Below, piece by piece: positions 1 to 64,000 of a DNA stretch of 64,000 nt (position 1 is the first letter of the stretch; each line of letters begins with the position of its first letter). Location of the stretch: positions 1 to 64,000 of the forward strand of contig VBWA01000030.1 of the NCBI GenBank assembly GCA_006218025.1, given 5' to 3'. The position numbers and the translations under genes are program-made. A model generated the notes under the pieces. That model was not told where the DNA came from. It was given only the letters and a program-made list of their open reading frames with translations, and did no database searches. Origin of the DNA: Rhodocyclaceae bacterium (GTDB taxonomy: Bacteria > Pseudomonadota > Gammaproteobacteria > Burkholderiales > Rhodocyclaceae).

Positions 1-307
1 CCATAATCATACCAGTAATGCATATGGCATGTCAAGGAGTTTTTCAACAGAATAGGCCGGGTGCGGACGTTCTGCTCATTTGAAGTGAAGAGCCTCAGTG
101 GCCGAATACCCGACCGAATCCCGTATGCGACTTCGCAAGCCCCTTGGAATCAGAGGAAGGCCGGATGGACATCCAAAAAAAGCCATGCTGCGAGCACCAA
201 TATCACTGGGATACCGTCCCCACGTCCCGCGGGGACATAAAACCGCGCTATAGCGCCATCCAGCCACCTTGCCGCCACCGTTCGCACCCCATGCTATCGT
301 TCCATTG
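1..307. other. left-edge region without a recognisable gene
   Basis: I see no convincing coding region here. Around 36-52 the string GGAGTTTTTCAACAG resembles the terminal motif seen next to many proteobacterial insertion sequences, but no transposase or paired end is visible, so this is only a hint. Positions 208-251 hold a palindromic repeat copy that recurs near 34.75 kb. The last bases before 308 carry no good ribosome binding site for gph. Confidence 0.5.
208..251 (-). repeat. dispersed palindromic element B, copy 1
   Basis: Read on the minus strand this contains TTTATGTCCC, a GGGAC arm and then GGGACGGTATCCC, with nested short hairpins. The same three blocks in the same order occur on the plus strand at 34743-34771. 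Two copies this far apart suggest a mobile or REP-like palindromic sequence. No gene is associated with it. Confidence 0.5.
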
Positions 308-982
308 ATGAACCCGATCCGCTCCGTCACCATCGATCTCGATGGCACCCTGCTCGACACCGTTCCCGACCTCGCCGCCGCCGCCAACGCCATGCTGCGC
401 GAGTTGGGGCGGCCGGAATACGACATCGACACCATCGCCGGATTCATCGGCCGCGGCATTCCGAAACTGGTCGAGCGCTGCCTGCCGGATCTCGATGCCG
501 ATGCGGTCGAACAGGCACAGGTCGTGTTCCGCCGCCATTACGCCATCGAAAACGGCCGCCGCTCGAGACTTTTCCCCGGCGTCCTGGAAGGCCTGCGCGC
601 CCTGCGCGAGGCAGGCCTGCCGATGGCCGTGATCACCAACAAGGCGGCCGCGTTCACCGAACCGCTGCTGGTCGCCACGCAGCTTGCCTCCTGGTTCGAG
701 TTCGCCGTCTCGGGCGACAGCCTGCCGCACAAGAAGCCGCATCCGGCGCAGCTGCTGCATGCCTGCGAGCGCATGGGAACGTCGCCGGCGGAGAACCTGC
801 ACATCGGCGACTCGCATCACGACGCGGTCGCGGCACGCGCCGCCGGCTGCCCGGTGTTCATCGTGCCCTACGGCTACAACGAAGGCGAGGATGTGCAAGG
901 AATCGACTGCGATGCTATAGTCACGTCGCTGGTGGAGGCGGCACGCCGTATCGCCAGCGCCGACTTTCGAAGGATCGCCTAA
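308..982 (+). CDS. gph: phosphoglycolate phosphatase
   Basis: This is a 224-residue HAD-superfamily hydrolase that dephosphorylates 2-phosphoglycolate, a cytosolic salvage and repair step. HAD motif I is the DLDGT at residues 10-14. Motif II is the ITNK near the middle, motif III the lysine in HKKPHP, and motif IV GDSHHD. The ATG at 308 was chosen because homologues begin just before the first beta strand; an upstream TTG at 269 would add a non-conserved tail. A gph gene directly upstream of trpE is common in beta- and gammaproteobacteria. The last codons (944-967) coincide with a copy of the dispersed repeat, so the C-terminal RRIASADF tail is probably repeat-derived. Confidence 0.92.
   Translation: MNPIRSVTIDLDGTLLDTVPDLAAAANAMLRELGRPEYDIDTIAGFIGRGIPKLVERCLPDLDADAVEQAQVVFRRHYAIENGRRSRLFPGVLEGLRALREAGLPMAVITNKAAAFTEPLLVATQLASWFEFAVSGDSLPHKKPHPAQLLHACERMGTSPAENLHIGDSHHDAVAARAAGCPVFIVPYGYNEGEDVQGIDCDAIVTSLVEAARRIASADFRRIA
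944..967 (-). repeat. dispersed repeat A, copy at gph 3' end
   Basis: On the minus strand this reads AAAGTCGGCGCTGGCG, AT, ACGGCG, matching the family consensus over essentially all 24 bases. It lies inside the gph reading frame and supplies most of the protein's C-terminal tail. Confidence 0.75.
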
Positions 983-1007
983 GCACATGCTCCACCGCAA
1001 CCTGCAA

Positions 1008-1058
1008 ATGACAAGGAAACACGCCCTCGGGGCGGAGGCCTGGCCCTGGCGGGCCTGA
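1008..1058 (+). CDS. trpL: probable trp operon leader peptide
   Basis: A 16-codon frame, MTRKHALGAEAWPWRA, sits about 94 bases upstream of trpE and has two tryptophan codons at 1041-1043 and 1047-1049. Tryptophan is rare, so W-P-W in a short frame ahead of trpE is the hallmark of ribosome-mediated attenuation. Two mutually exclusive short stems can be drawn: GGCCC with GGGCC across the Trp codons, and GGCGGGC with the GCCCGCGCC just downstream. I see no strong Shine-Dalgarno sequence and no U-tract terminator before trpE. The leader is therefore plausible, while the exact attenuation mechanism is inferred. Confidence 0.55.
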   Translation: MTRKHALGAEAWPWRA

Positions 1059-1151
1059 ACGCCCGCGCCATCGAGCGCCGATTTCCATCGCGCCGGAGCT
1101 GACAAACCCGCGCATCTGTCCTTGCAGTACCCGTATTTGTGGAGTTTCCCC

Positions 1152-2639
1152 ATGACTGAATCCGATTTCAACCGGCTCGCCGCCGAGGGCTATAACCGCA
1201 TTCCGGTGACGCTCGAAACCTTCGCCGACCTCGACACTCCGCTGTCGATCTACCTCAAGCTGGCCAACGATCCCTACTCCTACCTGCTCGAATCGGTGCA
1301 GGGCGGCGAGCGCTTCGGCCGCTATTCCTTCATCGGCCTGGCCGCCAGTACGCGGATTGCCGTGGTCGACGGCGCGATCATGCTGCTCACCGGCAACCGC
1401 GTCGCCGAGCGGCGCGACCACACCAACCCGCTGAGCTACATCAGCGAGTTCATGGCGCGCTTCAAGGTGCCCGACCTGCCGGGCCTGCCGCGCTTCTGCG
1501 GCGGCCTCGTCGGCGCCTTCGGTTACGACACGGTTCGCTACATCGAAACCAGGCTGGCGCGAAGCAAGACGCCCGACCCGCTGGGCGTGCCCGACATCCT
1601 GCTGCTGCTCTCCGAGGAAATCGCCATCGTCGATAACCTCTCGGGCAAGCTGACCCTGGTGGTGTATGCCGAACCGGGCTTCCCCGGCGCCTGGAAACAG
1701 GCCCAGGCCCGGCTCAAGGAGTTGCTGGCGAAGCTGCGCGCACCGGCGGAGATTCCGCCGGAAGTGCGGGCCGCCTCCGCGCCCGCCGTTTCGGAGTTCG
1801 GCGAGGAGGCCTTCAAGGCCGCGGTGCGCCGCGCCAAGCAATACATCGTCGATGGCGACATCATGCAAGTGGTGCTGTCGCAGCGCATGAGCAAGCCCTA
1901 TGCGGCCAGCCCGCTGGCGCTCTACCGCGCGCTGCGCACGCTGAACCCCTCGCCCTACATGTTCTATTTCAACTTCGAGGATTTTCACGTCGTCGGCGCC
2001 TCGCCCGAGATCCTGGTGCGTCTCGAACATCAGGACGGGCAAAAGCGCGTCACGGTGCGGCCTATCGCCGGCACGCGCAAACGCGGCGCCACGCCCGCCG
2101 AAGACGAGGCGCTGGCGGCCGACCTGCTGACCGATCCGAAGGAGCGCGCCGAGCACCTGATGCTGCTCGACCTCGGCCGCAACGACATCGGCCGTGTCGC
2201 CAAGACCGGCACGGTCAAGGTCACCGACCAGTTCATCATCGAACGCTACTCGCATGTGATGCACATCGTGTCCAACGTCGAGGCCGAGCTCAAGGACGAC
2301 GAAGGCGCGCCCGGCGTGCTCAAGGCCACCTTCCCTGCCGGCACGGTGTCCGGTGCGCCGAAGGTGCGGGCCATGGAGATCATTGACGAACTGGAACCTT
2401 CGAAGCGCGGCATCTACGCCGGCAGCGTCGGCTACCTCGGCTTCAACGGCGACATGGACCTGGCCATCGCGATCCGCACCGCCGTCATCAAGGACGGTCG
2501 CATCCACGTCCAGGCCGGCGCCGGCATCGTCGCCGATTCCGACCCCGATTCGGAATGGCAGGAAACGCTGAACAAGGCACGGGCGCAGTTGCGCGCCGCC
2601 GAGATGGCCGAAGCCGGCCTCGATACGCGTTTCGAATAA
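1152..2639 (+). CDS. trpE: anthranilate synthase component I
   Basis: This 495-residue protein converts chorismate to anthranilate, using ammonia supplied by TrpG; it is the first committed step of tryptophan synthesis. The N-terminal part carries the regulatory region with LLES near residue 50. The C-terminal chorismate-binding domain includes the PSPYMF segment, [10 protein letters not shown], the DLGRND metal-site region, [12 protein letters not shown] and [10 protein letters not shown]. The ATG at 1152 was preferred over an upstream in-frame codon because MTESDF matches the usual start of beta-proteobacterial TrpE. It lies 13 bases before trpG and is presumably controlled by the upstream leader. 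Confidence 0.97.
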
Positions 2640-2652
2640 ACGGGAGGCTGCC

Positions 2653-3222
2653 ATGCTGCTGATGATCGACAACTACGACAGCTTCACCTACAACCTGGTG
2701 CAGTACTTCGGCGAACTCGGCGAGGACGTGAAAGTCTTTCGCAACGACGCGATCACCCTGAAGGAAATCGCTGCGATGAATCCGGCCCGCATCGTGGTCT
2801 CGCCCGGGCCGTGCTCTCCCGCACAGGCCGGCATCTCGGTCGCCGCGATCAAGGAATTCGCCGGCAGGATTCCGCTGCTCGGCGTCTGCCTCGGCCACCA
2901 GTGCATCGGCGCGGCCTTCGGCGGCGAGATCGTGCACGCCAAGCAGCTGATGCACGGCAAGACCTCGCCGGTAATTCATGAGGGCAAGGGCGTCTTCGCC
3001 GGCCTGCCGAATCCGCTGACCGTGACCCGCTACCACTCGCTGGCGATCCGGCGCGAGACGCTGCCGGCCTGCCTCGAAGTCACGGCATGGACCGAGGACG
3101 GCGAGATCATGGGCGTGCGCCATCGCGAGTTCAACGTGGAAGGCGTGCAGTTCCATCCCGAATCGATCCTGACCGAATGCGGCCATGAGCTGCTCGGCAA
3201 TTTCTTGAAAGGCACGAAATGA
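2653..3222 (+). CDS. trpG: anthranilate synthase component II (glutamine amidotransferase)
   Basis: This 189-residue class I glutamine amidotransferase releases ammonia from glutamine for TrpE. The catalytic triad is visible: Cys79 in GVCLGHQ, and His168 and Glu170 in FHPES. The oxyanion-loop PGPCSP motif is near residue 51. The length is that of a stand-alone TrpG, without fusion to TrpE or TrpD. In some bacteria this subunit also serves aminodeoxychorismate synthase; its place in the trp operon favours the tryptophan role. Its stop overlaps the trpD start by four bases, indicating translational coupling. Confidence 0.97.
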
Positions 3223-4244
3223 TCACCCCCCAGGAAGCGCTCCAGCGCACCATCGAACACCGCGAAATCTTCCACGACGAGATGCTGCACCTGATGCGGC
3301 AGATCATGAAGGGCGAAATCTCGCCGCTGATGGTCGCTGCGATCCTCACCGGTCTGCGCGTCAAGAAGGAGACCATCGGCGAAATCTCTGCTGCGGCGAT
3401 GGTCATGCGCGAGCTGTCGACCAAGGTCGACACGCCGCACAATCCCCATTTCGTCGATATCGTCGGCACCGGCGGCGACGGAGCGCACACCTTCAACATC
3501 TCCACCGCGTCGATGTTTGTCGCGGCAGCCGCCGGAGCCACGGTGGCCAAGCACGGCAACCGCAGCGTGTCCTCTAAGTCCGGATCGGCCGACGTGCTGG
3601 AATCCCTCGGCGCCAACATCATGCTCAAGCCCGAGCAGGTCGGCGCATGCATCGAGGCGATCGGCTGCGGCTTCATGTTCGCGCCCAACCACCACCCGGC
3701 GATGAAGAACGTCGCGCCGGTGCGCCGCGAAATGGGCGTACGCACGATATTCAACATCCTCGGGCCGCTGACCAACCCGGCCGGTGCGCCGAACACCCTG
3801 ATGGGCGTCTTCCATCCCGACCTGGTTGGCATCCAGGTGCGCGTCATGAAGCAGCTCGGCGCCGACCACGTCATGGTGGTCTGGGGCAAGGACGGCATGG
3901 ACGAGATCTCGCTCGGTGCCGCAACCCTGGTCGGCGAACTGAAGGACGGCAAGATCACCGAATATGAAATCCATCCCGAGGACTACGGCCTGGCCATGAT
4001 GTCCAACCGCGGCCTGCGCGTCGCCGACGCCGCCGAATCCAAGGCGATGCTGATCGAGGCGCTGGAGAACAAGCCCGGCACCCCGCGCGAGATCGTCACG
4101 CTGAACGCCGGTGCCGCGCTCTACACCGCCAACCTGGTCGACTCGATCGGCGAGGGCATCGCCAGGGCGCGCGAAGTCATCGCCAGCGGCGCGGCGCGCA
4201 AGAAGCTCGACGACTTCATCAACTTCACCCGCAAGTTCGCCTGA
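3219..4244 (+). CDS. trpD: anthranilate phosphoribosyltransferase
   Basis: This 341-residue enzyme joins anthranilate to phosphoribosyl pyrophosphate. The PRPP-binding GTGGDG loop is at residues 83-88, followed by NIST and [12 protein letters not shown]. The conserved metal-binding DE pair is in KDGMDEISL. Length and order are normal for the family. It overlaps trpG by four bases and its stop overlaps the trpC start by one base, so trpG, trpD and trpC are translated as a coupled block. Confidence 0.97.
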
Positions 4245-5053
4245 TGTCCGACATCCTCAAGAAGATTCTCGCCGTCAAACGCGAGGAAGTCGCGACAGCG
4301 TCGGCAAGCAAGCCGCTGGCGGCCGTGAGGGCGGAGGCCGAAGCTCAGCCGACCGCGCGCGATTTCCTTGCTGCCATCCGGGCAAAAGTTCCCGCAGGGA
4401 CGCACCGCGCTGGCGCTGGTGACACGGCGATCATCGCCGAAATCAAGAAGGCCAGCCCGTCGAAGGGCGTGATCCGCGCGGATTTTCGCCCGGCCGAGAT
4501 TGCGGTCGATTACGAGACGCACGGCGCGACCTGCCTCTCGGTCCTGACCGATCGCCAATTTTTTCAAGGCTCCGAGTCCTACCTGCGCGAAGCCCGTGGA
4601 GCCTGTTCGCTACCGGTGCTGCGCAAGGATTTTTTGGTCGATCCCTACCAGGTGTACGAAGCGCGCGCGATGGGCGCGGACGCGATCCTGTTGATCGTCG
4701 CCGCGCTTTCGCTGCCGCAGATGCAGGAAATGGAGGCCATCGCCCACGGCCTCGGCATGGCGGTGCTGGTCGAGTGCCACGACGCCGCCGAACTGGATGT
4801 CGCGCTGCAGTTGACGACGCCGCTGATCGGCATCAACAACCGTAACCTGCGTACCTTCGAGGTGAGCCTCGACACCACCCTTTCGCAACTCGGCCGCATT
4901 CCACCCGGGCGCATCGTGGTGACCGAGTCGGGAATTCTCACCCCGGCCGACGTGGCACGGATGCGCGCCAGTGGCGTGCATGCCTTCCTCGTCGGCGAAG
5001 CCTTCATGCGCGCGCCCTCGCCGGGGGCGGAACTCGCCCAGCTGTTCGCCTGA
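4244..5053 (+). CDS. trpC: indole-3-glycerol phosphate synthase
   Basis: This 269-residue TIM-barrel enzyme closes the indole ring in tryptophan synthesis. The catalytic segment [12 protein letters not shown] begins at residue 64, and KDF, ECH, NNRNL and TESGI motifs follow in order. It is a mono-functional TrpC without a TrpF fusion. Residues 53-62 ([10 protein letters not shown]) look like an extra stretch just before the first barrel strand, where homologues usually have a short Pro/Ala linker. The underlying DNA resembles the dispersed repeat. Translation is coupled to trpD. No trpF, trpB or trpA follows, so the pathway is split in this genome. Confidence 0.96.
4412..4432 (+). repeat. diverged copy of dispersed repeat A inside trpC
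   Basis: GGCGCTGG, four divergent bases, then ACGGCGATC match the 3' two thirds of the repeat consensus in trpC sense orientation. The AAGTC start of the repeat is missing. It encodes GAGDTAI, close to the VGAGETA encoded by the intact copy inside pntB. Chance similarity in GC-rich DNA is possible. Confidence 0.4.
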
Positions 5054-5090
5054 GCCTCGATCGGGATAAACTCCGCAAACTATCTTGGCT

Positions 5091-5396
5091 ATGACCGAAC
5101 CAACAATGGGAACCCTCGATACCCTGCACAGCAAGAGGAAAGAAATCCTCGACACCGCCGCTCGCCACGGCGCGCGCAACGTGCGCGTGTTTGGCTCGGT
5201 CGCTCGTGGGAGCGATACAGACGAGAGCGACATCGATCTCCTGGTCGAGTTCGAACCAGACCGCTCGCTCTACGATCTGGTCGGACTCCAACTCGATATC
5301 GAATCACTGCTCGGTCGGCGTGCCGATGTTGTAACCGAGGGTTCGCTCAGCACTTACCTGCGCGAACGAGTATTGGCCGAAGCCTTTCCGCTATGA
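5091..5396 (+). CDS. mntA: MNT-type nucleotidyltransferase, antitoxin of MntA-HepT pair
   Basis: This protein of about 101 residues has the minimal nucleotidyltransferase signature: GS, ten residues, then DID (GSVARG...SDIDLLVEF). Family knowledge: MntA antitoxins transfer AMP to a tyrosine of the HepT HEPN ribonuclease and so neutralise it. The gene starts about 37 bases after trpC and overlaps the next gene by four bases, the usual antitoxin-toxin coupling. The ATG at 5091 was chosen; a TTG at 5085 or the ATG at 5106 are alternatives. It could be transcribed from the trp promoter. Confidence 0.85.
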   Translation: MTEPTMGTLDTLHSKRKEILDTAARHGARNVRVFGSVARGSDTDESDIDLLVEFEPDRSLYDLVGLQLDIESLLGRRADVVTEGSLSTYLRERVLAEAFPL

Positions 5397-5737
5397 AGGA
5401 CCGGCTGGTTTTACTGCGGCATCTCGCCGACTGTTTGCAGCGCATCCGCGATTACACGGCGGATGGACACGAACAGTTCCTCAGCGACCGCAAGACCCAG
5501 GACGCTGTGATACGGAACCTCGAAATCGTCGGGCAGATCGTTCGAGACCTCGGTCCGGAATATCTGGCTGGCCAGCGGCCCGAAGTTCCCTGGACCAGGA
5601 TTGCCGGCGCACGAAACATCCTGGCGCACCAGTACCTTGGCGTCGACCTTTCTCTCGTCTGGAATATCGTCGAGCGTGACCTGACGGCTCTTGAAGTGGC
5701 AGCAAGGCAGTTGATCGAGAACTCGACCGAAAGCTGA
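5393..5737 (+). CDS. hepT: HepT-type HEPN toxin (DUF86)
   Basis: This 114-residue all-alpha HEPN protein is expected to be a toxin RNase. The RX4HXY active-site motif is intact as Arg74, Asn75, His79 and Tyr81 in RNILAHQY. The tyrosine is the residue AMPylated by MntA in characterised pairs. An intact motif suggests a functional toxin rather than a decayed gene. It directly follows and overlaps mntA. Activity is inferred from family knowledge. Confidence 0.85.
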   Translation: MKDRLVLLRHLADCLQRIRDYTADGHEQFLSDRKTQDAVIRNLEIVGQIVRDLGPEYLAGQRPEVPWTRIAGARNILAHQYLGVDLSLVWNIVERDLTALEVAARQLIENSTES

Positions 5738-5768
5738 CTGCCTGCCGCGCCCCGGCTACCGCCTCACA

Positions 5769-5803
5769 AGTCGGCGCTGGCGGGACGGCGATCCGCCGTC
5801 CCT
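5769..5803 (+). repeat. dispersed repeat A, intergenic copy with hairpin
   Basis: Positions 5769-5791 match the repeat consensus. Here the repeat runs into a perfect stem: nine bases GGGACGGCG at 5783-5791, a three-base loop, and CGCCGTCCC at 5795-5803. It lies between the convergent hepT and DUF2892 genes, where it could act as a bidirectional transcription barrier, although it has no U-tract. Confidence 0.75.
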
Positions 5804-5809
5804 GCAGGT

Positions 5810-6040
5810 TCAGGCGCAGCAGCTGTTGCCGGTGGATTCCTTGACGCCCAGCTTCTTCAGGATCATGTCCAGCGGGCAGAACTTGGTGAAGCCGCTCTGG
5901 AACAGGTTGGCGCCGACGAAGGCGGTGAACCACAGCCAGGAAAGTTTGCTCATATCGACCTGGCCCATGACGTGGGCGAGAACGAGCGAGGTCATGATGA
6001 AAAAGCCGGCGATGATGCGAACGAATTGATTGACGGTCAT
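5810..6040 (-). CDS. DUF2892 family small inner-membrane protein
   Basis: This 76-residue protein has two hydrophobic segments (about 5-27 and 32-50), with GANLFQSGFTKFCPLD and LKKLGVK motifs typical of the membrane part of YgaP-like proteins (DUF2892). In YgaP the same unit is fused to a rhodanese domain that handles sulfane sulfur; here the membrane unit stands alone and ends in a CCA tail with two cysteines. A CAGGAG ribosome binding site precedes it. It is the last gene of the adaptor-sqr-RND-DUF2892 run. That setting suggests a role in sulfide or persulfide handling, which is inference. Confidence 0.8.
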   Translation of the reverse strand: MTVNQFVRIIAGFFIMTSLVLAHVMGQVDMSKLSWLWFTAFVGANLFQSGFTKFCPLDMILKKLGVKESTGNSCCA

Positions 6041-6069
6041 GCGAAATACTCCTGAGTAAGAAAGGGGGG

Positions 6070-9000
6070 TTATGCCTGCTTGATACGATTCTTCATTGCG
6101 GCGTAATACAGCACCGGGATCACCACCAGCGTCAGCACGGTGGACACAAAAATGCCGAAGATCAGCGACAGCGCAAGGCCGGCGAAGATCGGATCATCGA
6201 CGATGAACAGGGCGCCGAGCATGGCCGCCAGCCCGGTCAGCACGATCGGCTTGGCGCGGATCGCGGCAGCCTGGATCACGGCTTCGGCGAAGTCCATGCC
6301 TTCCGCCACCTGCTCGTTGATGAAATCGACCAGCAGGATCGAATTGCGCACGATGATGCCGGCCAGCGCGATCATGCCGATCATCGAGGTCGCCGTGTAT
6401 TGCGCGCCGAACAGCGCGTGGCCCGGCATGACGCCGATGATGGTCAGCGGTATCGGGGCCATGATGATCAGCGGCACCAGATAACTCTTGAACTGCGCCA
6501 CCACCAGCAGATAGATCAGGATCAGGCCGACCGCGTAGGCCGCGCCCATGTCGCGGAAGGTCTCGAAGGTCACCTGCCATTCGCCATCCCACTTCAGCGA
6601 GTACTGGGCGTAAGGGTCTTTCGGCTGTTTGAAGAAGTATTCGCCCAGCGTGCCGCCTTGCGGCAGGGCAATGCCGGCCAGCTTGTTGCGGATGTCGAAC
6701 ATGCCGTAGAGCGGCGAATCGAGCTTGCCGCCCATGTCCGCGGTGACATAGACGACCGGCAGCAGATCCTTGTGGTAGATCACCTTCTCGCGCAGCGTGC
6801 GCTTGATCTCCACCACTTCGGAGACCGGCACCAGCTGGCCGTCACGGGCACGCACCTTGAGCTTCAGCAACTGGTCGATGCTGTTCTGGCGCTCGGCGGG
6901 CAAAACGATGCGCACCGGGATTTCGTACTTCGCGTCGCCGTCATGGACCGGTGTCACGTCTTCGCCGGACAACCCCATGCGCACTACCTCGACGATGTCC
7001 TTCTGCACCACGCCCAGCAGGGCGGCCTTGGCCTGGGCCACGCGCAGCACGAGCTTTTCGGCATCCTCATCGATGGTATCGTCAATTCCGATGATATCCG
7101 CCGTGCTCTCGAAGGCGGCGCGCACCTGCTTCGCCACGGCGATCTGACCGGCATAGTCGGGGCCGTAGATCTCGGCGACGATCGGCGACATCACCGGCGG
7201 CCCCGGCGGCACTTCGACCACCTTGACATTGCCGCCATGTTTCTTTGCCACAGCCACCACTCGGTCGCGCACCGAAACGGCGATCTCATGGCTTTGGCGA
7301 TCGCGATGCTTCTTGTCCACCAAATTGACCTGGATGTCGCCCATTTCCGGCGCGCTGCGCAGGTAGTACTGGCGCACCAGGCCATTGAAATTGATCGGGC
7401 TGGCGGTACCGGCATAGGCCTGGTAGTCGGCGACTTCCTCGACCTGCGCGATCTCGGCCGATATCTCCCGCAACACTTTTGCTGTTTCTTCGAGCGGCGT
7501 ACCGACCGGCATGTCGAGCACGATCTGGAATTCGCTCTTGTTGTCGAAGGGCAGCATTTTCAGCACCACCAGCTTGAAGAAGCCGAGGCTGACCGAGGCG
7601 AGAATTGCCACCAGGATGCCGATCCACAGCTTGCGCCGCGCCGACTTTCCGGTGCGCGGCTCGAGCAGCGGCGTCATGATGCGGCGGAAGAAGTGGTCGA
7701 GCTTGCCCGTCAGCGGATCGGCGTGGCTTCCACCGGCGGCGTGGCCGGCCGGCTTCATCATCTTGAGCGCCAGCCATGGGGTGATGACAAAGGCAATCGC
7801 CAGCGAAATGAACATGCCCATCGACGCATTGATCGGGATCGGGCTCATGTAGGGCCCCATCAGACCGGTGACGAAGGCCATCGGCAGCAATGCCGCAATC
7901 ACGGTGAAGGTGGCCAGGATGGTCGGACCGCCCACTTCATCGACGGCGGGGGGGATGATCTGCCACAGCGGCTTGTCGGGTTGCAGCAGGTGCCAGCGAT
8001 GGATGTTCTCCACCACCACGATGGCGTCATCGACCAGGATACCGATGGAGAAGATCAGGGCGAACAAGGACACGCGATTCAGGGTAAAGCCATAGGCCCA
8101 GGAGGCGAACAGCGTTGCCGCCAGGGTCAGCGTCACCGCAGCGCCCACGATCACGGCCTCGCGCTTGCCCAGTGCAAACAACACCAGCAGCACGACGAAG
8201 GCCGTGGCAAAAACCAGTTTGCCGATGAGCTTCTGCGCCTTGTCGGTCGCGGTCGCGCCGTAGTTGCGCGTCACGGTGAATTCGACGCCTTCGGGAATCA
8301 CCGTCCCCTTGAGCGCTTCGGCGCGAGCGATCACCGCTTCGGCCACATCGGCGGCATTTACGCCGGGCTTCTTCGATATCGACAGCGTTACTGCCGGAAA
8401 CTCGCCCTTGCGATCGCCATGCCAGACATAGCGCAGCGGCTGGTCCGCGCCATCGACCACTTGCGCCACATCGGCCAGATACACCGGCTTGCGCTCATAG
8501 ACACCCACGACCAAACGCTTTACGTCGGCGGCTGACTCTATATAGGTCCCGGTTTGCACCAGCACTTCACGGTTGCCGGCAACCAGGCTTCCGCCCGGCT
8601 GTGAGGCGTTCGACACCTGCAAGGCGGCCTTGAGGTCCTGAGCTGTGATGCCGTGCGCGTTCATGCGGTCGGCGTCCATGGCCACGCGAATCACGTGACC
8701 GGGGCCGCCGATGGTCGTGACGTCGCGCGTGCCGGGGATGCGCTTTAGATCGACCTCGGTGGCGCGCGCCACCTGCTGCATTTCGAAGGCCGACTTGGCC
8801 GGATCGGCGCTATGAAATGTCAACGTCACTATGGGCACATCGTCGATGCCCTTGGGTTTGATGACGGGATCGAGCACGCCGAGGTTGGGCGAGGCCCAGT
8901 CGCGGGTGGCCTGAATAGTATCGTAGAGACGCACCAGCGCCTGGATCGGGTCTTCGCCGACCTGGTACTGCACGGTGATCACCGCCATGCCCGGACGCGA

Positions 9001-9264
9001 AACCGAATACACGTGCTCGATGCCGGCGATGCGCGACAGCACCTGCTCGGCGGGCCGCGCCACCAGCGCCTCGACATCCCTTGCCGACGCCCCCGGGAAG
9101 GGGACGAAGACGTTGGCCATGGTGACGTTGATCTGCGGCTCTTCCTCGCGTGGCGTGATCAGCGTCGCACCCACGCCCAGCAACAGCGCGATCAGCGCGA
9201 TCAAGGGCGTCAGGGAATTCCTGAGAAAGTACTCCGCGATACGGCCTGATATTCCCACTGTCAC
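6070..9264 (-). CDS. RND family efflux permease
   Basis: This 1064-residue AcrB-superfamily inner-membrane pump would drive efflux by proton exchange. An N-terminal membrane helix (about 15-35) is followed by a periplasmic porter domain. A central helix carries GILVDDAIVVVENIHR (about residues 400-415), whose Asp pair is the expected proton-relay site. A second porter domain and a helix bundle end near LVVIPVLYY. Translation probably starts at GTG 9264. The matching adaptor gene lies upstream, separated by sqr, and no outer-membrane factor gene is near. The exported compound cannot be read from sequence; linkage with sqr hints at a sulfur-related or toxic metabolite. Confidence 0.9.
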   Translation of the reverse strand: MTVGISGRIAEYFLRNSLTPLIALIALLLGVGATLITPREEEPQINVTMANVFVPFPGASARDVEALVARPAEQVLSRIAGIEHVYSVSRPGMAVITVQYQVGEDPIQALVRLYDTIQATRDWASPNLGVLDPVIKPKGIDDVPIVTLTFHSADPAKSAFEMQQVARATEVDLKRIPGTRDVTTIGGPGHVIRVAMDADRMNAHGITAQDLKAALQVSNASQPGGSLVAGNREVLVQTGTYIESAADVKRLVVGVYERKPVYLADVAQVVDGADQPLRYVWHGDRKGEFPAVTLSISKKPGVNAADVAEAVIARAEALKGTVIPEGVEFTVTRNYGATATDKAQKLIGKLVFATAFVVLLVLFALGKREAVIVGAAVTLTLAATLFASWAYGFTLNRVSLFALIFSIGILVDDAIVVVENIHRWHLLQPDKPLWQIIPPAVDEVGGPTILATFTVIAALLPMAFVTGLMGPYMSPIPINASMGMFISLAIAFVITPWLALKMMKPAGHAAGGSHADPLTGKLDHFFRRIMTPLLEPRTGKSARRKLWIGILVAILASVSLGFFKLVVLKMLPFDNKSEFQIVLDMPVGTPLEETAKVLREISAEIAQVEEVADYQAYAGTASPINFNGLVRQYYLRSAPEMGDIQVNLVDKKHRDRQSHEIAVSVRDRVVAVAKKHGGNVKVVEVPPGPPVMSPIVAEIYGPDYAGQIAVAKQVRAAFESTADIIGIDDTIDEDAEKLVLRVAQAKAALLGVVQKDIVEVVRMGLSGEDVTPVHDGDAKYEIPVRIVLPAERQNSIDQLLKLKVRARDGQLVPVSEVVEIKRTLREKVIYHKDLLPVVYVTADMGGKLDSPLYGMFDIRNKLAGIALPQGGTLGEYFFKQPKDPYAQYSLKWDGEWQVTFETFRDMGAAYAVGLILIYLLVVAQFKSYLVPLIIMAPIPLTIIGVMPGHALFGAQYTATSMIGMIALAGIIVRNSILLVDFINEQVAEGMDFAEAVIQAAAIRAKPIVLTGLAAMLGALFIVDDPIFAGLALSLIFGIFVSTVLTLVVIPVLYYAAMKNRIKQA

Positions 9265-9398
9265 CTCGAATTGAAACTACCGCCAAAAATCGCCGGCACA
9301 AGGACGCAGGGGAAGTTCAAAGGAGCCATTGTCCGTTTCTGTCGGCCTCTCCGTGTCCTTGCTCTGCGTTTCCCAAAGTCCTTGTGTCGACTGTCTGC

Positions 9399-10673
9399 CT
9401 ACTTGTCCTTCAGTTTCATGATGCCCAATGAATTGAGCACCAACTTTTCGAAAACATGCTCGCTGGTGCCCTTCTTGATCTTGCGCATGTAGAACTTTTC
9501 GAAGGCGATCTTGGCCAGATGGACCCATTTGCCCTGGGAGAACCAGCTCACATTGCGCGGCGGAATCTGCGGCAGAGCGACGAAGGCCGCGCCGTTATCG
9601 CCGAAATCGGCCAGACAAACCGCGTTCCACGTGGCCTTGTGCGTCGGCTCCTTGCCGTCCAGCGCTTCACGAATGTTGTGAACGGTGGCGCTGACCATCG
9701 ACTCGATCATGTAGCCCGTCTTCGGCGCGCCGGTCGGCACGGGTGTTGCCTCCACCGGCGGAATGGCGACGCAGACTCCGGCCGAGTAGATGTTCTGGAA
9801 CTTCGGGTTGCGCTGAAAGGCATCGATCAGGATGAAGCCGCGCGGATTGGTCAGGCCCTCGATGCCGATGACGGCGTCGATGCCCTTGAAGGCCGGCAGC
9901 ATCATCGAGTATTTGAACTCGAGCACATGCTCCTTTTTCGGCGTGCCGTCATCATTGTGTTCGGTGACGTACATCTTGCCGGCCTCGACCTTGGTGGTCT
10001 TGGCGTTGCAAATCCACTTGATGTGGCGCTCGCGCATGACCGACTCCATCAGACCCTTGGAATCGCCTACGCCGCCCAGGCCGAGGTGCCCGATGTAGGG
10101 TTCGGCGGTAACGAAGGTCATCGGCACCTTGTCGCGAATCTTGCGCCGGCGGAGGTCGGTATCCATGATCATGGCGAACTCGTAGGCCGGGCCGTAGCAG
10201 GAGGCCATCTGCACCGCGCCCACGACAACGTGGCCGGGGTCCTTGACGAATTCCTGCCAGGCTTTCTCCGCCTCGACCGCATGATCGACGTGGCAAATCG
10301 AATGGGTGTGTCCCTTCGGCCCCAGCCCTTCGACTTCCTCGAAAGCCAGCTTGGGGCCGGTGGCGATGACCAGAAAGTCGTAGTCGATGCTGCGGCCATC
10401 GTCGAGTTCGACCTGGTTCCTGTCCGGATGCACCCGCTTGGCGCCGACGGGAATGAAGTCGATGCCCTTCTTCGCCAGCAGCGGAGCGATTTCCACTTCG
10501 ATCGCGTCGCGCTTGCGCCAGTCGACCGCGACCCAGGGATTCGACGGCGTGAAGTGGTGCATCGGATTGTTCGATATCACCGTCAGCTTGTCGCCGGGAC
10601 GCAGCATTTCACGCATTTCATAGGCTGCGGGCATGCCGCCGATGCCGGCGCCGAGAATTACGATGTGGGCCAT
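9399..10673 (-). CDS. sqr: sulfide:quinone oxidoreductase (FAD-dependent)
   Basis: This 424-residue flavoprotein of the disulfide oxidoreductase superfamily should oxidise sulfide and pass electrons to quinone at the membrane face. It begins with the dinucleotide-binding GAGIGG at residues 8-13. Cys127 (SICHVD), Cys159 (MASCYG) and Cys353 (AVCLADFGD) occupy the spacing of the three functional cysteines of known SQRs. Lys/Arg-rich C-terminal segments could bind the membrane. A GGAGGAG ribosome binding site supports the ATG. It sits between RND adaptor and RND permease genes, and an FNR-like box lies 98 bases upstream. Flavocytochrome c sulfide dehydrogenase is less likely because the Cys pattern fits SQR better. 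Confidence 0.85.
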   Translation of the reverse strand: MAHIVILGAGIGGMPAAYEMREMLRPGDKLTVISNNPMHHFTPSNPWVAVDWRKRDAIEVEIAPLLAKKGIDFIPVGAKRVHPDRNQVELDDGRSIDYDFLVIATGPKLAFEEVEGLGPKGHTHSICHVDHAVEAEKAWQEFVKDPGHVVVGAVQMASCYGPAYEFAMIMDTDLRRRKIRDKVPMTFVTAEPYIGHLGLGGVGDSKGLMESVMRERHIKWICNAKTTKVEAGKMYVTEHNDDGTPKKEHVLEFKYSMMLPAFKGIDAVIGIEGLTNPRGFILIDAFQRNPKFQNIYSAGVCVAIPPVEATPVPTGAPKTGYMIESMVSATVHNIREALDGKEPTHKATWNAVCLADFGDNGAAFVALPQIPPRNVSWFSQGKWVHLAKIAFEKFYMRKIKKGTSEHVFEKLVLNSLGIMKLKDK

Positions 10674-10770
10674 GATGTCTCCTCCTGAATTCGGTTATAA
10701 GTGAACAGGAGAGTATCAGACCACAAGGCCGTAACGGTCATTACTCCAGCAATTGCAGCCATGACTGAAA

Positions 10771-10784
10771 TTGATCAGGATCAG
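10771..10784 (-). promoter_or_regulatory. FNR/DNR-like box upstream of sqr
   Basis: TTGAT, four bases, ATCAG matches the FNR consensus TTGAT-N4-ATCAA at nine of ten positions. It overlaps the last codons of the adaptor gene and is about 98 bases upstream of the sqr start. A GGAGTAAT-like -10 follows at a spacing compatible with class II activation. It could give sqr its own anoxic promoter inside the operon. Confidence 0.5.
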
Positions 10785-11821
10785 CGCGCAGCCGGCGTCT
10801 TCAGGTCGATCCCGGTTTTCAGCGGCACCAGACTCACCCGCTCGCCGGAATTGATGCCGGCCAGCACTTCGAGTTGGCCGCCGGACACGGCCTCGCCCAC
10901 GCGCACCTGACGCAGGCGGGCGCCGCCCCTGTCGTCCAGCACATACACGGCGGTCACCTCGCCGCGGCGCAAGACTGCCGCGGGTGGCACGGTCAACCTC
11001 TGCGCCTGGCCGACCGCAAAGTGGGCACGGGCGGACATGCCGGGCACCACGCCTTCGATGTTGTCCGGCAGGTAAAGACGCGCCGTCGCGGTATGGCTGC
11101 GCGCATCGACCGTGGGCAGTATTTCCACACGCAACGCATCGACCCACGTGCCGGTTTCAGGAAACTCGATCCGGGCGCGGCCAGTCTTCTTCAGTTCAGC
11201 GAGTTTGTATTGGGGCAGGCTGGCGATCACGCGCAGCCCCTTCGGGTCGAACACGGTGACCAGCGGCCTGCCCAGCGCGGCCATCTCGCCCAGTTCGACA
11301 TGTCGTTGCGCCACGATGCCGGTGATCGGTGCCGTCACCGTGCCATGGGACACGCCGGCCCCCGAGGCGGCGGCCGCACCTTGTGCCGCCTTCCACGCGG
11401 CAGCCGCCTGATCGAGCGCGGCCTGGCTGACAAACTTCTGGGCATGAAGATTCTTTGTGCGCTCATAGGCTGCGCTGGCCTGCGCCAAGCTGGCCCGGGC
11501 GCTGGCATCCGAGCCGGCAGCCTCGCGCGCATCGAGGCGCATCAGGAGCTCACCCTGCTTCACGCGCTGTCCGGCATCGACGCGAACTTCGAGCACGCGA
11601 CCGGCGATCTGCGCCGCCACCGTAGCCTGACGCACCGCTTCGACCGTGGCCTCGACCGGAAAGCCGAGATCGACTTCGCGCAATTGCACCACGACGCTGG
11701 TCGGCGCCGCTTCGGCAGCAAAAGAAGAACTGCTCGCCGGCAGAAAGCCGGCGAGCAGAAAACCAAGGGCGGTCAAAAGGAGGAGAGAGCCCTTGGGGAG
11801 GAGACGGATAGGTTTCATCAT
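10781..11821 (-). CDS. RND efflux periplasmic adaptor (membrane fusion protein)
   Basis: This 346-residue protein has an N-terminal signal sequence (hydrophobic core LLLLTALGFLLAGFL, cleavage near FAAEA). A lipoyl/barrel-sandwich half follows with VAAQIAGRVLEVRVDAGQRV, then an alpha hairpin (about 100-150), the second lipoyl half and a beta-barrel domain. It would link the RND permease to an outer-membrane channel. The ATG at 11821 or 11818 was chosen because only this start gives a signal peptide. No ribosome binding site precedes it, and the best promoter would start transcription almost at the ATG, so a leaderless transcript is possible. Confidence 0.87.
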   Translation of the reverse strand: MMKPIRLLPKGSLLLLTALGFLLAGFLPASSSSFAAEAAPTSVVVQLREVDLGFPVEATVEAVRQATVAAQIAGRVLEVRVDAGQRVKQGELLMRLDAREAAGSDASARASLAQASAAYERTKNLHAQKFVSQAALDQAAAAWKAAQGAAAASGAGVSHGTVTAPITGIVAQRHVELGEMAALGRPLVTVFDPKGLRVIASLPQYKLAELKKTGRARIEFPETGTWVDALRVEILPTVDARSHTATARLYLPDNIEGVVPGMSARAHFAVGQAQRLTVPPAAVLRRGEVTAVYVLDDRGGARLRQVRVGEAVSGGQLEVLAGINSGERVSLVPLKTGIDLKTPAAR

Positions 11822-11822
11822 C

Positions 11823-11844
11823 AATATCAGTATATGCTTATATT
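11823..11844 (-). promoter_or_regulatory. 22-bp palindromic operator candidate
   Basis: AATAT and ATATT close an imperfect palindrome with 18 of 22 symmetric positions. It covers the -10 region and the expected start site of the adaptor-sqr-RND operon. AT-rich dyads of this kind are typical of ArsR/SmtB-type repressors, including the sulfide-responsive BigR/SqrR group. The identity of the regulator is inferred; no such gene is in the window. Confidence 0.55.
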
Positions 11845-11856
11845 CAAAAAAATCAA
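11829..11856 (-). promoter_or_regulatory. sigma70-type promoter of the adaptor-sqr-RND operon
   Basis: On the minus strand TTGATT (11851-11856) and TATACT (11829-11834) are separated by 16 bases, a good -35/-10 pair. The predicted start lies within a few bases of the adaptor start codon. The -10 is inside the palindrome at 11823-11844, consistent with repression. Confidence 0.55.
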
Positions 11857-11999
11857 GTAGCGCTCGCAAATCTCTGCGCCGTGCATGGAATCCTACGCCA
11901 CGCCAAGTCTCGGCACACATTCATTGATACGAAACGATTTTTACCTCGACCGTCGCGTCCGAACATTGCGCTGGGAGGCATCAAGAACGAAAGTCCGAA

Positions 12000-12013
12000 T
12001 TGATTCCAATCAA
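12000..12013 (+). promoter_or_regulatory. FNR/ANR/DNR box upstream of nirS
   Basis: TTGATTCCAATCAA is a perfect TTGAT-N4-ATCAA dyad centred 88 bases upstream of the nirS start codon. Such boxes drive anoxic or nitric-oxide-responsive nirS expression in denitrifiers through FNR, ANR or DNR proteins. No clear -10 hexamer is visible at the ideal distance. Confidence 0.8.
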
Positions 12014-12060
12014 GGACACCAAGCCGATTGTCGAGCACCCTCCGCCGTCTCAAAAAAATA

Positions 12061-13837
<1,777 letters not shown>

Positions 13838-13850
13838 GTCGTTCCACCTG

Positions 13851-13894
13851 CTGCAAATAAAACGGGGGCCTTCTGGCCCCCGTTTTATTTGCAG
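13851..13894. terminator. bidirectional terminator between nirS and cbiX
   Basis: A perfect 20-base stem (13851-13870 with 13875-13894) closes on a TTCT loop. The GC-rich inner part (GGGGGCC) is flanked by A-rich and T-rich arms, so either strand gives a stem followed by TTTTATTT. It serves the two convergent transcripts. Confidence 0.92.
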
Positions 13895-13907
13895 TACTCG
13901 CGGCGAA

Positions 13908-14279
13908 CTACTCGCCGGGCTGCGCCTTCAGCGCATAGTCTGCCATCGCCACCAGCACCGATTCCGCTTCGCCCACCGGAGCCGCAAGGGCGATCACCAG
14001 TCCGGCATGGCGATCCATCGCGTTGGCCGCCATCTGCGGCAGGTCCTTCTTGACATGGCTGCCGGCCGCCATGAAGATCGGCACCACGACGATTTCCGTC
14101 GCGCCTTGGTGCACCAGGCAATCCACACCCTCGTCGAATGTCGGTCGCATCAGTTCGAGAAAGCCCGGCTCGACCAGCACTCCCGGTTCGCGCGCAAGGA
14201 TGGCATCGCGGATGCGATGAAAAGGCTGCGCCCATTCGGGGTTGCGCGCACCGTGGCCGAACAGAAGTATTCCCCTCAC
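13908..14279 (-). CDS. cbiX: sirohydrochlorin chelatase, short CbiX type
   Basis: This 123-residue protein starts with ILLFGHGARN, whose His is the metal-binding residue of CbiX/SirB chelatases, and continues with VVPIFMAAGSHVKKDLP carrying the second His. It would insert cobalt or iron into sirohydrochlorin for cobalamin or sirohaem; sirohaem is also a precursor of haem d1. The size is that of the short, homodimeric CbiX class. The GTG start at 14279 overlaps the stop of the MFS gene as GTGA, so it is translationally coupled. Which metal it inserts cannot be told from sequence. Confidence 0.85.
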   Translation of the reverse strand: MRGILLFGHGARNPEWAQPFHRIRDAILAREPGVLVEPGFLELMRPTFDEGVDCLVHQGATEIVVVPIFMAAGSHVKKDLPQMAANAMDRHAGLVIALAAPVGEAESVLVAMADYALKAQPGE

Positions 14280-15550
14280 TTTTTCTCCATCTTCCAGACA
14301 TTGCGGCAACCGGTTTCCCGGACGAACAGCGTCGCGATCCAGCCGGCAACGGCTGCCGCCGTCAATAGCATCAGGCCGTTGCGCCAGTCGCCGGCGGAAT
14401 AGATGCGCACCCCGGCCTCCATTCTGCCATCCCAGGTGCGCTCCATGAGCCAGCCAACCGTCGGTTGCAGGATCGCCGGGCCGAGAAAGATGCCGACGTT
14501 CACCACGCTGGTGGCCATGCCCGAGAGCTGCGGCGGATTGACTTCCTTGGCACTGGCCCAGGATAGCGTGAAGCCTGCCGTGGCCAGACCCATCATGGCG
14601 CATAGCCCATAGGTCGCCACCAGCGGCAGGGCGCCGTCAGCGCGCCAGGTCGCCCACCACAACCAGACGCACCAGCCGAGCACATGCAGGCCGGAAACTG
14701 CCAGCGCCACCGATTTGCGCCGCCCCAATGCGTCCGAAACGCGGCCCCACAGGGCCGAGCCGATGGCAAAGCCGAGGAAGTAAATGCTCACATGATTGGA
14801 TGCGACGCCGCGCGACATGGCGTGCATCTGGGTCAGGTAGGGCACGGCCCAGAGTCCGGCGAAGGTGAAGAAAGCACCGGAAAGTCCGGCATTGGCAAAA
14901 AAGCCGGGCCAGGTGGCGCGGTTCTTCAGCACCGAGACGAGGCCGGAAAGCCAGGCCGTGCGATCGACCTTGCCCGCCGGGGTTTCGATCACCCAGGCAC
15001 GACTGGCGAAGGCCAATGCGAAGGACAACAATCCGACCACGACGAAGACCTGGCGCCAGCCGGCAGCCTGGGTCGCCCAGGCCAGCGGCGCGCCGGCGAG
15101 GATCGAACCGAGATTGCCGATCAGCATGCACAGGCCGGTCAGGGTGGCGAAGCGGCGTTCGTCAAACCCGATCGCCAGCAGTTTCAGCATGGCGATGAAG
15201 GTCACGGAAACGCCGAGACCGACCAGCGTGCGCCCGACAAAGGCGAGTTCGAAGCTTGGCGCAAGGCCGAACAGGATCGCCCCGACGCCCGCCACCAGGC
15301 CGCCCCAGAACAGGATGCGACGCGGCCCCAGGGTATCGGCGAGAACCCCGGTGGGGATTTGCATCAGCGTATAGACGTAGAAGTAGGTCGCCGCCAGCGT
15401 CCCGAGTTGCGCGCCACCGATGGCGAAGCTGACCTGGAGATCTCCCGAAATCGCCGCCGGCGCCACGCGGTGGAAGAAGGACAGCAGGTAGGCGGCAATC
15501 GCCACGCCGAGGCCGAGCATCACGGCCGGCCGGGTGGCAGCGGGGTTCAT
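14276..15550 (-). CDS. MFS transporter
   Basis: This 424-residue protein has about twelve hydrophobic helices and the MFS loop 2-3 motif GVLADTLGPRR near residue 70. A middle loop links the two six-helix halves. It sits between a hydroxyacid dehydrogenase and cbiX and overlaps both by four bases (ATGA and GTGA), so the three genes are translated together. Candidate substrates would be an organic acid, given the dehydrogenase. The sequence alone does not decide substrate. Confidence 0.88.
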   Translation of the reverse strand: MNPAATRPAVMLGLGVAIAAYLLSFFHRVAPAAISGDLQVSFAIGGAQLGTLAATYFYVYTLMQIPTGVLADTLGPRRILFWGGLVAGVGAILFGLAPSFELAFVGRTLVGLGVSVTFIAMLKLLAIGFDERRFATLTGLCMLIGNLGSILAGAPLAWATQAAGWRQVFVVVGLLSFALAFASRAWVIETPAGKVDRTAWLSGLVSVLKNRATWPGFFANAGLSGAFFTFAGLWAVPYLTQMHAMSRGVASNHVSIYFLGFAIGSALWGRVSDALGRRKSVALAVSGLHVLGWCVWLWWATWRADGALPLVATYGLCAMMGLATAGFTLSWASAKEVNPPQLSGMATSVVNVGIFLGPAILQPTVGWLMERTWDGRMEAGVRIYSAGDWRNGLMLLTAAAVAGWIATLFVRETGCRNVWKMEKK

Positions 15551-16521
15551 GTCAGGACTTCGGGATTGAGCAGGTTGGGCGGCCGCTGGCCGGAAAGGGC
15601 GGCGATCAGGTTGTCGGCCGCGGTCATCGCCATCGCCATGCGCGTGGCGCGTGAACTGGAGCCGATGTGCGGCGTCAGCGCGACGTTGTCGAGTTCGAGG
15701 AATCCGGGATTGAACTTCGGTTCGCCCTCGAATACATCGAGACCGGCACCCGCAAGTCGGCGCTGGCGCAACGCCGATATCAGCGCTTCGTCATCGACGA
15801 TGCCGCCGCGCGCCACGTTGATCAGGTGCGCCGTGGGTTTCATCAGCGCCAGCTCGGCGGCGCCGATGGTGTGATGGCTTTCGGGCGAATACGGCAGCAG
15901 CAACACCAGGAAATCGGATTCGCGCAACAGCGTCTCCTTGTCCACCCAAGTCGCGCGGCATTCGGCTTCGCGCTCTGCGGGCAGCGGGGTGCGCTTGTGA
16001 TAGATCACTTTCATGTCGAAGCCCAGCGCACGCCGCGCCACCGTCTGCCCGATGCGCCCCATGCCGAGGATGCCGAGCGTGGCGTGATGTACGTCCGTGC
16101 CCAGCCACTGGATGAACTGCCAGCCTTTCCACTCGCCTTTGCGCAACCAGCGTTCGGCAGCCGGCAACCGCCGCGCCGTCGCCATCAGCAACGCCCAGGT
16201 CAGGTCGGCCGTGGTGTCGTCGAGCACGCCGGGCGTGTTGGTCGCCATCACGCCGGCTCGGGTGCAGGCGGCCAGATCGATGTTGTTGTAGCCGACGGCA
16301 AAGTTGCACACCGCCTTCAGCGCAGGCGCGGCGGCGATGACCTCGGCCGTCACCGGATCGGTGGCCGCCGTCAGCGCCCCGGCTTTGTCGGCCAGTCGCG
16401 CCTTGAGGCCCTCGACACCGAGGATGACATCGGCCTGGTTGTCGTCGACCTCGAAATGCTCTGCCAGACGCGCGAGCACCTCCGGAAATACCTCGCGGCT
16501 GACCAATACCCTGGGTTTCAT
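15547..16521 (-). CDS. D-2-hydroxyacid dehydrogenase (glyoxylate/hydroxypyruvate reductase type)
   Basis: This 324-residue enzyme of the D-isomer-specific hydroxyacid dehydrogenase family should reduce glyoxylate or hydroxypyruvate with NAD(P)H. The Rossmann motif LGILGMGRIGQ lies near residue 147. Catalytic Arg is in NVARGGIVDD, Glu in GLDVFEGEP and His in LTPHIGSSS. The domain order of a swapped catalytic N and C terminus around the nucleotide-binding domain is normal. With gph elsewhere in the window it could serve glycolate/glyoxylate metabolism, which is inference. Part of its coding sequence (RQRRL region) matches the dispersed repeat. Confidence 0.88.
   Translation of the reverse strand: MKPRVLVSREVFPEVLARLAEHFEVDDNQADVILGVEGLKARLADKAGALTAATDPVTAEVIAAAPALKAVCNFAVGYNNIDLAACTRAGVMATNTPGVLDDTTADLTWALLMATARRLPAAERWLRKGEWKGWQFIQWLGTDVHHATLGILGMGRIGQTVARRALGFDMKVIYHKRTPLPAEREAECRATWVDKETLLRESDFLVLLLPYSPESHHTIGAAELALMKPTAHLINVARGGIVDDEALISALRQRRLAGAGLDVFEGEPKFNPGFLELDNVALTPHIGSSSRATRMAMAMTAADNLIAALSGQRPPNLLNPEVLT
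15754..15778 (+). repeat. dispersed repeat A-like copy inside the dehydrogenase gene
   Basis: AAGTCGGCGCTGGCG followed by CA and ACGCCGAT matches the consensus with about two mismatches. It lies antisense within a conserved coding region (RQRRLAGAG), so chance or gene-driven similarity cannot be excluded. Confidence 0.45.
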
Positions 16522-16575
16522 GGTGTCTTCACTTTGTTCATTCCCGTTCGGCCGGCCAACGCCGGGAGTCCATCG

Positions 16576-17745
16576 CTACCTTACCAGCGTCACCGGCACG
16601 TCGGTGTGCTGCAGCACACCCCTGGCGACCGAACCGAGGACCAGATCGGCGACCGCGGACCGGCCGTGGGTGCACATCAGTATCTGGCCGATGCCGTGCT
16701 CACGCGCAAAATGCGCAATGGTCTCGGCCGCCAGCTCGCCGATCACGACGTGGTGCTGGCATGGCACGCCGGCGCTATCGAGTCGCGCGCGCGCCTCCGC
16801 CAGTTCCTTGAGTCCTTCATCGTGGTAATAGCCCTTGATGTCCTCGGCCGAAACGAACTGCGACACATCCTTGTGCAAGACATGCTGGACATTGAGCAGA
16901 TGGATCTCCGGCTCGTCTTTGTACCAGCCGCGCATGGTCAGCAATCGATCGACAGCGCGCAGCGATGCATCGGAGCCATCGACGGGCAGCAGCAGTTTAT
17001 GCATGGTTGTATCCCCCACGGTGGATTCTCCGGGTGCGCCTTCGATTTCGACCAGCGGCCGCTCCTCCCTGACTTCGGCACGTGCCGCAAGCAGTTTGCC
17101 GACGCCGACGACGAATAACGCTCCCGCTGCCGGCAGCACGGTATGCAGCCAGGCCGCATTCGCATGGATCCATCCGGCCACCAGCGGATCGGCCACCGCC
17201 ATCTCGCCCGCAACGTAGCCGAGCAGGGCCGCGCCAAGGGTAATGATGATCGGATAGCGCTCCATGATCTTGAGCAGGAAGGTACTGGTGAAGACGACCA
17301 GGGGAATGCTCAGTGCGAGGCCGAAGACAAGCAGCAGCAGACTCCCCTTGGCGACGGCGGCAATGGCGATGATGTTGTCCACGCTCATCACCACATCGGC
17401 AATCAGGATGGTGCGGATGGCCGCGCCCATGCTGCCGATTGCCATGCCCTCGCCCGAGCTCTCCTCCTCGGGCAACAGCAACTGCACGGCGATCCACAGC
17501 AGCAGCACAGAGCCGATCAGCTTGAGCGCCGGCAGCTTGAGCAGCGTCACGGCGACCACGGTCAGGGATACGCGCATCGCCACCGCGGCGAAGGTGCCCC
17601 AGAAGATGGCCCGCCTCTGCTGGTGCGGCGGCAGCGAGCGCGTCGCCAGCGCGATGACCACCGCATTGTCGCCCGACAGCACGATGTCGGCGCCGATGAT
17701 CTGCAGCAGGGCCAGCCAGAAGGCTGGCGTTCCGAACTCAATCAC
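16576..17745 (-). CDS. TerC-family membrane protein fused to a universal stress domain
   Basis: This 389-residue protein has two parts. Residues 1-230 form a TerC/YjbE-type integral membrane domain with the acidic motifs GADIVLSGDNAVV and ADVVMSVDNI, associated with metal ion (Mn, Ca) handling or tellurium resistance. Residues about 248-389 are a UspA-like nucleotide-binding domain starting KLLLPVDGSD and ending GSVARGVLQHTDVPV. The usual GTHG of the ATP loop is CTHG here. The fusion suggests that nucleotide or stress state controls the membrane part. It starts 36 bases after dctM on the same strand and may share its transcript. Confidence 0.85.
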   Translation of the reverse strand: MIEFGTPAFWLALLQIIGADIVLSGDNAVVIALATRSLPPHQQRRAIFWGTFAAVAMRVSLTVVAVTLLKLPALKLIGSVLLLWIAVQLLLPEEESSGEGMAIGSMGAAIRTILIADVVMSVDNIIAIAAVAKGSLLLLVFGLALSIPLVVFTSTFLLKIMERYPIIITLGAALLGYVAGEMAVADPLVAGWIHANAAWLHTVLPAAGALFVVGVGKLLAARAEVREERPLVEIEGAPGESTVGDTTMHKLLLPVDGSDASLRAVDRLLTMRGWYKDEPEIHLLNVQHVLHKDVSQFVSAEDIKGYYHDEGLKELAEARARLDSAGVPCQHHVVIGELAAETIAHFAREHGIGQILMCTHGRSAVADLVLGSVARGVLQHTDVPVTLVR

Positions 17746-17781
17746 GCCGCAGTGACCCCGCTTGCCGTCCTACTAGCCGCC

Positions 17782-19743
17782 TCACTTGTACAGTACCTCC
17801 GGCAGCCACATGCCGATGCCCGGAAACTGATAGAGCAGGATCAGCGCTATCACCTGGATGACCATGAACGGCATCATCCCGAGGAAGATCTGGTTCAGCG
17901 TCACATGCGGCGGCGAGACGCCCTTCAGGTAGAAGGCCGCCATCGCCACCGGCGGCGAAAGGAAGGCCGTCTGCAGGTTGAGCGCAACCAGCAGGCCGAA
18001 GAACAAGGGATCGATGTTGAAGTGCGGCAGCAGCGGAATGAAGATCGGCATGAAGATGACGATGATCTCGGTCCACTCCAGCGGCCATCCCAGGAGAAAG
18101 ATGATGACTTGGGCCAGGACCATGAACTGCGTCGGCGTCATGTCCAGCGACAACACCCACTGGTTGATGACTTCCTGCCCGCCGAGCAGGGCGAACGCCG
18201 CCGAAAAGATCGACGAACCGACGAACAGCCAGCACACCATGGCGCTGGTCTTGGCGGTGAGGAACACCGATTCCCGGACCACGCCGATGTTGAGCCGCCC
18301 GTAGGCCGCCGCCAGCAGCAAGCCGCCCATCGAGCCCATCGCGGCCGCCTCGGTCGGCGTCGCCAGCCCGAAGACGATGGTGCCCAGTACCGCCAGAATC
18401 AGCATCGCCAGGGGGAAAAAAGACCCCAGCAGCATCTTGAAGATTTCCAGTCGGGCGAAGGTGAAAATGGCATAGAAAGCCACCAGAGACGCGATGCCAA
18501 TGCCGAACGTGATCCAGTAGCCCAAAGGAGCGGGCAGGCGCTCTGCGGGTGCGTCGGCCGGCGCAGCATCTGCTGCCATGACCGCAGGCGCCTCAGCTGG
18601 TTTCGCCGGGGCTGCCGCCGGCGCTGGCGTCTTTTCCGCCTCAGTTGCCGGTGGTTCCTTGAGCCCTTCGGCGGGGGGTTCCTTGAGCCCGCCCTCCTCC
18701 TCCGGCTCCTTCAAGTCGCCACCCTCGGACGTGGCTTCCTCGCCGGCAAACCCGGTACCCATTTCGACAACGTCGGCCGAGACTGCCGGGGGAGGCGTGG
18801 TAACCAGGCGATAGGTCCAGCCCATTGCCGCAGTGAACACCAGCGCCGGCAACAGGGCTATGAACAACTGCTTCGCCAGAACGCGCCGCGGCGCATCGGG
18901 ATTGAGATTGCCCTTGATCGCAACGATCAGGCCCTTTATGACGTTGCTGCTGAAAGTCCGGCTGATATCTTCGGCATATTTCGGCAGCACTACAATCTGG
19001 TCTTCCTCGGACAGCGGCGGCGCCAGGCTGGGTTTCAGCTTTGCCACGATGACGATGTAGCCGACATACAGTGTCGCCAGCATGATGCCGGGGAAAAAGG
19101 CGCCCGCGTACAGTTTCACTACCGATACGCCGGCCGTGGCGCCATACACGATCAGCAATACAGAGGGCGGAATCAGGATCCCCAGGCAGCCGCCGGCGGT
19201 GATCGCGCCGGCCGCAAGCCTGACGTGGTAACCGGCCTTGAGCATGGCCGGCAGGGCCAGCAGACCCATCAGGGTCACCACGGCGCCGACGATACCGGTG
19301 GCGGTGGCGAACACCGCGCAGGTGACCACGGTCGCCACGGCCAGCGATCCCGGCACTCTGGCCATGGCCAGGTGCAGGCTCTTGAACAACTTTTCGATCA
19401 GGTTGGCACGTTCGACCAGGTAGCCCATGAAGACGAACAGCGGGATCGAGATCAGCACGTCGTTGGACATCACCGAGTAAGCCCGTTGCACCATCAGGTC
19501 GAGCGTCTGCTGTACCGCGAGATCCGGTGCCCGGCTGCGGAAGGCAAACCAGGCGAACATCATGCCCATGCCCATCAGGGTGAACGCGGTGGGGAACCCC
19601 AGCATGATGGCGACGACGATCAATGCCAGCATCAGGAGCCCCAGATGGCCGTTGGTCATCTGCGAGGGCGCCGGCATCAGGACGAACACGGCGATGACGA
19701 CTGCGGCCAGGATTGCGAGGCCAAACCAGATTTCTTTTTTCAC
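17782..19743 (-). CDS. dctM: TRAP transporter large permease, long variant
   Basis: This 653-residue membrane protein is the transport subunit of a tripartite ATP-independent periplasmic carrier driven by sodium or proton flow. DctM motifs include PLFVFMGYLVERA, the GGCLGILIPPS loop and FGLATPTEAAAMG. Family members are usually about 430 residues. This one carries an extra middle segment with a membrane helix and an Ala/Pro/Glu-rich tract (about 325-405) containing three KEP-type repeats (DLKEPEEEG, GLKEPPAEG, GLKEPPATE). The start codon overlaps the dctQ stop by four bases. Reading-frame continuity argues for a real long form rather than a frameshift. Confidence 0.9.
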   Translation of the reverse strand: MKKEIWFGLAILAAVVIAVFVLMPAPSQMTNGHLGLLMLALIVVAIMLGFPTAFTLMGMGMMFAWFAFRSRAPDLAVQQTLDLMVQRAYSVMSNDVLISIPLFVFMGYLVERANLIEKLFKSLHLAMARVPGSLAVATVVTCAVFATATGIVGAVVTLMGLLALPAMLKAGYHVRLAAGAITAGGCLGILIPPSVLLIVYGATAGVSVVKLYAGAFFPGIMLATLYVGYIVIVAKLKPSLAPPLSEEDQIVVLPKYAEDISRTFSSNVIKGLIVAIKGNLNPDAPRRVLAKQLFIALLPALVFTAAMGWTYRLVTTPPPAVSADVVEMGTGFAGEEATSEGGDLKEPEEEGGLKEPPAEGLKEPPATEAEKTPAPAAAPAKPAEAPAVMAADAAPADAPAERLPAPLGYWITFGIGIASLVAFYAIFTFARLEIFKMLLGSFFPLAMLILAVLGTIVFGLATPTEAAAMGSMGGLLLAAAYGRLNIGVVRESVFLTAKTSAMVCWLFVGSSIFSAAFALLGGQEVINQWVLSLDMTPTQFMVLAQVIIFLLGWPLEWTEIIVIFMPIFIPLLPHFNIDPLFFGLLVALNLQTAFLSPPVAMAAFYLKGVSPPHVTLNQIFLGMMPFMVIQVIALILLYQFPGIGMWLPEVLYK

Positions 19744-20366
19744 TTCTCGGCCCCTTCCTGGGCAATAACGATCGCATCGAGCTCGGCGATGTCCGAATCC
19801 TTGACATGCACCATTTCCTTCAACTTGTCGACGTCGACTTCCTCCACATCCTCCTCACGCGAGGGCCACTCGCCCGTTTGCAGGCAAACGATGCAGCGCA
19901 TGATCTCCACGATGCCTTGTATCAGCAGCATGGCGCCCGCCAGCGGGATGATGGTCTTGAACGGATAGACCGGCGGGCCATCGGAAGTGATGTTCGAAAT
20001 TTCCTTGATGGCCCATGACTCCGCAGCATAGGTGTAACCGGCCCAGGCGAGCGCAACAACGCCGGGGATGAAAAACAGGATGTAGAGGGCGAGATCGAGC
20101 CCGGCCTGCAGGCGGGGCGGAAAAAAGCCGTAGAGCACGTCGCCGCGCACGTGGCCGTTCTTGGACAGGGTGTAGGCGCCCGCCATCATGAACATGGTGC
20201 CGTACATCATGATCATGGCATCGAAGGCCCAGGGATGCGGATGATCGAGAACATACCGCGAGAACACTTCCCAGGTGATCATGAGAGTCAGCACCAGGAT
20301 GAGCCAGGAAAAGGCGTGCCCGACCTTGGTGCTTACCTTGTCGACGAAAAGAAATAGCTTCTGCAT
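19740..20366 (-). CDS. dctQ: TRAP transporter small permease
   Basis: This 208-residue protein has four hydrophobic segments and the WEVFSRYVLDHPHPWAFD stretch characteristic of DctQ. The C-terminal cytoplasmic extension (about 165-208) is acidic. It pairs with DctM, whose start overlaps its stop. It follows dctP by about 70 bases, matching the order P-Q-M in a single operon. Confidence 0.9.
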   Translation of the reverse strand: MQKLFLFVDKVSTKVGHAFSWLILVLTLMITWEVFSRYVLDHPHPWAFDAMIMMYGTMFMMAGAYTLSKNGHVRGDVLYGFFPPRLQAGLDLALYILFFIPGVVALAWAGYTYAAESWAIKEISNITSDGPPVYPFKTIIPLAGAMLLIQGIVEIMRCIVCLQTGEWPSREEDVEEVDVDKLKEMVHVKDSDIAELDAIVIAQEGAEK

Positions 20367-20437
20367 ATTTTGGCCTGCTCAAAAAAATCAACCATCCGGA
20401 CTATGCCCGGATGGCTGATGATCGGTGCGAAAACTTC

Positions 20438-21598
20438 TCAAGCCTTCTTCTTTGGGGCGGCCTTCTTGGCTCCGAAGAAATGGTTCATGGCCATGCGCCG
20501 GCTGATGATGACGTCCTGGTCCCATTTCACCGCGCGCTCGGCGAACGATCTTTGCGATGCGACGATTTCCTTGAACAGCGGATTTTCTGCCGACTTCTTG
20601 GCGACGATCGCATCCCACAAGGTGAGTTGCTCCTGCAGCAACGAGTCCGGAGTCTTGTAGAACTTGACCTTGTCCTTGGTCTGGAGCTCGATGTAGTCCT
20701 TGGAATAACGATCAATGGCTTTCCAGGACATGTCGGCGGACGCGGCTTCGACGGCGCCGGAGATGATGGCCTTCATTTTTGCCGGCAGCGCGTCGTACTT
20801 CGGCTTGTTGAACATGATCTCGAAGGTCTCGGCGCTCTGGTGGTAGCTCTGCAGCATGCATACCTTGGACACGTCGGGGAAACCGAGCAGGCGGTCGGAT
20901 GAGGCGTTGTTGAACTCGGCTCCATCGAGCAGGCCGCGGTCCATGGCCGGCACGATCTCGCCGCCGGGCAGCGCATTCACCGCGGCGCCCATCGCCGTAA
21001 ACAGATCGATCGCCAAGCCGTTGGTGCGGAACTTGAGGCCCTTGAAATCCGCTGCCTTGGTAATCGGCTTCTTGAACCAGCCCAGCGGCTGCGTCGCCAT
21101 CGGACCGTAGAGGAAGGACTGCACCGTGGTGATGCCGATGGACGCGTAAAGCTTGGCCAGCAGCTCCGCGCCGCCGCCATACTTGTGCCACGACAGCAGC
21201 ATGTTGGCGTCCATGCCGAATGCCGGACCGGAGTTCCACAGGGCAAGTGCGTTCTGCTTGCCGTAGTGGTAGCCAAGGACGCCGTGACCGCCGTCGAGAG
21301 TGCCCTTCGACACCGCTTCCAGCAGACCGAAGGCAGGAACCACCGCACCAGCCGGCAGAACCTCGATCTTGAGGTCGCCACCGGTCATGTCATTGACCTT
21401 CTTGGCGAAATCAAGCGCGTATTCGTGAAAGATGTCCTTGGCCGGCCAGGTGCTCTGCCAGCGCATGCTGATCGGTCCGGCTTGCGCCTTGGCGATCATC
21501 GGGAAACCCGCGGCGACGGCACCCACAGTGCCGGTGGCGGCAGCAGCGAGGAACTTGCGGCGGGACGGTTTCTGCTCGGGTTGCTTGGTGTCGGACAT
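20438..21598 (-). CDS. dctP: TRAP transporter substrate-binding protein (TakP-like)
   Basis: This 386-residue periplasmic binding protein has a twin-arginine signal: RRKFLAAAATG with cleavage near AKAQA. DctP features include WPAKDIFHEY, the GLKFRTNGLA strand with the conserved carboxylate-binding Arg, and a long C-terminal helix. Overall it resembles TakP-type proteins for 2-oxo acids, but the ligand is inferred. The ATG at 21598 was chosen for its GGAGGAG ribosome binding site and the Tat signal. Expression is probably under the divergent FCD regulator. Confidence 0.9.
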   Translation of the reverse strand: MSDTKQPEQKPSRRKFLAAAATGTVGAVAAGFPMIAKAQAGPISMRWQSTWPAKDIFHEYALDFAKKVNDMTGGDLKIEVLPAGAVVPAFGLLEAVSKGTLDGGHGVLGYHYGKQNALALWNSGPAFGMDANMLLSWHKYGGGAELLAKLYASIGITTVQSFLYGPMATQPLGWFKKPITKAADFKGLKFRTNGLAIDLFTAMGAAVNALPGGEIVPAMDRGLLDGAEFNNASSDRLLGFPDVSKVCMLQSYHQSAETFEIMFNKPKYDALPAKMKAIISGAVEAASADMSWKAIDRYSKDYIELQTKDKVKFYKTPDSLLQEQLTLWDAIVAKKSAENPLFKEIVASQRSFAERAVKWDQDVIISRRMAMNHFFGAKKAAPKKKA

Positions 21599-21723
21599 AG
21601 TCTCCTCCTGAGAACAAATGTGAGTTTGCGGCCGCCTTGGCAATTGCAGTGGCGACCTGCGGTTTTGGTTACGGATGTTATTGAGCACTCGAAAGACGGG
21701 ACCACTTTACCAGAAAGAGAATT

Positions 21724-21734
21724 TGTCTGACAAT
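21724..21734. promoter_or_regulatory. operator candidate for FCD-type GntR regulator
   Basis: TTGTCTGACAA is a perfect 11-base dyad in the 160-base space between dctP and the GntR gene. FadR-subfamily regulators commonly bind TTGTC-N-GACAA-like sites. On the minus strand its TTGTCA half could be the -35 of dctP, which fits repression. Confidence 0.6.
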
Positions 21735-21758
21735 AGGACAACAACTAAAAAGGCATCC

Positions 21759-22544
21759 ATGTCAGTCACTCATCCCCAAGCGGCCGAAACCGGCACGGAA
21801 CTGAGCAGCGAGTTGAGCCGCATCGCGCGGCCGTTGCGCCTTTCTGAAGAGGTGTGGGGGGATTTGCAACGCCGTGTCGCGCGCGGCGAACTGAAGCCAG
21901 GCGATCGCCTGCCAACGGAAAAAGCACTGGGTGAGGCTTTCGGGGTCAGCCGCGCCGTGGTGCGTGAAGCAATCGCCCGCCTCAAGGCGGATGGCCTGAT
22001 CGAAACCCGCCAGGGTTCTGGCGCGTTCGTCGTCGAGGCACCGAAAACCATCAACCTGCGCTTCTGGAAGGGCGTCGGCTCGGACTTGGACGAGCTGCGC
22101 GACATCTTTGAACTGCGCGTCATGGTCGAGGGCGCCGTGGCCGAACTCGCGGCTCAACGCCGCAGCAAGAAAGATCTCAAGGCCATGGCACAGCACCTGC
22201 AGGAGATGGATGACGCGATGGCAGGCGGCGTCGACGGGACCGAAGCGGACGACAATTTCCATATAGCGATGGCCGTGGCCACGCACAATGCCTACGTCAG
22301 CCGGCTGGTCGAATTCCTCGGCCGGCACTTTTCCGATTCGCGCAAGCTGTCCTGGCATGGGACACATCGCGAGCTTGCCCACCCCCAGGAAGCCCAGCGC
22401 GAACACCGCGCCCTGTTTGCAGCCATCTCCCTGGGCGATGCGGAAGCCGCGCGTCGTTGCGCGCTCGACCATCTGCGCGGCGCCGCCGGGCGCTTTGGCA
22501 TCAAGCTGGCTCTCGATCTCGACCGGGGCAGCGCGGCCGGTTAA
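21759..22544 (+). CDS. GntR-family regulator, FCD (FadR) subfamily
   Basis: This 261-residue regulator has an N-terminal winged helix (about 20-90) with PGDRLPTEKALGEAFGVSRAVVREAI and the wing RQGSGAFV. An all-helical FCD ligand domain (about 105-250) has DDNFHIAMA and later His residues that form a metal and ligand site. FCD proteins usually sense carboxylic acids. It is divergent from dctP and shares the TTGTCTGACAA dyad, so it most likely controls the TRAP operon and itself. The ATG at 21759 follows a weak AAGG. Its 3' end overlaps the convergent EamA gene by four bases. Confidence 0.9.
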   Translation: MSVTHPQAAETGTELSSELSRIARPLRLSEEVWGDLQRRVARGELKPGDRLPTEKALGEAFGVSRAVVREAIARLKADGLIETRQGSGAFVVEAPKTINLRFWKGVGSDLDELRDIFELRVMVEGAVAELAAQRRSKKDLKAMAQHLQEMDDAMAGGVDGTEADDNFHIAMAVATHNAYVSRLVEFLGRHFSDSRKLSWHGTHRELAHPQEAQREHRALFAAISLGDAEAARRCALDHLRGAAGRFGIKLALDLDRGSAAG

Positions 22545-23407
22545 AAGACTTTTATCGCGATGGCCCCCGCGCATACGGCAACGATCGATACGTACCTGAT
22601 TCGGCTGATCGGCTCCTTGAGCAAAGTGGCCGCAATGATCGCCGCAAAAACCACCGACGTCTCCCGCAGTGCCGCGACCAGCGCGATCGGCGCGCGTGTC
22701 ATGGCCCAAAGCGCCAGTGCATAAGATGCCAGGGTGCAGGCGCCCCCGAGCAAGCCCATGCGCCAGCCCAGCCGGATACGCTGCAGAACTGCCCGACCCT
22801 GCCCTGCCGCCGCAATGGCCAGCAACAGCGGGGCGGTCAACAGGAACATCCAGCCCGTGTAGCTGAATGCATGCCCGGAAAGTCGCGCCCCCTGGCCATC
22901 CACCAGCGTGTAGACAACGATGACACCGGCGTTGATCAGGGCGAACAGGGCCGGGGCGGGGCGAAATGTCCCGGTACGCAAGGAGTCGCCGGCGAGGACA
23001 AGCACGCCGCAGGAAATAAGAAGAACGCCTGCCCATCCGCCCGGCGACGGCGATTCATTGATCAGCAGCACCCCGAAAACCGCGGTCAGCGCAGGCGCGG
23101 AGCCTCGCATCAGCGGGTACACGAAACTCAGCTCTCCGCTTCGGTAGGACACCGCGACGAGGACGAAATAGGCAACGTGTATCACTACGGATGCCGCCAG
23201 ATACGGCCAGCTCTCGACGGCCGGCACGGGAAGCAGCGGCAACAGCAACGCTGTCCAGATTCCCGCACCGAGAACGATCAGGACGGTATCGTGGAATTTA
23301 CTGGAGGACGCACGGACAAGCGCATTCCATGCCGCATGCAGTGCGGCACCAAACAACACGATTGCCATGACGTCGAGTGACAAGGCTTGCCTCTTAGCGT
23401 GAAACAA
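22541..23407 (-). CDS. EamA/DMT-family transporter
   Basis: This 288-residue protein has ten hydrophobic helices in two EamA repeats. The first includes ALHAAWNALVR and FVYPLMRGSAPALTAVFG, the second ALRETSVVFAAIIAATLLKEPIS. Drug/metabolite transporters of this type export amino acids or small metabolites; no substrate can be assigned. The start at 23407 or Met14 at 23368 are both possible. It is convergent with the GntR gene and downstream of rnpB on the same strand. Confidence 0.82.
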   Translation of the reverse strand: MFHAKRQALSLDVMAIVLFGAALHAAWNALVRASSSKFHDTVLIVLGAGIWTALLLPLLPVPAVESWPYLAASVVIHVAYFVLVAVSYRSGELSFVYPLMRGSAPALTAVFGVLLINESPSPGGWAGVLLISCGVLVLAGDSLRTGTFRPAPALFALINAGVIVVYTLVDGQGARLSGHAFSYTGWMFLLTAPLLLAIAAAGQGRAVLQRIRLGWRMGLLGGACTLASYALALWAMTRAPIALVAALRETSVVFAAIIAATLLKEPISRIRYVSIVAVCAGAIAIKVF

Positions 23408-23589
23408 CTCGTTCGGAGCGACGGGTGATAGCCGAGCGAAGCGAGCAAATCAGTAGCCTCCCCGTGAGGGGACGGGAGGGGCGGGCCTTCAATTTGCCTT
23501 TCGCGTGTCCCATCTTCCGTGGCTGGTACTCGGTGCCATGAGCGTTAGGTATGCTGGCCGGGAGCGCGCAGCATACCCTGCAAGACGGG
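23408..23589. other. spacer with a nine-base stem 3' of rnpB
   Basis: GGTATGCTG (23548-23556) and CAGCATACC (23569-23577) form a perfect stem with a twelve-base loop. CCCC-GTGA-GGGG forms a second small hairpin near 23460. Either could mark the 3' boundary of the RNase P transcript, but no U-tract follows. I see no gene. Confidence 0.45.
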
Positions 23590-24015
23590 TGGGAAGTCCG
23601 CCGATAAGCCGGGTTCTGTCGTGGGCAACCATTCCTCTGGGACCGCCGTTGCCGACGGCCTCTAGCAGCCTACCCGGGAGCGACGCGAGCCACGCCAATA
23701 CTCCCCTATTTGGCCTTGCCCCGAATGAGGTTTGCCATGCCGTCCGTGTTACCACGTCCGCGGTGGGCTCTTACTCCACCATTTCACCCTTACCGGCCCT
23801 TGCTTTCCTTCATCGCAGCGAGCTGCTCTTCAGAAAAGGACTTTGCCGCCTTGCGGCGTCAAAGTCGGGCTTAGGCGGTATCTTTCTGTTGCACTGTCTG
23901 TCGCCTTGGGTCTTTCGACTTATAGCGCCCGGCCGTTAGCCGGCATTCCGCTCTATGGGGCCCGGACTTTCCTCCAACCACTTTCGTGATCAGCGGTTGC
24001 CTGGCGAACTTCCCG
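23590..24015 (-). ncRNA. rnpB: RNase P catalytic RNA, class A
   Basis: The minus strand holds the universally conserved blocks GAGGAAAGTCCGGGC near the 5' end and AGAACCCGGCTTATCGG near the 3' end, about 400 bases apart. The ends pair as a P1 helix: GGGAAGTTCGCC (24003-24014) with GGCGGACTTCCC (23591-23602). The length of about 425 nucleotides is usual for proteobacteria. It processes tRNA 5' ends together with RnpA. The 5' end overlaps the last codons of the DUF3025 gene by about 25 bases. Exact ends are estimated from the P1 pairing. Confidence 0.93.
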
Positions 24016-24868
24016 AGCGCATTGTACGCGCCGGGCGGAACTGGCGCCTGTCGTCGTAGTAGTCCGCCCGCACGTTGTCCGCCGTTGCGCCGGGAATGCC
24101 GAGCAGGGGCAAGGGCTGCCAATCGCGCGGCGAGAAACTGCAGGTGTCGAACAGCACGGCCAGGCGCGCATCGAGGGCGGCCAGCGCCGCCCCGTCCGGA
24201 AGCTGCAGCCATGCGTCATCGACCTCGACGAACAGGGCCTTGCCGCACAATCCGACGAAGGGCGCGGCAAGGGCATCATGACTCGCATGGCCGAAGACGA
24301 GGAAGCGCGTGGTGCACAGCAACTCTTCGCGCCGCGCCACAAAAACCTCGCGCCAGCGATGCGCGCACAAGGCCGACCACAGTTCGGGGCAGGACCCGGC
24401 CACCACCACGCCGCATTCGTCGAACTGGGTCAAGGCGTCGCGCAAGGGACCGCGTGCTGTGCTGGCATGCGCCCTTGCCTCGCGCAACGCAGCCACATGG
24501 CGCCGGTTGAGCGTCGCCTTGGTCAGCGGAAAGGCGAGCCAGATCAGCGCATTGAACAGGTCATGCCGATTGTCGGGTCGCGTCGCGATTTCGCCTGTGA
24601 GAAAGGCCCGCTCTTCGTAGCCCTCGGCACCGGCAGGCGGCGCGACAAAGCGCAAGGCCGCTCCATTGCCCGTGACCAGCCCGCATTCACGGGCAATGGC
24701 ATTCAGTCGGGATATTTCGGGTGTGCCTGCGGAAAGCCAGGGGCGCAGAAAGGCCGACAGCGGATGGAATTCCTCTACGGCCTGAGTCACGGCCCGACGG
24801 AGGGGATCAGGCCAGACGCCAGGCGACAGACTCGCCGGCACGCAAAGGCACGAGCCTTTCACCGGCAA
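23990..24868 (-). CDS. DUF3025 family protein
   Basis: This 292-residue protein of unknown function is recognised by the DUF3025 signature [15 protein letters not shown] and [12 protein letters not shown] in its middle, plus FHPLSAFL near the N terminus. It has no signal peptide or membrane helix. The start at 24868 overlaps pyrC by about 60 bases; a later start is possible because the first 20 residues look unconserved. It follows rsmI and pyrC on the same strand and runs into rnpB. Function is unknown. Confidence 0.72.
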
Positions 24869-25841
24869 GGTAGTCGAGGCTCGCAGGAACGGTCACCGCG
24901 TCTCGCCGCAGGGTGATCTTTTCCGTATTGCGCGGCAGGCCGTAGTAGTCGGCGCCATGAAAACTGGCGAAGGCTTCCAGCTTGTCCCGCGCGCCGGCCG
25001 CCTCGAAGGCTTCGACGTACAACTCGATGCCGGCATGCGCGGTGTAGCAACCGGCGCAGCCGCAGGCCGCCTCCTTGGCACTTTGCGCATGCGGCGCGGA
25101 ATCGGTGCCGAGGAAGAATTTCGGATTGCCCGAAACCGCCGCGGCAAGAAGCGACTGCCGATGGCTCTCGCGCTTCAGCACCGGCAGGCAGTAATGGTGC
25201 GGACGAATGCCGCCGGCGAACATCGCATTGCGATTGAGCAGCAGATGATGTGCCGTCAGCGTGCCCGCCACATTCGCGCCGCTGTCCTTGACGAATTCGA
25301 TGCCGTTGCGGGTCGTGACGTGTTCGAGCACCACTTTCAGCGCCGGGTAATCGCGCAGCAGCGGTATCAGCACGCGGTCGATGAATACCGCCTCGCGATC
25401 GAAGACATCCACGGCCGGATCGGTGACTTCGCCATGCACCAGCAGCGGCACGCCGAGCTTTTCCATGCGCGCCAAGGTCGCAGCACATTTCTTGAGGTCG
25501 CTGACCCCGGCATCGGAATTGGTGGTCGCGCCGGCCGGATAGAGCTTGATCGCGTGCACGAAACCGCTGGCCTTGACGGCATCGATCTCGGCCGCCGGCA
25601 TGTTGTTGGTGAGATACAGCGTCATCAGCGGTGTGAAATTCATCCCCGCCGGCAGCGCGGCCAGGATGCGTTCGCGGTAGGCCGCAGCCAGCGCCACGGT
25701 GGTCACCGGCGGCTTCAAATTGGGCATCACGATGGCGCGCGCAAAGCGCCGCGCGGTGTCGGGCAGAACAGCGGCGAGCGCCTCGCCGTCGCGCAGATGC
25801 AAATGCCAGTCGTCGGGGCGGGTAAGGGTAAGAGTCTGCAT
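24807..25841 (-). CDS. pyrC: dihydroorotase
   Basis: This 344-residue amidohydrolase forms dihydroorotate from carbamoyl aspartate in pyrimidine synthesis. The zinc site is visible: the HLHLRDG loop near residue 14, the carboxylated Lys in [20 protein letters not shown] and TDSAPH. It is the PyrC (type II) form, of about 345 residues. [19 protein letters not shown] fixes the start at 25841. It lies 25 bases after rsmI on the same strand. Confidence 0.96.
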
Positions 25842-25866
25842 GGCAGGAATTATACGGGGGCCGTGC

Positions 25867-26709
25867 TCAGGCGTCCTTGAGCTGCAGCGCCCGCGCATAC
25901 AAGGCGTTCTTCGGCTGGCCGGTGATTTCCGCCGCCAGCTTGGCCGCCTGCTTGACCGGCAACTCACTCAGAAGCGCTGCCAGCACGCGCTCGGTCTCGG
26001 CATCCATACCTTCGCGCGGCGGTGGCGCCGAAACCACCAGCACGAACTCGCCGCGCTGGTGATTGGCATCGGCCGCCAGCCACGCCGGCGCGGCCGCCAG
26101 CGGCATGCGTTCGATCTGCTCGAACATCTTGGTCAGCTCGCGGGCGATGACGATTTCGCGTTGCGGCTCCAGCAGTTCGACCAGGTCGACAACCGTTTCC
26201 ATCACCCGGTGCGGCGCTTCGTAGAACACCAGTGCCGCATCGACGGGCGCGAGTTCCGCGATCGCCGTCTTGCGAGCGCCGACTTTTGCGGGCAGGAAGC
26301 CGACGAACAGGAAGCGCTGGTCCACCAGGCCGCTGGCCGACATCGCCGCAATCGCCGCGCTCGGCCCCGGCAACGGAATGACCCGGAAGCCTGCCGCGCG
26401 TACCGCCGCAACCGTACGTGCGCCGGGATCGGAGACGCCCGGCGTGCCGGCATCCGACACCAGCGCGACGCACCTGCCCTCGCCCAGCAGCCGGATCAGC
26501 TTTTCCGCGGCCTCGTTCTCGTTGTGCTGGTGCAAGGCGAGAGTGGGCACCTTGATGCCGTGATGATCGAGCAGGTGGCGCACGTGACGGGTGTCCTCGC
26601 AGGCGACCAGATCGACGCTGCGCAGGGTTTCCAGCGCACGCAGCGTGATGTCGCCGAGATTCCCGATCGGCGTGGCGACGACATACAATGCATTTTCCAT
26701 GTCCGTCAT
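25867..26709 (-). CDS. rsmI: 16S rRNA (cytidine 1402-2'-O)-methyltransferase
   Basis: This SAM-dependent methyltransferase of 280 residues belongs to the tetrapyrrole methylase fold. It has [14 protein letters not shown] at the start, [11 protein letters not shown], the GTPGVSDPG loop and FYEAPHR. RsmI modifies C1402 of 16S rRNA. The start may be ATG 26709 or ATG 26700. It is divergent from yraN with only 21 bases between the starts, the classical rsmI-yraN arrangement. Confidence 0.95.
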
Positions 26710-26730
26710 TCTAGAGCGCCCAGCCATCCG

Positions 26731-27064
26731 ATGAGCACCAGGCAAGCCAAAGGTGCGGCGGCCGAGCAATTAGCGGCGGATTATCTGCAACGCAAGGGAC
26801 TCGCCGTGATCGAACGCAACTTCCGGGCGAAGGGCGGCGAAATCGACCTGGTCTGCCGCGATGCCAAGACCACGGTGTTCGTCGAAGTGCGCATGCGCAG
26901 CCGCAGCGACTTCGGCGGTGCGGCGGCCAGCATTACCGCAGCCAAACAGGCCCGCCTGATTCTCGCCGCACGGCACTGGCTGCTGCGCCATGGCGAAACA
27001 CCTTGCCGCTTCGACTGCATGCTGTTCGACAGCCTCGACCCCGACAAGATTGAATGGCTGCGCA

Positions 27065-27084
<20 letters not shown>
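26731..27084 (+). CDS. yraN: YraN family (UPF0102) nuclease-like protein
   Basis: This 117-residue protein shows the restriction-endonuclease-like fold motifs of YraN: G..AE..AA.YL, GEIDLV with the acidic pair, and VFVEVRMRS with the E-x-K-like centre (EVR here). Its function in bacteria is unsettled; related proteins are predicted DNA or RNA nucleases. It lies divergent from rsmI and overlaps the HIRAN gene start by 20 bases. Confidence 0.92.
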
Positions 27085-28781
<1,697 letters not shown>

Positions 28782-28792
28782 GAACGCCGCGC

Positions 28793-29290
28793 ATGGGGCT
28801 TGCTCACGCGGGACCGCCCGCCTTCGAGGCCAAGGTCGCCGCGCCTGCCGATCTGGCCGAACGCATCGCCCTGCTGCCGCGACCTCTGGTATTCACCAAC
28901 GGCTGCTTCGACATCCTGCACCGCGGCCATGTCACCTACCTGGCGCAGGCCCGCAGCCTCGGCGCATCCCTGATCGTCGCCGCCAACTCGGATGCTTCGG
29001 TCAGGCGCCTGGGCAAGGGCGACGACCGCCCGGTCAATCCGCTGGCCGACCGCATGGCACTGCTGGCCTCGCTTGAATGCGTTTCGCTGGTGACCTGGTT
29101 CGATGAGGACACGCCGCTCCAGCGCATCCTCGATTGCCGGCCCGACGTGCTGGTCAAGGGTGGCGACTGGCCGGTGGAAAAGATCGTTGGCCACAGCGAA
29201 GTGATCGCCTGGGGCGGTACGGTGCACTCGATCCCCTTCATTCACGAGCGCTCGACCACGGCACTGATGGAGAAGATTCGCCGGCTCTGA
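28793..29290 (+). CDS. rfaE2: D-glycero-beta-D-manno-heptose 1-phosphate adenylyltransferase
   Basis: This 165-residue nucleotidyltransferase equals the C-terminal half of HldE. The HxGH motif is in NGCFDILHRGHVTYL, and ANSDASVRRLGKG and VLVKGGDW follow. It makes ADP-heptose for lipopolysaccharide. As a separate protein it needs an RfaE1 kinase from elsewhere. It starts 11 bases after dolP, completing the operon with the SIS isomerase. Confidence 0.93.
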   Translation: MGLAHAGPPAFEAKVAAPADLAERIALLPRPLVFTNGCFDILHRGHVTYLAQARSLGASLIVAANSDASVRRLGKGDDRPVNPLADRMALLASLECVSLVTWFDEDTPLQRILDCRPDVLVKGGDWPVEKIVGHSEVIAWGGTVHSIPFIHERSTTALMEKIRRL

Positions 29291-29302
29291 AAGCCGCCCG
29301 GG

Positions 29303-29325
29303 AAGTCGGCGCTGGCGGAACGGCG
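29303..29325 (+). repeat. dispersed repeat A, intergenic copy
   Basis: AAGTCGGCGCTGGCGG, A, ACGGCG is a full match to the consensus, 13 bases after the rfaE2 stop. The flanking bases form an imperfect hairpin (CGGC with GCCG, then TTCGCC), possibly a barrier between the convergent rfaE2 and TAXI genes. Confidence 0.75.
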
Positions 29326-29327
29326 AT

Positions 29328-30641
29328 TCAAGCCGTAGTTCGCCTGAGGATCATGTCGCGGACCAGGTCGATATGCCCGCGCAGGGTATAGAGAATGTCG
29401 GAAAAGGTCAGCGGCGTGCGAATGCGGCTGGCGTCCGCCTCGATGCGATCGAGCTTCTCGATCCACTCGGCACGGGTGTGCAGGCCCGGATTTTCGTTGA
29501 TTTCATTTTCGAGAAACTTCAGTTCGCCGTAGCGCCGGTAGATGCGCGAGCGCACCCGCCAGCCATAGATCTGCGGCGCGAACTTGAATAGCGGGAACAG
29601 CACGGCGAGCAGCGGCACCAGCATCACCACCATGCGGTCGATCAGGGTGGCCGCCCAGAACGGCATATAGCGCTGCAGGAAAGGCTTGCCGGATTTGTAG
29701 TAGCGCTCGGCTTCCTTCGACTGCGGAAATTCGCTGTGCCCGGCACGCGGAAATTCACCGGGCTTCTGGAACACGCCCGGCTCGCCATGGACTTCGCTTG
29801 CCACCTGCATCAGCAGACCGATCAGGGCCGGATGCGTGTCTTCGCGCACCAGAAGGGTCGTCATCGGCGCCACAAGCTGGGTGTCGTGCGGCGGAATGTC
29901 CTGCGTCAGATCGATGGCCCCGCGCGGCAGCACCAGCCTTGCCAGATAGGGAAATCGTCGCGTGTAGGCCTCGGCATGCGCGAGGCTCATGAGATGCACG
30001 CCCGGCGTATAGAGCAGCGTCCATACCAGCCCGGACTGGGTCGGCCCGACGACGAACACTGCATCGATTTCGTTCTTCTGCAGGCGCTCGACCACACCCA
30101 GGCCACCGACCTCGGTCAGCTTCGTGTTCTTCGCATCGATGCCGTTGGCCGCCAGCAGTTCCATGGCCAGATGCTGCGTGCCGCTGCCTGCGCCGCCGAC
30201 CGCCACGCGCTTGCCCTTGAGATCGAGAATCTTGTCGCCGCAACGCAGAGCCGCTTCGCGGCAGAAAATCCACAACGGTTCGTAATAAAAGTCGCCCAGG
30301 GAAACCAGTTCGTCCTTTTCGCCCGGACGCGCCGTGCCGCCCTGAATGAAGGCGGCATCGACCGCAACCTCCGGGTCGCGCAAGCGCTGCAGGTTCTCCA
30401 TCGAACCGGCCGAGGGCTTCTCCATCAGCGTGATGCCGTAGCGCGCCAGCACATCCTTGTAGCGCGCGGCGAAGCGCTGGTAGGCGCCGCCTTCGCCGCC
30501 GGTGCTGACGATCAACTGCTCGGGCGGCGCCGGCTTGATGAACTGCGCCGCCAGCCAGAACGCGCCGATGACCAGCAGCAAGGAAGGCAGCGCGACGAAC
30601 ACGATGTCGCGCCAGGAGAGAAGTTTCAGTTTTTCGGGCAT
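29328..30641 (-). CDS. TAXI-family TRAP solute-binding protein, membrane-anchored
   Basis: This 437-residue protein has an N-terminal membrane helix (about 13-32), a TAXI-type binding domain with STGGEGGAYQRFA, a GGTARPGEKDEL strand and VAVGGAGSGTQ, then a second helix near residue 340 and a cytoplasmic helical tail. No DctM/DctQ or fused permease gene is adjacent, so this may be an orphan sensor or partner of a distant transporter. It is convergent with rfaE2 and divergent from the AsmA gene. Confidence 0.85.
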   Translation of the reverse strand: MPEKLKLLSWRDIVFVALPSLLLVIGAFWLAAQFIKPAPPEQLIVSTGGEGGAYQRFAARYKDVLARYGITLMEKPSAGSMENLQRLRDPEVAVDAAFIQGGTARPGEKDELVSLGDFYYEPLWIFCREAALRCGDKILDLKGKRVAVGGAGSGTQHLAMELLAANGIDAKNTKLTEVGGLGVVERLQKNEIDAVFVVGPTQSGLVWTLLYTPGVHLMSLAHAEAYTRRFPYLARLVLPRGAIDLTQDIPPHDTQLVAPMTTLLVREDTHPALIGLLMQVASEVHGEPGVFQKPGEFPRAGHSEFPQSKEAERYYKSGKPFLQRYMPFWAATLIDRMVVMLVPLLAVLFPLFKFAPQIYGWRVRSRIYRRYGELKFLENEINENPGLHTRAEWIEKLDRIEADASRIRTPLTFSDILYTLRGHIDLVRDMILRRTTA

Positions 30642-30867
30642 GTTCGCTCAGGCTGGCTCAGTTGGAGAACATTATAGACAGACGATTTCATGCGCCTCGA
30701 AAGCATTGGCTCTCTGCATGCCACTGATGGAGGCCAGGGGCCGTGACAGAAATTTCCCGGCGTATGTGCGCTGTCGCACCGAGTGATGGCTGTCGGCAAC
30801 GGACAATCGCTGGAACTTCCCCCGCTCGCGACATCGGCAAGTTTTCCGCTTCGCTTCCCAGACCGCC

Positions 30868-32835
30868 ATGACACTGCCTCGTTCGCTCAAATGGATAGCC
30901 GGAGTTCTGCTCGCGCCTGTCGTGCTGGCGGCGCTTTTGATCGCGATCTTCGGCTGGAACTGGTTGCGCGGACCGATCGAGCGCATGACGACGGAGCAGA
31001 CCGGTCGCGTCCTGGCCATCAACGGCGACCTGACGGTGAAGTTCGGCTGGCCATTGCCGCGCATTCGCGCCGATGCCGTGAGCTTCGCGAATCCGGTCTG
31101 GGCCATGGAAAAGCAGATGGTCGTGGCCGATGCGGTGGAAGTCTCGATCCACCTGCCGCAGCTGCTGTTGCGCAACATCGTCCTGCCCGAAGTGCGCCTC
31201 GAACGTCCCATCGTCTTCCTGGAGCAGGCCGGCGACGGCCGCCGGAACTGGCTGCTGGACCTGAACCAGCAGGACGAAGGAGCGCGCATCCGCATCGACC
31301 GCCTGACGCTGGACCGGGGCCGGCTCGGTTACGACGATACCGGGCAGAAGACCCGTATCCGTGCCGAGCTCTCGACCTCAGGCGCGCCGCCGGCCGCAGC
31401 CGGGGTCAGCTTCACTGCTCAGGGGCAATACAAGGGCATGCCGCTCAAGGCCCATGGCAATGGCGGGCCGGTGCTTGGCTTGCGCGACGAAGCCACGCCC
31501 TATCCATTGCAAACCGAGTTCACCGTGGGTCATACCGCAGTCAAGGCCGACGGCACCATTACCAGCCTGCTGAAATTTTCCGCGGTGGACATGCGGGTCG
31601 CCGTTCGCGGCGACAGTCTTGCGAAGCTCTTCCCCCTGCTCGGTATCGCGTTTCCCGAAACCCGCGCTTACGCGACCGAGGGGCACCTGCTGCACCAAGC
31701 ATATACGTGGCGCTACGAGAAATTCTCGGGCCGCATCGGCGGCAGTGACATCGCCGGCACGCTCCAGGTGGACACCGGCGGCAAACGCCCGGCCATGAAA
31801 GGGGATCTGGCTTCCAAAGTCCTCGATATCGCCGATCTTGGCCCGCTGATCGGCGCGCGACCCGGCAGCGTGGAAGCGGCCAAGCAGGCGGCGCCAGCGG
31901 CTACACCTACCGCTGCACCGACGCCAGTGCTGGCGCGCGTGCTGCCCGACATGCCGTTCAAGACCGACCGATGGGACAGCGTCGACGCCGAGGTAACGCT
32001 GAAGGCCAAGACCTTCCGCCACGCAAAGGAATTGCCGCTGGAAGATCTGGTGGCCCATTTGAGCCTGCGCGATTCCGTGCTGACGCTCGATCCGCTCGAT
32101 TTCGGCGTCGCCGGCGGTCAGCTCAATGCCGTGATTTCCCTGGATGGACGCAGCGACCCGATTCAGGCCCACGCCAAGGTAAAGGCGAGAAAAATTCTGC
32201 TGTCCAGGCTGTTTCCGACCTCGGAACTGGGCAAAACCAGCATCGGCCAGGTCAACGGCAACTTCGATCTGACGGGGAAGGGCAACTCGGTACGGCAAAT
32301 GCTGGCGCGTTCCAGCGGCAAGGTGGAGCTCGTCGTCGCCGGTGGCATGATCAGCAAGCTGATGATGGAAAAAGCCGGCCTCCACCTCTGGGAAATACTC
32401 GAACTGAAAATGGCCGGCGACAAGCTCGTAAAGTTGCGTTGCGCGGTGGCCGGCTTCGATGTCAAGCAAGGCAACATGCAGGCCAACGCGCTGATCTTCG
32501 ACACCGAGGTCACCACCATCATCGGTACCGGGAGCATCGATCTGGGAGATGAGAAACTGGATCTGACGCTCAACCAGAAAACCAAATACACCAGCCCGCT
32601 GGCCCTGCGCAGCCCGATCTACGTTCGCGGCAGCTTTGCCCGGCCGGTGGTCGAAGTCGACAAAGGGCGCGTCGCCGCGCGTGCGCTCGGCGCACTTGCG
32701 CTCGGCCTGGTCAATCCGCTGCTGACGCTGATTCCCCTGATCGACGCCGGCCCGGGACAAGACAGCGATTGCGGACAACTGGTCCGCGATGCAAGGGCTT
32801 TGCCGCGTTCAGAGGCCAAAGCAACAAGCCCCTGA
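30868..32835 (+). CDS. AsmA-family protein
   Basis: This 655-residue protein has a short cytoplasmic start, one membrane helix (residues 10-29) and a long periplasmic beta-rich body. N-terminal AsmA motifs include VLAINGDLTVKFGWPLPRI. The C-terminal AsmA-like part includes GNFDLTGKGNSVRQMLARSSGKVEL. Such proteins are thought to move or organise phospholipids between inner and outer membrane. The gene is free-standing and convergent with ssb. A low-complexity Ala/Pro linker (about 335-355) joins two halves. Confidence 0.88.
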   Translation: MTLPRSLKWIAGVLLAPVVLAALLIAIFGWNWLRGPIERMTTEQTGRVLAINGDLTVKFGWPLPRIRADAVSFANPVWAMEKQMVVADAVEVSIHLPQLLLRNIVLPEVRLERPIVFLEQAGDGRRNWLLDLNQQDEGARIRIDRLTLDRGRLGYDDTGQKTRIRAELSTSGAPPAAAGVSFTAQGQYKGMPLKAHGNGGPVLGLRDEATPYPLQTEFTVGHTAVKADGTITSLLKFSAVDMRVAVRGDSLAKLFPLLGIAFPETRAYATEGHLLHQAYTWRYEKFSGRIGGSDIAGTLQVDTGGKRPAMKGDLASKVLDIADLGPLIGARPGSVEAAKQAAPAATPTAAPTPVLARVLPDMPFKTDRWDSVDAEVTLKAKTFRHAKELPLEDLVAHLSLRDSVLTLDPLDFGVAGGQLNAVISLDGRSDPIQAHAKVKARKILLSRLFPTSELGKTSIGQVNGNFDLTGKGNSVRQMLARSSGKVELVVAGGMISKLMMEKAGLHLWEILELKMAGDKLVKLRCAVAGFDVKQGNMQANALIFDTEVTTIIGTGSIDLGDEKLDLTLNQKTKYTSPLALRSPIYVRGSFARPVVEVDKGRVAARALGALALGLVNPLLTLIPLIDAGPGQDSDCGQLVRDARALPRSEAKATSP

Positions 32836-32859
32836 GTTCTTGTTCCGCTGACCCTCGGG

Positions 32860-33333
32860 TCAGAACGGAATGTCGTCCTCGAAGTCGTTGAAGTTGCCGC
32901 CGGCCGGCTGCGGCGCCGCTGCTGCCGGGCGATTGCCGGCGCCACTACCCGCAGCCGCGCCGCCGGCACTTTCGCGCGGCGGCGCGTCACTCATGCCCTC
33001 GCGGGAGCCGAGCATTTTCATTTCGTTGGCGACGATCTCGGTCGTGTAGCGCTCCTGGCCTTCCTTGTCGGTCCATTTGCGGGTGCGCAAGGCGCCTTCG
33101 ACGTAGACCTGACGCCCCTTCTTCAGGTACTGCCCGGCGATCTCGGCCAGCTTGCCGAAAAACACCACGCGGTGCCATTCCGTGGCTTCCTTCTTTTCAC
33201 CGGTCGCCTTGTCCTTCCATGTGTCGGTGGTGGCGATGGTGACATTGGTGATCGAATCGCCATTGGGCGTGTAGCGCACTTCCGGATCGCGGCCCAGATT
33301 GCCGACGATGATGACCTTGTTGACTGACGCCAT
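32860..33333 (-). CDS. ssb: single-stranded DNA-binding protein
   Basis: This 157-residue protein starts with an OB fold: [43 protein letters not shown] and [12 protein letters not shown] Gly/Ala/Pro-rich linker leads to the acidic tail DDIPF that recruits partner proteins. Length is normal. A GAGGAGG ribosome binding site precedes it. It follows the MFS gene on the same strand, an arrangement common in betaproteobacteria, where uvrA is usually divergent next to the MFS gene; here uvrA lies about 18 kb away. Confidence 0.97.
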
Positions 33334-33345
33334 GTGAATTCCTCC

Positions 33346-34557
33346 TCAGGTTTTTGTTTCAAGTATGCCATGCGCGGATGGCGCTGTCGCAATTGGCCGG
33401 CGCAGGGGCAAAGCCGTCATGGTAGCCGCCGCAAGCAGCCACAGTGCGACCATCGCCGCATCGAAGACGAACACGGCGCCGGCATCGAAGTTCTTCACCA
33501 GCCAGCCGCCCAAGGCCCCGCCGACGAACAGGCCGAGCGCCTGGGTGGTGTTGTAGACGCCCAGCGCCGCGCCCTTGGCGCGCGGCGGCGCGATGCGCGA
33601 GATCAGCGAGGGCAGCATGGCTTCGAGAATGTTGAAGGCGACGAAGAAACTCAGCAGGCCGCCCGCGATCACGACGAAATTCGCGCTGCCAAGCCACATC
33701 ACCAGCATGGTGACGAGCAGCAGGCCGATGGCGAAGACGAACACCGGCCGTACCTTGTTGCGCTTCTCGGCGAAGACGATCGCCGGCACCATCAGGACGA
33801 AGGATGCCAGCACCGCCGGCAGATAGACCTTCCAGTGCGAGGCCAGCGGCAGGTCGCCGTAGCTAAGCAGCAGGCCGGGGACGACGACGAACATCGCCAT
33901 CTGCACCATGTGCAGGGTGAAGATGCCGAAGTTGAGGCGCAGCAGCTGGGTGTCGAGCAGCACATCGCGAAACGGCGGCTTGGGTCCGGCCGGCAGCGGC
34001 GGAGCCGGCGGTACGACGTGGGTCACGAGGCCGATGGCAGCGACCGCCAGGATGGCCGTCATCCAGAAAATACCGCTCATGCCGATCGCGGCGTAAAGCG
34101 CGGGCGCGGCGACCAGCGACAGGGCGAACACCAGTCCGATCGAGGAACCGATCAGCGCCATCACCTTGGTGCGATGCTGCTCGCGCGTCAGATCGGCGGC
34201 CAGCGCGGTGACGGCGGCCGAAATCGCCCCGGCGCCCTGCAGCACGCGGCCGCCGATGGTCCACCAGATATCCGTCGCCAGGGCCGCGAGCGCCGATCCG
34301 GCGGCGAACAGCAGCAAGCCGAAAATGATGACCCGTTTGCGGCCGAAGGCATCGGAGGCCATGCCGAAGGGGATCTGGAACATCGCCTGGGTCAGCCCGT
34401 AAGCCCCGAGCGCGATGCCGACCAGGGTCATGTCGTCGCCGCCGGGAATCGACTGGGCATGGATCGCGAACACCGGCAGGATCAGGAACAGCCCGAGCAT
34501 GCGCAGGCCGAAGATCGAAGCCAATGCGGCGCCGGCACGCTTTTCATCGCGGCTCAT
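33346..34557 (-). CDS. MFS transporter
   Basis: This protein of about 403 residues has twelve helices. It carries the MFS motif GMASDAFGRKRVI in loop 2-3 and RVLQGAGAISAAVTALAADLT in helix 4. The second half includes LISRIAPPRAKGAALGVYNTTQALG. The most likely start is ATG 34557 (MSRDEKRAG); an ATG at 34581 adds eight residues. It resembles YajR-like carriers without the C-terminal extra domain. Substrate unknown. Confidence 0.86.
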   Translation of the reverse strand: MSRDEKRAGAALASIFGLRMLGLFLILPVFAIHAQSIPGGDDMTLVGIALGAYGLTQAMFQIPFGMASDAFGRKRVIIFGLLLFAAGSALAALATDIWWTIGGRVLQGAGAISAAVTALAADLTREQHRTKVMALIGSSIGLVFALSLVAAPALYAAIGMSGIFWMTAILAVAAIGLVTHVVPPAPPLPAGPKPPFRDVLLDTQLLRLNFGIFTLHMVQMAMFVVVPGLLLSYGDLPLASHWKVYLPAVLASFVLMVPAIVFAEKRNKVRPVFVFAIGLLLVTMLVMWLGSANFVVIAGGLLSFFVAFNILEAMLPSLISRIAPPRAKGAALGVYNTTQALGLFVGGALGGWLVKNFDAGAVFVFDAAMVALWLLAAATMTALPLRRPIATAPSAHGILETKT

Positions 34558-34706
34558 GGCGTCTGGAGTCGGGGATAGCATTGGGTTCAGGGGCTTACCG
34601 GGATATCAGGTCACCGGAAACCCGGTCGTGCGGCGCATTTTAAAGCACAAACCTGCGAAGTCCTGCGATTCAAGCTGGGAGCCCGCAGCGGATGACGATG
34701 CCGGGA

Positions 34707-34724
34707 AAGTCGGCGCTGGCGCGC
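34707..34724 (+). repeat. dispersed repeat A, shortened copy
   Basis: AAGTCGGCGCTGGCG is intact, but the following ACGGCG part is lost. It lies in the 240-base gap between two minus-strand genes and directly precedes element B at 34743. Confidence 0.65.
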
Positions 34725-34742
34725 TTTGCATACCTGGGACTC

Positions 34743-34771
34743 CGCTTTATGTCCCGAAGGGACGGTATCCC
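34743..34771 (+). repeat. dispersed palindromic element B, copy 2
   Basis: CGCTTTATGTCCC, GAA and GGGACGGTATCCC form nested hairpins (GTCCC with GGGAC, GGGA with TCCC). The same blocks occur on the minus strand at 208-251. A further GGGACGG and ACCGTCCC pairing reaches the end of the next gene at 34801-34808. Confidence 0.5.
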
Positions 34772-34799
34772 CTGGTGGGACGCGGGCAGGTAACGGCGG

Positions 34800-35933
34800 C
34801 TACACCGTCCCCCAGTACGGGGTGGCGATCGCCTCGCCCAAATCGGCCTCCACCAGCCGCCGCCTCACCTCCAGCAGCCGGGCGATCAGCTCCGGTTCGG
34901 CCCGGCCATAGGCCTCGGCATCCGGCGCGCGTTTGACCACGACGCCGAGCATTTCGGTGATGGCGTTGCCGATGGAGTTCTGGCTGATGGTGACGATCAG
35001 CCTGCCTACGTCGTTGCGGTAGATAAGTTGCTTGAAGGCCGGCTGCCAGCGAATGGCGTTGGCGTACTTGGCATCCTTGATGCAGCGGTCGCGCACCATC
35101 TTCGCCGTCTTCAGAAAATCGTTGTCGAACTGGAGCTTGGCCTCGACCAGTTCGGGAAAATGGATGTCGCGCGGCAGCGGCGCGTTGCGCGTCGAAACCT
35201 GCGTGAAAAAGGTCCGGTAGAAATCGATGAAGCCCTTGAGGATGGCGTCGTATTCCTTCCAGAAACGCACTTCCTTGAGTGCGGCCAATCCACCATCAGC
35301 GCCCTGTATCTCCCAGCTCGGCAGCCCCTGCGGGTAGCCGGTCAGGGCCAGGCGGCAGGCGCCGTCCTCACAGGGCCGGAGGATCTGCAGGTCGAGTCCG
35401 GCGAAGAAGGCACGGTACACATCGCGCATGTGGGCCTGGAACAGCGAGTGCTGGCCGCCATCGGTGAGGTTCGGGTTGTCGGCGTCGGCCAGCGGCGCGG
35501 CACGCAATTCTTCCTGGTCGAAGACGATGAAGTGGTTGTGCAGCATGCGGATGCTCGGCACGCCCGGCGACGTCAATGGCCAGGTGGCGTCTAGGCTGGC
35601 CTCGCCGGCCAGCACCAGATGGCGCGATGGGTCCGGGTAGCGTTCCAGCATGAACTCGATGATGACCTGGTTCATGCGGTTCCAGACGTTCTTCACGGCG
35701 TCGGGCACCTGGGTGCGGCGCACCGGGCGGCCGAGCGGATCGAGGATGGTCTGCGAAGTGTTGTAGATAATCGAGGCGTCGAACTCGTTGCTGTGGCCGA
35801 GCGCCTTGCGATAGAGCAGCAGGCCTTCGGGATTCAGCAGCAGGCCGTTGTTGTGCACCAGGTCGTTGAGGTTCTCGGTGCTGTTGAAGAACTCGGTCGA
35901 GCGGAATCGGACGAAAGGGAGTGGCGATTTCAC
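34800..35933 (-). CDS. conserved-looking protein of unknown function
   Basis: I do not recognise this 377-residue protein. It has no signal peptide or membrane helix and a balanced, soluble composition with many Trp, His and Asp residues. Segments that look structured are HLVLAGEASLDATWPL, RMLHNHFIVFDQEEL (near residue 150), QAHMRDVYRAFFAGLDL and FIDFYRTFFTQVS. The two Cys lie in RPCEDGACRL. It begins with MKSPLPFVRFRSTEFF and ends against element B. Codon use matches its neighbours, so it is a real gene. The upstream 357 bases are gene-free, suggesting its own promoter. Confidence 0.7.
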   Translation of the reverse strand: MKSPLPFVRFRSTEFFNSTENLNDLVHNNGLLLNPEGLLLYRKALGHSNEFDASIIYNTSQTILDPLGRPVRRTQVPDAVKNVWNRMNQVIIEFMLERYPDPSRHLVLAGEASLDATWPLTSPGVPSIRMLHNHFIVFDQEELRAAPLADADNPNLTDGGQHSLFQAHMRDVYRAFFAGLDLQILRPCEDGACRLALTGYPQGLPSWEIQGADGGLAALKEVRFWKEYDAILKGFIDFYRTFFTQVSTRNAPLPRDIHFPELVEAKLQFDNDFLKTAKMVRDRCIKDAKYANAIRWQPAFKQLIYRNDVGRLIVTISQNSIGNAITEMLGVVVKRAPDAEAYGRAEPELIARLLEVRRRLVEADLGEAIATPYWGTV

Positions 35934-36290
35934 GCGGTCCGGATTGCATGCGGTCCCCTTTGGACAGGCCTTCAGACAAGACCGGGGAGCTTAGTCGCGC
36001 GCCACCACGCCGGCAAATAGATAAATTGAACGGGCCGATGCACTGCAGCGATGCGCCGTCCCGCTGCTCGCAGGGCGTGCCTCGGCCGGGAGAAGGCCCT
36101 CGCGCTCAAGGTGTGACAGCATGAATCCGGACAGCCAAGCTGTCTTGATCCTTGCGCGCGGGCGCGGCCCGCGTTCGTCACTATTCGACCGGAGAGTTCC
36201 CGACTGCCAGAATCATTTGACTGGGATCAATACCGCCCCTGGCGCATCCAGCGGAAAATGTGCGTCTGTTCCTGACCGGGGAGTTGCAGC
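35934..36290. other. divergent intergenic region upstream of hemerythrin-cyclase
   Basis: This 357-base gap separates two divergent genes. It holds a GGACAGC-CCAA-GCTGTC-type hairpin near 36135-36151, a GC palindrome near 36155-36172 and an FNR-like box at 36217-36230. I see no coding region in it. Confidence 0.6.
36217..36230 (+). promoter_or_regulatory. FNR/DNR-like box upstream of hemerythrin-diguanylate cyclase
   Basis: TTGACTGGGATCAA matches TTGAT-N4-ATCAA at nine of ten positions and is centred about 67 bases before the start codon. GAAAAT at 36254-36259 is a fair -10 at class II spacing, predicting a start site near 36265. Confidence 0.6.
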
Positions 36291-37577
36291 ATGAACACGT
36301 CCATGAATGATCTGGCCTGGCTGGCCGATTCCACCGTGCACGATCTGATCCAGCGCTTCCCCCTGCCGATCGCGCTGCTCGATGATGCAGGCGGCGCCCT
36401 GGTTCTGAACGATCGCTTCGGACGAAATTACGCTCCCGAGACGCTGGCCTCGGCGCCGCTTCAGGATCTGATGCGCAACCCCGTGCCCGGCTGGCATACG
36501 GTCCGGGTGCCGAACCTGGGACAAGGCGAGGTCGAGATCAAGGCTCAGGTGCTTAGCGTTCAGGGCACTCCGATGCTGATCCTCGACGACGCGACCGATC
36601 CCGGCTTGCTGCGGGAACTGGATCAGTTGCACGGACAAATCACCGAGCTCGAACGGATCAGTTCCACCGACCGCCTGACCGGGGCCTGGAACCGCCATCA
36701 TCTCGACCGCGTGGTGGCGGCGGAGCTGGACCGCAGCATCCGGTCCAGGCAGCCGGTCTCGCTGGTCCTTTTCGATATCGATCATTTCAAACTCGTCAAT
36801 GATACTTACGGCCATCAGACCGGCGACTCCGTGCTGTGCGAGCTGGTCAAGGTGATCGGCGGCGCGATTCGATCGGTCGATACCCTGTTTCGCTGGGGCG
36901 GTGAGGAGTTCGTGGTGCTCGCCTCGTCCACCGGCTACCGTGCCGGGACGACGCTGGCGGAGAAGTTGCGCGGCAAGGTGGCGCAGCATGGCTTTGCCGG
37001 CGTCGGCAGGGTGACCATCAGCCTGGGCGTCGCGGAGCACATTGCAACCGAGAGCGCGGAAATCTGGTTCGGGCGGGTGGATCAGGCGCTGTATCGGGCC
37101 AAAAACGGCGGGCGCAACCGCACCTGCGTCGACGAGCACGGCAGTTCCGACATCTGGGCAGGGGAAAGCGGGCCGTCGGTGATTCGCCTGGTATGGCAGG
37201 AAGCCTACGAATGCGGCGAACCCGCCATCGATCGCGAGCACCGCGAACTGTTCGAACTGGCGAACGCGCTGCTCGATGCCTCGTTCAAGTCGGAGTCGGC
37301 TCCCGAGGTCTTCGGCGCGGCGCTGCAAAAGCTCCTGGCGCACATCGTGCAGCACTTCGCCCACGAGGAGGCCCTGCTCGCCCGGCATGGTTACGAACAG
37401 CTCGAGCCGCACCGGCGCGCCCATGCCGGATTGCTCGCGCGCGCAGGCGAGCTCAAGGCGGCCGTCGAGGCTGGCAAGACCACATTGGGCGATCTGGTCG
37501 ATTTCCTGGCGACTACCGTGGTTGCGCAGCACTTGTTCAAGGCGGATAAGGAGTACTTTCCCTTGTTCAAGAAATGA
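36291..37577 (+). CDS. diguanylate cyclase with C-terminal bacteriohemerythrin domain
   Basis: This 428-residue cytosolic protein has a PAS-like N-terminal part (about 15-105), a GGDEF domain (about 120-285) and a hemerythrin domain (about 300-428). The active site is GGEEF, and RSVD five residues before it is an intact inhibitory I-site. The hemerythrin part shows the expected iron ligands: H in IDREHRELFE, HFAHEE, HRRAH and HLFKADKEYF. Diiron hemerythrin-cyclases of this kind change c-di-GMP synthesis with oxygen in characterised relatives. It lies 55 bases before the HD-GYP gene, so one locus may hold synthesis and breakdown, and its FNR-like box suggests low-oxygen control. Confidence 0.92.
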   Translation: MNTSMNDLAWLADSTVHDLIQRFPLPIALLDDAGGALVLNDRFGRNYAPETLASAPLQDLMRNPVPGWHTVRVPNLGQGEVEIKAQVLSVQGTPMLILDDATDPGLLRELDQLHGQITELERISSTDRLTGAWNRHHLDRVVAAELDRSIRSRQPVSLVLFDIDHFKLVNDTYGHQTGDSVLCELVKVIGGAIRSVDTLFRWGGEEFVVLASSTGYRAGTTLAEKLRGKVAQHGFAGVGRVTISLGVAEHIATESAEIWFGRVDQALYRAKNGGRNRTCVDEHGSSDIWAGESGPSVIRLVWQEAYECGEPAIDREHRELFELANALLDASFKSESAPEVFGAALQKLLAHIVQHFAHEEALLARHGYEQLEPHRRAHAGLLARAGELKAAVEAGKTTLGDLVDFLATTVVAQHLFKADKEYFPLFKK

Positions 37578-37632
37578 AACGGTGCAGGGAAGCGCTTCCC
37601 CGCCCTGATCGTCTGGCGACCGCAAAGGGATT

Positions 37633-40600
37633 ATGAGGATGGCAATGAATGTGACACGATCCGCGCCACCGGAAAACGCGCCGAAATCGCGCCTCACCGC
37701 GTTCCCGGGCGTGTTGCTCGCGGTGCTTGCGCTGGCCATTGCAATAAGCGGCTTCGTCGCGTTCGAAATACAGCAGGAACCGCTGAAACATGAGGCGAAG
37801 CAGCGATTGGGGCGTATCGCCGACCGCAAGGTTCAAGGCGTCAACGCCTGGCTCAGGGAACAGTGGCGGGACGGCTATGCCGTCGGCCGCAATCAATTCC
37901 TTGGCGACTCGGTGGCGCGCTGGCTCGAATCGGGCGCGCGCCCTGACGCGACGAGGGACCGGATCGAACAATATTTCTCCGAACTGATCACCGCCCACAC
38001 TTATGATGGCCTCGTCCTGTTCGATCGGCACGGGGAGCCGAAGCTGGCGATTGGCCCCCATGCCGAGGTCTCCGCGAAGGACAGGGCGCGTGCCGCGGAG
38101 GCTTTCCGCAGCAGCCAGATTTCTCAGTCGGATTTTGAAGTCGTGAAATCCGAAGGCGAATCCGCCATCGTGGTCGATCTGTACGTCCCGCTGCTTGCTG
38201 CCGGCAGGGAGACCGTCGGCACGGCCGCTGTACTCATGATCCGGACCAATGCGCCCGCATTCATCTACCCGCAGATTCAGGAATGGCCGGTGTTCAGCGC
38301 CAGCGCTGAAGCCCTGCTGGTGCGGCGGGAGGGTGATCAGGTCGCCTTCCTGACCACGCCGCGAGGCCGGAAGGATGCGCCACTCGGCCTGAAATTGCCC
38401 CTGAACCGGCACGATCTGCCCGCCGCGATGGCGGTGCAAGGGAAGGAAGGGGAAGTGGAGGGGGTGGATTATGACGGCGTGCCCGTCGTTGCCGCGCTGC
38501 GCAGGATTCCCGATTCCCCATGGCATCTGGTGGCGAAGATCGACGCCGCGGAAGCCCATGCTCCTGTGCGCGAACTTGCGTTGACGTTTGCCGTGATCGG
38601 GGCGCTGGCGTTTTTCGGCGCCGGCGCGGCGGTGCTGTTCTGGTGGCGAGCGCAACGGGCGCATTACAGGGCGCGAGAAGCCGACGCCAAGGCGGAGCGC
38701 CAGGCGCTGGTCGGACACTTCGACTATCTCGCGAAATTCGCCAACGACTCCATCACGCTTGCCGATGAGCACGGCAACTTCGTCGAAACAAACGATCGCG
38801 CACTATCGGAGTCAGGCTATTCGCGCGAGGAGTTCCTGCGCATGAACGCACGGGATTTGCTGGCCGCGGACGACGTGGCGAAATACGAGCGGACTGCCGG
38901 TGGCTCGGCGCCGGCGGGCCGGGTGTTCGAGACCGTGACCAGGCGCAAGGACGGTTCGACCTATCCGGTGGAGGTGAGCGCGCGAACGATAGAAATCGAG
39001 GGGCGCAGCTTCAGTCAATACATTGCTCGCGACATCAGCGAACGCAGGCGCGCCGAAGAAGCGCTGCGCGAAAGCGAGGCGACGCTCAGGATGATTGCGT
39101 CGTCTGCGCCGGACGCCATTCTGATGCTGGACAACGACGGCAATATCAGCCTTTGGAATGCTGCGGCGGAAAGGATGTTCGGCTATTCGAGCGCGGAAGC
39201 GCTTGGAATGAACCTGCACGATTTGCTCGCTCCCGAGCGCTTCCATGAGGCTCATCGGATCGGGTTCGAGCATTTCAGGTCGTCAGGGGAAGGTGCTGCA
39301 ATCGGCAAGCCGCTGGAGCTGGCGGCCCTGAGAAAGGACGGCACGGAGTTTCCGATCGAGTTGAGCATCTCGGCGGTGAAGCTCAAGGATAAATGGTGCG
39401 CCATCGGAATTGTCCGCGACATCGGCGAGCGCAAGAAATCGGAAGAACATCTGCGCGCCAGCGAGGAACGGCACCGTTCGCTGCTGGCGGCGATGGCCGA
39501 AGGCGTGGTGCTGCAGGATGCGAATGGGGCGATCGTGATGTTCAACGAGAGGGCGGAACGCCTGCTCGGGCTCACATCCGCACAGTTCACGGGCGGACTG
39601 CCGATCGACCCCCGCTGGCGCGCGATCCACGAGGACGGTTCGGCCTTCCCGGGTCAAGAGCATCCGTCGATGGTGACGCTCAACACCGGGGTGCCGCAGT
39701 CCGACGTAGTGATGGGCGTGCACAAACCCGACGGGGCGCTGACCTGGATTTCCATCAACACCGAGGCTTTGACCAAGCCGGGACAAACGACGCCCGATGG
39801 CGTCGTAAGCTCGTTTCGCGACATCACCGAGCATAGGACTGCGGAAGAAAAGCTGCGTCTCGCCAACGCCGTGATCGAGAACAGTCCGGCCGTACTGTTC
39901 CGCTGGCGGGCCGCCGAAGGCTGGCCGGTCGAGTATGTGTCGAGCAACGTGCGCCAGTTTGGATTCACCGCGGAGGAACTGCTCACGGGCGCCGTGCCGT
40001 TTGCACGCATGGTCTACCCGGAGGACCTGGAGCGGGTGGCGGCCGAAGTGGCGCGCTATACCGCCGGCGGCTCCGAACGGTTTGCGCAGGAATACCGCGT
40101 CGTGACCAGGGACGGCGCCGTGCGCTGGGTCGATGACCGCACGACCATCGAGCGCGACGCCAACGGCGACGCCAGGTACTACCAGGGCGTGCTGACGGAC
40201 ATCACCGGGAAAAAACAGGCGGAGATGACCCTCAAGCACAGCGAAGAGCGGTATCGCACCGTGGCAAATTTTACTTATGACTGGGAAGAGTGGGCCCTCC
40301 CCGACGGGTCTCTTGCCTACGTTTCTCCATCTTGCGAGCGCATTTCCGGCTATCAGGCTCAGGAGTTCCTGCAGGATCCGGGATTGCGGGCAAAGATCGT
40401 GCATCCGGACGACAGGGAACGCGTTCAGGCGCACTTGAATTCGATACACGGCATTCCCACGGGTCCGGACGTCGAAGAACTGGACTTCCGGATCGTCACC
40501 CGCCATGGCGAAGTGCGCTGGATCGCACACGCATGCCGGCAGGTCCTTGGTGACAATGGGGAATACCTTGGGAGACGGGCGAGCAATCGCGACATCACCG

Positions 40601-43032
40601 AGCGCAAGCGGGCCGAGGAGGACCACCTCGCCCATCTCCGCTTCATGGAAAGCATGGACCAGATCAACCGGGCCATACAGGGAACGAACAACCTCGAGAA
40701 AATGATGAGCGATGTTCTTGACGCGATGCTTGAGATCTTCGATTGCGACCGGGCGTGGCTGCTCTATCCGTGCGACCCGGACGCTTCTTCCTGGACGGTG
40801 CCGATGGAACGCACCAAACCGGAATATCCGGGTGCCAGTGTGCAGGGGTTGCTGATACCGATGGATCCGGAGGTCCAGAGAATGTTCAGAATCCAGAGGG
40901 GCGCGGACAGCGCGGTTTCCTGGGGTCCAGGGTCCGACTATTTGTACCCCGAATGGCTAACGGAGCAATTCGGGGTACAGTCCCAGTTGAGCGTGTCCAC
41001 CTACCCAAAACAAGGAAAACCCTGGCAGTTCGGCATGCACCAGTGCTCTCATGCCCGGACATGGCAGCCGGAGGAAAAGCGCCTCTTTCAGGAAATCAGC
41101 AGGCGTCTGGCCGACGCCCTGAGCAGCTTGCTGATGCAGCGCGATCTGCGACAGAGCGAGGAATTCCTCGACGCCATTGTCGAGAATATCCCGGACATGA
41201 TTTTTGTGAAGGACGCACAAGCGCTGCGATTCGTGAGATTCAACAGTGCCGGCGAGCGGCTTCTGGGATACCCGCGGGAGGAACTGCTCGGGAAAAACGA
41301 TTATGACTTCTTCCCGAAGGAGGAAGCCGATTCTTTCACGGCGAGAGACCGCGAAGTGCTCGCCGGGAAAGGACTCGTCGATATCCCCGAAGAAGCGATC
41401 AAGACCAGGGTTCAAGGTGAACGCTTCCTGCATACCAAGAAGATCCCGATCGCGGACAAGGAGGGAGAACCGCAATACCTGCTCGGCATATCCGAGGACA
41501 TCACCGAGCACAAGCGGGCCGAGGATACGCTGAGGATGAGCGAAGAGAAGTACCGCACCATCTTCGAAGAATCCTTTGACGGCCTGTTCGTCACTTCCCC
41601 TGAAGGACGAATCCTCGACATGAACAAGAAGGGTGTCGCGATGTTCGGCTACGACACCAAGGAAGAAATCCAGCGCCTAGATCTGGAGCGGGACGTGTAT
41701 GCGCATCCGCCGGATCGAAAACGGATATTGGCGATGGTCGATGCACAGGGAACCGCGGAATACGAGGTGGAGGTCAAGAAGAAGACTGGCGAGGCGATGG
41801 TCACGCGTTGCGCGCTGACCGCAGTGAGGGACAAAGGGGGATCCGTCGTGTCCTACCGCGGCATAATCAGCGACATCACCGAGAAGAAACGGGCAGAGCG
41901 CGCATTGCACAAGGTGAACCGAGCGCTCAAGGCCACCAGCGCCTGCAATATGGCGCTGATCCACGCCACCGACGAGCCTCAATTGCTGAACGAAATATGC
42001 CAAATCATCGTCGAGTCGGGCGGATATCGCCTGGCCTGGGTCGGCTACGCCGAGCATGATCCGGCGAAGACGGTCAGGCCGGTGGCGCAAAGCGGGTACG
42101 AACCGGGCTATATGGAGCATACCCACATCAGCTGGGCCGATGACGAACTCGGCAACGGCCCGCTGGGGCTCGCCATCCGCTGCGGCCAGATTCAGGTGGT
42201 GCAGGACGTGAACACCGATCCACGCTTCGAGCCGTGGCGCGCCAACGCCGCCCGGCTCGGCTACGGCTCGGTGATGGTCGCACCCTTGCTGTCGGATTCC
42301 GAGACCATTGGCGCGCTGAGCATCTATGCCGCGGACACCGATGCCTTCGACGCAGCGGAAATCGCGCTGCTCGGCGAACTTGCGGCCGACATGGCGTTCG
42401 GCATCGTCACGCTGCGAGCGCGCGGCGCGCACGAACAGAGCGCGGAGCGGCTGCAGCGCAGCATGGAGGCCACCATCCAGGTCATTGCCGGCACCGTGGA
42501 GATGCGCGACCCATACACCGCGGGACATCAGATCCGCGTCGCCGAACTCGCTGCGGCCATTGCGCGAGAAATGGGGCTGACGGAAGACCAAGTGCATGGC
42601 ATCCGCCTGGCCGGCTTGGTTCACGACCTGGGGAAAATCCAGATCCCTGCGGAAATCCTGAGCAAGCCGGGGAAGCTGAGCCGTATCGAATTCGAAATGA
42701 TCAAGACGCATCCCGAAGCAGGCTACGACATTCTGAAGGACGTGGACTTCCCCTGGCCGATCGCGCAGATCGTGTTCCAGCATCACGAGCGGCTCGACGG
42801 CTCCGGCTATCCGCGCGGATTGCAGACAAACGAAATCCTGCTCGAAGCCCGCATCATGGCGGTCGCCGACGTGGTCGAAGCGATGGCCTCCCACCGGCCT
42901 TACCGGCCGTCGCTTGGCATCGAGCGGGCGCTGGAGGAGATAAGTGCGAATGCGGGGAAATACTACGATGCGGACGCGGTGCGTGCGTGCATTCTGCTGC
43001 TCCGCGAAAAGGCGTTCGCGTTCACAACGTGA
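37633..43032 (+). CDS. multi-PAS/GAF sensor with HD-GYP phosphodiesterase domain
   Basis: This very long membrane protein of 1799 residues has helices at about 25-47 and 315-338 bracketing an extracytoplasmic sensor. About seven PAS domains follow (starting near 356, 479, 609, 739, 866, 1170 and 1299). One GAF domain at about 1000-1160 and a second at 1425-1600 separate them. The C-terminal HD-GYP domain (about 1605-1799) keeps HDLGKI and HHERLDGSGYP, so c-di-GMP hydrolysis is likely. Most PAS ends carry the DISERRRAEE-type linker. It follows the hemerythrin-cyclase by 55 bases. Ligands of the PAS domains are unknown. Confidence 0.9.
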   Translation: MRMAMNVTRSAPPENAPKSRLTAFPGVLLAVLALAIAISGFVAFEIQQEPLKHEAKQRLGRIADRKVQGVNAWLREQWRDGYAVGRNQFLGDSVARWLESGARPDATRDRIEQYFSELITAHTYDGLVLFDRHGEPKLAIGPHAEVSAKDRARAAEAFRSSQISQSDFEVVKSEGESAIVVDLYVPLLAAGRETVGTAAVLMIRTNAPAFIYPQIQEWPVFSASAEALLVRREGDQVAFLTTPRGRKDAPLGLKLPLNRHDLPAAMAVQGKEGEVEGVDYDGVPVVAALRRIPDSPWHLVAKIDAAEAHAPVRELALTFAVIGALAFFGAGAAVLFWWRAQRAHYRAREADAKAERQALVGHFDYLAKFANDSITLADEHGNFVETNDRALSESGYSREEFLRMNARDLLAADDVAKYERTAGGSAPAGRVFETVTRRKDGSTYPVEVSARTIEIEGRSFSQYIARDISERRRAEEALRESEATLRMIASSAPDAILMLDNDGNISLWNAAAERMFGYSSAEALGMNLHDLLAPERFHEAHRIGFEHFRSSGEGAAIGKPLELAALRKDGTEFPIELSISAVKLKDKWCAIGIVRDIGERKKSEEHLRASEERHRSLLAAMAEGVVLQDANGAIVMFNERAERLLGLTSAQFTGGLPIDPRWRAIHEDGSAFPGQEHPSMVTLNTGVPQSDVVMGVHKPDGALTWISINTEALTKPGQTTPDGVVSSFRDITEHRTAEEKLRLANAVIENSPAVLFRWRAAEGWPVEYVSSNVRQFGFTAEELLTGAVPFARMVYPEDLERVAAEVARYTAGGSERFAQEYRVVTRDGAVRWVDDRTTIERDANGDARYYQGVLTDITGKKQAEMTLKHSEERYRTVANFTYDWEEWALPDGSLAYVSPSCERISGYQAQEFLQDPGLRAKIVHPDDRERVQAHLNSIHGIPTGPDVEELDFRIVTRHGEVRWIAHACRQVLGDNGEYLGRRASNRDITERKRAEEDHLAHLRFMESMDQINRAIQGTNNLEKMMSDVLDAMLEIFDCDRAWLLYPCDPDASSWTVPMERTKPEYPGASVQGLLIPMDPEVQRMFRIQRGADSAVSWGPGSDYLYPEWLTEQFGVQSQLSVSTYPKQGKPWQFGMHQCSHARTWQPEEKRLFQEISRRLADALSSLLMQRDLRQSEEFLDAIVENIPDMIFVKDAQALRFVRFNSAGERLLGYPREELLGKNDYDFFPKEEADSFTARDREVLAGKGLVDIPEEAIKTRVQGERFLHTKKIPIADKEGEPQYLLGISEDITEHKRAEDTLRMSEEKYRTIFEESFDGLFVTSPEGRILDMNKKGVAMFGYDTKEEIQRLDLERDVYAHPPDRKRILAMVDAQGTAEYEVEVKKKTGEAMVTRCALTAVRDKGGSVVSYRGIISDITEKKRAERALHKVNRALKATSACNMALIHATDEPQLLNEICQIIVESGGYRLAWVGYAEHDPAKTVRPVAQSGYEPGYMEHTHISWADDELGNGPLGLAIRCGQIQVVQDVNTDPRFEPWRANAARLGYGSVMVAPLLSDSETIGALSIYAADTDAFDAAEIALLGELAADMAFGIVTLRARGAHEQSAERLQRSMEATIQVIAGTVEMRDPYTAGHQIRVAELAAAIAREMGLTEDQVHGIRLAGLVHDLGKIQIPAEILSKPGKLSRIEFEMIKTHPEAGYDILKDVDFPWPIAQIVFQHHERLDGSGYPRGLQTNEILLEARIMAVADVVEAMASHRPYRPSLGIERALEEISANAGKYYDADAVRACILLLREKAFAFTT

Positions 43033-43480
43033 CGGAATCAGTCGCAACACGGTACTCGCGCCGGCTCAATTGAATTCGAACGAAACCGGAGAGGGCCGCT
43101 AGCCCGATCCGCTGAAAGTCGGCGCTGGCGGCACGGCGACCCCTGCCTCGGCAGGGTCCAGGGCCCGGTGGCGATCGCATCTGCGCCGGGGTATGGTTGG
43201 TCGGCTGAACTTCATGGCCAATCATGATGAATGATGACCGCAGTCAATGACTGCCGCGAAATTCGGCGCTATCATTCGCCCCGTCGGATCACAATAATTA
43301 GAACGCATCAAGTTTGCCCATTCCCAGGAGAAACAAGGGAACCACCGCCCCGCCCGTCCTGACCCGCAGAAGTGTCCGGGACTGCGCCAGGTGCTGGTTT
43401 CCCACCTTTGCGGTGCATTGTCGCTACGTTCGATGCGCCCTGGATTTTGACCAACGTCACTGGCGGATGGGAATCAGGCA
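43033..43480. other. 448-base gene-free region upstream of the hybrid kinase
   Basis: It contains repeat A at 43116-43138 and a CCCTGCC-TC-GGCAGGG hairpin at about 43141-43156. An AT-rich stretch follows near 43290-43310 (CACAATAATTAG) that could be promoter DNA. No coding sequence is evident. Confidence 0.5.
43116..43138 (+). repeat. dispersed repeat A, intergenic copy
   Basis: AAGTCGGCGCTGGCGG, C, ACGGCG is a full match to the consensus. It is followed at once by the GC hairpin at 43141-43156. Confidence 0.75.
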
Positions 43481-47131
<3,651 letters not shown>

Positions 47132-47152
47132 ACCTACAAACAGAATTTTGTC

Positions 47153-47289
47153 CGCAGATTTCGCAGATTGACGCAGATGGATCAGGGCCTCACTTGGCAA
47201 ATTCGTCGGTCAGGAGCTACCACCTTCCGGGTGAGTCAATGGCACTGGCCACTTCGTTGTTCGATCTGCGTAATCTGCGTCATCTGCGG
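47153..47289. repeat. inverted triple CGCAGAT repeat cluster
   Basis: Three CGCAGAT units at 47153, 47162 and 47172 face three ATCTGCG units at 47264, 47273 and 47282, with 9-10 base spacing on both sides. The arrangement is an inverted repeat of two tandem arrays between the kinase gene and cheR. Such CGCAGAT arrays recur between genes in many bacteria and form long hairpins. Confidence 0.75.
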
Positions 47290-47309
47290 ATTGAACTGAG
47301 ATTTTTTGG

Positions 47310-48137
47310 ATGAAAACCGACGACGTCGAAGACGTGGAAATCCACCTCCTGCTGGAAGGGGTGCAGCGGATTTACGGCTATGACTTCCGCGATTACGCCG
47401 ATGCCTCGATCAAGCGCCGGTTGACCCACTGGCTGGCCGAATCCGGCTTCGAGACTTTCTCGCAGGCCCAGGCACAACTGTTGCGCAGCCGCAGCGTGTT
47501 CGAGTCGCTGCTGCGCGGCATCACCGTCAATGTCACCGAAATGTTCCGCGACCCGGCCTTCTTCCGCGCCGTGCGCGAGCAAGTGGTGCCCTTCCTCAAG
47601 ACCTATCCCTTCGTCAAGATCTGGCATGCCGGCTGCGCCACGGGCGAGGAGGCCTATTCGATGGCGATCCTGTTGAACGAGGAAGGAATGGCCGGGCGCT
47701 ACCGCATGTACGCCACCGACATCAACGAGGCGGTGCTGCAGAAGGCCAGCGAAGGCGTGATGCCTATCGCCGAGATGCAGCGCTGCACCCGCAACTACCA
47801 GAAGGCCGGCGGCCGCGCCTCGTTTGCCGACTACTACACCGCACGCTATGACCGCGCGATGCTGACGGCCGCCCTGAAAAAGGACATCGTCTTCGCCCCG
47901 CACAATCTTGCGGTGGACGGCGAGTTCGGCGAGATGAACCTGGTCCTGTGCCGCAATGTCATGATCTATTTCAAGCCCGCGCTCAAGGAGCGCTGCCTGC
48001 GGCTGTTCGACAGCAGCCTGCTGCCGGGGGGCTTCCTCTGTCTCGGGCTCAAGGAAACCCTGGAGCGAAGGAAAATGGGGGACCGCTACGAGGAACTCGC
48101 CGCCCCGCTGCGTATTTACAGGAAGCGCTATGGATAG
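47310..48137 (+). CDS. cheR: CheR-type methyltransferase
   Basis: This 275-residue SAM-dependent protein-glutamate methyltransferase has the N-terminal CheR helical part (residues 1-70) and a C-terminal Rossmann domain. SAM-binding motifs include IWHAGCATGEEAYS, YATDINEAVL and LVLCRNVMIYF. It shares eight bases with cheB. No chemoreceptor gene is nearby, so it likely acts in a non-chemotaxis signalling branch with the kinase upstream. Confidence 0.93.
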   Translation: MKTDDVEDVEIHLLLEGVQRIYGYDFRDYADASIKRRLTHWLAESGFETFSQAQAQLLRSRSVFESLLRGITVNVTEMFRDPAFFRAVREQVVPFLKTYPFVKIWHAGCATGEEAYSMAILLNEEGMAGRYRMYATDINEAVLQKASEGVMPIAEMQRCTRNYQKAGGRASFADYYTARYDRAMLTAALKKDIVFAPHNLAVDGEFGEMNLVLCRNVMIYFKPALKERCLRLFDSSLLPGGFLCLGLKETLERRKMGDRYEELAAPLRIYRKRYG

Positions 48138-48771
48138 CGTGGATTCGGCCTCCGCGGCCGGCGCCCACGCCTTCCGGGCGGTGGCGATCGGCGTCTCCAC
48201 CGGCGGGGTGCATGCGCTGCAAAAGCTGCTCGGTGAATTGCCCGCGACTTTCCCCCTGCCCATCCTGATCGTCCAGCACATCAGTGCGGATGCCGACAGC
48301 GGCCTGGCGAAACTGCTCAACGACCGCTGTGCCCTGCGCGTCAAGGAAGCCGACGAACAGGACGAAATACTGCCCGGCACGGTTTATCTGGCGCCACCGA
48401 ATTACCACCTGCTGGTGGAGTGCGATGGCTTCCTGGCTCTTTCCGCCGACCCCTACGTGAGTTTCGCCCGTCCCTCGGTCGATGTCCTGTTCGAGTCGGC
48501 GGCCGCGGTCTTCGGGCCGGGGCTGATCGGCATCGTCCTCACCGGAGCGAATTTCGACGGCAGCCGGGGATTGAAGACGATCAAGCAAAGGGGCGGCGTG
48601 GCCATCGTCCAGGACCCCGCGGATGCCGAAGCCCGGCAAATGCCTCAGGCCGCGATGGCGGCAACAAGGGTAGACTACGTGGTCGCCCTGGCTGGCATGG
48701 CGGCCCTGTTGCAGCAACTCGTGGCGAGGCCCGGCACGATCCCGCGCGACAAGAATGGGCGAGATGACTGA
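48130..48771 (+). CDS. cheB: CheB-type methylesterase without receiver domain
   Basis: This 213-residue protein has only the CheB catalytic domain. The serine lies in IGVSTGG, His in IVQHIS, and the active Asp in LTGANFDGS. A receiver domain, present in chemotaxis CheB, is missing, so regulation must come from another protein. It overlaps both cheR and the downstream response-regulator gene. Confidence 0.92.
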   Translation: MDSVDSASAAGAHAFRAVAIGVSTGGVHALQKLLGELPATFPLPILIVQHISADADSGLAKLLNDRCALRVKEADEQDEILPGTVYLAPPNYHLLVECDGFLALSADPYVSFARPSVDVLFESAAAVFGPGLIGIVLTGANFDGSRGLKTIKQRGGVAIVQDPADAEARQMPQAAMAATRVDYVVALAGMAALLQQLVARPGTIPRDKNGRDD

Positions 48772-51751
48772 GAACGTGGCACTACTGCTGGTCGACGACC
48801 GCCCGCAAAACCTGGTGGCGCTGGAGGCGGTGCTCGGCGATCAGGGGCTCAACCTGGTCAAGGCCACATCCGGCAACGATGCGCTACGCCACACCCTGAA
48901 GCAGGATTTTGCGCTGGTGCTGCTCGACGTGCAGATGCCCGGCATGGACGGCTTCGAGACGGCCGAACTGATGCGCTCCAATCCAAAAACGCGGCACTTG
49001 CCGATCATCTTCGTCACCGCCGGGATGAAGGACATCCAGTTGCAGTTCAAGGGTTATGAACTGGGCGCCGTCGACTACCTGATCAAGCCTTTCGAGCCCC
49101 ATATCCTGCAAAGCAAGGTAAAGGTCTTCTGCGAACTGTACCGTCAGCGCCGCCAGCTCGAAGCCAACCAGTTGCTGCTGGAAGCGAAAATCAGGCAGCG
49201 GGTGTCGGAACTCGGGGAGAGCGAGGAGCGCTTCCGTATGCTGGCCACCCACGCCCCGGTGGGCATCTACCAGATCGACACCGCGGGCAATTGCCTTTTT
49301 GTGAACCGCCGCTGGTGCGAGATCGCGGGGCTTTCCGCCGCCGAAGCCGCTGGACAGGAATGGATGCGGACGATACATCCGGACGACAGGGATGCCGTCG
49401 CGTCGATCTGGCGCGAACCCGTGTCCTCCGCCGGCGAATGGTCGATGGACTACCGCTTCCTCAGACCCGACGGCAAGATCGTCTGGGTAAACGGCAACGC
49501 CATCGCCTTGCACAACGCCACGGGCGAGATCACCGGATATCTGGGCAACAACCTCGAAATCACCGCGCGCAAGCGCGGCGAAGAGCGGCAGCGCACGCGC
49601 AGCGCAGTCACCGGGCGACTCGCCGAGGATGCCGGTTTGCCGGAGATTCTTCATCTCATCGCCGAAGGCGCCGAGCGCCAGACTCATGGCATGGCCTGCT
49701 CGATCCTGCTGCTGGACGAGACCGGTCAGCAATTGATCTATGGCGGCGCCGCGCCCCTGACGGACCGCGTCGGCCGCGCCGGAAGCTACATCGGCGACGG
49801 CGCCCGCGCCGCCTGCCTGGTCACCAAGAACCGCGGCAAGCGTTTCGTCATCGATGACATCAGCGCCCATTCGATCTGCGACGATTGCCGGCCCCCGGCG
49901 CTGGAAGGCAAGCAGTTGTCGTGCTGGTCGGAGCCGATCCTCGCCATCAATGGCGAGGTGCTGGGGGTGTTCGCGTTCTACTGGGCGCAACCAGCCGCAC
50001 CGGACGCCGGCGATATCGAACTGATGCATGAAGCGGCCCAACTGGCCGGGCTCGCCATCGAGCGCAAGCGCACCGAAAACGAGTTGCAGATCGCCGCCTC
50101 GGTGCATCAGGCCGTCAGCGAAGCGATCGCGGTGACGGATGCCGACAACCGCATCATCGCCATCAATCCGGCCTTCACCCAGGTGACCGGTTATGCCCCG
50201 CACGAAGCCATCGGCAAGGATTCGAACCTGCTGAAAAGCGGACGCCACGACCTGCCCTTTTATCAGAAGATGTGGCATGCGCTGGAAACCACCGGTCGCT
50301 GGCAAGGCGAGATATGGAACCGGCGCAAGTGCGGCGAGGAATACCCGGAGTGGCTGTCGATCAGCACCATCTGCGACGCGAACGGCAAGGTACTGCGGCG
50401 TATCGCCATGTCGTCCGACATCACGGAAAAGAAACGTACCGAGGAAACCATCTGGCGCCAGGCCAACTACGATTCCCTCACCGAACTGCCCAACCGCCGC
50501 TTGTTCCGCGACCGTCTGCAACAGGAGCTGCTCAAGGCGCAACGGGGGAACCTTTACGTGGCGCTGCTGTTCGTCGACCTCGACCGTTTCAAGGAGGTGA
50601 ACGACAGCCTCGGCCATCACAGCGGCGACCTCCTGCTGATCGAGGCGGCGCGGCGCGTCTGCGATTGCGTGCGTACCACCGATACGGTGGCGCGTCTCGG
50701 CGGCGACGAATTCACGGTCATCATGTCCGAGCTCGCCGACACCGACCGCGTCGGCGAGGTCGCCCAAGCAATGCTGCGGGCCCTGGCTGAACCATTCGTG
50801 CTCGGTGCCGAGTCGGCCTACGTGTCCGCCAGCATCGGCATCACGATCTTTCCGAGCGATGCCGACAATGTCGAGTCCCTGCTGAAGCATGCCGACCAGG
50901 CCATGTACGCGGCCAAGGAACAAGGCCGCAACCGCTTCAGCTATTTCACCGCTTCGATGCAGGCGGCGGCACAGACGCGGTTGCTGCTCAGCAACGACTT
51001 GCGCAACGCCATCGCTGCCGGCCAGCTCGAAGTGCATTTGCAGCCGATCGTGGAACTGTCCACGGGCTGCATCCAGAAGGCCGAAGCGCTGCTGCGCTGG
51101 CGCCACCCGACCCACGGCATGGTCGAGCCGGCGCAGTTCATTCCGATTGCCGAGGAAACCGGACTGATCAACGAAATCGGCGACTGGGTGTTCAGGGAAT
51201 CGGCGCGCACCGCCAAACGCTGGTACGACGGCGGCTTGCTCAATGCGAGTGATGACGGGCTGATCCAGATCAGCGTGAACAAGTCGCCGCGCCAGTTCTT
51301 CTCGGGCAATACCCATGAAACCTGGATCGAATACCTGAACGAAATCGGCCTGCCGGCGAAGTGCATCGCCATCGAAATCACCGAGGGTCTGCTGCTCGAC
51401 GACAGGCCGGAAATCGCGGCCAAGCTGCAGCAGTTCCGCAATGCCGGTTTCCGGGTTTCGCTCGACGATTTCGGCACCGGCTATTCGGCGATGTCCTATC
51501 TGAAAAGGTTTCCCCTCGACTTCATCAAGATCGACCAGTCCTTCGTGCGCGACATGGCTACCGACAAAGGCGACCAGGCCATTGTCGAGGCCATTGTCGT
51601 CATGGCCCACAAGCTTGGGCTCAAGGTGATCGCCGAGGGCATCGAAACCCAGGAGCAATGCGAGCTTCTGAAAGCGGCCGGCTGCGACTTCGGCCAGGGC
51701 TACCTGTTCGCCCGGCCGATGCCTGCCGCCGAAATGCTCCCGACCAGTTGA
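48755..51751 (+). CDS. response regulator with PAS, GAF, PAS, GGDEF and EAL domains
   Basis: This 998-residue cytosolic protein starts with a receiver (residues 8-125; Asp in VLLDVQMPG). A PAS domain (about 155-280), a GAF domain (about 290-440) and a second PAS (about 450-565) follow. The GGDEF domain (LGGDEF near 650) and EAL domain (EALLRW near 775) come last. Both catalytic signatures are intact (DDFGTGYS, KIDQSFV, AEGIET); EITEG replaces the usual EITES. It should be phosphorylated by the neighbouring kinase and switch c-di-GMP turnover. Starts at ATG 48755 or ATG 48764 are possible. It overlaps cheB by 17 bases. Confidence 0.94.
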   Translation: MGEMTENVALLLVDDRPQNLVALEAVLGDQGLNLVKATSGNDALRHTLKQDFALVLLDVQMPGMDGFETAELMRSNPKTRHLPIIFVTAGMKDIQLQFKGYELGAVDYLIKPFEPHILQSKVKVFCELYRQRRQLEANQLLLEAKIRQRVSELGESEERFRMLATHAPVGIYQIDTAGNCLFVNRRWCEIAGLSAAEAAGQEWMRTIHPDDRDAVASIWREPVSSAGEWSMDYRFLRPDGKIVWVNGNAIALHNATGEITGYLGNNLEITARKRGEERQRTRSAVTGRLAEDAGLPEILHLIAEGAERQTHGMACSILLLDETGQQLIYGGAAPLTDRVGRAGSYIGDGARAACLVTKNRGKRFVIDDISAHSICDDCRPPALEGKQLSCWSEPILAINGEVLGVFAFYWAQPAAPDAGDIELMHEAAQLAGLAIERKRTENELQIAASVHQAVSEAIAVTDADNRIIAINPAFTQVTGYAPHEAIGKDSNLLKSGRHDLPFYQKMWHALETTGRWQGEIWNRRKCGEEYPEWLSISTICDANGKVLRRIAMSSDITEKKRTEETIWRQANYDSLTELPNRRLFRDRLQQELLKAQRGNLYVALLFVDLDRFKEVNDSLGHHSGDLLLIEAARRVCDCVRTTDTVARLGGDEFTVIMSELADTDRVGEVAQAMLRALAEPFVLGAESAYVSASIGITIFPSDADNVESLLKHADQAMYAAKEQGRNRFSYFTASMQAAAQTRLLLSNDLRNAIAAGQLEVHLQPIVELSTGCIQKAEALLRWRHPTHGMVEPAQFIPIAEETGLINEIGDWVFRESARTAKRWYDGGLLNASDDGLIQISVNKSPRQFFSGNTHETWIEYLNEIGLPAKCIAIEITEGLLLDDRPEIAAKLQQFRNAGFRVSLDDFGTGYSAMSYLKRFPLDFIKIDQSFVRDMATDKGDQAIVEAIVVMAHKLGLKVIAEGIETQEQCELLKAAGCDFGQGYLFARPMPAAEMLPTS

Positions 51752-51803
51752 GCGGAGCGGACAGCGTACTTTGCTGTCCCCGTCCCGCTACGCAGGGGTT
51801 TTA

Positions 51804-51998
51804 TCAAGCGCGGGGAAAACCGTGGACGGGGATGCCGCATTCGAGATAACGGCGGAAGCTGCGCTCCACAACTGCGGGCGGAGACTCACCGGATGGTCCG
51901 GTGGCGATTTCCAGGCAGGTTTCGAGGTTCGGCCTGAACGCGACCGCGCTTTGCCGCCACTGCCCCTCACAAAAGCCGGGCGTCGGCGCTTTGCCCAA
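51804..51998 (-). pseudogene. truncated IS91-like transposase N-terminal fragment
   Basis: About 64 residues remain. The stretch VVERSFRRYLECGIPVHGFPRA matches the N-terminal zinc-binding region of IS91-type transposases, which normally continue with a Cys-rich segment. Here the frame stops right after GFPRA, in front of a REP-like hairpin. Only a TTG is available as a start. It is a decayed remnant without activity. Confidence 0.6.
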
Positions 51999-52021
51999 GA
52001 GTCGGCGCTGGCGGTACGGCG
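51999..52021 (+). repeat. dispersed repeat A, intergenic copy
   Basis: GAGTCGGCGCTGGCGG, T, ACGGCG matches the consensus. It lies at the 5' end of the transposase remnant and 76 bases before uvrA. Confidence 0.75.
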
Positions 52022-52096
52022 GCAGAGTTGTGGCGCGGTGGCTATCGAATCCGCAGCGGGGTATAGTTTCCGGTTCCCCAACCTCGATCCCGCATC

Positions 52097-54987
<2,891 letters not shown>

Positions 54988-54991
<4 letters not shown>

Positions 54992-55326
54992 GCGGCTTCG
55001 AAAACTATTCCCGCGAAGCCCTGCAAATCGAGCACGAAATCGAGCGCAAGGGCCTGGTTCTGGGCATCGACTGGAACGATGCCGCGCAGGTGAGCCAACT
55101 GGCGCGCGAGGCGATCGAATGCCGCCTGGACCCGGAGCACCCCGAGTGCACCTCCAGCGATCCGAAAACCCGCGCCCGCATCGAGCTCTTCGGTCTGGCG
55201 CAGCTGATGCTGACCGTGATGAAGGAAAGCGCGAACGCGGACATTCATACCCATGGCGGCGCGGCATGGAAGGCCTTCGCCCGCGCCTTGTGGGCCGAGC
55301 ACGATCGTCGCGAGGGGAAGACCTGA
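54988..55326 (+). CDS. small conserved-type protein of unknown function
   Basis: I do not recognise this 112-residue protein. It is predicted to be mostly helical and soluble, with paired charged stretches ([24 protein letters not shown]) and an [20 protein letters not shown] end. It is coupled to uvrA by an ATGA overlap, so it may be a uvrA-associated gene product. No motif allows a function. Confidence 0.7.
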
Positions 55327-55459
55327 TCACGCCTGCCGTTGCCGGCGCAAGCCCGAGCATGGGCTAGACTTGCAGTCTGAAAGCGGGCCGTGCTCAAATA
55401 GCACCGGCGGCACGCCGCCCTTATCGAAGCATGCTTTATCAGGAAAGCGAGCCTCTCCC

Positions 55460-55816
55460 ATGAAAAGATCACTTGGCATTTTCACACTCTGCATTGCCTT
55501 CAGCACTGCCGCGAGCGCGCAGGAAACGGCAGAGCTGGTCCAGACCAGCGGGACCGCGGAACTCAAAAGAGCCTCCGAGGCCATGATTGCGCAGGCCAGC
55601 CAGAGCATTTCAATCCGCCTGCCGACCACGGTGAAAAGGGGCGAGATCATTTCAATCCAATACGAGGGCAAGGGCAATTCGGTTGCGGACAGTTTCATGG
55701 TGACCGGAATAACCATCAAGGATGGCGCTTGCGCGATCGAGAACAAGCGCCACACGACGGCTGGCTCGGCACTTAGCGACATGATCCATGCGCGGCCATG
55801 CAAGAAGCTTAAGTAG
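55460..55816 (+). CDS. small secreted protein of unknown function
   Basis: This 118-residue protein has a signal peptide (MKRSLGIFTLCIAFSTAASAQ). The mature part has few aromatic residues, two cysteines (GACAIENK and HARPCKK) that could form a disulfide, and a basic end. It starts 133 bases after the previous gene and ends four bases before the amidohydrolase start region. No known family is recognised. Confidence 0.65.
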   Translation: MKRSLGIFTLCIAFSTAASAQETAELVQTSGTAELKRASEAMIAQASQSISIRLPTTVKRGEIISIQYEGKGNSVADSFMVTGITIKDGACAIENKRHTTAGSALSDMIHARPCKKLK

Positions 55817-55820
55817 CGCC

Positions 55821-56675
55821 ATGGCCGGTCCGCTGTGGCGGCATGCGGGACGCCTCGCCGCACTGCTGGTCGCACTGGTAGTAATTGTCGCGGCCCCGCT
55901 GGCTCGCGCCGCCGATCCGGCTCCGCTGCCGATTTTCGATGCCCATCTGCACTACAACTGGGAGCCGGCGCCCTACTACCCGCTGGAGAAGGTCCTGAAC
56001 CTGTTCCGGCAACAGAACGTCACCGGCATCCTCGCCACCAGCCGGCCCAACGACGGCACCCGCGCCCTCTATGAAGCGAAGCCCAAGGACCTCTGGGTGG
56101 TGCCCTTCATCCGGCCCTACCGCATCCGCGCCGACATTCAGACCTGGATGGATGATCCCTCGATTCAGGATCTGATCGAAACGGAATACAGGCGCGGCTA
56201 CTACGTCGGCATCGGCGAGTTCCATCTCTCGGGCAAGGGCGCGGCGACGAAATGGGTCAAGCGCACCGTGGATTTCGCGGTCGAAAAGAATCTCTACCTG
56301 CACGCCCACGCCGATGACGAAGCGCTGGAAGTTCTGTTCGCCCACAACCCGAAGGCCAGGATCGTCTGGGCCCATACCGGCTTTTCCACTGCGCCGGAAA
56401 AGGTCGCCGCCTATCTCGAGCGCTATCCGGCGCTGTGGTGCGAGCTCTCCTATCGCTACGGCATCACTTCCGGCGGCAAACTGACGGCGGAATGGAAAGC
56501 CTTGTTCGAGCGCTACCCGGAGCGCTTCCTGCTCGGTTCCGACACCTGGATCAATGAGCGCTGGGACAGCTACGGCAGCACCATGAGCGACTACCGCTCG
56601 TGGCTGGCGCAACTGCCCAGGGACGTCGCCGAGAAGATCGCCTCCGGCAACGCCGAGCGGCTGTTCAGGCGCTGA
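55821..56675 (+). CDS. exported amidohydrolase of the TIM-barrel metal-dependent type
   Basis: This protein of about 284 residues has a signal peptide ending near ARAAD. The metal-binding pattern of an amidohydrolase-2-like barrel follows: DAHLHYN near residue 36, GEFHLSG, HAHADD, VWAHTGFS and GSDTW. The start at 55821 (MAGPLWRHAG) gives the best signal peptide. Substrate unknown. It is convergent with the HupE-type gene, which it overlaps by about 11 bases. Confidence 0.8.
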   Translation: MAGPLWRHAGRLAALLVALVVIVAAPLARAADPAPLPIFDAHLHYNWEPAPYYPLEKVLNLFRQQNVTGILATSRPNDGTRALYEAKPKDLWVVPFIRPYRIRADIQTWMDDPSIQDLIETEYRRGYYVGIGEFHLSGKGAATKWVKRTVDFAVEKNLYLHAHADDEALEVLFAHNPKARIVWAHTGFSTAPEKVAAYLERYPALWCELSYRYGITSGGKLTAEWKALFERYPERFLLGSDTWINERWDSYGSTMSDYRSWLAQLPRDVAEKIASGNAERLFRR

Positions 56676-57789
56676 TCAGCTTCAGATCGAAAGCCCGCTC
56701 GATCAGCCAGATCAGGGCAATCGCGAGTGTGATCAGCGAGCCGCCGACGAACACCCCGCGACGATAGAAGCCGGTAGCGCGCAGGGTGTAGGCCAGCGGC
56801 AGAAACACCGCGACGATGGCGAGCTGGCCGATCTCGACACCGAGGTTGAAGCCGAGCAGGGAAAGCACCAGCGTCTCCTGCGGCAGCCCCAGTTCGGTCA
56901 GCACGCTGGCGAAGCCGAAGCCATGGATCAAGCCGAAGCCAAAGGCCACCATCCAGCGCCGGTGTTCGACCAGCGGTTTGAGATTGTTCGCCGCCGCCAG
57001 CACCACCGAGGCGGCGATCGCCGATTCCACCAGCCGCGAAGGCAGCGAAACCAGGCCCAGGGCCGCAAGCGAGAGCGTGATCGAATGCGCCACGGTGAAC
57101 GCCGTGACCACCCACAGCACCTCGCGCAGGGCGTCAGCGAAACGCGCGACGCCGCGCCAGCGTCGCGCCTCGTGCACCAGGACCGCCGGCAGCAGCAAGG
57201 AGAGCAGAAACAGGATGTGATCGAAGCCGATCCAGATATGCCAGATGCCTTCGACCAGATACTGGCCGAACTGGGCCAGACGCGACGCCTCGCCCGCGAC
57301 AAAAACCTGCTCGGCCCGCTGCGGCGAAAGCACGGCGGTCTGCGGCCTGCCATCAAGGTTCAGGCGCAGCAGGCCGCGATGCAGGGCATCGAGTTCGAAC
57401 AGCAGGCGGTAGTGAAGCGTCAGATCGCCGCTGGCGGCGGGACACGCACCGGCCAGTTGCAGCACCGCATAGCTGCCATCGGTGTGACTGTCGACCAGGT
57501 GATCGACTATCCGCAACGTGCAGGTCCCGCCGCGCTGCAACGTCAGGCTCCTGAGGGCCCAGGCCGCGATGTCGGCATGGCGCGCGCGCAGCTCGCCCCA
57601 ATTAATCTCGCCGTTACCATCGCGGTCGAGGCCGAGGGCGAAATCGATATCGCGCAGCGCGATGTCCCATTGCCCCGACACTTCGTTGCCCTTGACGTCG
57701 AGAACCAGGTAGCTGTCGCTGGCTTTGTGCGCCGACACCGGCAGCGCCAGCAGCAACAGCAGGCCGAACAGGCAGCGGCGCAGCATCAT
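56665..57789 (-). CDS. HupE/UreJ-family membrane protein with EF-hand-like loop
   Basis: This 374-residue protein has a signal sequence, then a periplasmic domain with DRDGNGEINWGEL (about 55-67), an EF-hand-like calcium loop. A C-terminal block of about six to seven helices follows, with HIWIGFDHILFLL and GLIHGFGFA, typical of the HupE/UreJ_2 family. Family members are linked to nickel or other metal transport, but direct evidence is thin. It is translationally coupled to the upstream TPR gene through ATGA. Confidence 0.82.
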   Translation of the reverse strand: MMLRRCLFGLLLLLALPVSAHKASDSYLVLDVKGNEVSGQWDIALRDIDFALGLDRDGNGEINWGELRARHADIAAWALRSLTLQRGGTCTLRIVDHLVDSHTDGSYAVLQLAGACPAASGDLTLHYRLLFELDALHRGLLRLNLDGRPQTAVLSPQRAEQVFVAGEASRLAQFGQYLVEGIWHIWIGFDHILFLLSLLLPAVLVHEARRWRGVARFADALREVLWVVTAFTVAHSITLSLAALGLVSLPSRLVESAIAASVVLAAANNLKPLVEHRRWMVAFGFGLIHGFGFASVLTELGLPQETLVLSLLGFNLGVEIGQLAIVAVFLPLAYTLRATGFYRRGVFVGGSLITLAIALIWLIERAFDLKLISA

Positions 57790-58985
57790 CGCCGTCCCAC
57801 CAGCGCCGACTCCCGGCCCAAACGTTGCAAACGCGCATCCTCGAAGCCGCTGGCGTTCAGCCAGTTGCGCGCGGGCTGCGCAGCTGCCGCGTCCTGCGCA
57901 TCAATCGCGGCTTCGAGCAGGATGCGGGCATCGCGCGGTTCGCGCTGGACAGCGTAGTTCTCCGCCGCCAGGCGCAGGGCTTCCTTCGGCTCGCCGCGAA
58001 GGCGCAAGCGATAGCGCGCCTCCTCGGCCCGGTGCGTGGTATCGCCTCGCAGTTTGGCGGCGGCAAAGCGGTCCTCCAGAAGCTGCGCCAACCGCGCTGC
58101 ACCAGGCAGTTTCAGCGCGGTTTCGGCTTCGGCGAGGCGCAGCAGCAGGCTGTCGGACACCTCCCACCCGGCCAGCGCGGTGAGTACGTCCGCCGGCCGG
58201 CTCATATCGAGCAGAAAGTCGGCCCACGCGGCAAGCAGATAACCGTCGTCGCGACCGAGGCTCAAGGCCTCGCGGTAGTGCCGTTCGGCCTGCGCCGACT
58301 GTCCGCGCCAGGCCGCCACTTCGCCCAACCGGGTCAGCAGCCAGAGGCGATTGTCGGCGTCACGACTTGTTTCCAGGGCCTGCTGCAAGGATCGGTAACC
58401 CGCTTCAAGCTGGCCGCCGTAGGCCTGTACCAGCCCGATGCAGCCCCCGAACAGCGTGCTGCGGCCAAGACTCTGGAGCGTAACGCACTCCTTTTGCGCC
58501 GCCGCATAGTCGGCCTGTACCAGATAGATCGCGGCACGCCAGGCATGGGCTGCGGCCAGGTCAGGATCGAGCGTCAGGGCTCCGGCAAAGTCGTCGAGGG
58601 CGCCAGCAAAGTCGTGGCGATACTGCCGCAGCAGCCCGCGTATCGAACGCAACGATGCCGGCAGCGGCTCGCCAAAGCGAGCGACCACTGCTTCGGCATA
58701 GCCCACATAGCGCGGGTCTCCGCGCGCCATGGCGAGATCGAAATAGCGCTGGGCCAGCCGTGCGGCGGGGACCGGGTCGGTTGCGGAAGCGGTCATCGCG
58801 CTGCGCATGGCGGCCAGTTCGCGCGCGCTTGCGTCGCCGGCCCGCAAGGGCAATCGCTCCAGCACCTCGCTGTCGTCAGGCGGTTTGCGCGGCGCAGCAT
58901 ATGCAGCAGGCGCCAGCACGGAAATCGACAGAAGCAGCGGAAGGAAGCAGGATCGTGCGGAGCGGGTCAACTTGCCAAAAGTCAT
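57786..58985 (-). CDS. exported TPR-repeat protein
   Basis: This protein of about 399 residues starts with a signal peptide (LPLLLSISVLAPAAYA). Repeated helical pairs follow, with YFDLAMARGDPRYVGYAE, DFAGALTLDPDLAAAHAWRA and similar TPR patterns. The ATG at 58985 was chosen because upstream residues do not fit a signal. The last eight residues, ESALVGRR, and the stop come from a copy of repeat A. It pairs with the HupE-type gene in an operon. A scaffold role is likely but unproved. Confidence 0.8.
   Translation of the reverse strand: MTFGKLTRSARSCFLPLLLSISVLAPAAYAAPRKPPDDSEVLERLPLRAGDASARELAAMRSAMTASATDPVPAARLAQRYFDLAMARGDPRYVGYAEAVVARFGEPLPASLRSIRGLLRQYRHDFAGALDDFAGALTLDPDLAAAHAWRAAIYLVQADYAAAQKECVTLQSLGRSTLFGGCIGLVQAYGGQLEAGYRSLQQALETSRDADNRLWLLTRLGEVAAWRGQSAQAERHYREALSLGRDDGYLLAAWADFLLDMSRPADVLTALAGWEVSDSLLLRLAEAETALKLPGAARLAQLLEDRFAAAKLRGDTTHRAEEARYRLRLRGEPKEALRLAAENYAVQREPRDARILLEAAIDAQDAAAAQPARNWLNASGFEDARLQRLGRESALVGRR
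57790..57812 (-). repeat. dispersed repeat A, copy across a gene end
   Basis: On the minus strand GAGTCGGCGCTGGTGG, G, ACGGCG matches the consensus with one or two changes. It encodes the last residues of the TPR protein and ends just before the overlapping TGA/ATG that couples it to the HupE-type gene. Confidence 0.75.
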
Positions 58986-59054
58986 GGACGTTATATACAC
59001 TTCGTGCGCGCCACACCGCGCGTCACGTTTTCCAACAATATTCAAGGAGTTTAC

Positions 59055-59294
59055 ATGAGCAAGCTACTGTCCGTTCTGATCGCTGCCGCTTTCGCTTTCG
59101 TTTCCGCCGGTTCCTTCGCAGCCTCCCATGGCGGCGCCATGAAGGACGACAAGAAGATGGAAAAGAAGGAAGAGAAGAAGGAAATGAAGGCCGAGAAGAA
59201 AGAAGAGAAGAAAGAGATGAAGGCCGAGAAGAAGGAAGAGAAGAAGGAAATGAAGGCCGAGAAGAAAGAAGAAAAGAAGGCCGACAAGAAGTAA
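59055..59294 (+). CDS. small secreted Lys/Glu-repeat protein
   Basis: This 79-residue protein has a signal peptide (MSKLLSVLIAAAFAFVSAG, cleavage near FAASH). Nearly perfect tandem repeats of KKEMKAEKKEE follow, at least three units of 33 bases, ending KKADKK. The mature part is highly charged, lacks aromatic residues and cysteine, and is probably disordered or a single long helix. An AGGAG ribosome binding site and a strong terminator frame it as a single-gene unit. It may bind metals, nucleic acids or the cell wall; no function is assigned. Confidence 0.75.
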   Translation: MSKLLSVLIAAAFAFVSAGSFAASHGGAMKDDKKMEKKEEKKEMKAEKKEEKKEMKAEKKEEKKEMKAEKKEEKKADKK

Positions 59295-59316
59295 TTCCGG
59301 CTTCTTGAATAGAAAA

Positions 59317-59341
59317 GGCGGGCTGCGGCCCGCCTTTTTTT
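59317..59341 (+). terminator. rho-independent terminator of the repeat-protein gene
   Basis: GGCGGGC (59317-59323), loop TGCG, GCCCGCC (59328-59334) and a run of about seven T follow. It is a textbook terminator 23 bases after the stop codon. Confidence 0.93.
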
Positions 59342-59381
59342 CGCGGCACCGCGCCGGGAAAACTATCTCCCGACGCTTCGC

Positions 59382-60026
59382 TCAGGTGTCCGCGGCGGGT
59401 TCGTCCCGCAGCAGCAGGGAACTCAGCCCAAGCACCCAACATGCCGCGGCGATGGTGCCGGTCAGCACGTCGCTGGGGTAATGCACCTGCAGGTACAGGC
59501 GCGAAAAATCCACCAGAGCTACCATCACCAGCAGCAGCGGGATAAGCCATTGCCGGCGCTGCGGCGTCAGCCGAACCGCGACCAGCCACAAGGCTGCCGC
59601 GAGCGCAGTCACCTGTGCCGCGTGGGCGCTGGGGAACGAAAATTCCGATCCGACCGGCGTCAGCACAGCAAACAGATCGGGCCGCGGGCGCAGCGTCAGG
59701 TCCTTCACCAACCGGGCGAGCAGCGTCGCCCCGACCAGGGCGACGACAATGAAACGCGCCTCGCGCCGATATCCTCTGTGCCACAGCAGGGTGCCGGCTG
59801 CCAGCACCAGAGGCAGCAATATCCAAAGGGAACCCAGCCAGGTCAGACTGAGAAATACGCCGTCCAGCCACGGGCTGCGCCAGGCGTTCGCCAGAATGAG
59901 CGCCTCATGATCGAAGGGGAGACGGCCTGATTCCGCGGCCCGAATCCAGGCGGCGCCACCGGCCAACGTGCCCAGTGCCGCGCTCCACCACAGAGCCGCC
60001 TGAATCGCGCTGCGCGGCACGATCAC
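59382..60026 (-). CDS. PAP2-family phosphatase
   Basis: This 214-residue membrane protein has about six helices. The three PAP2 phosphatase motifs are KDLTLRPRP, SFPSAHA and SRLYLQVHYPSD. It should hydrolyse a lipid phosphate such as undecaprenyl pyrophosphate or phosphatidic acid. Its start overlaps the stop of the upstream Rossmann protein by four bases. Confidence 0.9.
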   Translation of the reverse strand: MIVPRSAIQAALWWSAALGTLAGGAAWIRAAESGRLPFDHEALILANAWRSPWLDGVFLSLTWLGSLWILLPLVLAAGTLLWHRGYRREARFIVVALVGATLLARLVKDLTLRPRPDLFAVLTPVGSEFSFPSAHAAQVTALAAALWLVAVRLTPQRRQWLIPLLLVMVALVDFSRLYLQVHYPSDVLTGTIAAACWVLGLSSLLLRDEPAADT

Positions 60027-60676
60027 CCGGCGGCTGACGTTGCGTGCAGTTCCGCGGACTCGATGACCCGGCTGACGGGCGCAGGAGCCAGCGCGGCTTC
60101 GCGCAGGGCACGGGCGATCGCGCCGGGCTTCACGGCCTTCCAGCGACGGGGAATCAAGGGATTCAGCGCGCGCGCAACTATCAGGGCCAGACCTTCACCC
60201 GGCCGACTCTCGACACGGTCGGCATCGATCAACGAGGGGCGCACGATCGTATAGCCGGGATAGCCGAGCTGCCGGATCGCGTCTTCGGCCTCGCCCTTGG
60301 TACGCAGGTAGAAGTTACCCGACGCTGCGTCCGCCCCGAGTGAGGAGTTCAGCGCAAAGCGCGTGGCGCCAGCGGCCCGGGCGAGTCGCGCTATGCGCAG
60401 CGGGAGGTCTCTATCCACAGCAGCGAATTTCTCGTTCGACCCGGCTGCGCGCCGTGTCGTGCCCAGGGTGCAGACCACGGCATCGACCTTCCACCAAGTA
60501 GCGTCCGCCGGCAAGTTGTCGAAGTCGACCACGACATTGGTGAGCTTGGTCGCCGCCGCCAGAGGGCGGCGTGTCAAGGCCACGACTTGCGCCACGCGCG
60601 GGTCGGCGAGCGCCTGGGTGAGCACCGCCCGGCCGACGGCACCCGTAGCGCCGACCAGCAGCACGCGCAAGCTCAT
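60023..60676 (-). CDS. NAD(P)-binding Rossmann-fold oxidoreductase, HTATIP2-like
   Basis: This 217-residue protein starts with VLLVGATGAVGRAVL, a nucleotide-binding loop, and has CTLGTTRRAAGS and RFALNSSLGAD segments typical of the atypical short-chain dehydrogenase group related to HTATIP2. Substrate unknown. It overlaps the methyltransferase stop and the PAP2 gene start by four bases each, forming a three-gene unit. Confidence 0.82.
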   Translation of the reverse strand: MSLRVLLVGATGAVGRAVLTQALADPRVAQVVALTRRPLAAATKLTNVVVDFDNLPADATWWKVDAVVCTLGTTRRAAGSNEKFAAVDRDLPLRIARLARAAGATRFALNSSLGADAASGNFYLRTKGEAEDAIRQLGYPGYTIVRPSLIDADRVESRPGEGLALIVARALNPLIPRRWKAVKPGAIARALREAALAPAPVSRVIESAELHATSAAG

Positions 60677-61314
60677 CGTCCTGCCCCCTCCACCCTGCGC
60701 CAGACGCTGGCCAGCCAGGGCTGCTGGTCGCAGGGCAGGCCAGGCGGCCGGTAGTAATGTTCGAGTTCGACAAAGCCGGCCGCCGTCAGATAATCGCGCC
60801 ACGCGGCGAGGTCGTAATAGGCACCATAGCGCTCGCCGTTTATGCTCTCCTGATTGTCGCCGCGCGGATTCGAACTGAACAAGACGCCATCGGGTTTCAG
60901 CGTCGCGTGCAGTTGCCGCAGCACGCGCGGCAGTTCCTGTCTTGGCACGTGAAACAGCGAGGCGTTGGCGAACACTCCATCGAAACAGGCTTCGGGCAAG
61001 TCCAGCAGGAGAAAATCCTGCTGCCACACTTCGCAGTCGCCGTTGGCCCGCGCCATCCGCACCAGGGCAGGCGCTCCTTCGAGTCCGATGACGCGATGTC
61101 CGCGCCGGACAAACGCCGACAGGTCCCGCCCGGGACCGCAGCCAAAGTCGAGAATGATGCATGGCGGCGCTGTCTGAATGTGACGCAGCAAGGCCTCGAT
61201 GTTCTGCTCGACATCATGGTGGCGCGTGCCTTCCCAGAAGGCCTCGGCGCGCGAGTGGTAATGATCGAGCGTGCGGTCGACGAGTTGCCGCAATGCTTCC
61301 GGTTCGAGTTTCAT
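60673..61314 (-). CDS. SAM-dependent class I methyltransferase
   Basis: This 213-residue protein carries ILDFGCGPGRDLSAFV near residue 55 (SAM motif I), FDGVFANASLFHVPR and LKPDGVLFSSNPRG. It begins with an alpha-helical cap. It lies first in a unit with a Rossmann protein and a PAP2 phosphatase. Methyl acceptor unknown. Confidence 0.85.
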   Translation of the reverse strand: MKLEPEALRQLVDRTLDHYHSRAEAFWEGTRHHDVEQNIEALLRHIQTAPPCIILDFGCGPGRDLSAFVRRGHRVIGLEGAPALVRMARANGDCEVWQQDFLLLDLPEACFDGVFANASLFHVPRQELPRVLRQLHATLKPDGVLFSSNPRGDNQESINGERYGAYYDLAAWRDYLTAAGFVELEHYYRPPGLPCDQQPWLASVWRRVEGAGR

Positions 61315-61353
61315 GGGTGGAATGGTACGCGGACTTGGCCGGGATTGTCCGCC

Positions 61354-61376
61354 CGCCGTAGTCCCAGCGCCGACTC
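61354..61376 (-). repeat. dispersed repeat A, intergenic copy
   Basis: On the minus strand GAGTCGGCGCTGG, GACT, ACGGCG matches the consensus core and end with a changed middle. It lies between pntB and the methyltransferase, 40 bases upstream of the latter's start. Confidence 0.65.
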
Positions 61377-61398
61377 CTGCACGAGAACGGAAACGAAA

Positions 61399-61430
61399 CT
61401 AAAACACCACGGCATGCCGTGGCGTTTTAG
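61399..61430 (-). terminator. terminator downstream of pntB
   Basis: CTAAAAC, an A, the perfect palindrome CCACGGCATGCCGTGG, a C and GTTTTAG form a long symmetric stem. On the minus strand it ends with a T-rich run. It follows the pntB stop by 18 bases and could also act on the plus strand. Confidence 0.88.
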
Positions 61431-61447
61431 CTATGCCAATCGAGAGG

Positions 61448-62866
61448 TCAACTCTTTAGCGCCACCAGCACTTCGTCCAGCATCTTCTTCGCATCGCCGA
61501 ACAGCATGCGATTGTTTTCCTTGTAGAAGAGCGGATTGTCGACTCCTGCATAGCCCGAGGCCATCGAGCGCTTCATCACGATCGAGGTCTTGGCCTTCCA
61601 GACTTCCAGCACCGGCATGCCGGCGATCGGGCTGGTCGGATCGTCCTGCGCTGCCGGATTGACGATGTCGTTGGCGCCGATCACGATGGCGACGTCGGTG
61701 GTCGGAAAGTCGTCGTTGAGCTCATCCATTTCCATCACGATGTCGTAAGGCACCTTGGCTTCGGCCAGCAGCACGTTCATGTGGCCGGGCATGCGCCCCG
61801 CCACCGGGTGGATGCCGAAGCGGATATTGACGCCCTTCTCGCGCAGGTGCTTGGTGATTTCGTACACCGTGTGCTGGGCCTGCGCCACCGCCATGCCGTA
61901 GCCGGGAACGATGATCACGCTCTTGGCATCCTTCAGCAGTTCGGCCGTCTCGACGGCGCTGATGGGCACCACTTCACCCACCGGCGCCGTCTCGCCAGCG
62001 CCGACTTTCTTGGCCGGCGCGCCGCCTCCGGTGCCGAAGCCGCCGGCAATGACGCTGATGAAATTGCGGTTCATCGCACGGCACATGATGTAGGACAGGA
62101 TCGCGCCGCTTGATCCGACCAGCGCGCCGACCACTATCAGCAGGTCGTTGGAGAGCATGAAGCCGGTGGCCGCCGCGGCCCAGCCGGAGTACGAGTTCAG
62201 CATCGAGACCACCACCGGCATGTCGGCACCGCCGATCGCCATGACCATGTGGATGCCGAACAAGAGCGCGATCACCGTCATTACGATCAGCGGCGTCATG
62301 CCCTCGCTGATCGAATGGGCGCGGATGAACTCGCCGCCGAACCAGATCACCACCAGGAGGCCGGCCAGGTTCATCCAGTGACGCCCCGGCAGCAGCATGG
62401 GCGAGCCGCCGATCTTGCCGTTCAGCTTGCCGAAAGCGATCAGCGAACCAGAGAAGGTCACCGCGCCGATCAGGATGCCGATGTAGATTTCCAGCTCGTG
62501 GATGGTCTTTTCCGCGCCGGCCAGCGGAGCCGAGGTGTCGATGTAGCTGGCGAAGCCGACGAGGCAGGCCGCGAGGCCGACCAGGCTGTGCATCAGCGCC
62601 ACCAGTTCGGGCATCTGCGTCATCTTGACGACTTTCGCCGCGTACAGGCCGACGGCGCCGCCGACCACCATGGCGCCGATGATCCATGGATATCCGGCCG
62701 CCGTGACGCGCGGTCCGAACACGGTGGCCAGCACGGCGATGGTCATGCCGATCATGCCGTAGAGGTTGCCGCGCCGCGAGCTCTCCGGATTCGAAAGTCC
62801 GCCGAGGCTGAGGATGAAGAGGATGGTTGCTCCGATGTAGGAGACGGTTGCCAGATTTCCAGACAT
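61448..62866 (-). CDS. pntB: NAD(P) transhydrogenase subunit beta
   Basis: This 472-residue membrane protein exchanges hydride between NADH and NADP in a proton-driven complex with PntA. Eight to nine helices fill residues 1-270. The NADP-binding domain (about 310-472) shows [36 protein letters not shown] and [11 protein letters not shown]. The linker at about 285-295 ([10 protein letters not shown]) is unusual: it coincides with a copy of repeat A, and the protein is somewhat longer than the E. coli one. It follows pntA by 15 bases. Confidence 0.95.
61985..62008 (-). repeat. dispersed repeat A copy in the pntB linker
   Basis: On the minus strand AAAGTCGGCGCTGGCG, AG, ACGGCG matches the consensus with one or two changes. 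It is in sense with pntB and encodes KVGAGETA between the membrane and NADP-binding domains. Confidence 0.75.
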
Positions 62867-62881
62867 GTCGTGTCTCCCTGG

Positions 62882-64000
<1,119 letters not shown>

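Follow-up and report, generated by a model that had tools for sequence, protein, structure and literature searches.

The stretch of Rhodocyclaceae bacterium DNA analyzed here (64,000 nucleotides, positions 1 to 64,000 of the forward strand of contig VBWA01000030.1; hereafter, the window) includes a gene for a predicted hemerythrin-containing diguanylate cyclase, with an FNR-like box upstream and a gene for an HD-GYP protein downstream. This arrangement raises the question whether oxygen controls synthesis of the biofilm signal c-di-GMP twice, through transcription of the cyclase gene and directly through the iron of the enzyme, and whether the two controls would act in the same direction.

A predicted diguanylate cyclase with a C-terminal hemerythrin domain

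The ORF at 36291-37577 (+ strand) encodes a protein of 428 amino acids for which domain searches and, at the N-terminus, a predicted fold indicate the order PAS-like – GGEEF – hemerythrin. A Pfam search identifies a GGDEF domain at residues 125-277 (36663-37121, + strand) with 127.9 bits, against a cut-off of 23.8, and a C-terminal hemerythrin domain at residues 312-425 (37224-37565, + strand) with 47.1 bits, which is also above the cut-off. The translation contains the active-site signature GGEEF at residues 203-207 (36897-36911, + strand) and, five residues ahead of it, an I-site of the form RxxD, R194-SV-D197 (36870-36881, + strand). The hemerythrin tail additionally matches the NCBIfam bacteriohemerythrin model NF033749 (89.2 bits, with the cut-off at 84) and keeps all seven diiron ligands, H317, H355, E359, H374, H378, H414 and D419, a set that fits the H-HxxxE-HxxxH-HxxxxD pattern of bacteriohemerythrin sensors. 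The original prediction of a diiron hemerythrin-GGEEF protein with a retained I-site is borne out in each of these elements: the seven ligands, R194 and D197, and the GGEEF motif. Judging by these signature motifs, the protein is a GGDEF diguanylate cyclase combined with a bacteriohemerythrin sensor.

In the AlphaFold model of the whole cyclase (mean pLDDT 79.5, from an alignment of 8 sequences), a helix joins the PAS-like domain to the GGDEF domain, and residues 311-422 form a four-helix bundle. The GGDEF domain superimposes on PleD, DgcB and other solved cyclases with a Z-score of about 26 and an rmsd of 1.3-2.0 over 160-165 residues. Structure matches of the whole protein include GGDEF-containing chains only, and the missing hemerythrin chains are not counter-evidence to the hemerythrin assignment; by sequence, the solved proteins closest to this domain include DcrH. 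The first 100 residues of the cyclase have no Pfam match. The model of the N-terminal domain (approximately residues 13-101, 36327-36593, + strand; mean pLDDT 73.3) is similar to RsLOV (Z 8.9, rmsd 3.3, 113 aligned residues) and to other PAS chains, which suggests a PAS-like fold; this label is tentative because that comparison also yields unrelated folds of the Roadblock/Longin type with Z-scores of 7 to 8.5.

An FNR box upstream of the cyclase gene

The FNR box TTGAC-TGGG-ATCAA (TTGACTGGGATCAA) at 36217-36230 (+ strand) has one mismatch to the consensus TTGATNNNNATCAA and ends 60 bases ahead of the cyclase ATG (36291), which is a promoter position. The description of this site as near-perfect holds, and the site stands above background. 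Of 5000 dinucleotide shuffles of the 357-base gap upstream of the cyclase, only 23 (0.46%) contain a box with one mismatch or none. The entire window contains 38 FNR sites with at most two mismatches, compared with 12.8 expected; the six boxes with at most one mismatch are evenly split between intragenic (3) and intergenic (3) positions. Genome-wide, boxes with at most one mismatch occur in 151 places, compared with 17 for the reversed pattern, and the exact form of the cyclase site, TTGACNNNNATCAA (TTGAC-N4-ATCAA), in 17 places compared with 1. All 8 perfect FNR boxes of the genome are intergenic, including those before nirS and ccoN. A sample of 464 kb, made up of the window and 20 further stretches of 20 kb each and including approximately 40 kb of noncoding DNA as delimited by a crude ORF caller, contains 10 noncoding boxes with at most one mismatch, compared with 0.64 expected (200 dinucleotide shuffles, maximum 5); under a looser rule, there are 12 boxes compared with a mean of 0.7 per control (19 permuted palindromes, 13 boxes in total). 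This sample is non-random: its stretches come from contigs named in advance, and some of them were placed at a gene of the FNR family or at a listed box, which biases the enrichment upward; the genome-wide counts of the 8 perfect and 17 exact-form boxes are free of this bias.

The surroundings of the exact-form sites, counted for 14 of the 17 places, are consistent with regulatory positions: 10 of the 14, the cyclase site among them, are situated between major ORFs or at the edge of one, 2 are inside long ORFs and 2 inside short doubtful ones. About 1 of the 14 would be expected to be noncoding, given that noncoding DNA makes up approximately 9% of the 464-kb sample. The genes that follow perfect or near-perfect boxes include nirS (Pfam cytochrome D1), ccoN, hemN (divergent from fnr) and a gene of the chlorite dismutase family; the exact variant is the one found between fnr and hemN and before the chlorite dismutase-family gene, as well as before a frdA-like gene (L220) and a cytochrome-like gene (L225), both named by eye. 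Several of the ten intergenic exact-form sites precede genes without an evident anaerobic role. Taken together, these counts indicate that a chance origin of the box at the cyclase gene is unlikely.

Two other sites deserve mention. In the window itself, at 12000-13834, a perfect FNR box is located 95 bases ahead of the start of nirS, the gene for a cytochrome cd1 nitrite reductase. Elsewhere in the genome (G000:C122:78808-79770, loci L094 and L204), a perfect FNR box is followed by a universal stress protein-like gene and then by a hemerythrin-domain gene; as read from the gene order, this is a second link between FNR and hemerythrin in the host genome.

The remaining promoter elements are less distinctive. 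At the distance that separates box and -10 element in class II FNR promoters, the best hexamer is GAAAAT (36254-36259, + strand), 23 bases past the box. This candidate is weak and is not the “matching -10” originally described: it agrees with the -10 element in 4 of 6 positions only, such matches are frequent by chance, and it adds little to the case because, by simple base-frequency reasoning, a four-position match of this kind has a chance of about 15%. A Shine-Dalgarno-like GGGGAG, read from the sequence, is located at 36278-36283 (+ strand), 7 bases 5' of the ATG. A promoter scan of the + strand between 35900 and 37800 finds no sigma-70 site, a result with little bearing on FNR-activated promoters.

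FNR-family regulators of the host genome

The genome has the regulators that such a box implies. There are six places with a Crp-family HTH, and the two best-scoring ones correspond to proteins that exceed the cut-off of 228 for the NCBIfam Fnr model, with 251.6 and 246.2. Both contain the CxxC-x5-C motif and a further cysteine at the position equivalent to C122 of the E. coli protein. One of the two FNR genes adjoins an Rrf2-like ORF and the other an NnrS-like ORF, both ORFs named by eye. This context, the presence of six Crp-type HTH places and the perfect box at nirS within the window are all compatible with a different reading, namely, that the site is used by a nitric oxide-responsive protein of the Crp family, or mainly by the second FNR, such that the cyclase would be linked with denitrification instead of oxygen as such. 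Given that the two top-scoring family members both have the cysteines of FNR and exceed the cut-off of the Fnr model, this reading seems very unlikely, and oxygen-responsive FNR is the preferred candidate for the box.

The HD-GYP neighbor

The next gene (37633-43032, + strand), a possible co-transcribed neighbor, encodes a predicted sensor HD-GYP phosphodiesterase of 1799 amino acids with several PAS and GAF domains. Pfam identifies HD_5 at residues 1619-1780 with 141.2 bits and finds no hemerythrin match in this protein. The claim that an HD-GYP gene follows the cyclase after 55 bases is exact with respect to spacing, and the catalytic motifs, HDLGK and HHERLDGSGYP, are intact in the translation. 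No terminator is predicted on the + strand between the two genes, so that read-through from the cyclase into the HD-GYP gene, and hence co-transcription of the two, is plausible from the sequence. A short hairpin at approximately 37587-37600 was considered as a terminator and dropped because it has no T run and the intergenic stretch folds no better than shuffles.

The two genes do not form a conserved pair, a possibility that was dropped in view of the differing neighbors of the cyclase relatives. In G029, the closest HD-GYP homolog (70% identity in the domain) is on another contig than the cyclase, the neighbor of which is a histidine kinase-like ORF; in G172 (locus L132), the ORFs next to the cyclase resemble a single-domain hemerythrin and a PAS histidine kinase. 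The single-domain hemerythrin-like sequence of G172 (L132, G172:C10, 5455-6495, - strand), recognized by eye, is located just past the closest relative of the cyclase.

Relatives and genomic context

At E <= 1e-60, the cyclase is found in 2 of 61 genomes, the host included. Its closest relatives are only 50-61% identical, none of them with an FNR box; the linker between the GGDEF and hemerythrin domains is well conserved in these relatives, with 16 of 30 and 24 of 30 residues identical. Within the host's family, 26 of 150 genomes contain looser relatives with the same order, GGDEF followed by hemerythrin; such relatives are also present in Rhodoblastus, Thiodictyon, Thiocapsa, Geothrix and others. 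Of 37 loci searched for both features, 34 have the ligand signature together with the I-site. The exceptions are L131, which shows no hemerythrin, and L009 and L015, in which the scan took another GGDEF ORF; the hemerythrin parts of the latter two are present in a separate comparison.

The box does not share this conservation. An FNR box with at most one mismatch precedes none of the 31 cyclase relatives checked (24 + 7 loci; the 24 are those with the upstream region at least partly covered, that is, 31 minus the window itself and six at a locus edge), and the conservation of the site among orthologs that would support an FNR regulon is accordingly 0 of 31. A repeat check of G172, G029 and two Rhodoblastus loci likewise finds no such box; G172 has a two-mismatch site at position -406 relative to the beginning of the aligned region. 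Because no relative checked has the box upstream, dual control would be at most a feature of the host genome.

The DNA comparison within the genus provides an explanation. Matches to G009, G025 and G012 end at 36056-36063 on the left and restart at 51997-52034 on the right, which indicates that the cyclase gene, the HD-GYP gene and the box all belong to a variable segment of approximately 16 kb (36058-52033) that is missing at this position in these three genomes. The flank conserved in the genus ends approximately 150 bases ahead of the FNR box. Phylogenetic footprinting therefore gives no support to the box, with relatives that are distant and boxless and flanking synteny that stops short of it, an outcome expected if the box is a recent or lineage-specific association; comparison of these sequences indicates that it is one.

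The segment is rich in signaling genes: in addition to the cyclase and the HD-GYP protein, it encodes a hybrid histidine kinase (43229 on), which is found on separate loci in the relatives, and, by eye, CheR-, CheB- and GGDEF-EAL-like ORFs. Next to the segment, 34800-35933 encodes a 377-residue protein that has no Pfam or NCBIfam match and is 80-95% identical in 17 of 31 genomes of the genus; G012 has an extra partial copy of its N-terminal end.

It is the absence of the box from the relatives checked, along with the weak -10 and the fact that the site was picked after reading the whole 64 kb, that favors regarding the FNR-like site as a product of chance, with cyclase expression independent of oxygen and the oxygen input coming through the hemerythrin only. 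The rarity of such a box in the shuffled upstream gap (0.46%), the mostly intergenic location of the exact-form sites and the position of some of these before anaerobic-metabolism genes argue against this explanation and make it quite unlikely.

A predicted oxygen-responsive circuit

The sign of the redox response can be approached only through characterized enzymes. In the excerpt available from a 2022 review, the V. cholerae Bhr-DGC is reported to synthesize c-di-GMP 10 times faster in the diferrous than in the diferric state, and the Bhr-HD-GYP of Ferrovum sp. PN-J185 is reported to be active only when reduced (PMC9388753). The V. cholerae enzyme resembles the protein described here in the fusion of hemerythrin with GGDEF, in the H-HxxxE-HxxxH-HxxxxD ligands and in the redox gating of c-di-GMP synthesis, which is a prediction in the present case (PMC9388753, same excerpt). 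The VcBhr-DGC type, however, requires an N-terminal hemerythrin followed by a C-terminal GGDEF domain, and the host cyclase does not belong to it, with the order reversed and a PAS-like domain and an FNR box added, although it may function in a similar way.

By analogy with Bhr-DGC, the following scenario can be proposed. The protein would be a cytoplasmic diguanylate cyclase in which the C-terminal diiron hemerythrin senses oxygen or the redox state. As oxygen drops, [4Fe-4S] FNR would bind the box and activate transcription; the diferrous hemerythrin would keep the cyclase active, and its oxidation would switch the enzyme off. Production of c-di-GMP would thus be confined to low oxygen, with the I-site limiting the product, and sudden oxygen would halt the existing enzyme faster than transcription could. 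Because activity at low oxygen and FNR activation in anoxia have the same direction, such a gate would be coherent, slow to turn on via transcription and fast to turn off via iron oxidation. The HD-GYP protein encoded in the same region may hydrolyze c-di-GMP in response to its own PAS and GAF inputs. The box, the domains, the ligands, the I-site and the FNR proteins are present in the sequence; the binding of FNR and its sign, the binding of iron, the redox sign and co-transcription are inferred. An FNR-activated, redox-gated cyclase that makes c-di-GMP at low oxygen is the reading considered best, at a probability of roughly 0.5, and the action of oxygen on both transcription and enzyme activity is plausible given the sequence.

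The redox sign may not transfer from Bhr-DGC, in which the hemerythrin is N-terminal. DcrH, which likewise ends in a hemerythrin domain, has its redox-sensitive element in the loop at the N-terminal end of that domain, according to the excerpt of the same review (PMC9388753). In the host cyclase, the corresponding loop is joined directly to the GGDEF domain, and given this connection and the reversed domain order, signal transmission may differ from that in Bhr-DGC. FNR could then bind the box while the diferric or oxy form is the active one, so that the cyclase would be stockpiled in anoxia and fire upon the return of oxygen, an incoherent design. Such a design is unlikely considering that both characterized c-di-GMP enzymes with hemerythrin, the cyclase and the HD-GYP protein, are described in that excerpt as active in the reduced state (PMC9388753). 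The coherent low-oxygen gate accordingly remains the preferred reading. Its most elaborate version is doubtful although possible: a gate of two iron centers in which the [4Fe-4S] cluster of FNR sets the amount of the cyclase and the diiron site sets its activity, so that synthesis would need sustained anoxia and stop immediately once oxygen returns, and an HD-GYP protein from the same transcript would clear c-di-GMP.

Relation to known systems and significance

The individual parts of this arrangement have counterparts in other bacteria. The E. coli genes for DgcO (DosC) and PdeO (DosP) form an operon. Their products similarly pair a cyclase that senses oxygen with a phosphodiesterase of opposite activity, as stated in the excerpted text of PMC8846402, and differ in being heme rather than diiron sensors. 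DcrH of Desulfovibrio vulgaris shares the C-terminal hemerythrin on a signaling protein, its output being a chemotaxis transducer and not c-di-GMP. The Ferrovum Bhr-HD-GYP is likewise a hemerythrin-gated c-di-GMP enzyme, with the same chemistry as the neighbor gene (PMC9388753, in part); there, hemerythrin and HD-GYP are in one protein, whereas the neighbor described here combines HD-GYP with PAS and GAF. The mhr gene of P. aeruginosa is a hemerythrin gene under the FNR-family regulator Anr (PMC12403760, in part), with the difference that it encodes a single-domain O2 binder and not a cyclase.

Among hemerythrin chimeras, one survey, in the portion available, counts 30 with N-terminal and 53 with C-terminal hemerythrin, and gives 16 GGDEF plus 7 GGDEF combinations (PMC2556348); another, also in part, lists hemerythrin followed by GGDEF as one of the three most common architectures (PMC4919030). 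The excerpt of the 2022 review states that no hemerythrin phosphodiesterase with EAL was found (PMC9388753). The host genome encodes a second hemerythrin c-di-GMP protein, L201 (G000:C32, match 95879-96214), in which an N-terminal hemerythrin is followed by PAS, GGDEF and the first part of an EAL domain, in an open frame of 783 amino acids; the locus ends inside the EAL domain.

Among the literature matches listed, considered as titles and abstract openings, no hemerythrin cyclase gene paired with an FNR site is described; the one match on hemerythrin, c-di-GMP and FNR, as represented by its title and abstract opening, concerns norCBD and secretion in P. aeruginosa, and none of the listed matches on FNR and diguanylate cyclases in anaerobic conditions names hemerythrin in these parts. 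In the excerpted literature on hemerythrin c-di-GMP enzymes, no characterized cyclase with a C-terminal hemerythrin was found. Hence the parts are individually known, and their combination was not seen in these sources. The observation as such appears sound, with the box and the domains well supported by sequence, and the circuit is built on analogy. If the proposed reading is correct, oxygen alone would gate a second-messenger enzyme at the levels of both synthesis and activity, via two iron chemistries, which would be a compact natural example of such control; the protein would also offer a first test case for the cyclases with C-terminal hemerythrin that are common in the host's family.
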